35,847 nt of DNA from Acidimicrobiia bacterium. GTDB taxonomy: Bacteria > Actinomycetota > Acidimicrobiia > Acidimicrobiales > Aldehydirespiratoraceae. The position numbers were made by a program, and so were the translations under genes. Below, one piece after another: positions 1 to 35,847 of the stretch (its first letter is position 1; each line of letters opens with the position of its first letter). A model generated the notes under the pieces. It was not told where the DNA came from. It searched no databases and was given only the letters and a program-made list of their open reading frames with translations. The DNA is taken from assembly GCA_021296315.1 (NCBI GenBank), contig JAGWAO010000011.1:53312-89158 (forward strand), given 5' to 3'.

Positions 1-2
1 AC

Positions 3-1304
3 AGTTGCGCCATCGCGGCCGATGACAGCATTGTGTGCTGGGGAGACAACGAAGACGGGCAGGCCGAAGCGCCCGCCGGCACCTACAAGGCCGTGGCCGC
101 CGGCGTGGGCCACACGTGCGCAATAGCAGCCAACGACAGCATCGTCTGTTGGGGAACAATCGAACTCGCGCCCGGAGGCTCCTACAAGGCTCTGGCCACC
201 GGCGGGAGCCATAGCTGCGCCATCGCCGCCGATGACAGCATTGTCTGCTGGGGTTACGACGGGGACGGGCAGACCGAAGCGCCCGCGGGCGCCTTCAGGG
301 CTGTCGCTGCTGGCGGGTTCCACAGTTGCGCGATAGCGGCCGACGACACGATTGTGTGCTGGGGAGACGACGACTACGGGCAACTCGAAGCGCCCGCTGG
401 TGCCTACAAGACCGTGTCCGCCGGTTACCAGCACAACTGCGCCGTGGCAGACAACTACACAGTCGACTGCTGGGGCGGAGATACCTACGGGCAGGCTAAC
501 GCGCCCGTGGGTGCTGCCGTGGCCGTTGCCGCGGGTTCGAGCAACAGCTGCGCCATTGCTGCTGACGGCGGCATCGCCTGCTGGGGATCGACGTACGGAG
601 GAGGGAGCGAGGCGCCTGCTGGCACATACCGGGCTGTTGCCGCCAGCGAATCCCACTACTGCGCCATCGCGGCCGATGACAGCATTGTGTGCTGGGGAAA
701 CAACGAAGCCGGGCAGTCCGACGCGCCCGCGGGCGCCTACAAGGCTGTCGCCGCCAACAGTTACTACAGTTGCGCGATAGCGGACGACGACACGATTGCG
801 TGTTGGGGAAGAAATAACAACGGGCAGTCCGATCCACCCGCCGGCTCGTACAAGGCCGTCGCCGCAGGCGGGCGCCATAGTTGTGCCGTCGCGCTCAACG
901 ACACCATCGTCTGCTGGGGTGTTGACTGGGACGGGCAGTCCGATCCACCCGCCGGCTCGTACAAGGCCGTCGCCGCAGGCTCGAACCATAGCTGCGCCAT
1001 TGCTGCTGACGGCGGCATCGTCTGCTGGGGAACCGACTACCTAGAGGTGACCGACGCGCCCGCAGGCTCGTACAAGGCTGTCACCTCCCTCGGCTACCAC
1101 AATTGCGCCATCGCGGCCGACGACAGCATCGTCTGCTGGGGAAATAACGAGTCAGGGCAGTCCGAAGCGCCCGCGGGCGCCTACAAGGCTGTCGCCGCCG
1201 GCAGCGACCACAGCTGTGCCATAGCATCCGACGACACCGTCGTCTGCTGGGGAGACGACCGCACCGGTCAAGTCGGCGTCTACACAGCCCGCACGGCTGG
1301 CTGA
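3..1304 (+). CDS. RCC1-repeat protein, 5' end outside window
   Basis: The reading frame is open from base 3, so the gene begins upstream of the window; the first ATG/GTG inside it is not a credible start. The visible part is almost wholly made of about 37-residue repeats, each reading roughly S-C-A-I-A-A-D-D-S-I-V-C-W-G, then G-Q-x-x-A-P-A-G-x-Y-K-A-V-A-A-G-x-x-H. Twelve CWG motifs are present. This is the bacterial form of the RCC1 (regulator of chromosome condensation) beta-propeller repeat. Each repeat carries a pair of Cys nine residues apart, which fits disulfide formation outside the cytoplasm, but the signal peptide would lie outside the window, so export is inferred. It ends about 17 residues after the last CWG with no anchor or sorting motif. 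Substrate or partner cannot be told from sequence. Downstream is a convergent pspA-like gene. Confidence 0.85.
   Translation, partial: SCAIAADDSIVCWGDNEDGQAEAPAGTYKAVAAGVGHTCAIAANDSIVCWGTIELAPGGSYKALATGGSHSCAIAADDSIVCWGYDGDGQTEAPAGAFRAVAAGGFHSCAIAADDTIVCWGDDDYGQLEAPAGAYKTVSAGYQHNCAVADNYTVDCWGGDTYGQANAPVGAAVAVAAGSSNSCAIAADGGIACWGSTYGGGSEAPAGTYRAVAASESHYCAIAADDSIVCWGNNEAGQSDAPAGAYKAVAANSYYSCAIADDDTIACWGRNNNGQSDPPAGSYKAVAAGGRHSCAVALNDTIVCWGVDWDGQSDPPAGSYKAVAAGSNHSCAIAADGGIVCWGTDYLEVTDAPAGSYKAVTSLGYHNCAIAADDSIVCWGNNESGQSEAPAGAYKAVAAGSDHSCAIASDDTVVCWGDDRTGQVGVYTARTAG
821..980 (+). repeat. Exact 49-nt tandem duplication inside RCC1 gene
   Basis: Bases 821-869 and 932-980 are identical over 49 nt, exactly 111 nt (37 codons, one protein repeat) apart. 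Neighbouring repeats are more diverged at the DNA level, so this pair is a recent internal duplication or gene conversion. Confidence 0.85.
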
Positions 1305-1312
1305 TCTAGAGC

Positions 1313-1326
1313 GGCGCGTCAGCGCC
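1313..1326. terminator. Hairpin between convergent genes
   Basis: GGCGC and GCGCC separated by GTCA form a short stem-loop 9 bases after the stop of the RCC1-repeat gene, and the pspA-like gene converges from the other side. There is no T-run, so it is a weak, candidate terminator only. Nothing else is seen in the 109-base gap. Confidence 0.35.
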
Positions 1327-1413
1327 AGGGCTCAGAATCGGGTCTCGTCGGCAGCGCGCATCCCGGACCTCCGCCGCCGGTGACTCCGGTGTGAGACGCC
1401 CGCAGGAGGGGCC

Positions 1414-2190
1414 TCAGTCCTCGTCGGATGTGGACTGTGTGATCTCCTGGGGTTCCGGAGCCTCGATCCCGAGCTGCTCCCGGATCTGGGTGAGCCTGGC
1501 CTTGGCCTCCTGGTTGCGGGCTGCGGCCTCGATCTCCAGCATCCGGCCCTCGGCGCTGCCCTCCTCCACCAGCTCGGCCGCGCCCTTGGCCTTGGCGTAG
1601 CGGGCCTCGATCTTGTCCCGGACCTCGGCCAGAGTGGGCACATCCTCCCCGACGGCCTCCGACAGGGTGCTCATGGCCTCGTTCATCTGCTCCTGCATCC
1701 GGGCCTGATCGAGCTGCCCGAGCAGCTTCTGGCGCTCGCTCAGCTTCTCCTGGAGGCTCAGCGCGTTCTGGGACACTGCGGCCTTGGCCTGGTCGGCGGC
1801 CTCGGAGGTCTGGAAGAGGAGACTCTTGAGGCTCTCGATCTCCTCCTCGAGGGTGATGAGGCGGCCGGCCAACTGCTCGGCCGCATTCGTGTACGACGTC
1901 GACTTGGCCTCGTCGCCGGTCTGGGTGGCCTCCTCGGCCATCATGATCGCCTGGCGGGCGTTGCGGTTGACCCTCTCCAGTTCGGACAGGGCCCGGTTGA
2001 GCCGGATCTCGGTCTGCTTGTGGTTGGCGATCACGTTGGCGGCCTGGTCCTTGAGCCGCCGATGCTGCTCGCGGGCCTCGCCGATGGCCTGCTCCAACTG
2101 GATCTTGGGGTCGGCGCTCTCCTCGAGCCGGCCGGCCAGCCGGGCAGTCAGGTACTTCCAGCGGCGCTTGAGGAGCTTCCACATATCCAC
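1414..2190 (-). CDS. PspA/IM30 family protein
   Basis: A 258-residue, almost wholly alpha-helical, charged protein of the PspA/IM30 (Vipp1) family, whose members bind the inner face of the cytoplasmic membrane and assemble into rods or rings during envelope stress. The N-terminal amphipathic segment (MDMWKLLKRRWKYL), then coiled-coil heptads through about residue 225 with the family-typical D-P-K-I-x-L-E-Q-A-I near residue 27, support the call. Length is normal for the family; the last 25 residues are an acidic, Pro/Ser-containing tail. The start is a GTG with GAGGAAG seven bases before it; an in-frame ATG two codons later is an alternative. It lies 41 bases downstream of murJ on the same strand, so the two are probably co-transcribed, linking it to cell envelope maintenance. 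No phage-shock regulator gene is seen beside it. Confidence 0.88.
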   Translation of the reverse strand: MDMWKLLKRRWKYLTARLAGRLEESADPKIQLEQAIGEAREQHRRLKDQAANVIANHKQTEIRLNRALSELERVNRNARQAIMMAEEATQTGDEAKSTSYTNAAEQLAGRLITLEEEIESLKSLLFQTSEAADQAKAAVSQNALSLQEKLSERQKLLGQLDQARMQEQMNEAMSTLSEAVGEDVPTLAEVRDKIEARYAKAKGAAELVEEGSAEGRMLEIEAAARNQEAKARLTQIREQLGIEAPEPQEITQSTSDED

Positions 2191-2231
2191 AACTGTACTT
2201 CCTCGGTGGCGGAGCGGGAGGCCAGCAACGC

Positions 2232-3905
2232 TCAGCCCGACTGATTGCGGCGCGGCCAGATGATCCTGCGAGCGGGCTGGAGAAGCAGGTGAGCCTCGGC
2301 GACGCCGCGGCGGTAGGCGACAACCGTGTAGACGCCGACCGCGAACGCGGCGGCAATGGGGGCGGACAGCAGCAGCGGCCAGCCGCCTATGAGGAGCTTG
2401 AGCGCTGCGGTCGCGGCGAACGCCACCGCTGCGGCCGTCATCGGAGCGCCCAGCGCCGAACGGACTGTGTCTTCCGCACGGAGCCGGCGAGCGAGCAGGA
2501 CGATCTCCGTCCAGGCGCCCACCGCTGAACCGAGGGCCAGGCCCACCGCACCCAGCCGCACGGCATCGCCCAGGGCCCGCTCGGCTTCAGGCAGAGCCCA
2601 CGCCAGCCCGAGAGCGCCGGTGGTGCTGAGAAGGCCGTCCGGACCCACCACGACGCGGTCGAGCGGGAACATCACGGCCATGCCGATCGCGGCGGCCACC
2701 ACTACTCGCACCGTCGCGATCCGGGCCGGTCCGGACGTGTCGCCCTTGGCGTAGCAGACGTTCTGGAGCACCCTGCTCAGGCCGGAGGCCGGCAGTCCGA
2801 GCGCGTAGGCCCCCACCACGAACCACACCAGCACGGTGTCGGCCGGCCCGAATACACCGCCCTGGAACAGCAGACCCACCACCAGGTCTCCAGCTGCGAG
2901 GTAGAGCGCGGCGGCCATCAGCATCCAGAAGGCCACCTTGCGCATGGCGGAGCGGTACCGCGCCGCCAGCGCGACCGGGTCGTCCGCCTGGCGGGACATC
3001 TCCGGCAACTCGGCGGCCGCTACGCTCATGGCGAAGAGGCTCACGGGCAGCATGTAGAGGATCTGGCCCCGGTACAGGGCGGCCATGGCCCCCGTGGCCA
3101 GCAGTGACGCCAGCATCAAGTCGACGTAAGCGGAGACCTGCACTACGCCGCGGCCCAGCACTGCGGGGCCGAAGCGGCGCCGGATCTCGTGCAGGCCGGC
3201 GTGGCCGCGCATCCATCTGAGCTGCAGCCCCCGGGCTAGGCGCAAGGTGAGCGGCAGCTGAACGAGCAACTGGGCCAGGCCGCCACCGGCCACCCCCCAG
3301 GCCAGGGCCCGGGCCACGCCGTCCAGGTCGAAGGCGAGGATCCAGGCCACTATCAGCGCCCCGACCTGCACCGCGTTCCACAGCACCGGGGCGGCGTAGG
3401 CCACGAAGAAGCGCCGATGGCTGTTGAGCACGCCCAGGCACCACGCCGACAGGACGGCGAACCCCGTGCCCAGCGCGGTGATGCGCACCAGAGAGACGGC
3501 CAGGTCGAACCGGTCGGCGGTGAGCCCGGGTGCCAGCACGAAGGTGATGGGACGGGCCAGGGTGACGATCAGGGCCACCGACAGCCCCACGACGGTCATG
3601 AGCACGGCCGCCACCGCGCCGGCCACCCGGCCCGGATCGGTGCGGTCGCCGTGCTTGTGCGCGCTCTCGTCGAGCAGCCGGCTGTAGGTGGGAACGAAGC
3701 TGGCCGAGAGCACGCCCTCGCCGAGCAGGTTCTGGAGCATGTTCGGGATGCGCATTGCCACCGCGAAGGCGTCGCCGGCCGCGGTGTTGCCCAGCAGCCG
3801 GGAAGCGACCGTCTCGCGTCCCAGACCGGCGAGGCGGCTGGCCGCGATTCCCAGCGCGACCATCACAGAGCCCGACGGTCGGCGAGGCCGCCTCGGTTCA
3901 GTCAC
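2232..3905 (-). CDS. murJ: Lipid II flippase MurJ (MviN family)
   Basis: A 557-residue polytopic membrane protein of the MurJ/MviN branch of the MOP exporter superfamily, which moves lipid II across the cytoplasmic membrane for peptidoglycan synthesis. The N-terminal hallmark is clear: S-R-L-A-G-L-G-R-E-T-V, then A-F-A-V-A-M-R-I-P-N-x-L-Q-N-L-L-G-E-G and S-A-S-F-V-P-T-Y around residues 22-75. About 14 hydrophobic segments follow. Length is normal for a MurJ without the large C-terminal pseudokinase extension seen in mycobacteria. It starts at GTG 3905, and a PspA-like gene follows 41 bases downstream on the same strand. The region upstream of the start holds a copy of a GC-rich intergenic repeat, and a small overlapping frame there looks like repeat sequence rather than a gene. 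Confidence 0.93.
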   Translation of the reverse strand: MTEPRRPRRPSGSVMVALGIAASRLAGLGRETVASRLLGNTAAGDAFAVAMRIPNMLQNLLGEGVLSASFVPTYSRLLDESAHKHGDRTDPGRVAGAVAAVLMTVVGLSVALIVTLARPITFVLAPGLTADRFDLAVSLVRITALGTGFAVLSAWCLGVLNSHRRFFVAYAAPVLWNAVQVGALIVAWILAFDLDGVARALAWGVAGGGLAQLLVQLPLTLRLARGLQLRWMRGHAGLHEIRRRFGPAVLGRGVVQVSAYVDLMLASLLATGAMAALYRGQILYMLPVSLFAMSVAAAELPEMSRQADDPVALAARYRSAMRKVAFWMLMAAALYLAAGDLVVGLLFQGGVFGPADTVLVWFVVGAYALGLPASGLSRVLQNVCYAKGDTSGPARIATVRVVVAAAIGMAVMFPLDRVVVGPDGLLSTTGALGLAWALPEAERALGDAVRLGAVGLALGSAVGAWTEIVLLARRLRAEDTVRSALGAPMTAAAVAFAATAALKLLIGGWPLLLSAPIAAAFAVGVYTVVAYRRGVAEAHLLLQPARRIIWPRRNQSG

Positions 3906-3931
3906 TGCGAAGGGAGTCCATGAAGCGTTCG

Positions 3932-3979
3932 GTCCCGCTCTTGTTCGCTGCGCTCACGGGCCGCTCGGGCCACGGCCTC
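3932..3979 (-). repeat. GC-rich interspersed repeat, copy 1
   Basis: On the minus strand this reads GAGGCCGTGGCCCGAGCGG, then CCCGTGAGCGCAGCGAACA, then AGAGCGGGA. Nearly the same sequence occurs at 19249-19296 and, in tandem, at 35140-35246, always between genes. Here it lies between the divergent starts of murJ and proA. Confidence 0.75.
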
Positions 3980-4058
3980 GCTCGGCGCTCGCTGAAGATC
4001 CCCATGAAGGTGCCCATCCGCTCGGCCTCTGGGGGCGAGGCTAGTCGCCCTGCCCCTA

Positions 4059-4064
4059 TAGCCT
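4059..4064 (+). promoter_or_regulatory. Candidate -10 box for leaderless proA
   Basis: TAGCCT ends 6 bases before the ATG of proA, and no ribosome binding site lies between them. The overlapping TATAGC two bases upstream is an alternative. This spacing would start the transcript at or beside the start codon. Confidence 0.5.
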
Positions 4065-4070
4065 GAGACG

Positions 4071-5399
4071 ATGAGCAGCGCCGCAACCTCCGTGATGACG
4101 TCGGCCGCGCCCGTCGCCCCATCCGGCCCGCCCGCCGAGAAGTCAGGGTCCGGGCTCTCCCCGACGCCGGTGGCCGACCTGGCTGCCCGGGCCAAGGCTG
4201 CTTCGAGGGCGATGGCGGCCGCCTCCACCGCGGCCAAGAATCGCGCCCTCCAGGCTGCGGCCGACCTGCTGGTGGACCGAGCCGACGAGATCTGCACCGC
4301 CAACGCCTCCGACGTGGAGCGGGCCACCGCCGCCGGCACCCCGGCTCCGCTCGTCGACCGCCTCCGGCTGTCGCCGGCCCGGATCGACGCCATGGCGGAC
4401 GGCCTCCGGCAGATCGCGGCCCGGCCCGATCCCGTCGGCGAGGTGGCCGACGGCTGGGTGAGGCCCAACGGGCTGCGCATCTCCAGGGTTCGGGTGCCCC
4501 TCGGCGTGGTGGCCATCATCTACGAGAGCCGGCCCAACGTCACCTCGGACGCGGCCGGCCTCTGTCTCAAGTCGGGCAACTCCGCCTTCCTGCGGGGTTC
4601 GTCATCGGCCATCGAGTCCAACCTGGCCATCGCGGCCGCCATCCGCGAGGCCGTCTCGTCGGCCGGACTGCCTGCCGACGCCCTCGTCCTGGTGGACGAC
4701 ACCTCGCGGGCTGCGGCGGTGGAGTTCATGCAGCAGAACGACTACATCGACTGCCTGATCCCCCGGGGCGGGCCGTCGCTCATCGAGTCCGTGCTGGAGC
4801 ACGCCACCGTGCCTGTCGTGATCGACGGGGCGGGCAACTGCCACGCCTATGTGGACGCTTCCGCCGATCTCGACACCGCCCTCAACATCGTCGTGAACGG
4901 CAAGACTCAGCGACCGGGGGTGTGCAACGCGCTGGAGTCGCTGGTGGTCCACTCCGCCGTCGCGGCAGAGTTCCTGCCCCGGGCCGCGGCCGCACTGAAC
5001 GGTGTGGAGCTGCTCGGCGACGAGCGGGCCCGCCAATCCGTGCCGTCGATGGGGGAGGCGACCGACGCCGACCACGCAACCGAGTTCTTGGACCTGAGGA
5101 TGTCGGTGAAGGTGGTGGACACACTCGACGAGGCCATCGCCCATGTGAACGACCACGGATCGGGCCACTCCGAGACCATCATCACCGCCGACGTTGCCGC
5201 CGCCGACCGCTTCACCGAGCAAGTGGACGCCGCCGCCGTCCTCGTCAACGCATCCACCCGTTTCGTGGACGGCGAGGAGTTCGGATTCGGGGCCGAGATC
5301 GGCATCAGCACCCAGAAGCTCCACGCTCGCGGCCCCATGGGGCTCGACCAGCTCACCACGCTCAAGTTCGTCGTGCGCGGCGAAGGCCACATCCGCTGA
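4071..5399 (+). CDS. proA: Glutamate-5-semialdehyde dehydrogenase
   Basis: ProA (gamma-glutamyl phosphate reductase) makes glutamate 5-semialdehyde from gamma-glutamyl phosphate with NADPH, the second step of proline synthesis in the cytoplasm. The 442-residue product has the aldehyde dehydrogenase fold. The cofactor-binding part includes V-P-L-G-V-V-A-I-I-Y-E-S-R-P-N-V-T-S-D-A near residues 145-165. The catalytic Cys lies at about residue 285 in Q-R-P-G-V-C-N-A-L-E, and the family C-terminal motif F-G-x-E-I-G-I-S-T-Q-K-L-H-A-R-G-P-M-G is near residue 410. An N-terminal Ala/Pro-rich stretch of about 30 residues precedes the usual family start, so a later start is possible, but the ATG at 4071 has a well placed promoter box. 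proB is not in the window. A MoxR-type ATPase gene follows after 21 bases. Confidence 0.95.
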   Translation: MSSAATSVMTSAAPVAPSGPPAEKSGSGLSPTPVADLAARAKAASRAMAAASTAAKNRALQAAADLLVDRADEICTANASDVERATAAGTPAPLVDRLRLSPARIDAMADGLRQIAARPDPVGEVADGWVRPNGLRISRVRVPLGVVAIIYESRPNVTSDAAGLCLKSGNSAFLRGSSSAIESNLAIAAAIREAVSSAGLPADALVLVDDTSRAAAVEFMQQNDYIDCLIPRGGPSLIESVLEHATVPVVIDGAGNCHAYVDASADLDTALNIVVNGKTQRPGVCNALESLVVHSAVAAEFLPRAAAALNGVELLGDERARQSVPSMGEATDADHATEFLDLRMSVKVVDTLDEAIAHVNDHGSGHSETIITADVAAADRFTEQVDAAAVLVNASTRFVDGEEFGFGAEIGISTQKLHARGPMGLDQLTTLKFVVRGEGHIR

Positions 5400-5420
5400 C
5401 CGGCAGCCGGGCCCATCGCC

Positions 5421-6302
5421 ATGTCGCATCGCTTCACTGACGTCGACGCGGTCCGAGAGGACCTCTCCAAGGTCGACTACCTCTGCGACCCGGGCCTCGC
5501 CGGGGTCGTCTATCTGGCCGACCGCCTCGACAAGCCCGTGCTGGTCGAGGGTCCGGCCGGCACGGGAAAGACCCAACTGGCCAAGAGCGTCGCCGAGATG
5601 ACCGGCAGCCGGCTGATCCGCCTGCAGTGCTACGAGGGCCTCGATGAGGCCAAGGCGCTGTACGAGTGGAACTACAAGAAGCAGCTGCTGCGCATCCAGA
5701 CCGAGCGGGACGCCGACGTGGCCTGGGACGACATCTCCGACGACATCTTCTCCGACGAGTTCCTGCTGGCCCGCCCCCTGCTGGAGGCCATCAGGGCCGC
5801 CGATCCGATCGTGCTGCTGATCGACGAGGTCGACCGGGTGGAGGTCGAGACCGAGGCCCTGCTGCTGGAGATCCTCAGCGAGTACCAGGTCTCGATTCCG
5901 GAACTGGGGACCATGGAGGCGCTCCAGGTGCCGCTGGTGTTCCTCACCTCCAACAACACCCGCGAGCTGAGCGAGGCCCTCAAGCGGCGCTGCCTGTACC
6001 TGCACATCGACTACCCGTCCATGGAACGGGAGAAGGAGATCGTGCTGGCCAAGGTTCCCGACATCGCGGAGAGCCTGGCCGACCAGGTGGCCCGGGTGGT
6101 CCGCTCCATCCGGCGCCTGGAGCTCAAGAAGCCGCCGTCGGTCTCGGAGACCCTCGACTGGGCCCGCACGCTGGTCCTGCTGGGCGTGCAGCACGTCGAT
6201 GCCGGCGTGGCCGCCGAGACGGTCAACATCCTGCTGAAGTACCAGAGCGACATCGCCAAGGCGAACAAGGAGTTGGCGACCGTCGATGGCCTCGACGCCT
6301 GA
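5421..6302 (+). CDS. MoxR-type AAA ATPase (CoxD-like)
   Basis: A 293-residue AAA+ ATPase of the MoxR/CoxD type. Members act as chaperones that help assemble or activate metal-containing enzyme complexes, usually together with a von Willebrand factor A (VWA) protein encoded next door. Walker A is G-P-A-G-T-G-K-T at residues 44-51; Walker B is V-L-L-I-D-E-V-D at about 131-138; the sensor segment F-L-T-S-N-N-T-R follows near residue 175, and Arg residues in L-K-R-R-C-L-Y-L near 190 are the expected arginine finger region. Length is typical. The VWA partner starts 34 bases after its stop. No molybdenum hydroxylase or other client enzyme is encoded in the window, so the client is unknown. Confidence 0.88.
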   Translation: MSHRFTDVDAVREDLSKVDYLCDPGLAGVVYLADRLDKPVLVEGPAGTGKTQLAKSVAEMTGSRLIRLQCYEGLDEAKALYEWNYKKQLLRIQTERDADVAWDDISDDIFSDEFLLARPLLEAIRAADPIVLLIDEVDRVEVETEALLLEILSEYQVSIPELGTMEALQVPLVFLTSNNTRELSEALKRRCLYLHIDYPSMEREKEIVLAKVPDIAESLADQVARVVRSIRRLELKKPPSVSETLDWARTLVLLGVQHVDAGVAAETVNILLKYQSDIAKANKELATVDGLDA

Positions 6303-6335
6303 AGGTGAATCAGCGGGTCGTGGGGGGACTCGGCA

Positions 6336-7805
6336 ATGACGGTCTCCGAGACTGACATACCCGCGCTTCCGGTCGAGGCGGGAGATCCCCTCCTTGACCT
6401 GCTCAACGGCTTCATCGCGGAGTTGCGGGCTGTTGGCATCCCCGCCAGCCTCACCGAGAACCTCGATGCCATGGAGGCGGTAAAGCACGTCCCGCTCACC
6501 GACCGCGACACCTTCAAGTACGCCCTGGCCGCCACGCTGGTGAAGAACCAGGCCCACTGGAAGGCCTTCGAGACCGTCTTCGAGGTGTACTTCTCCCTGA
6601 GGGGCGCGCAGTACGAGATCGCCGCTACCGATCTCGAGGACGCCGACGCCGCGGACGGCGAGATCGCGGCCGAGGGCGACCGGGGATCTGCGGGCGACAT
6701 GCTCAGCCCCGAAGAGCTGGCCGAGATGCTCTACCGGGCGCTGATGCGGGGCGACGCAGAGATGCTCCGGGCCGCGGCCCGCGAGGCGGTCCGCCGCTAC
6801 GCGGGAATGGAGCCCGGTCGTCCCGTCGGGGGCACGTACTACCTGTACCGCACCTTGCGCAACCTCGACCTCGAGGGCGTGCTGGAGCGTCTCATGGAAG
6901 CGGAACAGCACACCGAGGGCGACGTCGACGACTTCGACCTTCGCCTGAGGCGGGACGAGTTCGAGTTGCGCATCGCCGAGCTGAAGCGCCAGATCGAGGC
7001 TGAGATCCGGCGCAGGCTGGTGGCCGACCGGGGCGTCGAGGCCATGGCCAAGACCCTGCGCAAGCCGCTGCCGTCGGACATCGACTTCATGCACGCGTCA
7101 CGCGAGGAGATGGCCAGCCTGCGCAAGGCCATCTACCCGCTGACCCGCAAGCTGGCCGCCAGGCTGGTCCGCAAGCGCCGCCATGGCCGGGCCGGGCCGC
7201 TCGACTTCCGGTCCACGGTTCGCCACTCACTGTCCTACGGGGGCGTGCCCGTGGAGCCGAAGTTCCGCCACCCCCGGCCCCACAAGCCCGACATCATGGT
7301 GGTGGCCGACGTGTCGGGGTCGGTGGCCGCCTTCGCCCGGTTCACGCTGCACCTCGTGTACGCCATCTCCAGCCAGTTCTCCAAGGTCCGGTCGTTCGTG
7401 TTCATCGACGGGCTGGACGAGGTGACCAGCTTCTTCGAGGGCACCGACGACATCGCCGAGGCCGTGCACCGGGTCAACACCGAGGCCGACGTGGTGTGGG
7501 TGGACGGCCACTCCGACTACGGCCACGCCCTCGGCGTGTTCTGGGACAACTACGCCGACGATGTCGGTCCCCGCACCACCGTCCTGATCCTCGGCGACGC
7601 CCGCAACAACTACCACGCCCCGGAGAGCTGGATAGTCAAGGCCGTGCGGCAGAAGGCCCGTCACGTGTTCTGGCTCAACCCCGAGCCCCGCAGCTACTGG
7701 GACACCGGCGACTCGATCGTGGGGGAGTACGCCCCCCACTGCGACGGCGTGTTCGAGGTGCGCAACCTGCGCCAGCTCGAAGCCTTCGTGGACCGCCTGG
7801 CCTGA
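6336..7805 (+). CDS. VWA-domain protein, CoxE-like
   Basis: A 489-residue protein with a C-terminal von Willebrand factor A domain of the CoxE type. The metal-ion-dependent adhesion site begins with D-V-S-G-S at about residues 325-329, preceded by H-K-P-D-I-M-V-V-A, and a later conserved segment reads T-T-V-L-I-L-G-D-A-R-N-N-Y near 420. The N-terminal half is helical and charged with a long basic stretch before the VWA domain. No signal peptide is seen, so it is cytoplasmic. It is encoded directly after the AAA ATPase, the standard MoxR-VWA pairing in which the VWA protein bridges the ATPase to its client. It converges on the DAHP synthase gene with only three bases between the stop codons. 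Confidence 0.88.
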   Translation: MTVSETDIPALPVEAGDPLLDLLNGFIAELRAVGIPASLTENLDAMEAVKHVPLTDRDTFKYALAATLVKNQAHWKAFETVFEVYFSLRGAQYEIAATDLEDADAADGEIAAEGDRGSAGDMLSPEELAEMLYRALMRGDAEMLRAAAREAVRRYAGMEPGRPVGGTYYLYRTLRNLDLEGVLERLMEAEQHTEGDVDDFDLRLRRDEFELRIAELKRQIEAEIRRRLVADRGVEAMAKTLRKPLPSDIDFMHASREEMASLRKAIYPLTRKLAARLVRKRRHGRAGPLDFRSTVRHSLSYGGVPVEPKFRHPRPHKPDIMVVADVSGSVAAFARFTLHLVYAISSQFSKVRSFVFIDGLDEVTSFFEGTDDIAEAVHRVNTEADVVWVDGHSDYGHALGVFWDNYADDVGPRTTVLILGDARNNYHAPESWIVKAVRQKARHVFWLNPEPRSYWDTGDSIVGEYAPHCDGVFEVRNLRQLEAFVDRLA

Positions 7806-7808
7806 TCC

Positions 7809-9167
7809 TCAGCTGCGGTCGGAGAGCATCTCGGCCACCCGGAAGGCGAGGTCCACCGACTGGCGGCCGTTCAGGCGAGGATCGCACAGGGTCTCGAAGG
7901 CTCGCTCCAGGTCGGCGTCGATGATCTTGTCGGCGCCGCCGATGCACTCCGTGACAGCGTCGCCCGTCAACTCCACATGCACGCCTCCGGGCCAGGTCCC
8001 GCAAGCGGCGTGGGCCGCGAAGAAGCCGCCGATCTCGGCCAGCACGTCGTCGAAGTCGCGGGTCTTGCGTCCCGACGTCGAGGTGTAGGTGTTGCCGTGC
8101 ATCGGGTCGCAGGCCCAGGCCACCGGGTGGCCCGAGTCCCGCACCGCCCGCAGCAGCGGGGGCAGCAGCGTCTCCACCTTCTTGGCACCCATCCTGGTGA
8201 TGAGCGTGAGCCGGCCGGGTATTCGCTGCGGGTTGAGCAGCTCGCACAGTGCGACCACCTCGTCGGCGGTGGCGGTGGGACCGATCTTGCAGCCCAGCGG
8301 GTTGCACACCCCTCGCAGGAACTCCACGTGGGCGCCGTCGAGCTGGCGGGTGCGCTCGCCGATCCACAGCATGTGGGCCGAGCAGTCGTACCCCTCGCGG
8401 GTGAGCGCCTCCTCGTAGTCCAGCGCCAGGGCCTCGTGGCTGGTGTAGAACTCCACCTCGTGCAGTTGCGGGGTGTTGGCGGTGGTCACCCCGCACGCGG
8501 TCATGAACTGCAGGGCCCGGTCTATCTCATCGGCCATCTGCGAGTAGCGGCGGCCTGCGGGCGAAGTGGCCACGAACTCCCGGTTCCAGCTGGCCACCCT
8601 CGACAGGTCGGCGTAGCCGCCCCGGGTGAACGCCCTCAGCAGGTTGAGGGTTGACGCGGCCCGGTGGTAGGCGGTCAGCAGGCGGCGGGGGTCGGGCAGC
8701 CGCTCAGCCTCGCTGAAGCCGATGTCGTTGACCATGTGGCCGAGGAACGAGGTCAGCTCCACCTCGCCCTTGGTCTCGGTGGGGCTGGACCGGGGCTTGG
8801 CGAACTGCCCCGCGATCCGGCCGACCTTCACCAGGGGCACGCCCCCCGAGTAGGTCAGAACGATGGCCATCTGCAGGATCACCCGCAGCTTGTCTCGGAT
8901 CGAGTCGGCCGAGGAGTCGAAGGACTCCGCGCAGTCGCCCGCCTGCAGCAGGAACGCCTCGCCGTTGGCCACCCGCCCGAGGTGGCTCATCAGCGAGCGG
9001 GCCTCCCCGGCGAACACCAGCGGGGGCAGGTCGCGCAGGGCCTTGGTGGCCTGCTCGAGTTCGGCCTCGTCGGGCCAGGCTGGCTGCTGGAGAGCCGGCT
9101 TGGCCCTCCAGGACGAGGGCGACCAACCGCTTCCGCCGGCGAACAGGGTCAGGTCTCCGGCGGACAT
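7809..9167 (-). CDS. aroG: 3-deoxy-7-phosphoheptulonate synthase, class II
   Basis: Condenses phosphoenolpyruvate with erythrose 4-phosphate to give DAHP, the first step of the shikimate route to aromatic amino acids. The 452-residue product is of the class II (plant and mycobacterial) type. Recognisable segments are L-L-Q-A-G-D-C-A-E-S-F near residue 75, L-R-G-V-C-N-P-L-G-C-K-I-G-P near 285, and W-A-C-D-P-M-H-G-N-T near 350. The metal ligands expected of the family (Cys of the first motif, the His in D-P-M-H-G, a Glu in H-V-E-L-T-G and a C-terminal Asp) are all present. It starts five bases after the stop codon of the sigma factor gene on the same strand, with no room for its own promoter, so its expression is probably tied to that gene. 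The symbol follows the mycobacterial class II naming. Confidence 0.95.
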   Translation of the reverse strand: MSAGDLTLFAGGSGWSPSSWRAKPALQQPAWPDEAELEQATKALRDLPPLVFAGEARSLMSHLGRVANGEAFLLQAGDCAESFDSSADSIRDKLRVILQMAIVLTYSGGVPLVKVGRIAGQFAKPRSSPTETKGEVELTSFLGHMVNDIGFSEAERLPDPRRLLTAYHRAASTLNLLRAFTRGGYADLSRVASWNREFVATSPAGRRYSQMADEIDRALQFMTACGVTTANTPQLHEVEFYTSHEALALDYEEALTREGYDCSAHMLWIGERTRQLDGAHVEFLRGVCNPLGCKIGPTATADEVVALCELLNPQRIPGRLTLITRMGAKKVETLLPPLLRAVRDSGHPVAWACDPMHGNTYTSTSGRKTRDFDDVLAEIGGFFAAHAACGTWPGGVHVELTGDAVTECIGGADKIIDADLERAFETLCDPRLNGRQSVDLAFRVAEMLSDRS

Positions 9168-9172
9168 GGGCG

Positions 9173-10018
9173 TTATGCCGCGTCGACCGTCTCGGCCAGA
9201 CTCAGCTCCTCGGCATGCTCGCGCACGGCATTGATGGCGCGCTTCACCAGGCGCCGGGCCGCCTCGGCGGTGACGCCCAGCTCCTCACCGACCTCGCGGT
9301 AGGAGCGCTTGATGCCGTCGGAGAGCCCGAAGCGCTGCTCGACGGCGTACTTGGCCCGGGGCTCGAGGATGTCGAGCAGGCCGGTCACCATCTCCTCCTC
9401 GGCCTTGGCCATGACCTCGAGCTCAGGCCCGGGGTTGGCGTCGGGGAGCAGGTCGATCAGCTCGTTGCTGTCGTCGTCACCGATGGTGCGATCGAGGGAG
9501 GTAGGGGTGGTCAGCCGGTGCAGCCGGGCATGGTCGTCGTCCAGCTCGTCGCCGTCGCCGGACACCTGCCGCAGCGCGGCGCGCAGCGACGCGGACCGGT
9601 CGCCGGGCAGTCGCACCAGGCTCGCCTTCTGGTCGAGGGCCCGCCCGATCGACTGGCGGATCCAGAAGGTCGCGTAGGTCGAGAACTTGAAGCCCTTGCG
9701 CCAGTCGAACTTGTCGACCGCGTGCTCGAGGCCGAGGTTGCCCTCCTGTATGAGGTCGAGCAGCTCCATGCCGGGGGGAAGGGGATAGCGGCGGGCGACG
9801 CTCACCACCAGGCGCAGGTTGGCCCGGATGAAGCGGTCCTTGGCCGCGGCGGCCTCGCGGATCGCCTTGTCGATCTCGCGGCCCTTCTCGCCCTCTTCCT
9901 TGCGGAGGCGGGCCTCGACGCCGCGCTCAATGGCCTGCGACAGCTCGCGCTCCTCTTGGGCGTTGAGCAGTGCCACCGCACCGATTTCGTTGAGGTACTG
10001 TCCTACTGAGTCGCTCAT
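9173..10018 (-). CDS. Group 2 sigma-70 family sigma factor
   Basis: A 281-residue RNA polymerase sigma factor of the primary-like, non-essential type. It has a region 1.2 segment (Q-Y-L-N-E-I-G) at the N-terminus, complete region 2 with N-L-R-L-V-V-S-V-A-R-R-Y, L-D-L-I-Q-E-G-N-L-G-L and F-S-T-Y-A-T-F-W-I-R-Q-S-I between about residues 75 and 150. Region 3 is diverged and shortened, and a region 4 helix-turn-helix (R-S-Y-R-E-V-G-E-E-L-G-V-T) lies near 240. It lacks region 1.1. Because regions 2.4 and 4.2 resemble those of housekeeping sigma factors it probably reads similar promoters under stress or slow growth. Its own promoter upstream is close to consensus. The DAHP synthase gene follows five bases downstream. 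Confidence 0.9.
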   Translation of the reverse strand: MSDSVGQYLNEIGAVALLNAQEERELSQAIERGVEARLRKEEGEKGREIDKAIREAAAAKDRFIRANLRLVVSVARRYPLPPGMELLDLIQEGNLGLEHAVDKFDWRKGFKFSTYATFWIRQSIGRALDQKASLVRLPGDRSASLRAALRQVSGDGDELDDDHARLHRLTTPTSLDRTIGDDDSNELIDLLPDANPGPELEVMAKAEEEMVTGLLDILEPRAKYAVEQRFGLSDGIKRSYREVGEELGVTAEAARRLVKRAINAVREHAEELSLAETVDAA

Positions 10019-10140
10019 GATTCACCTGACCGGACCCGCTCGCGTCGGCAGGGGCGGCCTCTTCGCTTTCTTTGTGGGGAGGATTTGGTGCCGGGCGCAC
10101 ACCCTCCAAGTGCGCTACTCCAGCCCAGACGAACCAATAT

Positions 10141-10169
10141 AGAATAGGCGTTTGTTCCCGGCAAGTCAA
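10141..10169 (-). promoter_or_regulatory. Promoter of sigma factor / DAHP synthase operon
   Basis: On the minus strand TTGACT (10169-10164) is followed after exactly 17 bases by TATTCT (10146-10141), a near-consensus housekeeping promoter. It would give a leader of about 115 bases before the start codon at 10018. It is the best-formed promoter in the window and sits in a locally AT-rich patch. Confidence 0.7.
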
Positions 10170-10189
10170 GATGTGCACCCGCGCGGGCT

Positions 10190-10203
10190 GTGACATTAGT
10201 CAC
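10190..10203. promoter_or_regulatory. Inverted repeat between divergent genes
   Basis: GTGAC-ATTA-GTCAC is a perfect 5-bp inverted repeat lying about 20 bases upstream of the -35 box of the sigma factor promoter and 40 bases upstream of nadD. It could be an operator, but no regulator is identified. Confidence 0.3.
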
Positions 10204-10233
10204 GCGCCCCCGACGCAACCTGTGGCCTCATTC

Positions 10234-10239
10234 TAGACT
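10234..10239 (+). promoter_or_regulatory. Candidate -10 box for nadD
   Basis: TAGACT ends 3 bases before one GTG and 6 bases before the next in-frame GTG at 10246. The 6-base spacing is the one usual for leaderless starts and favours 10246 as the true start. Confidence 0.45.
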
Positions 10240-10242
10240 CCT

Positions 10243-10848
10243 GTGGTGCTGAAACCGGACACCGCCCGCATTGGCGTGTTGGGAGGGACGTTCGATCCGC
10301 CGCACTTCGGGCACCTCGCGGCGGGGTTGGAGGTTCGCCACCGTCTGAGGCTCTCGGTGGTGCTGTTCGTGGTGGCCAACGATCCGTGGCAGAAGTCCGC
10401 TCTACATCCGGTGACGCCCGCGCCGGTGCGACTGGAGATGGTCCGGGCCGCCGTCCGCGACCTCGACGGGCTCGAGGCGAGCGCTTTGGAGATCGATCGT
10501 GGCGGTGAGAGTTACATGGCCGACACCCTCCAGGAACTGCGCGATCTGCATCCCGGCGCCGAACTGCTGATGGTGGTGGGCTCTGACGTGGCGCAGGGAC
10601 TCGACACCTGGAAGCGTCCCGCGGAACTGCGGGAGTTGGCCACCACGGTCGTGGTCGACAGGGCAGGGCGGTCCGGCGGGCGTCCCGGAGCAGGGTGGCC
10701 GGCCGTGGCGGTCGAGATCCCCGCTATGGACATCTCGTCCTGCGACATCCGATCACGATTCGCGGACGGCCGACCGGTGGAGGCCCTCGTGCCCGGCGCG
10801 GTGGCCGAGGTTGTCAGGTCCAGGGGCCTGTACGGGTGCGGTCGCTGA
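10243..10848 (+). CDS. nadD: Nicotinate-nucleotide adenylyltransferase
   Basis: NadD joins nicotinate mononucleotide and ATP to give deamido-NAD, the penultimate step of NAD synthesis. The 201-residue product has the nucleotidyltransferase signature G-V-L-G-G-T-F-D-P-P-H-F-G-H-L near residue 11, with the H-x-x-H ATP-binding pair, and the second motif S-S-C-D-I-R-S-R-F near residue 166 that corresponds to the family I-S-S-T-x-I-R. Two adjacent GTG codons (10243, 10246) can start the gene; promoter spacing favours the second. It overlaps the next gene by 13 bases and forms a block with a LytR_C-domain protein and rsfS; nadD next to rsfS is widespread in bacteria. Confidence 0.95.
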   Translation: MVLKPDTARIGVLGGTFDPPHFGHLAAGLEVRHRLRLSVVLFVVANDPWQKSALHPVTPAPVRLEMVRAAVRDLDGLEASALEIDRGGESYMADTLQELRDLHPGAELLMVVGSDVAQGLDTWKRPAELRELATTVVVDRAGRSGGRPGAGWPAVAVEIPAMDISSCDIRSRFADGRPVEALVPGAVAEVVRSRGLYGCGR

Positions 10849-12065
10849 GACTCCTATGGCGCGACCGCCTGCCCGCGCCCCGCGCCCACTTCTTCTGGCG
10901 GCTCCTCTTTCCGGGGGTGGTCGTGGCCGCGGGCGTGGCAGTGCTGCTCCTTGCTCTCGAAGGCGGCCGGGCCGTCCTCACCAAGACGGTGGACCCCGTC
11001 GAGGAAGAAATCTTCCTGGAGCCCGAAGAACCCGGATATCTGGAACTCGTGGGGGCCACCCCGACACTGCTCTCGCTTCACACTCACAACGGCAGCCTCA
11101 CCGGAGTCGCCTTCATTGCCCGGACGGGCATCAGTGCGGGCGGCGGCGTGGTGCTGCTGCCGGCCGACCTTCTGGTCGTGCCCGAGGGAGGATCGCCGTT
11201 GGAGGGCGAGTTGCTGTCCGAGACCTACGCTCGGGGAGGAGTGGGGGCCGTCGGGCAGGTTGCTGAAGGCATGTTCGGCCTTGGGTTCGACCAGGTGGTC
11301 GAGGTCCCCACCGAATGGCTCGCCCACAGCATGGGCCCCGCGGTGCCGCTGCCGTATCTCCTCGCGGATGATCTCATCGAGGCAGATCCCGACGGGGCCC
11401 AGCGGGTGGTCTACGAATCCGGACGCTACGACCTGACCGCAGCCGACGCGGCCGCGGTGTATGCCCACCGCAACCCCGACGAGGCCGACGGCAACCGGGT
11501 ACAGCGCCAGCGGGCGATGTGGGAGTCGTGGCTGGGGGTGATCGGGCGGGCGCAGGACCTGGATGCTGCCATCCCCCCGGCCGACTCCCCCCTGGCACCA
11601 TTCCTGCAGGCCCTCGGAGCGGGCACCACGGTTGTCGAGGTCGTACCGTTCGAATCCTTCACTCCGGATCCTGGTGCCGCCCCGGTCCCGTTGTTGGGTC
11701 CGGACAGCCGGTCATGGCTGAGGGCCGAGGCTCTGGAGCTGGTGCCCTGGCCCCAGCAGCCGGAGTCGTTCCTGCGTCCCAGAGTCCAGTTGCTCGACGG
11801 CACCGGTGATCCATCGATCCGGGATGCGCTGGCCGCCAATGTTGTCGCGGCCGGGGGGGTGGTCACCGTGATCGGCAACGCTGACGCCTTCGGTGTGGAG
11901 GCCACCCATTTCGCCTACCATCGCGAGGATCTCGTGAACGATCCCATCACCAACTCCATCGCCATCGAGCTCGGCGTCGACATGACCCTCATCGAGTTGG
12001 GCGAGGGCGCGACTGACGTGGTCGACATAACCGTGACGGTCGGACTCGACCAGGCCGCGCGGTGA
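10836..12065 (+). CDS. Membrane-anchored LytR_C-domain protein
   Basis: About 409 residues if started at the GTG at 10836, which overlaps the end of nadD; the frame is open further upstream but inside nadD. One hydrophobic segment at about residues 19-42 (F-W-R-L-L-F-P-G-V-V-V onwards) anchors it with the rest outside. The middle (S-L-H-T-H-N near residue 80) resembles the LytR-CpsA-Psr fold only loosely and the usual catalytic arginines are not evident. The last 95 residues fit the LytR C-terminal domain: V-Q-L-L-D-G-T-G, then A-A-G-G-V-V-T-V-I-G-N-A-D and a closing I-E-L-G-V-D-M-T-L-I. Proteins of this kind take part in cell wall assembly. It ends inside the rsfS start codon (GTGA overlap), so translation is coupled. 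Confidence 0.7.
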   Translation: MRSLRLLWRDRLPAPRAHFFWRLLFPGVVVAAGVAVLLLALEGGRAVLTKTVDPVEEEIFLEPEEPGYLELVGATPTLLSLHTHNGSLTGVAFIARTGISAGGGVVLLPADLLVVPEGGSPLEGELLSETYARGGVGAVGQVAEGMFGLGFDQVVEVPTEWLAHSMGPAVPLPYLLADDLIEADPDGAQRVVYESGRYDLTAADAAAVYAHRNPDEADGNRVQRQRAMWESWLGVIGRAQDLDAAIPPADSPLAPFLQALGAGTTVVEVVPFESFTPDPGAAPVPLLGPDSRSWLRAEALELVPWPQQPESFLRPRVQLLDGTGDPSIRDALAANVVAAGGVVTVIGNADAFGVEATHFAYHREDLVNDPITNSIAIELGVDMTLIELGEGATDVVDITVTVGLDQAAR

Positions 12066-12562
12066 GGCCAGGGGCCAGCCCGGCCGACCTCGGCGATTCG
12101 GCCCGCATCGCCAGCCCGGCCGACCTCGGCGCCTCGGCCGGTTCGTTCCCGGCAGTCGACGGTGCCTACGCGCGGCGCTGGGCCGTGGCCGCGGCCGCAG
12201 CCGCCGACGAGCGCAAGGGCATGGACACCGTCGTGATCGATGTGGGCGACGTGCTGGTGGTCACCGACCTGTTCGTGATTACTCACGGCAACAATGCCCG
12301 CCAGGTGCGCTCCATCACCGAGGGCGTCGAGGAGCTGGTGAAGGAGGCGGGCGGTCCCGCACCGTTGCGCATCGAGGGCGCCGACGAGCGGCAGTGGGTG
12401 CTCCTCGACTACGGGCCGTTCGTCGTGCACGTGTTCGATACCGAACGGCGCTCGCTGTACCAGCTCGAACGGCTGTGGGGCGATTGTCCCCTGCTCGACT
12501 GGCGGACTGCTGTGGTGCCGCAGGCCGCGCCGGTGGCGATGCCGGAGGATCCGGGCCGGTAG
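12062..12562 (+). CDS. rsfS: Ribosomal silencing factor RsfS
   Basis: RsfS binds ribosomal protein uL14 and blocks joining of the subunits, which lowers translation in slow growth. Residues 40-155 match the family: the motif K-G-M-D-T-V-V-I-D-V-G-D, then T-D-L-F-V-I-T-H-G-N-N-A-R-Q-V, W-V-L-L-D-Y-G-P-F-V-V-H-V-F and the closing Y-Q-L-E-R-L-W-G-D-C-P. The first 35 residues are an Ala/Ser/Pro-rich extension in which the segment S-P-A-D-L-G occurs twice, so a later start is possible, although the GTG overlapping the previous stop is well placed for coupling. It converges on the fumarase gene with six bases between stop codons. Confidence 0.93.
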   Translation: MRPGASPADLGDSARIASPADLGASAGSFPAVDGAYARRWAVAAAAAADERKGMDTVVIDVGDVLVVTDLFVITHGNNARQVRSITEGVEELVKEAGGPAPLRIEGADERQWVLLDYGPFVVHVFDTERRSLYQLERLWGDCPLLDWRTAVVPQAAPVAMPEDPGR

Positions 12563-12568
12563 CGGCTG

Positions 12569-14206
12569 CTAGCGGCTGCGCAGCCTCACCGGGGTGGAGA
12601 CCTCGGCGAAGAAGTCGTTCCCCTTGTCGTCGATCACGATGAAGGCGGGGAAGTCCTCGACCTCGATGCGCCACACGGCCTCCATGCCGAGCTCGGGGTA
12701 GTCGAGCACCTCCACCCGGCGGATCGAGTCCCGGGCCAGGCGGGCAGCCGGCCCTCCGATGGAGCCGAGGTAGAAGCCTCCGTGGCGGGCGCAGGCCTCG
12801 GTCACCTCCGACGAGCGGTTTCCCTTGGCCAGCATCACCATCGACCCGCCCGCCGCCTGGAACTGGTCGACGTAGGAGTCCATGCGGCCCGCGGTGGTGG
12901 GGCCGAAGGATCCGGAGGCGTATCCTTGCGGGGTCTTGGCCGGGCCGGCGTAGTACACCGGGTGGTCGCGCAGGTACTGCGGCATCGGCTCGCCCGCATC
13001 GAGGCGCTGCTTGATCCTGGCGTGGGCGATGTCGCGGCCCACCACCAGGGTGCCGGTCAGCGCCAGCCGGGTCTTGACGGGGTAGCGGGTCAGCCGGGTC
13101 AGGATCTCGCCCATGGGCTGGTCGAGGTCCACCGCCACGACCTCGCTGGAGAGTTCGTCGGTGCTGGTCTCGGGAAGGAAGCGGGCCGGGTCGGTCTCCA
13201 GGCGCTCGAGGAACAGGCCCTCGGAGGTGATCTTGGCCCGGGCCTGGCGGTCGGCCGAGCAGCTCACCGCGATCCCGACCGGGTTGGACGCCCCGTCCCG
13301 CACGTCGTGGCAGAAGTACTTGCCGCCGAACTGGGCGCCGATGCCGAAGGCCTGGGTCAGCTCCAGGATCCGCTTCTCCCATTCGAGGTCCCGGAACCCG
13401 TGGCCACAGGGGTCGCCGGAAGTGGGCAGGGAGTCGAGGTACTTGGCCGAGGCGAGCTTGGCCACCTTCAGGTTGTATTCCGCCGAGGTGCCGCCCACCA
13501 CCAGGGCCAGGTGGTAGGGCGGGCAGGCCGCGGTGCCGAGCAGGCGCAGGGTCTCGTCGCAGAAGTCGATCAGCGACTGCTCGTTGAGCAGGGCCTTGGT
13601 CTCCTGGTAAAGGAAGGACTTGTTGGCCGAGCCGCCCCCCTTGGCCATGTAGAACAGCTCGTAGACGTCGCCCGGCTTGGAGTGGATCTCGATCTGGGCG
13701 GGCAGGTTGTTCTGAGTGTTGACCTCCGTGAACATGTCGAGCGGGGCGAGCTGCGAGTAGCGCAGGTTGGATGTGAGGTAGGTGTCGTGCACGCCCCGGG
13801 AGATGGCTTCGGCGTCGTCGCCGAACGTGAGCACCTGCTCGCCCTTGCGGCCCATGATCACCGCAGTGCCGGTGTCCTGGCACATGGGCAGGATCCCGCC
13901 GGCGGCGATGTTGGCGTTCTGGAGCAGCTCGGTCGCCACGAAGCGGTCGTTGTCGGAGGCCTCGGGGTCGTCGAGGATGTTGCGGAGCTGCTGGAGGTGG
14001 TCGGACCGCAGGTAGTGGTTGATGTCGTGCATGGCCAACGACGTGAGCAGGGTCAGCGCGTCCGGCTCGACCTTCAGGAAAGTCCGGTCGGCGGTCTCGA
14101 TGGTGGACACGCCCTCGGTCGACACCAGCCGGTAGTCGGTGGTGTCGGTGCCGAGGGGCAGCATGTCCGAATAGGCGAAGTCCTTCAGGTCGGAGGCGTC
14201 GGCCAT
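12569..14206 (-). CDS. fumA: Fumarate hydratase, class I
   Basis: Interconverts fumarate and malate in the citric acid cycle with a [4Fe-4S] cluster that is sensitive to oxygen and superoxide. The product is a one-chain class I enzyme of 545 residues. The expected three cluster Cys fall in M-C-Q-D-T-G-T-A near residue 108, [10 protein letters not shown] near 227 and V-S-C-S-A-D near 320. Also present are [13 protein letters not shown] near 265 and [12 protein letters not shown] near 440. The ATG at 14206 has GGAG 9 bases upstream and gives the family-like N-terminus; the frame continues 13 codons further but without support. The enzyme depends on iron-sulfur assembly, and suf genes lie about 6 kb away. 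The upstream neighbour on the same strand ends 28 bases before its start. Confidence 0.94.
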
Positions 14207-14234
14207 GTCACCCCATCTCCTGCGGTCTCCGCGG

Positions 14235-14720
14235 TCAGGGCCCAACCGGCGTGCCGGCGAAGGCGGCCGGATCCTGCCCGTCGCCGATCACCGGGCGCTG
14301 CCAGTGCGTGTAGTCGGAGACGGTGTCGGCCACGTCTCTCCACTCCACGGGATGCCAGCCCTGGGCGGCCGCGGCGACCGATCCGTTCTGGAGGACGAAG
14401 GCGAACGCGGGCAGGGTGTCGAGCCCGAGCGCGGCGGGCACCCGCCGGTCGGGGTCGGCGAAGGTGAGGATCTCCTGGGCGTAGGGGCCGAGGAAGCGGC
14501 GGGCGTCGTCGGGGCCGCAGCCGACCACCCAGCAGGTCCGGCATCCGGCCTCGGCGTAGGTGACCAGGATGCGCCGGGCGGTGTGCAGGATCCAGGCGCT
14601 CTCGTTGGTGTAGGGATCGAGGAGCACCGGCAGAAGCGGGAAGGTCGTGAGCCAGGAGGACAGCGGCCTGGCCTTGCCCCCGAGCGGATCCAGTTCAAGA
14701 TCGAGCGAGACGGTGGCCAC
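14235..14720 (-). CDS. Unknown protein, possible thioredoxin-like fold
   Basis: About 161 residues from the GTG at 14720; the frame opens 16 codons earlier at GTG 14768. The shorter form is preferred because a TAGCGT box ends seven bases before it. The segment [17 protein letters not shown], followed by [25 protein letters not shown], has the layout of a thioredoxin-like domain: Cys pair, helix, strand, cis-Pro in L-P-A-F, then a beta-hairpin. The Cys pair is C-R-T-C, and one further Cys follows. There is no signal peptide, so it would be cytoplasmic. The fumarase gene follows 28 bases downstream, so the two are probably co-transcribed. The function is not known; the fold assignment is a judgement by eye. 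Confidence 0.65.
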
Positions 14721-14727
14721 GGCCCCA

Positions 14728-14733
14728 ACGCTA
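14728..14733 (-). promoter_or_regulatory. Candidate -10 box, leaderless start
   Basis: TAGCGT on the minus strand ends 7 bases before the GTG at 14720, with no ribosome binding site in between. It helps choose 14720 over the GTG at 14768, which would lie upstream of the promoter box. Confidence 0.5.
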
Positions 14734-14853
14734 GCGCTCCGGCTGTCCCGGCCGGCGGGTCCGGTCACCCACCGGCTTGGCTGTCTTGTGTCCTTCCGGC
14801 CTGGCGGCTCGCCTGCGAACCTCGTGCCCCGGCTGGGGTCCCGGGGTTGTGCG

Positions 14854-14859
14854 TAGCAT
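14854..14859 (+). promoter_or_regulatory. Candidate -10 box, leaderless start
   Basis: TAGCAT ends 7 bases before the GTG at 14867. It decides the start of the following gene, whose frame is open 30 codons further upstream. Confidence 0.5.
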
Positions 14860-14866
14860 CTCTGGT

Positions 14867-15592
14867 GTGCATCCGATCGAGCGCCTGCGGTATGTGGCTC
14901 GGGCTGGGGTTGTGCCGGTGGAGCCGCTGGTCCGGGAGTCGGCCTCGGCGCTGTCGTCGTTCGCCGACGATCCCAAGGGTCTGCTCACGTCGTGCCGGCG
15001 GCTGCTGGCCCGCCGCGGCGATTGCGCACCACTGGTATGGCTGGCGGCTCGGATGCTCACCGCCATGGATCCCCGTTCCGAAGCGGTCAGGGTGGTGGAG
15101 GCGCTCGGTCGCGACACCACCGGACGTTCGTTGCAGCGCGGCCTGGAGTCGCTGCCCGCCTCCTCGAGCGTGTTGGCGGTGGGGGAGTTGGGGGTCTACG
15201 CCGCCGCATTGGACGACCGCCAGGATCTGCGGTGGATCGAGCCGGACGATCTCGAGGCCGCGAGTACAGCCGACCTGGTGCTCATGACCAGCGACTGCGT
15301 GGGACCGTCACAGGCCCTGGTGGTGGCCGAGACCGTGTCCGTGGCTGAGATGGCCCGCGGCTGGGGAACTCCGGTGTGGCTGATTGCCGGCCCGGGACGG
15401 ATACTGCCCGAGCGCATGTGGGACCTGCTTGGCGTTCGCCGCCGTCCTGATGATCCGGCCATGCGGGGCTTGGCCGTACTGGACCTCGACCGGTTCGTGA
15501 CCCAGGTGGTCACCCCTTCCGGCCTGCGAACTCCCGCCGAGGCCGCTCGCCAGTCCGACTGCCCGATCGTTCCCGAACTCTTCACACGATGA
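14867..15592 (+). CDS. IF-2B-like domain protein, function unknown
   Basis: About 241 residues. The central and C-terminal part reads A-D-L-V-L-M-T-S-D-C-V-G-P-S-Q-A near residue 135, then A-E-M-A-R-G-W-G-T-P-V-W-L-I-A-G-P-G-R near 165. This resembles the Rossmann half of the eIF-2B alpha / MtnA / ribose-1,5-bisphosphate isomerase family, where a similar strand-turn (A-D-x-V-L-x-G-A-D) is followed by an A-x-x-x-G-x-P-x-Y-V strand. The catalytic Cys and Asp of the sugar isomerases are not clearly placed, so activity may be lost or changed. The start at GTG 14867 is chosen from the -10 box seven bases upstream. It is divergent from the thioredoxin-like gene and 42 bases upstream of a propeller-like gene. 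Family membership is a tentative visual match. Confidence 0.6.
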   Translation: MHPIERLRYVARAGVVPVEPLVRESASALSSFADDPKGLLTSCRRLLARRGDCAPLVWLAARMLTAMDPRSEAVRVVEALGRDTTGRSLQRGLESLPASSSVLAVGELGVYAAALDDRQDLRWIEPDDLEAASTADLVLMTSDCVGPSQALVVAETVSVAEMARGWGTPVWLIAGPGRILPERMWDLLGVRRRPDDPAMRGLAVLDLDRFVTQVVTPSGLRTPAEAARQSDCPIVPELFTR

Positions 15593-15634
15593 CCGGGCCG
15601 CGACCCAGCGCCGGCTCATGAGAGCGCTGCGGCG

Positions 15635-17077
15635 ATGACGGGCTTGGACCGGTTCGAGGCACGGCCCGGGGCCATGGATGGGTACTGGCCCTCGGCGTGG
15701 CCGGCCGAGTGCGGCGGCAACCGGCGCCAGAAGGCGGCGAGCGGGCGCCTCGACGCGGCGACGGGCGTCGCGTCGGTTGCGGCTCGGCGCAACGGTCGCT
15801 GGAACGTGATGTTCGTCGAGCGCGAGCCCGACCAGTGGTACCTGGGCGGCACCATGCCCGCCTTCAGCGGACCCGAGCCCTACGGCTGGGTGGAGCGCCT
15901 GGACCTGAGCGCGGGCGGCGCCGGCCCCGATGCCTTGGAGCCGGTGGCCCGCTCGCCCCGGCTGCCGTGCGGCAGCCACGTATGGTGCGGTTCGATCCTG
16001 GCCCACGCCAACGGAGCCGTCTACAGCGTCAACGGCTCGTACCTGCACAAGCTCGACGCCGGCGACCTGTCGGTGCTGGCCGAGCGGCGGCTGCCCGCCG
16101 ACCGCTCCCACAACGGAATGCTCGCCCTGCGAGACGGCACCATCGTCACCAAGGACCTGCGCCTCGAGGGCCAGGGCGGCACCACGCTGACCCGCCTGGA
16201 GCCGGGCTCGCTGGAGCTGGTGGGCGAACCGCTGGTGCTGCCCGAGGGCTCGATGGGCCGGATCGCGGCCGACGTTGTCGACGTCGACGGCGCGGCCGTC
16301 GAGCTGGTCTACGTCCCCGGAACCGAGCATCTGTGGCGCCTGTTCGTGGGCGTGCCGGGCCGGAACGGCGGCGGCGGGTGCGGCCTGGAGATCGATGCGA
16401 GCTGGAGGCCCCGCTACCGCACGGCCCGCGGCGACCAGGGCCTTTCCTGGGACTCGTGCCTCTCGGACGGGGACTGCTGGGTCATGGATTGCGGCGATGT
16501 CGAGTCGGTCCGGGCCATCCACACCACCGAGCCCAACGGCCGCTTCGACGAGCCGCCGGGCAGCGCGCTGTCGTGGCGCCGCCCCGCGCCGTGGTCCGGG
16601 GCGCAGCGGTTGCTGAGGTTCAGCCTGGCCGACAGCGAGGACTGCGCCGAGATTGAGCCGTTCGGCACTCCCGGCGGTGGGATCATCGCACCGCCGGTCC
16701 ATGTACCCGAGGTCAGGTCGGGTGCGGGAATGGCGATCGCCTGGGACTCGGTCAACGGCGGCCTCGCGGGGGTGGAGGTGCCGGCGGGCGCGCCGTCCCG
16801 CGACATGCGGGTTGCATGGCATCTGGACGTGCGCCCCTCGATGCAGCCGGTGGTGTATCCAGAGTCGGGCGAGCTGGTCATCAACGACTTCACCACCGGC
16901 GCCGACGGAGGACCGCCCTCCGACGACCTCGTGGTGGTGGACGTCTCAACCGGCAGCCTCGTCGATCGCGTCCCCACCGGCTCCCGGGTGGCCAACGGGA
17001 TGTTCCTCAGCGCGGCGAGCGGCCGCAGGGTCCTATACGCCAGCACCACCGCGGTAGCCGTGGCCGCCTGGGTGTGA
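15635..17077 (+). CDS. Beta-propeller-like protein, function unknown
   Basis: A 480-residue protein rich in short beta-strand-like segments with repeated W-x-x and D-x-S-x-G patterns, for example N-G-A-V-Y-S-V-N-G-S-Y-L-H-K-L-D-A, A-L-R-D-G-T-I-V-T-K-D-L and E-S-G-E-L-V-I-N-D-F-T-T-G. This layout fits a six- or seven-bladed propeller like those of quinoprotein or lactonase-type folds. It contains nine or so Cys but no haem or clear metal motif. There is no signal peptide or membrane segment at the N-terminus, which starts with ATG at 15635. It probably shares a transcript with the preceding gene. It converges on the selenoprotein gene with a nested hairpin between them. I do not recognise the family. 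Confidence 0.65.
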   Translation: MTGLDRFEARPGAMDGYWPSAWPAECGGNRRQKAASGRLDAATGVASVAARRNGRWNVMFVEREPDQWYLGGTMPAFSGPEPYGWVERLDLSAGGAGPDALEPVARSPRLPCGSHVWCGSILAHANGAVYSVNGSYLHKLDAGDLSVLAERRLPADRSHNGMLALRDGTIVTKDLRLEGQGGTTLTRLEPGSLELVGEPLVLPEGSMGRIAADVVDVDGAAVELVYVPGTEHLWRLFVGVPGRNGGGGCGLEIDASWRPRYRTARGDQGLSWDSCLSDGDCWVMDCGDVESVRAIHTTEPNGRFDEPPGSALSWRRPAPWSGAQRLLRFSLADSEDCAEIEPFGTPGGGIIAPPVHVPEVRSGAGMAIAWDSVNGGLAGVEVPAGAPSRDMRVAWHLDVRPSMQPVVYPESGELVINDFTTGADGGPPSDDLVVVDVSTGSLVDRVPTGSRVANGMFLSAASGRRVLYASTTAVAVAAWV

Positions 17078-17094
17078 CTCCTCGCCCAACGGAG

Positions 17095-17146
17095 CGAAAT
17101 TTATGTCGATAACCGCCCTAGGAGGGCAATAACTGCATCAATTTCG
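17095..17146. terminator. Nested hairpin between convergent genes
   Basis: The outer arms CGAAATT (17095-17101) and AATTTCG (17140-17146) are perfectly complementary, and an inner stem GCCCT / AGGGC (17115-17119, 17123-17127) with an AGG loop lies between them. The element sits in an AT-rich gap between two converging genes and reads the same on both strands, so it could end transcription from both sides. Confidence 0.5.
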
Positions 17147-17159
17147 GCGGGGTGGTGGT

Positions 17160-17678
17160 CTAGGAGGGGCCTACCAGGGCTTGGACCAGCTCGTCGAAGG
17201 CGGAATCGGCGATAGCCGTCATCTCGTCGTCGGTCTGGTCCTGGATGGGGTGGCGGGTCAGTACTGCTGCCGCGTCGAAGCCCAGGGAATCCGACTGGGC
17301 GGTCACCGCCGAGGCGAACTGCACCGTTGACACGAATACGCCCGGGACGCCGCGGCGCTCGATGTCGCTGATGTCGTGCACACTGCACGACACGCAGGAG
17401 CCTCAATCGGCGAGGGCCTCGATCACCGCGTCGCACTCGGTGGCGATCTCATGTCGCAGGTCCACGGGGGCGGGCTTGGTGAAGGTCGGCTTGGTGTAGC
17501 GGTTGACGGTCGCGCCGAGTCCGCTGAGGCGTTCGGAGACGCGGTCGAGGAATACGTTGCCGCGGGGCTTGGAGATGTCGAGCAGGCCGACGGTCAGGCC
17601 GGCCAGCGACTCGGGCCGGGTCGCCCGTTCCCGTGTCGCCGGGGTCTGCTCAGAGGTGGGGTCGAGGACGGTAATCAT
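17160..17678 (-). CDS. UGSC family selenoprotein with in-frame TGA (Sec92)
   Basis: One gene read through an in-frame TGA at 17405-17403; a standard gene call would split it or truncate it. ATG at 17678 has a strong GGAGG seven bases upstream. The product is 172 residues including selenocysteine at 92. Upstream of the TGA the protein reads T-V-G-L-L-D-I-S-K-P-R-G-N and ends C-D-A-V-I-E-A-L-A-D; then U-G-S-C-V-S-C-S-V-H-D follows, with the same frame and similar codon use on both sides. D-U-G-S-C is the defining motif of the UGSC family, known as selenoprotein or Cys homologues in marine and environmental bacteria. A SECIS-like hairpin lies just after the TGA. Function in the family is not established; a redox role is inferred from U-x-x-C and the thioredoxin-fusion gene 43 bases upstream. 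The alternative is a nonsense mutation. selA, selB, selC and selD are not in the window. Confidence 0.82.
17371..17393 (-). promoter_or_regulatory. Bacterial SECIS-like hairpin
   Basis: On the minus strand the arm GTGTCGTGCA (17393-17384) pairs with TGCACGACAT (17380-17371): nine Watson-Crick pairs plus one G-U, closing a three-base GTG loop. The arm begins 9 bases and the loop 19 bases after the TGA. In bacterial SECIS elements the apical loop lies roughly 16-37 nt after the UGA and carries a G at its start, as here. It lies wholly inside the coding frame. Confidence 0.75.
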
Positions 17679-17721
17679 CGGATGGCCTCCTTGAGGGGGT
17701 GAGGGTAGTCGCGGGCCGGTC

Positions 17722-19179
17722 TCAGGGCGTGATCTCGCGGGTGACCGGGTCGCTGCCTCTCGGTCCGTTGGCCCAGCCGCCGACGATGGCCGAGAACAGC
17801 CCGGCCGCGCCGCCGGCATGCGCGACCAGCAGCCCGCCGGGGCGGAACTTCGGGACCTTCTGGCCCGCTGCCGCGGGGGGCAGGCCCGCGGCGACGCCCC
17901 TGAAGCCGGCCAGCAGCTCGTCAGCGTCGCAAAGCAGCTCGGCCGACAGCTCCTCCATGAAGCGGTCCCGGCTCCAGCCCGCGTCGGCGTAGCGGGCCAT
18001 GTGCTCGGGCGACAGCACCAGCATGGCGTCCATACCGAGCATCATCCTGGGCGACACCGTCGCCTGCAGGGCCTGGGCCAGGTGCCTGGTCAGCGAATCG
18101 GGAGTGCGGGACCGCTCATCGGCGAAGATCCTCGGCGACTCTCCCGCGAACACGGTCACCGTGGATTGGTTCGCTCGCCATCCCCGGCTCTCGGCCAGCG
18201 ATGTCCACGGCGAGCCCGCCTCATCCTCGGCGAAACAGAAGCCAACCTTCGCCGGCGAGCCGAACGTGGCCCGGTCGACGCCACCGGGGTGACCGCCGCC
18301 CACATTGCGCACCACCAGTTGCAGGGCCCGGCCGATGGTCGAGTTGGCCCGGTTGCCCTGGCCCAGCGCATTGAGCCCGTGGTTCATGCCGATGCGCTTC
18401 GCCACCGGTCCGTTCACCACCAGCACCGGTCCTACGCTCATGGTGGTGGCCAGCACGCCGTGCATGTTGAAGTCGTCGGTGCAGGCGGCTTTGAGCGCCG
18501 CGATCACCACCGGCAGGTGCTCGGGCGCGCAGCCGGCCATCACCGCGTTGACGGCCACCTTCTCGACGGTGCACTCGATCAGGCTGGGCGGCACCACCGC
18601 CACGATCTCGGTCCGGTCGCGGGTCGTGCCCTCCAGCATCCGGAGCACTCTCGCCTCGGTGGGCGGCACCACGGGCAGGCCGTCGGACCAGCCCCGGTGG
18701 AACATCGCCTCCCACTCGTCCTCGAGGGAGGCCAACTCCACCCGACGGCTGTGAAGGCGCGAGCCCGAGAAGCGAACAGCAAGCTCGTCCGCGTATGCGG
18801 GATCGACGCTGAGGGATCCGCAGCCCGGTCGCCAGTCGGGCAGCCCCTCGCCCAATCCGTCCACGCCGGTGCACTGTTCCCACTCGTGGCGTGACCAGCC
18901 CACCGTTCGCTGGTCCTCGACGCCGTTAACCACCCGCACCAGTGTGGGAACCGCCTCGATGTCGTGGTGCCAGGACAGGGCTAGGTCGTCGTCGTGGCGA
19001 ACCCACTCGGCAGCGATGGGAAACTCCGGGTCGTCTTGGGTGATGACCGTCAGTCCGGCCCGCTCGTGCAGGTCGTGGAGCACGGGCGCAACCAGCTCGC
19101 AAGTGGGGCAGTCGCGCTTGACCACCGCCACCAGCCCGTTGGGCAGTGGCGGCGCCGATGACAGGTCAGGGCTCATCAT
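17722..19179 (-). CDS. Thioredoxin-domain fusion protein, selenoprotein neighbour
   Basis: A 485-residue cytoplasmic protein. The first 110 residues look like a thioredoxin domain: V-A-V-V-K-R-D-C-P-T-C-E-L with C24 and C27, a long helix, then the cis-Pro motif E-A-V-P-T-L-V-R-V near residue 80. The remaining 370 residues are a separate domain that I do not recognise by name, with W-S-D-G-L-P-V-V-P-P-T-E near 168, V-P-P-S-L-I-E-C-T-V-E-K-V-A-V-N-A-V-M-A-G-C near 200 and several Gly-rich conserved-looking stretches. Two adjacent ATGs can start it; a CACAAT box lies six bases before the second (19176). It is followed 43 bases downstream by the UGSC selenoprotein gene, so the two are probably one operon and may form a redox pair in which the CPTC site reduces the selenoprotein. 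That role is an inference. Confidence 0.72.
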   Translation of the reverse strand: MMSPDLSSAPPLPNGLVAVVKRDCPTCELVAPVLHDLHERAGLTVITQDDPEFPIAAEWVRHDDDLALSWHHDIEAVPTLVRVVNGVEDQRTVGWSRHEWEQCTGVDGLGEGLPDWRPGCGSLSVDPAYADELAVRFSGSRLHSRRVELASLEDEWEAMFHRGWSDGLPVVPPTEARVLRMLEGTTRDRTEIVAVVPPSLIECTVEKVAVNAVMAGCAPEHLPVVIAALKAACTDDFNMHGVLATTMSVGPVLVVNGPVAKRIGMNHGLNALGQGNRANSTIGRALQLVVRNVGGGHPGGVDRATFGSPAKVGFCFAEDEAGSPWTSLAESRGWRANQSTVTVFAGESPRIFADERSRTPDSLTRHLAQALQATVSPRMMLGMDAMLVLSPEHMARYADAGWSRDRFMEELSAELLCDADELLAGFRGVAAGLPPAAAGQKVPKFRPGGLLVAHAGGAAGLFSAIVGGWANGPRGSDPVTREITP

Positions 19180-19182
19180 CAG

Positions 19183-19188
19183 ATTGTG
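19183..19188 (-). promoter_or_regulatory. Candidate -10 box for thioredoxin-fusion/UGSC operon
   Basis: CACAAT on the minus strand ends 3 bases before ATG 19179 and 6 bases before ATG 19176. It is weaker than the TANNNT boxes elsewhere in the window but the same hexamer at the same kind of spacing precedes the gene at 22012. Confidence 0.35.
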
Positions 19189-19248
19189 CCAGTGCCGGAG
19201 GCCGAGCGAAAGGCGCGAGCCACGAGTGTCTGCGACGAGACGTTGGGC

Positions 19249-19296
19249 GAGGCCGTGGCCGAGCCGCCCATGAGCGCAGCGACAAGAGCAGGAGAC
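19249..19296 (+). repeat. GC-rich interspersed repeat, copy 2
   Basis: Reads GAGGCCGTGGCCGAGCCGCC, then CATGAGCGCAGCGACAAGAG. It aligns with the copy at 3932-3979 with only a few changes and short gaps. It lies in the 172-base gap between the divergent starts of the thioredoxin-fusion and flavin reductase genes; nothing else clear is seen there apart from the promoter boxes. Confidence 0.65.
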
Positions 19297-19336
19297 ACTC
19301 GACGTGACCGGCTCTTCGCGAATTCGGACTCGCTGT

Positions 19337-19342
19337 TAGCCT
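19337..19342 (+). promoter_or_regulatory. Candidate -10 box for flavin reductase gene
   Basis: TAGCCT ends 9 bases before the ATG at 19352; no ribosome binding site is seen between them. The same hexamer precedes proA. Confidence 0.4.
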
Positions 19343-19351
19343 CCGGATGCG

Positions 19352-19876
19352 ATGACCAGCGGCGACGGCGGAGGCTCTGTGGACGGGCGGGAGTTCCGCC
19401 GGGTGCTGGGCCACTACCCGACGGGCGTGACCGTAGTGACCGCGACCTGCCCCGGCGGTCCCGAGGGACTGACCATTGGGTCCTTCACCAGCGTCTCGCT
19501 GGACCCGGCGCTGGTGTCGTTCTGTTCGGGTCACGATTCCGACTCGTGGGCCCGGATGCGCGATGTCGGCAGCTTCTGCGTGAACGTGCTTGCAGACGAT
19601 CAGGCCGATCTGTCCACCACCTTCGCCAGTAAGACTGGAGACAAGTTCCGAGACGTGAGCACCAGGATCGAGGCCACCGGCGCCCCGGTCTTTGAGGGAT
19701 GCCTGGCCTGGATCGACTGCCGCGTCGAGACGATCCATGTGGCCGGCGACCATGACATTGTGGTGGGTCGGGTGGTAGCCCTCGGCACCGCCGACAGCGC
19801 CGCAGACCCTGGTGCAGCAATGAACGGGCCGCTGGTGTTCTTCAAGGGCAGCTACAGCCGGATAGTGGGGCTGTGA
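19352..19876 (+). CDS. Flavin reductase family protein
   Basis: A 174-residue protein of the flavin reductase-like, FMN-binding split-barrel family. These proteins bind FMN or FAD and reduce it with NAD(P)H, usually to feed a two-component monooxygenase, or act as flavin-bound oxidoreductases. The family pattern is clear: F-R-R-V-L-G-H-Y-P-T-G-V-T-V-V-T-A near residue 14, G-L-T-I-G-S-F-T-S-V-S-L-D-P-A-L-V-S-F near 38, G-S-F-C-V-N-V-L-A near 72 and a closing P-L-V-F-F-K-G-S-Y. No monooxygenase partner is encoded nearby. A GTG nine codons later is an alternative start. A 45-nt hairpin element and then the gamma carbonic anhydrase gene follow. Confidence 0.85.
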   Translation: MTSGDGGGSVDGREFRRVLGHYPTGVTVVTATCPGGPEGLTIGSFTSVSLDPALVSFCSGHDSDSWARMRDVGSFCVNVLADDQADLSTTFASKTGDKFRDVSTRIEATGAPVFEGCLAWIDCRVETIHVAGDHDIVVGRVVALGTADSAADPGAAMNGPLVFFKGSYSRIVGL

Positions 19877-19896
19877 GGCCCGCCAGCCCGCCAAAG

Positions 19897-19941
19897 AACT
19901 GGCAGCGTCTTGCACGCTATGCGCGCATTGTGCTGCCAAAT
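19897..19941. repeat. 45-nt hairpin element, locus A
   Basis: AACTGGCAGC and GCTGCCAAAT are separated by exactly 25 bases; the seven bases TGGCAGC / GCTGCCA pair perfectly. In reverse complement the central part shares the core TGYGCGYATRGCGTGC with the copies near 27.2 kb. It fills most of the gap between the flavin reductase stop and the carbonic anhydrase start. Confidence 0.75.
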
Positions 19942-19953
19942 CCGGGGAGTTGA

Positions 19954-20475
19954 GTGGTGGCGATCTACGCGCTCGGCGACCTCGAGCCGCAAATCGATCC
20001 GACCGCCTATGTGCACCCGCTGGCGGTGGTGATCGGCAATGTCGAGCTCGGGCCTGAGGCCTCGGTTTGGCCGTACGCGGTGCTGCGGGGCGACGACGGG
20101 GTGATCCGCATCGGCGCCCGCAGCAACGTCCAGGACGGGGCAGTGATCCACTGCACGCCCAACCATCCCACCATCGTCGGGGCCGGTGTCACCATCGGCC
20201 ATCAGGCCCATCTGGAGGGATGCACCGTGCTCGACGGCTCGTTGGTCGGCGTCGGAGCGGTGGTGATGCACGACGCCCGCGTCGGACCCAACGCCCTGGT
20301 CGGCGCCAACGCCACCGTGACCGGCGGGACGGTGGTGCCGGCCCAGGCCATGGCGCTGGGGACGCCGGCCCGTATCCGCGAGGATGCGGTCGAGCCCGAC
20401 CACAACCAGATCAACGCCGAGGTATACGCCCGGCGAGGCCACCACTACCGGGCCGAGTCGCGCCGGATCGACTGA
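19954..20475 (+). CDS. Gamma carbonic anhydrase family protein
   Basis: A 173-residue left-handed beta-helix protein of the gamma carbonic anhydrase / YrdA / PaaY group. Hexapeptide repeats of the (L/I/V)-G-x-x-x-x type run from about residue 20 to 135. The three metal-binding His positions of the family are visible: V-I-H-C near 67 and I-G-H-Q-A-H-L near 84-89. Such proteins bind zinc or iron as trimers; some hydrate carbon dioxide and others have no proven activity. The start is GTG at 19954 with GGGGAG upstream. It precedes the suf cluster by 121 bases, a gap that holds the sufB promoter region. Confidence 0.9.
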   Translation: MVAIYALGDLEPQIDPTAYVHPLAVVIGNVELGPEASVWPYAVLRGDDGVIRIGARSNVQDGAVIHCTPNHPTIVGAGVTIGHQAHLEGCTVLDGSLVGVGAVVMHDARVGPNALVGANATVTGGTVVPAQAMALGTPARIREDAVEPDHNQINAEVYARRGHHYRAESRRID

Positions 20476-20534
20476 TCCCGCCGCGGCTCCAGGACTGCCC
20501 GGGAACCGTGGCCTCGGCGGAACGGGACCGCATC

Positions 20535-20563
20535 GACTGACAGTCCGGCTGTCGCGATAGGGT
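20535..20563 (+). promoter_or_regulatory. sufB promoter region with overlapping palindromes
   Basis: GACTG-A-CAGTC (20535-20545) and GACAG-TCCGG-CTGTC (20539-20553) overlap each other and lie directly upstream of a TAGGGT -10 candidate (20558-20563). CTGACA (20537-20542) could serve as -35 but with only 15 bases of spacing. The palindromes are plausible operator sites for an iron-sulfur or iron regulator; none is encoded in the window. Confidence 0.4.
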
Positions 20564-20596
20564 GTAATCCCAAGCACCGGCCCGCCGGGAGATCCC

Positions 20597-21954
20597 ATGA
20601 CCACCGCGGACATCGGCGTTGATCTCAGTCGCTACCAGCTCGGCTGGAGCGACGAGGAGAACTACGTCTTCAAGCCCAAGAAGGGCCTCAACGACGACAT
20701 CATCACCGAGATGTCGTGGCTCAAGGGCGAGCCGGAGTGGATGCTCGACTTCCGCATCAAGTCGCACCGCCGGTTCCAGCGGCGGCCCCGGCCGACCTGG
20801 GGCGGCGACACCACCGGCATCAACTTCGACAACATCTACTACTACATCAAGCCCACCGACACTCTCGCCAACGACTGGGACATGGTCCCGGAGTCGATCA
20901 AGAACACCTATGAGCGCCTGGGCATCCCCGAGGCCGAGCGCAAGTACCTGGCCGGCGTGACCGCCCAGTCGTAACCGCGAGGACCTCGAGGCCCAGGGGG
21001 TCCTGTTCTGCGACATGGACACCGCCCTGCGGGAGTACCCGCAGCTGCTCAAGCGGTACTTCGGCACGGTGATCCCGCCCAACGACAACAAGTTCGCGGC
21101 GCTCAACTCGTCGGTGTGGTCGGGCGGGTCGTTCATTTACGTGCCGCCCGGCGTCGAGGTCGAGGCGCCGCTTCAGGCCTACTTCCGCATCAACGCCGAG
21201 AACATGGGCCAGTTCGAGCGCACGCTGATCATCGCCGACGAGGGGTCCCAGGTCCACTACATCGAGGGCTGCTCCGCGCCGACCTACTCCACCGACTCGC
21301 TGCACTCGGCGGTGGTTGAGATCATCGTGGGACGATCGGCCCGGGTCACCTACACAACCATCCAGAACTGGTCCGACAACGTCTACAACCTGGTCACCAA
21401 GCGGGCCCGGGTCGAGGCCGAGGGCCACATGGAGTGGATCGACGGCAACATCGGCTCCAAGCTGACGATGAAGTACCCCGCGGTGGTGATGGTGGGGCCC
21501 AAGGCGTCGGGCGAGGTGCTGTCGGTGGCCTACGGCGGGCCGGGCCAGCACCAGGACAGCGCCGGAGACCACCTCCAAGATCGTGTCCAAGTCGATCTCC
21601 TCGGGCGGCGGACGCACCTCGTACCGGGGGCTGGTGAGGGTCGAGGACGACGCCTACGGCTGTAAGAGCCATGTGCAGTGCGATGCGCTGATCCTCGACG
21701 AGGACTCGGTGTCGGACACCTATCCCTACATGGAGGTCGGCTCGGGCGATGCGGTGATCGGCCACGAGGCCACTGTGTCGAAGGTTGCCGACGACCAGCT
21801 CTTCTACCTCCAGAGCCGGGGCCTCACCGAGGAGCAGGCCATGGGGTTGATCGTCAACGGCTTCATCGAGCCCGTCACCCGCACCCTGCCCATGGAGTAC
21901 GCGGTGGAGTGGAGCCGCCTGATCGAACTCCAGATGGAGGGCAGCGTCGGCTGA
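20597..21954 (+). pseudogene. sufB: sufB with two frame-breaking deletions
   Basis: SufB is the scaffold of the SufBCD complex on which Fe-S clusters are built. Here the gene is split over three frames. The first part ends at a TAA (20972-20974) after A-G-V-T-A-Q, and the frame then resumes with N-R-E-D-L-E-A-Q-G at 20973. About eight to nine residues usual at this point (Y-E-S-E-V-V-Y-H-R) are missing. The second break lies near 21555-21565: G-Q-H-Q-D is followed in a third frame by [10 protein letters not shown], and the usual A-K-M-V-H-A-A-P is missing. Each break fits a deletion of about 23 bases; restoring both gives about 467 residues, normal for SufB. The remaining sequence is well conserved to the last residues (L-Q-M-E-G-S-V-G). 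It may be a true pseudogene or an assembly fault. GGGAG lies 7 bases before the ATG. Confidence 0.85.
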
Positions 21955-21998
21955 CGGATCCGCGCCGGGGTGAGCGACGCGAAGGCCCGGCGGGATGC

Positions 21999-22004
21999 CA
22001 CAAT
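21999..22004 (+). promoter_or_regulatory. Candidate -10 box upstream of Cys-rich gene
   Basis: CACAAT ends 7 bases before the ATG at 22012, with no ribosome binding site. It suggests an internal promoter that could express the genes downstream of the damaged sufB independently. Confidence 0.35.
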
Positions 22005-22011
22005 GTGAGTC

Positions 22012-22443
22012 ATGCCGATGCGCCAGGACTGCAAGTACTTCGAGTCGCGCACCTATCCCAACGGTGAGACCGTTCGCAAGTGCGATCTGGACCTGGCTCC
22101 CGAGGCTCCCTGGCGTTGCCCCGACGACTGTCCCAAGTACACCCGGCGCCTGGCCGACGTGAACTGGAGCTACGGGTCGCTCGTCACCCCCGAGACCCCG
22201 CCCGAGCCCGAGAGCCTCGGGAGCGATGACAGCATCGGGGCGCTGCTCGACGCGGCCGAGGACATCGTCAACGCGGCCGCGCCCGACGTGATCGCCGATG
22301 TGGAGGCCGAGCGTCGCAAGCGTCGACGCGGCCGCAGAGGCCGGGCCTCCAACGCCAAGCCCAAGAAGGGCAAGGGCCGCGGGCCCTCCTCCGGCGGCGG
22401 CCTGGGGGAGCGCTTCCGCAGGCGGTACCGCGGCGGCGGCTGA
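22012..22443 (+). CDS. Small Cys-containing protein in suf cluster
   Basis: A 143-residue protein I do not recognise. The first 45 residues hold four Cys (7, 24, 36, 40) spaced C-x16-C-x11-C-x3-C, the last pair in W-R-C-P-D-D-C-P-K-Y, which suggests a metal or Fe-S site. The middle is acidic (about residues 60-100), and the last 40 residues are very rich in Arg, Lys and Gly, suggesting nucleic acid or acidic-partner binding. It lies 57 bases after sufB and seven before sufD, on the same strand, so an accessory role in cluster assembly is a fair guess but only that. Confidence 0.75.
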   Translation: MPMRQDCKYFESRTYPNGETVRKCDLDLAPEAPWRCPDDCPKYTRRLADVNWSYGSLVTPETPPEPESLGSDDSIGALLDAAEDIVNAAAPDVIADVEAERRKRRRGRRGRASNAKPKKGKGRGPSSGGGLGERFRRRYRGGG

Positions 22444-22449
22444 CCACTA

Positions 22450-23727
22450 GTGCATTCTTTCACCGTCGACGCGGCCCGCAGCCTGCCGGGCCCCCGCTGG
22501 CTAGCGGAGCGCCGGACCGCGGCGGCCGAGCGCTTCGCGGCCGCTGATCCTCCCACTGCCGCCGCGGAGGAGTGGCGCTACAGCGCGATCGCCGACTTCG
22601 ACCTGACCGCCTACCAGTTGGCAGGGCTGGATGCACCCTTCCCGCAGGACGGCTCCTGGGCCAGCGTCAACACGGCCAACGGAGCGACAGCCGCGGTCCT
22701 CGACGTTGCCGATGGACGCATCGTCGCCTCGAAGGGACTGGACGAGCTGTCGCAGCAGGGTGTCCGCGTGGGCCCGCTGGTCGATTCACCCGATGGCGCC
22801 GAAGTGCTCGGCTCGGTGGTCGACGGAGCCGGCGACTACTTCACGATGCTGAACGACGCCTTCGCAGGCAGCCCCATCCTGGTGGACGTCCCCGCGGGAG
22901 TGGCCGTAGAGGGCGTGATCGTCGTGCGCCACCATGCCGGTGCGGCCGCGGCGGCCACCTTCCCTCGGCTGGTGGTGCGGGTCGGGCCCCACGGCTCGGC
23001 CAGGGTGCTCGACATGCAGCGCTCCGCCGGCGCGGCGCTGGTCGTTCCCGTGGTCGAGCTAGATGTCGGCCAGGCCGCCCGGCTCGGCTACGTGAACCTG
23101 CAGCAGCACGACCACCGAACCACCCAGATCGCCGCCCACATCGCCAGGGTCGAGCAAGAAGCCGCGCTCGTTGCCGCCTCGGTCGCGCTGGGTGGCGGCT
23201 ATGCCCGCACCCGGACCGACACCCGCCTGGTGGGGCGGGGCGCCAGCGGCGATCTGCTGTCGGCGTACTTCGGATCGGGAGACCAGATCCTCGACTTCCG
23301 CACCTACCAGGACCACGCCGCGCCCGACACCACGTCCAAGCTGCTCTACAAGGGCGCGGTGGGGGACTCGGCCCGCAGCGTGTACACCGGTCTGATCCGG
23401 GTACGCCCCAACGCTCGGGGCACCAACGCCTTCCAGACCAACCGCAACCTCAAGCTCAGCGAGGACGCTTGGGCCGAGTCGGTGCCCAACCTCGAGATCG
23501 AGAACAACGACGTCCGCTGCAGCCATGCCTCCGCGGTCGGTCCGGTGGATCCCGACCAGGTCTTCTACCTGGAGAGCCGGGGAGTCCCGACTGCGGTGGC
23601 CGAGCGCCTGATAGTGGCCGGGTTCTTCGACGAGGTGATCGACGAGCTGCCCGTTCGGGGCGTCGGGGAATCGGTCCGAGAGGCCCTGGCCCTGAAGCTC
23701 AACAAGATGTTGAGAGCAGCGGCGTGA
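22450..23727 (+). CDS. sufD: Fe-S cluster assembly protein SufD
   Basis: SufD pairs with SufB and two SufC ATPases in the cluster-building complex. The 425-residue product has the SufBD beta-helix core and C-terminal part: L-G-G-G-Y-A-R-T-R-T-D near residue 245, then D-H-A-A-P-D-T-T-S-K-L-L-Y-K-G near 290, R-N-L-K-L-S-E-D-A near 330 and the ending E-I-E-N-N-D-V-R-C-S-H-A-S-A-V-G-P-V with V-F-Y-L-E-S-R-G. The conserved His in C-S-H-A is present. The N-terminal helical part contains A-E-E-W-R-Y-S near residue 38. The start is GTG at 22450, seven bases after the previous stop. The gene is intact, in contrast to sufB. Confidence 0.93.
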   Translation: MHSFTVDAARSLPGPRWLAERRTAAAERFAAADPPTAAAEEWRYSAIADFDLTAYQLAGLDAPFPQDGSWASVNTANGATAAVLDVADGRIVASKGLDELSQQGVRVGPLVDSPDGAEVLGSVVDGAGDYFTMLNDAFAGSPILVDVPAGVAVEGVIVVRHHAGAAAAATFPRLVVRVGPHGSARVLDMQRSAGAALVVPVVELDVGQAARLGYVNLQQHDHRTTQIAAHIARVEQEAALVAASVALGGGYARTRTDTRLVGRGASGDLLSAYFGSGDQILDFRTYQDHAAPDTTSKLLYKGAVGDSARSVYTGLIRVRPNARGTNAFQTNRNLKLSEDAWAESVPNLEIENNDVRCSHASAVGPVDPDQVFYLESRGVPTAVAERLIVAGFFDEVIDELPVRGVGESVREALALKLNKMLRAAA

Positions 23728-23772
23728 CGCGGTGACGACTCAAGCAGACTGTTCGAGATCGGAGACTCCACG

Positions 23773-24111
23773 ATGACGACCCACGAGCTGTTCCCCTTGG
23801 ACGAACTCGAGCCCGACTCCGCCCGGCGCGTCGAGGTGTCGGGCCGAGACATCGCCGTGGTCCGCATCGGCGACGATGTCTACGCCATCGGCGACACCTG
23901 TTCCCACGCCGAGGTGTCGCTGTCGGAAGGCTGGGTGGAGCCCGACGACTGCGCCATCGAGTGCGTGGCCCACGGGGCCATGTTCGATCTGGAGACGGGT
24001 GAGCCGCTTTCGCTGCCGGCCACCCGGGCCGTGCCCGTCTACGAGGCTTCCGTCGTGGACGGCATGGTCGTGCTCAAGCTGGATGCAGGCTCGGGCGGGG
24101 GCGCTTCGTGA
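23773..24111 (+). CDS. Rieske-type [2Fe-2S] ferredoxin
   Basis: A 112-residue soluble Rieske protein. The cluster ligands are C-S-H in D-T-C-S-H-A-E-V and C-V-A-H in E-C-V-A-H-G-A-M-F-D, the family's C-x-H and C-x-x-H boxes, followed by the usual G-E-P-L-S-L-P-A-T. Small Rieske proteins of this sort sit between sufD and sufC or sufS in many actinobacterial suf clusters and are thought to give electrons to, or be part of, cluster assembly. GGAGA lies nine bases before the ATG. The stop overlaps the sufC start (GTGA), so the two are translationally coupled. Confidence 0.9.
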   Translation: MTTHELFPLDELEPDSARRVEVSGRDIAVVRIGDDVYAIGDTCSHAEVSLSEGWVEPDDCAIECVAHGAMFDLETGEPLSLPATRAVPVYEASVVDGMVVLKLDAGSGGGAS

Positions 24112-24911
24112 GCACTCTGGTGATCGAGGGCCTGCGGGCCTCGGTGGCGGGTCGTGAGATCCTGACCGGCGTCGACCTGGAGGTCGCCGCGGGCGAGGTG
24201 CACGCGGTGATGGGCCCCAACGGATCGGGCAAGTCGACTCTGGCCCACGTCATCGCCGGCCGCAGCGGCTATGAGGCGCTGGCCGGCTCGGTCCGCCTCG
24301 ACGGCACGGAGTTGCTGGGCATGCCGGCGTGGCAGCGGGCCGAGGCGGGCCTGTTCCTGGCCATGCAGTACCCCACCGAGGTTCCCGGCGTGTCGCTGCT
24401 CGACATGCTCACCGAGTCGGTGTGCACTCCGGAAGGCGCCGCCGTGGCCGAGCGGATGAGCGAGGAGGCCGCTCGCATCGGCTTCGACGAGAAGTTCCTG
24501 GAGCGCCCCGTGAATGTCGACTTGTCAGGCGGTGAGCGCAAGCGCAATGAGGCGCTTCAGCTCGGTGTCCTTGGTCCCGCGTTCGCGGTCGTTGATGAGC
24601 TCGACTCGGGCCTCGACATTGACGCGCTGCGTTTCGTGGGCGCCAGGATCGAGGATGCCACCACGCATGACGGCCTCGGAGTGCTGGCCATCACCCACTC
24701 CAGCCGCGTGTTCGACCACTTGCGGCCGGACGCCGTGCACGTGTTCGCGGGTGGCCGCGTCCAGCAGTCGGGTGGCCCGGAGTTGGCCGACGAGTTGGAG
24801 GACGAGGGCTACGAGCGCTGGACCGCGGCCCTTCCGCAACCGGCGGCCGACGCTGGCGCGACCCCCTTCACCGACCCGTTCGGAGACCCGTTCGCCGACC
24901 TGCTGGCGTAG
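24108..24911 (+). CDS. sufC: Fe-S assembly ATPase SufC, first copy
   Basis: ABC-type ATPase of the SufBCD complex. The 267-residue product has Walker A G-P-N-G-S-G-K-S-T at about residues 36-44, the SufC-type signature L-S-G-G-E-R-K-R-N-E near 142 and Walker B F-A-V-V-D-E-L-D-S-G-L-D-I-D-A-L near 162, with H-loop A-I-T-H-S near 200. The D-S-G-L-D-I-D-A-L run is typical of SufC rather than of transporters. Compared with the second copy at 33158-33916 it is more diverged and carries about 20 extra residues at the C-terminus. The GTG start overlaps the Rieske gene. Confidence 0.92.
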   Translation: MSTLVIEGLRASVAGREILTGVDLEVAAGEVHAVMGPNGSGKSTLAHVIAGRSGYEALAGSVRLDGTELLGMPAWQRAEAGLFLAMQYPTEVPGVSLLDMLTESVCTPEGAAVAERMSEEAARIGFDEKFLERPVNVDLSGGERKRNEALQLGVLGPAFAVVDELDSGLDIDALRFVGARIEDATTHDGLGVLAITHSSRVFDHLRPDAVHVFAGGRVQQSGGPELADELEDEGYERWTAALPQPAADAGATPFTDPFGDPFADLLA

Positions 24912-24942
24912 GTCTCGAAACCCGGCGTCGATCGATGCCGAA

Positions 24943-24948
24943 TATCAT
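24943..24948 (+). promoter_or_regulatory. Candidate -10 box for pterin dehydratase gene
   Basis: TATCAT ends 8 bases before the ATG at 24957 with no ribosome binding site between them. Confidence 0.45.
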
Positions 24949-24956
24949 CGAGGCCT

Positions 24957-25247
24957 ATGAGCAAGGAAGACCTGCTGACCGAGGCCGAGATCGCCGATCT
25001 TCTGGCCGCCCATCCCGAATGGCGCCGCGACGGTGACGTGCTGCGCCGCTCGTACCAGTTCGCCGACTTTCGGGCCGCGTTCGCGTTCATGGCCCATGTG
25101 GCCCTCATCGCCGAGCGGCTCTTCCACCACCCCGAGTGGTCCAACGTCTACAACAAGGTGGAACTGGCCATCACCAGCCACGATGTGGGCGGCCTCTCGG
25201 CCCGGGACCGCGACTTCATCGAGCGCGTCGACGCCGCTGGCGGCTAG
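24957..25247 (+). CDS. 4a-hydroxytetrahydrobiopterin dehydratase
   Basis: A 96-residue pterin-4-alpha-carbinolamine dehydratase. The family signature is complete: [10 protein letters not shown] near residue 45, then [12 protein letters not shown] near 61 and the closing T-S-H-D-V-G-G-L-S. The enzyme dehydrates 4a-hydroxy-pterins; in bacteria without phenylalanine hydroxylase it may help recycle pterins, including molybdopterin or folate precursors. It is preceded by its own promoter box after sufC. A dihydropteroate synthase-like gene lies 1.1 kb downstream, so a shared pterin role is possible. Confidence 0.93.
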
Positions 25248-25259
25248 CGGCTAGGTGCA

Positions 25260-26249
25260 CTAGTCCGACTCGCCTCCGAGGTCGTGGTAGATGATCGCGA
25301 CGGCGACTATGCCCACGACCGTTATCGCCGTTCCGACCACCGTCTGCACCAGTTGCGACACCAGCTGGAGTGTCGGCGTCGAGGACCCGGCGAGGGTGAA
25401 CACCAGTCCGACCGCCAGGGTGACGGCCGACAGCACCACGAAGACGAGCAGCATCCGTCCGAACGTCCCCCAGAATCGTCCTCGCACGAGGCGGGCGCCA
25501 TACCGAAGTGATGGAGCGGCGGGCCCCACCGAGGCGAATGCGAAGGCCAGTGACATCACCACGAAGAAATAGACGGCGCCGACTAAGAAGGCCGGAACCA
25601 GCGGTATCAACAGCAGAGGCGTCACAAATCCCCCGACGACCACAACGATCGCCGCGACCAGGACGATCGCAACCACCTGGAGGTCGAGCCCCAACAGTCG
25701 TGGGACTCGTCGCAGCGCCTGCCTCAACGCGTCCGACGCCGTCAGAGTCCGGCTCCGCAGGTCACTCAGCGCGACGCGCGTCACAGCCGCCTGCAGCAGG
25801 TTGCTCGCAACCCACACGGCCCCAATACCCAGCAGGATCGGCACGAAGTTCACGGGTGAGAGATCCAACTCCAACGACTCGAAGTACGCCGACTGCTCGG
25901 GTGCCTCCGGATCGAAGTTGGGGTCGCTGATCCTGTCCCAGATCTCGCCCAGCTCTCCCATCAGGATGTCGTCGCCGGCTATGAGCAGCAGCACCACTAG
26001 GGCCACCTGTGCGGACAGGTAGATGAGGCCAGCGGCCGCGCAACTCCGCCACCGCCGGCCCGAGATCGAGAACGTGTCGGCCAACAGCTGCCCCGGCCGG
26101 CGCATCTGCGGTGGCTCTGGCTCCGGCTCGCCGTCCGGTTGGGCGTGCCGGGGGGCCCGATGCTCGGTCTATCCCGACCCGTCCCAGTAGCGGTACTGCG
26201 ACTCGTCCTCGGGGTCGGTGTACCAGTCGGCCGGTGGCAAGTCGCTCAC
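25260..26249 (-). pseudogene. DUF2510 membrane protein with in-frame amber codon
   Basis: The frame runs from GTG 26249 to the stop at 25260 with one interruption, TAG at 26171-26169. Before it the protein reads V-S-D-L-P-P-A-D-W-Y-T-D-P-E-D, then Q-Y-R-Y-W-D-G-S-G, and after it T-E-H-R-A-P. The intact paralogue at 30295-31329 has W at the interrupted place (Y-W-D-G-S-E-W-T-A-H-R-A-P), the invariant second Trp of the DUF2510 domain, so TGG became TAG by one base change. The rest holds about five to six hydrophobic segments and ends Y-H-D-L-G-G-E, as in the paralogue. An ATG at 26105 could start a 281-residue protein without the DUF2510 part. Function is unknown. A fault in the sequence is possible. 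Confidence 0.82.
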
Positions 26250-26256
26250 GACGGCG

Positions 26257-26284
26257 ACTCTAACGCAGCCGCATGAAGCCCCAA
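26257..26284 (-). promoter_or_regulatory. Promoter of broken DUF2510 gene
   Basis: TAGAGT (26262-26257) ends 7 bases before the GTG at 26249; TTGGGG (26284-26279) lies 16 bases upstream as a -35 candidate. The promoter appears intact although the gene is interrupted. Confidence 0.45.
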
Positions 26285-26321
26285 GGTGGGACGGCTGCGG
26301 TGTCGTGCGACACTGCCGGGC

Positions 26322-27116
26322 GTGGTGGATCCCGCACCGGCAATGAGGCTGCACGGCGTCGTCAATGCCTCGCCCGACTCGTTGGCCGACTTCTCGGTGG
26401 CCACGACAGTTGGGGGCGCGATGACCCGGGCTGCCGAGCTGCTCGATCAGGGCTGCGTCGGCATCGATCTCGGTGGCGCGGGTTCCACGCAGTTCGCCGA
26501 GCGGATCGACATCGAGTCGGAATGGCAGCGACTCGACGGCAAGGTCCAAGCCCTCGCTGCGCTGTGCGAATCACGGGGGGCATGCCTCTCCGTGGACTCG
26601 TGGCAGCCCGAGATCATGCGAAGGGCTCTTTCCTGCGGCGCCAGCATGATCAACGCGGCCGACGGGCTGCAGAACCCGGCCATGGTGCGGCTCGCGGCCG
26701 AGCGGGACGTGCCGGTGGTGGCGCCGTTCGTGTGGGGCGCCGACCCCAAGGCCTCCCGGCATGTGGCCGGTGATCCGGTCGAGGTGATCTGCGGCTGGTT
26801 CGAGCGCTCACTGCACCGGTGGGAGAGCGAGGGCGTCGAGCGCAGCCGGCTGATTCTCGACCCGGGGACCGGTTTCGGACCGCCCGGCTGGGAGTGGGCC
26901 GACCGTTACCGGTACCAGAAGCGGGTCTACGAGAACCTTGCCGAGCTGCGAGCCTTCGGGTTGCCCGTTTACTTGCCGTTGCCGTGGAAGCGGACGGATC
27001 AGCACGACGAGTTGCTGGAGATCTGCATCCGGACCGGCTTCGACTACGGCCGCTGCCACCGGCCCGACCGGGTTCTAGAGGCGATGGCCCGTCTCAACGC
27101 CGTCACTGAACCGTAA
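26322..27116 (+). CDS. Dihydropteroate synthase-like pterin-binding protein
   Basis: About 264 residues, TIM-barrel protein of the pterin-binding family. M-R-L-H-G-V-V-N-A-S-P-D-S-L-A-D-F-S matches the N-x-T-P-D-S-F-x-D motif of dihydropteroate synthase; D-L-G-G-A-G-S-T-Q matches D-x-G-x-E-S-T-R-P-G but lacks the R-P-G. L-S-V-D-S-W-Q-P-E-I-M and G-A-S-M-I-N-A-A-D-G-L match the S-I-D-T and I-N-D-V-S strands. The C-terminal K-x-x-x-x-R-x-H motif is not seen; the segment L-P-L-P-W-K-R-T-D is found instead. It is therefore likely a paralogue with another substrate rather than FolP itself. The frame opens at GTG 26286, but GTG 26322 lies seven bases after GACACT, and ATG 26343 is a third choice. 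Confidence 0.72.
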   Translation: MVDPAPAMRLHGVVNASPDSLADFSVATTVGGAMTRAAELLDQGCVGIDLGGAGSTQFAERIDIESEWQRLDGKVQALAALCESRGACLSVDSWQPEIMRRALSCGASMINAADGLQNPAMVRLAAERDVPVVAPFVWGADPKASRHVAGDPVEVICGWFERSLHRWESEGVERSRLILDPGTGFGPPGWEWADRYRYQKRVYENLAELRAFGLPVYLPLPWKRTDQHDELLEICIRTGFDYGRCHRPDRVLEAMARLNAVTEP

Positions 27117-27122
27117 TGGCCC

Positions 27123-27315
27123 GGGAAATTGGCAGCGGCTTGTGCGTATGGCGTGCATTCTGCTGCCAGTTCGCTGCGGGCTGGCCTTGGTGCCGGGAAT
27201 TGGCAGCGGCTTGTGCGTATGGCGTGCGTTCTGCTGCCAGTTCGCTGCGGGCTGGTCTTGGTGCCGGGAATTGGCAGCGGCTTGTGCGTATGGCGTGCGT
27301 TCTGCTGCCAGTTCG
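27123..27315 (+). repeat. Tandem 71-bp repeat carrying three hairpin elements
   Basis: Two and two-thirds copies of a 71-bp unit, each holding a 45-nt hairpin element at 27127-27171, 27198-27242 and 27269-27313. Each element is AATTGGCAGC, 25 bases, GCTGCCAGTT. Copies 2 and 3 are identical, while copy 1 differs by one base in its spacer (GTGCATT in place of GTGCGTT). Single elements of the same length occur at 19897-19941 and 31353-31397. The block fills the gap between the dihydropteroate synthase-like gene and the helicase gene. Confidence 0.85.
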
Positions 27316-27325
27316 TCATGGGTGA

Positions 27326-30298
27326 GTGGGCGTGACCGGTCCAGGAGGCAGCCGCGGGGCCGAGGAGGCCTCAGCCCGCAGCCCGGAACAGGTCGCGGGA
27401 CCCGACTGCTTGGGCCGCAGCGTGCTGGTGTCGCCGGGACAGCCCGCGCCCAGACCCTGGGAGGGGTTCCCACGGGTGCCCGTGAGCATCACATCACCGG
27501 ACTCGGCGACGGGCCGCCGGCTGCGACAAGCCTGGCACGGTCGCGAGCGGCTGGTGATCGAGGTGGACGGCCCGCTGCCCGGCGCTCGGCCGGCCCTGGA
27601 GAAGCCTTGGTGGGAGCTGGGGCCGGGACTGACGCTGCCCGACGAAGTCTGGCACCACCTGCTGACGGCCAACGCCGTGGACGCACGAGATCCCGACCGG
27701 CTGCGATTCGCTCCCAGCGACCGCGCTCTGGAGGCAGGCGCCCGTCCCGTGCCGGCAGACAAGCCCGGCGATGTGGTCATCGAGGCTGGGAGTGTGTGGT
27801 GCGACGGCGGTCCCTTGGATGTATTCGATGCCTCGGATTTGGATGGCGCGGCGCTGATGCCGGCCGCCAATCTGGCCGTGGGGCGTCTCTCGGCGCTGCG
27901 TCAGTGTGAGCCTGTCGCCGACCTGGCGCCCGACCAGCATCGCGCCGTCGGGCACCGCGGCGGAGGGGCCTGCATCGTGGCGCCGGCCGGGTCCGGCAAG
28001 ACCCGGGTGCTCACCGAGCGGGCCCGCTGGCTGGTCCGCGACCTGGGCGTGGAACCGTCAGCGGTCTGCCTGGTGGCCTACAACGTCCGGGCCCGGGCCG
28101 AGATGCAGGAGCGCACCGCGGATCTAACGGGACTGGAGGTGCGGACCCTCAACAGTCTGGCCCTGGCAGTGTGCAACGGCACCGGCCCCTTTGCCCGCCC
28201 CTCGCGTCACGGCCGGGTCGAGGTCATCGACGAGCGTAGAGCGCGCGACATGCTGCACGAACTGGTGGGGGAGAGGGCGCCTCGCCGCCGGCGACGGGCC
28301 ATGACCGACCCGCTGGCGCCGTGGCTGGAGGCGCTCAGCACGTCCCGCCTCGGACTGCGGGACCCGTCCGAAGTGGAGCGCGACTATGCCCCTGACGTGG
28401 AGGGCTTCGCGGAGTTGGCACCGGCCTACGCCGAGTCGTTGGAGGAGCGGGGCGTCGTTGACTTTGATCACCAGATCATCCGGGCCATCGACGTGTTGTT
28501 GAGCGACCCGGTCGCCCGGGCCGCCGCCCGCCGGGTGTGCGGCGTGCTGCTCGTCGACGAGTTCCAGGACCTCACGCCCGCCCACCTGCTCATGATCCGG
28601 CTGTTGGCCGGCCCAAGGGCGGACGTCTTCGGGGTGGGTGACGACGACCAGACCATCTACGGCTACTCGGGTGCCTCGCCCCGTTGGCTGATCGAATACG
28701 AGCGCTTCTTTCCGGGAGCGGCCCGCCGCCTGCTCGAAGTCAACTACCGCTGTCCGGCGGGGGTGGTGGAGGCGGCGTCCAACCTGCTGTCACACAACCG
28801 CCACCGCATCGCCAAGGACATCTCGGCCGGCCCGGCTCACCTCCGAGTCGCTGACCCGCACGCCGGCACCGCGCCCAGCGGGAACGGCGACCACCATGAA
28901 GCCTCGTACCGTTCTTCGCCGGTCGCGGGCGACGGCGGCTCGGCCGTGGATGTCCCGCACGAGCAGCTCGATGAAGGAGCAGTCGAGGTGGCGGTGACCA
29001 GCGATGGCGGCTCGGCCGTGGTCGATCGGGTGCGGAGCCTCATGGGAGGCGGCGCCGAAGCGCGTGACGTAGCCGTGCTGACCAGGGTCAACAGCACGCT
29101 GCTGGCACCCCAGGTCTTGCTCGGGGAGGCGGGCATCGAGTGCATGACGCCCGTAGGCCCCTGGTTCCTGGAGCGCACCGGAGTGGCGGCTGCACTGGCC
29201 TGGCTGAGGCTCGCTACAGTCGGTTCGGCGCGGCTGCCGACAGGTGCGCTCGCGGTTGCGGCACGGCGCCCGCCACGGGGCATTTCTCCCCGCGTGATCG
29301 ACTGGATCGCGGAGCAGCACAACGTCGGCGCCCTCCGGCGATTGGCCGGTCGGATCTCCGACGAGCGGACCTCGCAGCGGGTCGAGGACTTCGCCGATGA
29401 GGTCGCGCGTCTCGGCGACATGGCCCGCGACGGTGCCGACACCCTGCGGCTGCTGGAGGCAGTCAGGGACGGTACCCAGCTCGGAGTCAGCCTCGATGAG
29501 CGTCTTGACGCCTCCCGCCGGTCCGTGGACCGCTCCGCCCACGGTGATGACCTGCGTGCCCTGCTGTCGGTGGCGCCGCACTGCGCCGACCCGGCCGCGT
29601 TCGAGGGTTGGCTGCGGGGCCGCCTGACCGGGGACCGCGTCGACGGCGATGAGGGCAACGCCCGCGGAGGCCGGCCGTCGTGGGGACGGGGTGTGCGCCT
29701 GGCCACCGTGCACCGGGTCAAGGGCCTGGAGTGGCCCCATGTGATCGTCCTGTCGGCTATCGAGGGCCTGATGCCTCACCGCCTGGCCGGCGACGTCGAG
29801 GAGGAGCGTCGCGTCTTCCATGTCGCTCTGACCCGATGCTCGGAGTCGGTGCTGATAGTTGCCGACGGCCCGAAGTCCCCCTTCATCACCGAGATGTCCT
29901 GGCGCTCCAAGCTCCGACCGACCGGCATCCCCGACGACGAGCCGGCCCGTCGCTCACGCCTTGCCGACAAGCCCGCCCCGCCGGCATCTGCGCCGCGTCG
30001 AGACGCTGCCGCGGCGGCATCTAGGTCCAAGAGCCCGCCCATCGACGACGCGGCCGAGCCCGAGGCCGCCGCGATGTTCCAGCGCCTCCGCCAGTGGCGT
30101 TGGCAGCAGAGCCAGGCGGAAGAGGTCAGGCCTTTCCGGGTGTTCTCCGACGCCGTCTTGCGAGAGCTGGCTCGGCGTCGCCCCACCACCGACGAGGCTC
30201 TGCTGGCAGTGCCCGGCATCGGTCCGGCCAAGCTGTCCGCCTACGGCGAAGCTCTCCAATCCCTGCTGGCCGGACTCGAGGATACCGAGGCGGGCTAG
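27326..30298 (+). CDS. UvrD/Rep-type DNA helicase with HRDC domain
   Basis: A superfamily 1A ATP-dependent helicase of 990 residues. Motif I is A-P-A-G-S-G-K-T-R-V-L near residue 218, motif II L-L-V-D-E-F-Q-D-L near 410, motif III G-D-D-D-Q-T-I-Y-G-Y-S-G-A near 437, motif IV N-Y-R-C-P near 473, motif V A-T-V-H-R-V-K-G-L-E-W near 793 and motif VI V-A-L-T-R-C near 831. The C-terminus is an HRDC domain (L-R-E-L-A-R-R-R-P-T-T-D-E-A-L-L-A-V). It has an unusual N-terminal part of about 200 residues before motif I that I do not recognise, and a low-complexity insert near residues 500-565. The role is DNA unwinding in repair. Starts at GTG 27326 or 27332 are not well separated. Its stop overlaps that of the convergent DUF2510 gene by three to four bases. 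Confidence 0.9.
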   Translation: MGVTGPGGSRGAEEASARSPEQVAGPDCLGRSVLVSPGQPAPRPWEGFPRVPVSITSPDSATGRRLRQAWHGRERLVIEVDGPLPGARPALEKPWWELGPGLTLPDEVWHHLLTANAVDARDPDRLRFAPSDRALEAGARPVPADKPGDVVIEAGSVWCDGGPLDVFDASDLDGAALMPAANLAVGRLSALRQCEPVADLAPDQHRAVGHRGGGACIVAPAGSGKTRVLTERARWLVRDLGVEPSAVCLVAYNVRARAEMQERTADLTGLEVRTLNSLALAVCNGTGPFARPSRHGRVEVIDERRARDMLHELVGERAPRRRRRAMTDPLAPWLEALSTSRLGLRDPSEVERDYAPDVEGFAELAPAYAESLEERGVVDFDHQIIRAIDVLLSDPVARAAARRVCGVLLVDEFQDLTPAHLLMIRLLAGPRADVFGVGDDDQTIYGYSGASPRWLIEYERFFPGAARRLLEVNYRCPAGVVEAASNLLSHNRHRIAKDISAGPAHLRVADPHAGTAPSGNGDHHEASYRSSPVAGDGGSAVDVPHEQLDEGAVEVAVTSDGGSAVVDRVRSLMGGGAEARDVAVLTRVNSTLLAPQVLLGEAGIECMTPVGPWFLERTGVAAALAWLRLATVGSARLPTGALAVAARRPPRGISPRVIDWIAEQHNVGALRRLAGRISDERTSQRVEDFADEVARLGDMARDGADTLRLLEAVRDGTQLGVSLDERLDASRRSVDRSAHGDDLRALLSVAPHCADPAAFEGWLRGRLTGDRVDGDEGNARGGRPSWGRGVRLATVHRVKGLEWPHVIVLSAIEGLMPHRLAGDVEEERRVFHVALTRCSESVLIVADGPKSPFITEMSWRSKLRPTGIPDDEPARRSRLADKPAPPASAPRRDAAAAASRSKSPPIDDAAEPEAAAMFQRLRQWRWQQSQAEEVRPFRVFSDAVLRELARRRPTTDEALLAVPGIGPAKLSAYGEALQSLLAGLEDTEAG

Positions 30299-31329
30299 GC
30301 GGCGGGCTCGGCGACCTCGGCATGCTCGCCGCCGAGGTCGTGGTAGAGGGTGAAGTAGGCGATGGTCGCCAGCACCTCGGGGAACAGGCCCAAACCGACC
30401 AGCGCCACCCGTCCGAGAAAGTCGTTGAACAGCCCGAAGATTTCGCTGGCCACCAGCGCGGGGACGGTCGCCGCCACCGAGAGGACGGTGATCAATACCA
30501 TGCGGCCGAAGGTCGGCCAATAGGCGCCCCTCAGCAGGTGTCGGGCGTAGCGCACCGACGGCTCGGCCGGGCCGACGGCGGCCGTCATCAGGGCCAAGAG
30601 CGCCAGCGGGGCGGCCCACACGGCCAGCACCAGTACCGCCAGGAGCATCGCCACGGCCAGCGTCACTGCCAGCGCGCCCGACGCCAGGCTGAGAAGTCCC
30701 ACCAAGAACGATGCCGCCATGAGCATCGCCAGGAGCATCGCCATGAGCATCAAGCCCACGCCGACGACGCGCAACAGCCGCCCGAGGCCGGCCCGCAGCG
30801 CCCGGGACGCGTCCATCCGCCCTTGACCCAGACGAGCCACCGTCACCTGACCCAAGGCAGTGAACTCGACGATGTTGATGGCGATGACGACCACCGCGCC
30901 CAGCGCCATCAGGAGCATCGCCGCAGCCAGAGTGGACGAGTCCAGGCTTTCGAGGCGGTCGGTCACGTCGTTCCAACGACTCTCCAGCAGCGCGTCGAAT
31001 TCCTCGTCGTCGGCGTCGGGATCGGCTGCGGCCAATTCGTCGATCAGAGCGGTCAGCGTGTCGCCGAACACCTCGTCGAATCCCCTTCTAACGGCCTCCT
31101 CGCCGGCCAGGTAAACCACGGCCACGAGCGCGTAGATCACAACGAACGGCCGCCAGTTGGCGGTGAACAGCCTCCAACTGCCGGCCAGCAGACTACGAAT
31201 GCTGCGGTGTCCCGAGGCGGCGGGGTCGCGGGGGGCGCGATGGGCCGTCCACTCCGAACCGTCCCAGTAGCGGTATTGGGCGGGGTCCTCCGGATCGGTG
31301 TACCAGTCGGGCGGCGGCAGCTCGCTCAT
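30295..31329 (-). CDS. DUF2510-domain membrane protein (intact paralogue)
   Basis: A 344-residue protein. The N-terminus is a DUF2510 domain: D-W-Y-T-D-P-E-D, then Y-R-Y-W-D-G-S-E-W-T-A-H. A long membrane part follows with about six hydrophobic segments, between which lies an acidic loop (about residues 85-125, D-P-D-A-D-D-E-E). It ends L-Y-H-D-L-G-G-E. ATG 31329 is preceded at seven bases by TACTGT; the frame is open further upstream but that part runs through the promoter. It is paralogous to the broken gene at 25260-26249, sharing both ends and the segment L-R-Y/V-R-Y, R-G-x-x-W-x-T-F-G-R-M. Function is unknown; DUF2510 is common in actinobacterial membrane proteins. It lies 83 bases after sufU on the same strand. 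Confidence 0.8.
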   Translation of the reverse strand: MSELPPPDWYTDPEDPAQYRYWDGSEWTAHRAPRDPAASGHRSIRSLLAGSWRLFTANWRPFVVIYALVAVVYLAGEEAVRRGFDEVFGDTLTALIDELAAADPDADDEEFDALLESRWNDVTDRLESLDSSTLAAAMLLMALGAVVVIAINIVEFTALGQVTVARLGQGRMDASRALRAGLGRLLRVVGVGLMLMAMLLAMLMAASFLVGLLSLASGALAVTLAVAMLLAVLVLAVWAAPLALLALMTAAVGPAEPSVRYARHLLRGAYWPTFGRMVLITVLSVAATVPALVASEIFGLFNDFLGRVALVGLGLFPEVLATIAYFTLYHDLGGEHAEVAEPAA

Positions 31330-31336
31330 GGCCGGA

Positions 31337-31342
31337 ACAGTA
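31337..31342 (-). promoter_or_regulatory. Candidate -10 box for DUF2510 gene
   Basis: TACTGT on the minus strand ends 7 bases before ATG 31329, the same spacing as in the broken paralogue. Confidence 0.5.
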
Positions 31343-31352
31343 CCCCTCGCAA

Positions 31353-31397
31353 CGATGGCAGCGTTGTGCTCCCCTGGCGCGTGTTCTGCTACCAGTT
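31353..31397. repeat. 45-nt hairpin element, locus C
   Basis: CGATGGCAGC and GCTACCAGTT separated by 25 bases, in the same orientation as the copies near 27.2 kb and sharing TGTTCT next to the right arm. The arms are slightly worn (GCTACCA against TGGCAGC). It lies between the sufU stop and the promoter of the DUF2510 gene, where it might also end sufU transcription. Confidence 0.65.
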
Positions 31398-31412
31398 CGA
31401 CGACGCGGTCGG

Positions 31413-31901
31413 TCAGGCGAAGGTCTCGTCGAGGGCCTGCACCAGGGTGTTCCACGACAGGGTGGCGCACTTGATGCGCACCGGGAACTTGACCACGCCC
31501 TGCAAGGCCTCCAGGTCACCGAGCTTCACGTCGCCGTGCCCGTTGCCGTTGCCACCCTCGTCGTCCAGATCGTCGCCGGTGCCGCCGATCCCGGTGCCGT
31601 GGATGGACATCATGTGCTTGAAGGCCCGCACGAGCCGCCGCACCTCGGCCACCGTGCGACCCTTGACCGCGGTGGACATCATCGACGCCGAGGACTGGCT
31701 GATCGAGCACCCCTGGCCGCTCGTCGACACCTCGGCGATCACACCGTCTCGTACCTCCAGGTAGACGATCACCTCATCGCCACAGAGCGGGTTGAAGCCC
31801 ACTGCCTGGACAGCCGGAGGCACCTCCAACTCGCCGCGGTTGCGGGGGTTGCGGTAGTGGTCGAGGATGATCTCGCGATAGAGGTCCTCCAGGCCGGCCA
31901 T
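31413..31901 (-). CDS. sufU: Fe-S assembly sulfur-transfer protein SufU
   Basis: SufU takes persulfide sulfur from the cysteine desulfurase SufS in the Suf pathway of Gram-positive bacteria. The 162-residue product has the zinc-site residues of the family: C40 and D42 in N-P-L-C-G-D, C65 in G-Q-G-C-S-I-S and C145 in R-I-K-C-A-T-L-S-W. Between residues 101 and 125 there is a Gly/Asp/Asn-rich stretch in the region where SufU proteins carry an insert compared with IscU. It starts at ATG 31901, twelve bases after the sufS stop, and ends 83 bases before the DUF2510 gene. sufC2, sufS and sufU form one operon. Confidence 0.95.
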   Translation of the reverse strand: MAGLEDLYREIILDHYRNPRNRGELEVPPAVQAVGFNPLCGDEVIVYLEVRDGVIAEVSTSGQGCSISQSSASMMSTAVKGRTVAEVRRLVRAFKHMMSIHGTGIGGTGDDLDDEGGNGNGHGDVKLGDLEALQGVVKFPVRIKCATLSWNTLVQALDETFA

Positions 31902-31913
31902 AGCTCTCTCCCG

Positions 31914-33161
31914 CTACCTGGAGAAGAAGTCTCCGGCGACGCCGAGCGCGTCGGCCAGGGCGTCGACGTCGGAGGTGTCGTTGTACACGTACAACGACGC
32001 CCGGGCCGTGGCCGGCACTCCGAGATGGCGCATCAGCGGCTTGGCGCAGTGGTGGCCGGCCCTCACGCACACGCCGCGATCGTCCAGCACCTGCGACAGG
32101 TCGTGCGGGTGGATGTCGCGGAAGCTCATCGACAGCACACCGCCCCGGCAGGCCGGCTCGGCCGGCCCGTGCACCGCCAGATCGGAGCCGTAGCGCTCCT
32201 CGAGAGTGCGCAGCGCGTAGGCCGTGAGGCTGACCTCGTGCTCGCGCACCTGGTCCATCCCGAGGCCGTCGAGATAACGGACCGCGGCGCCGAGCCCGAC
32301 AATCTCGGCGATGGGCGGGGTCCCCGCCTCGAACTTGTGTGGGATGTGGTTGGGCAGGAAGCCGTCCTTGCGCACGTCCAGGATCATCTCGCCGCCCCCG
32401 AGGAACGGCGGCATCGCCTCGAGCAGCTCCGCTCTGGCCCACAGCACCCCGATGCCGGTGGGTCCGCACATCTTGTGGCCGGTGAATCCCAGGAAGTCGG
32501 CCCCGAGAGCCTGCACGTCGGTCGGCAGGTGGGGCACGTACTGGGCCGCGTCCACCAGGATCAGAGCCCCGGCGTCGTGGGCCGCTTCGGCCAGGCGACG
32601 GATCGGGTTGAGCGTCCCGAGCACGTTGCTCATGGCGGTCACGCCCAGCAGCTTGGCCCCGTCGAGGAGCCGGTCCAGGTTGCTGAGATCGAGCTGGCCG
32701 TCGGCTCCGACGCCGACCCAGCGGAGCTCGAAGCCCTTCTCGGCCGACATGATGTGCCAGGGAACGATGTTGGCGTGGTGCTCCATCTCGGTGATCACCA
32801 CGGCGTCACCCGGCCCGAGGTTGGCCCCGCCCCATGCGCGGGCCACGAGGTTGATGGCTTCGGTGACGTTCTTGGTGAAGACGATCTCGTCCGGTGAGGG
32901 CGCGTTCACGAAGCGGGCCACTTCGGCTCGGGCCCCTTCCATGGCCTCGGTGGCCTGGGCTGCGATCTCGTAGGCACCCCGGTGCACGTTGGCGTTGATC
33001 GTCTCGTAGTAGCTGTTCATGGCGTCCAGCACGCTGCGCGGCTTCTGCGACGAGGCGGCCGAGTCGAGATAGACGATGGGCCGGCCGTGCACCTGGCGCT
33101 CCAGAAGCGGGAACTGTGCCTTCGTCCCGGCTCCGAACCGATCGCTGCCGCCGGCGCTCAT
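31914..33161 (-). CDS. sufS: Cysteine desulfurase SufS
   Basis: PLP enzyme that removes sulfur from cysteine and hands it to SufU. The 415-residue product begins at ATG 33161, which overlaps the stop of sufC2 (ATGA); an upstream extension of the frame lies inside sufC2 and is rejected. The PLP lysine is K230 in G-F-T-G-H-K-M-C-G-P-T-G, and the catalytic Cys is C372 in R-A-G-H-H-C-A-K-P-L. Other group II features are D-S-A-A-S-S-Q-K-P near residue 33, N-V-H-R-G near 58 and T-E-M-E-H-H-A-N-I-V-P-W near 125. Length is normal. Confidence 0.96.
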   Translation of the reverse strand: MSAGGSDRFGAGTKAQFPLLERQVHGRPIVYLDSAASSQKPRSVLDAMNSYYETINANVHRGAYEIAAQATEAMEGARAEVARFVNAPSPDEIVFTKNVTEAINLVARAWGGANLGPGDAVVITEMEHHANIVPWHIMSAEKGFELRWVGVGADGQLDLSNLDRLLDGAKLLGVTAMSNVLGTLNPIRRLAEAAHDAGALILVDAAQYVPHLPTDVQALGADFLGFTGHKMCGPTGIGVLWARAELLEAMPPFLGGGEMILDVRKDGFLPNHIPHKFEAGTPPIAEIVGLGAAVRYLDGLGMDQVREHEVSLTAYALRTLEERYGSDLAVHGPAEPACRGGVLSMSFRDIHPHDLSQVLDDRGVCVRAGHHCAKPLMRHLGVPATARASLYVYNDTSDVDALADALGVAGDFFSR

Positions 33162-33916
33162 GACCCGTACCGCTCGTAGCCCTCGCGCTCGAGCCGGTCG
33201 GCCAGCTCGGGCCCGCCGCTGTCGACGATCCGGCCGTCGAGGAGCACATGAACCTTGTCGGGCTGCAGCCCCGATGTGAGGATGCGCTGGAAGTGGGTGA
33301 TGGCCAGAACCCCCAGCTCGGGTCGTTCGGCTCGAACCTCCTGCAGGCCGGTGGCCACTATGCGCAGCGCGTCGATGTCGAGCCCGGTGTCGGTCTCGTC
33401 GAGTATTGCCATGTCCGGCTCCAGGACTGCCATCTGAAGGATCTCGTTGCGCTTCTTCTCCCCGCCGGAGAACTTCTCGTTGAGGTGGCGGTCCATCAGT
33501 GCCGAGTCGATGGACAGGCGCTCCATCCATTCGACCATTGTCATGTAGGTCTCGATGGAGCTCACGTCGGTGCCCTTGCGGGCCTGTAGAGCCTGGGTGA
33601 GGAAGTTGCGCACCGACACCCCCAGGATTTCCTGGGGGTACTGGAAGGCGAGGAACAGGCCGGCCTTGCCCCGCACCTCCGGGGGCCAAGAGGTGATGTC
33701 CTCTCCCTTGAAGCGGATCGAGCCGCCGGTGACCTCGTACTCGGGGCTGCCGAGCAGGGCCGCGGCCAGGGTGGACTTGCCCGACCCGTTTGGACCCATG
33801 AGGGCGTGCATCTCGCCGGCGCCGACCACGAGGTCCACGCCTCGCAGGATCTCCGTGCCACCGTCAGCCGTTGCCACGTGCAGGCCGTCGATCTCGAAGA
33901 GCGGTGCTGCGGGCAC
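33158..33916 (-). CDS. sufC: Fe-S assembly ATPase SufC, second copy
   Basis: A 252-residue SufC with Walker A G-P-N-G-S-G-K-S-T at about residues 40-48, Q-loop F-Q-Y-P near 91, signature F-S-G-G-E-K-K-R-N-E-I near 149 and Walker B M-A-I-L-D-E-T-D-T-G-L-D-I-D-A-L near 170. This copy is closer to typical SufC than the copy at 24108-24911. It is the first gene of the sufC-sufS-sufU operon. The GTG start at 33916 has no ribosome binding site but a TAGGAT box six bases upstream. Having sufC in both suf loci is unusual; most genomes carry one. Confidence 0.95.
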   Translation of the reverse strand: MPAAPLFEIDGLHVATADGGTEILRGVDLVVGAGEMHALMGPNGSGKSTLAAALLGSPEYEVTGGSIRFKGEDITSWPPEVRGKAGLFLAFQYPQEILGVSVRNFLTQALQARKGTDVSSIETYMTMVEWMERLSIDSALMDRHLNEKFSGGEKKRNEILQMAVLEPDMAILDETDTGLDIDALRIVATGLQEVRAERPELGVLAITHFQRILTSGLQPDKVHVLLDGRIVDSGGPELADRLEREGYERYGS

Positions 33917-33922
33917 GCACCG

Positions 33923-33928
33923 ATCCTA
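33923..33928 (-). promoter_or_regulatory. Candidate -10 box for sufC-sufS-sufU operon
   Basis: TAGGAT on the minus strand ends 6 bases before the GTG at 33916, giving a leaderless transcript. Confidence 0.5.
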
Positions 33929-33972
33929 CGGCCCGCAGCGGGCACTACGGCCCCTCAGCCCCGATAGCTTGG

Positions 33973-33998
33973 CCCTCACACGGTTCGACCCTCACACG
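33973..33998 (+). promoter_or_regulatory. Direct repeat upstream of acyl-CoA dehydrogenase gene
   Basis: CCCTCACACG occurs at 33973-33982 and 33989-33998, 16 bases apart, between a TAGCTT box (33965-33970) and the AGGAG ribosome binding site of the next gene. It could be a binding site, or chance in a GC-rich leader. Confidence 0.25.
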
Positions 33999-34018
33999 AC
34001 CGCTAGGAGTGTCCCCAC

Positions 34019-35134
34019 GTGAACTTCGCATTCACCGACGAGCAGGAGCAGCTCAGAGAATTCGTCCGCAGCTTCCTCGAGGAGAAGTCACCCGAGTCTG
34101 CGGTGCGAGAGCAGATGGACACCGAGCGCGGCTTCGACCCCGATGTCTGGGACCAGATGTCAGAGCAGATGGGCCTCCCTGCCTTGACGATCCCCGAGGC
34201 CTACGGGGGTCAGGGCTTCACCTGCGTGGAGCAGGTGGTCGTGCTGGAGGAGATGGGCCGGGCGCTGCTCTGCGCGCCATTCTTCTCCTCCGCAGTGCTG
34301 GCCGCCAACACGCTGATGCACTCCGGCGACGAGGAGGCCAAGCAGGCCCATCTGCCCGGCATCGCCTCCGGCGACACCAGGGCCACGCTGGCCTTCACCG
34401 AGCAGAACGGCCGCTGGGACGAGCCCGGGATCACCATGGTGGCGTCGCCCGACAACGGCTCGTGGCGCCTCGACGGGGTCAAGATGTACGTGCTCGACGG
34501 CCACTCCGCCAACCTGATAGTCGTGGCGGCCTGCACCGCCGGCGGCGTCTCCCTGTTCACCGTGGATCCCGACGCCGACGGTCTCAGCCGCAGCGCCCTG
34601 TCGACCATGGACCAGACCCGCAAGCAGGCCAAGCTCACGTTCGAGGGGGTCGAGGCCACGCTCATCGGCGCCGAGGGGGAGGGCTGGCCGGTGCTGGAGA
34701 CCGTGCTGGACTTGGCCGCGGTGGCCTTGGCGGCCGAGCAGGTGGGCGGGGCGCAGCGCTGCCTGGACATGTCGGTGGAGTACGCCAAGGTTCGCGTGCA
34801 GTTCGGTCGCCCAATCGGCTCGTTCCAGGCGATCAAGCACAAGTGCGCCGACATGCTCCTGGCGGTCGAGTCGGCCAAGTCGGCCGCCTACTACGCGGGC
34901 TGGTGCGCGGCCGAGATGAACGAGGAACTGCCCCAGGTCGCCTCGCTGGCCAAGAGCTACTGCTCGGAGGCCTACTTCCACGCCGCGGCCGAGAACATAC
35001 AGATTCACGGAGGGATCGGCTTCACCTGGGAGCACCCGGCGCACCTCTACTTCAAGCGGGCCAAGAGTTCGGAGCTCCTGTTCGGCGACCCCACGTACCA
35101 CCGGGAGTTGCTGGCCCAGCGCATCGGCCTCTAG
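34019..35134 (+). CDS. Acyl-CoA dehydrogenase
   Basis: A 371-residue FAD enzyme of the acyl-CoA dehydrogenase family, which introduces the alpha-beta double bond in acyl-CoA thioesters. The N-terminal helical domain begins F-A-F-T-D-E-Q-E-Q-L-R-E-F-V-R; the flavin-contact segment is L-A-F-T-E-Q near residue 120. The C-terminal domain has V-Q-F-G-R-P-I-G-S-F-Q-A-I-K-H near 259 and I-Q-I-H-G-G-I-G-F-T-W-E-H-P-A-H-L-Y near 328. The Glu in T-W-E-H is the probable catalytic base, as in actinobacterial acyl-CoA and steroid side-chain dehydrogenases of this subtype. Substrate is unknown and no pathway partner is nearby. GTG start with AGGAG nine bases upstream. Confidence 0.92.
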   Translation: MNFAFTDEQEQLREFVRSFLEEKSPESAVREQMDTERGFDPDVWDQMSEQMGLPALTIPEAYGGQGFTCVEQVVVLEEMGRALLCAPFFSSAVLAANTLMHSGDEEAKQAHLPGIASGDTRATLAFTEQNGRWDEPGITMVASPDNGSWRLDGVKMYVLDGHSANLIVVAACTAGGVSLFTVDPDADGLSRSALSTMDQTRKQAKLTFEGVEATLIGAEGEGWPVLETVLDLAAVALAAEQVGGAQRCLDMSVEYAKVRVQFGRPIGSFQAIKHKCADMLLAVESAKSAAYYAGWCAAEMNEELPQVASLAKSYCSEAYFHAAAENIQIHGGIGFTWEHPAHLYFKRAKSSELLFGDPTYHRELLAQRIGL

Positions 35135-35139
35135 AGGCC

Positions 35140-35246
35140 GAGCGGGGAGAGAGGGGCCCGAGCGGCCCGTGAGCGCAGCGAACAGGAGCGGGAGAGAGGG
35201 GCCCGAGCGGCCCGTGAGCGCAGCGAACAGGAGCGGGAGAGAGGGG
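35140..35246 (+). repeat. GC-rich interspersed repeat, copy 3, tandem
   Basis: Two complete 45-bp units (35157-35201 and 35202-35246) follow a partial one from 35140. The core CCCGAGCGGCCCGTGAGCGC, then AGCGAACAGGAGCGGGA, matches the copies at 3932-3979 and 19249-19296. The block starts six bases after the acyl-CoA dehydrogenase stop codon. Confidence 0.85.
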
Positions 35247-35278
35247 CCCGTTCCTCCAGACCTGGCAGAGTCGGTGCA

Positions 35279-35725
35279 GTGATCTGGCTTATCGCCGCAG
35301 TCGGCTTGGCCGTCGTCGTAGTGATCGCCTTCGTCTCGGTGGGGATCGCGGTCGGGCGCCTCGAGCAGGAGACCGCCCCGTCGGTGTACCGGCTGTCACA
35401 GGCTGTCGACTACGTGGCCGACCGCTTGCCCGACGAGGTGACCGCCAGAGTGAGCTACGACGATGTCAGAGCAGTGCTCGGGTGGCACCTCGACTGGTTC
35501 GCGGCGGTCGGTCTCGCCACCTCCCACGGCTTGGAGCTGGGCGATCCTGCGGTGGCCGTTGGCGCCATGGCCGTGGCCGACACCGACGCGGCGTGCGACG
35601 CGGTGGTGGCCCGATCCCTCCACGAGGGGGGCCCCGACCCGGTGGACGTGGTGTGCATCCTTGAAGTGCAGCTCGCCTATCTAGCCGAGATCGGGGCAGT
35701 CAGTGCAGGCGAGCCTCCCTCGTAA
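35279..35725 (+). CDS. Small membrane-anchored protein, function unknown
   Basis: A 148-residue protein starting at GTG 35279. The first 27 residues (I-W-L-I-A-A-V-G-L-A-V-V-V-V-I-A-F onwards) form one membrane helix with no cleavage site; the remaining 120 residues are acidic, helical and soluble, with two Cys. It is not recognised. A CAGAGT hexamer ends seven bases before the start, and no ribosome binding site is seen. Codon use matches the neighbours. Confidence 0.7.
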   Translation: MIWLIAAVGLAVVVVIAFVSVGIAVGRLEQETAPSVYRLSQAVDYVADRLPDEVTARVSYDDVRAVLGWHLDWFAAVGLATSHGLELGDPAVAVGAMAVADTDAACDAVVARSLHEGGPDPVDVVCILEVQLAYLAEIGAVSAGEPPS

Positions 35726-35784
35726 TCGGCGCGTCCTGAACGGACCGGTGCTTGGTTTTGGGGCCGGAGTGTGGTTGACTGGTG

Positions 35785-35807
35785 CCACCAAGGAAAGGAG
35801 GTGGTCC
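35785..35807 (+). promoter_or_regulatory. Extended Shine-Dalgarno within a hairpin, window edge
   Basis: AAAGGAGGTGGTCC (35794-35807) matches the complement of the 16S rRNA 3' end at 13 of 14 places. CCACC (35785-35789) can pair with GGTGG (35800-35804) and hide it. The start codon of the gene that follows is unclear: CTG 35810, ATG 35821 and GTG 35828 are open to the end of the window, while GTG 35813 stops after five codons. The rest of 35726-35847 shows nothing else. Confidence 0.45.
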
Positions 35808-35847
35808 AACTGAGTGCTTTATGCTTTGTGACCTTGGAGGTGGCTGG

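Follow-up and report, generated by a model that had tools for sequence, protein, structure and literature searches.

The window, a stretch of 35,847 nt from an Acidimicrobiia bacterium, contains a frame of 172 codons that is interrupted by a single TGA. This locus raises the question of whether the TGA is read as selenocysteine (Sec) and, if so, in what kind of enzyme the encoded protein takes part. The first-pass annotation placed the TGA (17405-17403) within D-U-G-S-C, behind a start with a strong GGAGG, and assigned the gene to the UGSC family. We recovered the same frame and motif, with an ATG start codon (17678-17676) and the GGAGG at 17690-17686, and the family assignment held against both curated profiles, as described below.

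A UGSC-family gene with an in-frame TGA

17160..17678, minus strand: gene of a UGSC-family selenoprotein (172 residues counting Sec, followed by a stop; profile matches and alignment)
17403..17405, minus strand: in-frame TGA, almost certainly read as selenocysteine (same codon in relatives: TGA in 79/80, TAG in 1/80)
17686..17690, minus strand: GGAGG ribosome-binding site of the UGSC gene (sequence)

The window protein scored 147.7 bits against PF24696 in Pfam (curated cut-off 25) and 144.9 bits against NF041046 in NCBIfam (curated cut-off 125). Sec occupies position 92 and begins the motif U-G-S-C-x-x-C. The UGSC family was in print by 2008; it is given as 8.2% of selenoprotein genes in a passage of PMC9402790, and the relevant passage of a 2026 review (PMC13188914) places it among the families with functions largely uncharacterised. 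Its known members share the UxxC motif, with Sec or Cys at the site, and nothing in the window gene falls outside the family, of which this gene is itself an ordinary member. What this analysis contributes concerns the UGSC-partner pair described below rather than the UGSC gene as such, namely the partner gene, the TGA forms of the partner and the link to the selenoproteins GrdB of glycine reductase and PrdB of D-proline reductase, enzymes of glycine and proline breakdown.

A scan of genome contigs yielded 275 relatives, and the 80 best of them were retained for comparison; these 80 should not be considered independent, because nearly all are metagenome-assembled and most come from Acidimicrobiia. 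Homologues without the downstream part had been named in the first-pass annotation as grounds for abandoning the Sec reading; all 80 kept relatives match the window query on both flanks of the Sec codon. The single TAG was found in Blastococcus sp. DSM 44205 (L096), in which a 10-bp hairpin is kept. This agrees with the UGSC-motif selenoproteins with a CUA tRNA-Sec reported for Geodermatophilaceae in a passage of PMC5330540, and adds nothing new to it. We aligned the window sequence with those of 42 of the 80 loci (alignment A1, 43 sequences) and, separately, a wider set of 47 UGSC members from which fusions were left out (A4). With Sec written as C, U-G-S-C was invariant in all rows of both alignments (43/43 and 47/47). 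The extended motif with three chalcogens, U-G-S-C-x-x-C, was present in 43/43 sequences of A1, and UxxCxxC was invariant in that alignment only, since Cys98 varies in the wider set.

The genome of the window (G000) contains three UGSC genes; all have TGA, and a separate partner accompanies each of them. The two further genes lie at G000:C25:40921-41424 and G000:C80:22114-22611, beside paralogues of the partner, and the pair on C25 is located about 5 kb from selA-selB.

The hairpin downstream of the TGA

17371..17393, minus strand: SECIS-like hairpin (10-bp stem with one G-U pair; loop GUG at 17383-17381)

The 10-bp stem with one G-U pair and the GUG loop 19 nt from the TGA, which had been described in the first-pass annotation, are all present: the 5' arm spans 17393-17384 and the 3' arm 17380-17371, and the stem lies 9 nt from the TGA. 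The predicted stability was -16.2 kcal/mol, against a mean of -8.0 (sd 3.2) for 3000 synonymous-codon shuffles of the window stretch. The single hairpin taken alone is suggestive and not decisive, because 1.5% of the shuffles were as stable and 4.2% had a stem as long.

Comparison of 81 sequences, including that of the window, provided evidence of a different kind. The fifth pair from the loop was G-C in 54 sequences, G-U in 14, A-U in 12 and unpaired in one, and broken pairs were found at pair 1 (4 sequences), pair 7 (23), pair 8 (3) and pair 9 (61). Pairs 2, 3, 4 and 6 were invariant and are thus uninformative. The core of the hairpin across the family is therefore about 6-8 bp, not 10, since pairs 7 and 9 are often broken. 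In a survey of paralogues, the motif was found in 14 of 30 loci (one of the 14, L143, does not encode a UGSC protein and was left out), and the loop offset of 19 nt was also observed in six distant Sec paralogues (L098, L099, L109, L110, L152 and L153). Changes on both sides of a pair were seen in L098 (U-A to G-U) and in L099 and L109 (C-G to G-C). The hairpin was absent from the Cys forms L103 and L104 and was not seen in the Sec fusion L106, and its offset was different in L134 (Cys form) and L107 (Sec fusion). The UGSC gene of L135 has a Cys codon (TGC) and retains a hairpin of 8 bp at the usual offset, which would fit a recent loss of Sec.

Selenocysteine machinery

The source genome is an 86% complete bin of 2.66 Mb in 83 contigs. 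The first-pass annotation had proposed searching it for selA, selB, selD and tRNA-Sec, and had regarded a complete genome without selB, selC and selD as evidence against Sec. The three protein genes were found, all above cut-off (selA 369.7, selB 286.7 and selD 362.3 bits), with selA and selB in tandem on contig C25, and tRNA-Sec was recovered only as two truncated copies (L003, G000:C27:10827-10915; L004, G000:C68:5444-5535). The first 76 nt of both copies are those of the gene in the six same-genus relatives compared, and both depart from it at one and the same position; a search of the bin that allowed up to two mismatches did not recover the 3' part. These copies could reflect a hot spot of integration, a gap in the bin or a mixture of two strains.

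We also analysed a sample of 296 genomes of the phylum. SelB was detected at E <= 1e-60 in 184 of them (176 above the curated cut-off), and a tRNA-Sec match of at least 65 bits was obtained in 10 of 12 same-genus relatives, so that the sparse use of Sec expected for this kind of actinobacterium in the first-pass annotation was not borne out. At the same threshold, SelB was present in 17 of the 18 genomes with a TGA-type UGSC gene and in none of the four with only stop-free forms (Fisher p 0.0007). The one TGA-bearing genome without SelB was G036, which is 94% complete; G284, which has TGA and stop-free forms together, has SelB.

A nonsense mutation, a sequencing error or a truncated gene, with the hairpin as a by-product of coding, would be consistent with the lack of an intact tRNA-Sec in the 86%-complete bin, with the proportion of shuffles that equal the hairpin in stability or stem length, and with G036. 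We consider this explanation highly improbable, given that a stop is kept at the same codon in 80/80 relatives, that SelB follows the TGA forms across the phylum sample, and that selA, selB and selD all occur in G000. These observations, together with the paired changes in the hairpin, uphold the Sec reading proposed at the outset, and the window gene almost certainly encodes a selenoprotein of the known UGSC family.

A near-obligate partner gene

17722..19179, minus strand: partner gene (485 aa; thioredoxin fold containing CPTC at the N-terminal end, PG(C/U)G site, C-terminal large domain)

The gene immediately upstream of UGSC, which we refer to as the partner, ends 43 nt before the UGSC start; the residue at its PG(C/U)G site is Cys120 in the window. 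Among the best 80 of the 275 relatives, the partner adjoins UGSC in 79 loci, with the two genes within 153 nt of each other in 78 of these pairs and a 4-nt overlap in 18. L091, the sole locus without it, has a UGSC match starting at base 49 of the contig. Across the phylum sample, the large domain of the partner was found in all 22 genomes with UGSC above cut-off and in one (G183) of the 274 without an above-cut-off UGSC; G196 and G271, with sub-cut-off UGSC matches, lacked it. The large domain was adjacent and on the same strand for 33 of 36 above-cut-off UGSC matches, upstream in 26 cases and downstream in seven, four of which are fusions. Of the three remaining matches, one lay at base 736 of its contig, another was partial and the third was a fragment of 59 residues. 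The partner is thus near-obligate for UGSC, and the two proteins very probably act together. In G183, which has no UGSC match, four large-domain matches occur in two long frames of contig C272.

The fusions (L105-L108) have the UGSC part first, and their active sites read U-G-S-C in L105, U-D-G-C in L106 and U-P-G-C in L107, with neither Sec nor Cys in L108. The last of these genes (G136:C25, 5391-7109) comes from an AT-rich genome and lies near ABC transporter genes, an aldehyde dehydrogenase and an FAD oxidoreductase. A fusion of UGSC to an uncharacterised conserved domain, Unknown_1, appears in the GOS paper (PMC2398784), in which this domain is also described as a stand-alone protein of a small number of aquatic organisms. 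Unknown_1 is perhaps the domain of the partner, as fusion with UGSC is common to both; the passages of PMC2398784 that deal with it mention neither a pairing of genes nor a Sec form, unlike what was found for the partner here.

The thioredoxin part is not shared by all partners. Across the phylum, 14 of 38 matches to the large domain extend into it and 24 do not, so a built-in reductant is not general, and the two other partners of G000 also lack this part.

Several searches bore on the identity of the partner. The C-terminal large domain had no Pfam or NCBIfam match. At E <= 0.1, the Pfam matches of 53 partner members were to TraF (17), Thioredoxin (7) and three other thioredoxin-type families, with the remainder to SDA1_HEAT (3) and XPC-binding (1), both taken for chance; the best NCBIfam match was to thioredoxin (E 1.7e-5). 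Assignment of the partner to a known family was rejected on these results. A search of PDB sequences with the partner profile gave thioredoxins only, on the N-terminal part, in the 60 of 104 matches listed, and a single partner sequence gave two matches (E 0.038). The predicted model (pLDDT 88.2) likewise has an N-terminal thioredoxin fold, and no Foldseek match of this predicted structure to the PDB reached E 0.001. We do not claim a fumarase identity for the large domain, since the best match, a fumarase subunit, had an E value of 1.3e-3 and TM scores of 0.24 / 0.35.

Sec forms of the partner

In eight of the 79 partner matches (L059, L060, L061, L062, L064, L077, L080 and L086) we found exactly one stop, a TGA, at one site (PG-U-GSL). 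This site aligns in 76 sequences, those of the window and 75 of the 80 loci, and its codon is TGC in 58, TGT in 10 and TGA in 8. All eight TGA partners have a hairpin with the loop CGGGC 20 nt after the TGA and a stem of 6-9 bp, which in L086 includes one compensated pair; when the same loop start and loop size were imposed, the 68 Cys partners formed 0-2 bp. With the offset left free, 16 of these 68 had a stem of at least 6 bp elsewhere, so stem length alone fails to separate Sec from Cys partners. In synonymous shuffles of four of the eight genes, 2-23% equalled the hairpin in stem length and 6-23% in stability. The eight genes are all from Acidimicrobia-type bins and may share a single origin, so their support for Sec amounts to a shared position in perhaps one lineage. 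The partner is apparently a second selenoprotein in some bacteria, judging from these sequences.

The Cys forms of L025 and L033 carry an 11-bp hairpin at an offset of 16 nt after the Cys codon, which may be due to chance.

A partner gene with Sec is not mentioned in the UGSC passages of eight papers on UGSC selenoproteins, and Table 1 of PMC13188914 (119 families and subfamilies) has no family like it. On these passages and this table, the partner seems to be an unlisted selenoprotein family. Among the matches listed in a search for selenoproteins of Acidimicrobiia, no paper was on this subject.

Predicted structure of UGSC and its relationship to GrdB and PrdB

The predicted UGSC model (pLDDT 93.4) is parallel beta/alpha, with residue 92 between a strand (84-90) and a helix (93-108). 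Its Foldseek matches to the PDB were weak (best E 2.8e-5, TM 0.45) and, among the 50 listed, included flavodoxin-like proteins, lumazine synthase chains and others. A thioredoxin fold, suggested for UGSC in 2008, was rejected on the basis of this model, which had no thioredoxin among the 50 matches listed. Sequence searches of the PDB with UGSC gave nothing significant.

The model TIGR01917 (glycine reductase selenoprotein B) matched 27 of the 47 UGSC members at E <= 0.01, with a best E value of 1.8e-5 that is still well short of the model cut-off, and the match of the window protein spans 78-123, around Sec. PF07355 (GrdB) matched none of the 47 at E <= 0.1. We then compared profiles with hhalign, using as template 13 full-length GrdB-like proteins and four short PF07355 proteins from the phylum. 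UGSC aligned with this combined template over 62 columns with 92.3% probability (E 5.6e-7 for one comparison), Sec on Sec; the probability was 46.9% with the full-length GrdBs alone and 57.7% with the short proteins alone, and reversed-profile controls gave 0.2, 0.2 and 1.4% (1.4% for the combined template). UGSC thus appears, from its sequence profile, to be a real but distant homologue of the Sec domain of GrdB/PrdB (PF07355, TIGR01917 and TIGR04483). The UxxCxxC motif of the window clade is common to both, being stated for GrdB in a passage of PMC13188914.

Gene order is also similar, as a gene of PF09338, the family of GrdE, which is the partner of GrdB/PrdB, lies directly upstream of the GrdB-like Sec gene in L162-L164, in the place that the partner occupies with respect to UGSC. 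The two systems differ in that GrdB-like frames are of 433-443 aa, with UGSC far shorter, and in that the partner is unlike GrdE-like proteins by profile comparison and has, in the window clade, a thioredoxin module. Many UGSC hosts are, moreover, actinobacteria that we take to be aerobic, unlike the setting of GrdB/PrdB. The partner was compared with eight GrdE-like upstream proteins, in three of which, those scanned, PF09338 was confirmed; hhalign gave 0.1%, and the partner was rejected as a GrdE homologue. The 13 full-length GrdB-like genes of the phylum (L154-L166) have an in-frame stop at the Sec position (TGA shown in seven), and some are preceded by GrdE-like genes.

Genomic neighbourhood

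19352..19876, plus strand: flavin-reductase-domain gene (PF01613), divergent from the partner (domain match only)

The UGSC-partner pair stands beside selB in at least 17 of the 80 loci; selA is also present in 14 of these and selD in nine. The count of 17 is a lower bound because many loci are short. Around ten paralogue loci we chose 98 neighbouring ORFs, and 20 of these, from six loci, were scanned. In L103 the first downstream gene encodes a family III CoA-transferase and is followed by that of an acyl-CoA dehydrogenase; in L110 the downstream genes include a permease and an ABC ATPase that has a CBS domain; and a protein with no match, a luciferase-like monooxygenase and a nitroreductase lie upstream in L098, from G000. 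This suggests a catabolic role for some UGSC paralogues, with no substrate common to them.

The neighbours also bear on a quite different function, in which Sec and the nearby cysteines would bind or detoxify a metal or metalloid. The three chalcogens of U-G-S-C-x-x-C in 43/43 window-clade sequences would suit such a role, for which a passage of PMC13188914 provides a precedent, proposed there for Sec families such as SaoB and SaoC. We consider it improbable, as Cys98 varies in the wider UGSC family and no metal transporter or resistance protein was present among the 20 scanned neighbours.

A putative two-part selenoenzyme

We propose that UGSC and the partner form one two-part selenoenzyme with a reductive attack like that of GrdB/PrdB, an explanation to which, taken as a whole, we assign a probability of about 0.5. 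The product of the upstream gene and UGSC would form a physical complex, in which the reactive Sec would lie where a helix begins, adjacent to Cys95 and, in the window clade, to Cys98, as in GrdB/PrdB. The large domain of the partner, unrelated to UGSC, would hold a small substrate, and the selenium would attack it reductively, cleaving a C-N or similar bond as GrdB/PrdB do. In the window clade, the thioredoxin module of the partner and its conserved Cys/Sec would then return UGSC to the reduced form.

The separate parts of this proposal are not equally secure. That the chemistry is a reduction of the GrdB/PrdB type is argued by analogy, and we place it slightly short of even odds. It is possible, and here we lean somewhat against it, that the pair represents a new class of selenium-dependent substrate reductases, in which a GrdB/PrdB-type Sec domain is combined with an unrelated substrate protein, with a thioredoxin of its own in one clade, and which has been duplicated and diversified for actinobacterial catabolism, the partner being an unlisted selenoprotein family; on this reading, selenium would serve in certain Acidimicrobia at either end of a single electron relay.

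Alternatively, a thioredoxin domain and a Sec protein could form a generic module for thiol-disulfide or peroxide redox reactions with no dedicated small substrate. The UxxC motif of UGSC, the thioredoxin domain of the partner and the position beside selB, as for a core redox gene, are all consistent with this. We nevertheless regard it as unlikely: the predicted fold of UGSC is parallel beta/alpha rather than that of a thioredoxin, the thioredoxin module is missing from most large-domain matches, and genes of catabolic type adjoin some paralogues. With the two-part selenoenzyme, the near-obligate partner, the fusions, the Sec/Cys site of the partner and the homology to GrdB/PrdB come together as a testable two-protein enzyme, for which the residues to mutate and the proteins to co-express can now be named.

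Other candidate selenoproteins

The selD gene of G000 (G000:C30:23119-24033; L100, L017) has one in-frame TGA of its own near the start, and its product looks like a further selenoprotein. Weak matches to the thioredoxin part of the partner alone (profile positions 13-120), with one TGA each, were found in G073:C29, G095:C14, G138:C6 and G213:C194, and perhaps correspond to a stand-alone thioredoxin-like selenoprotein.
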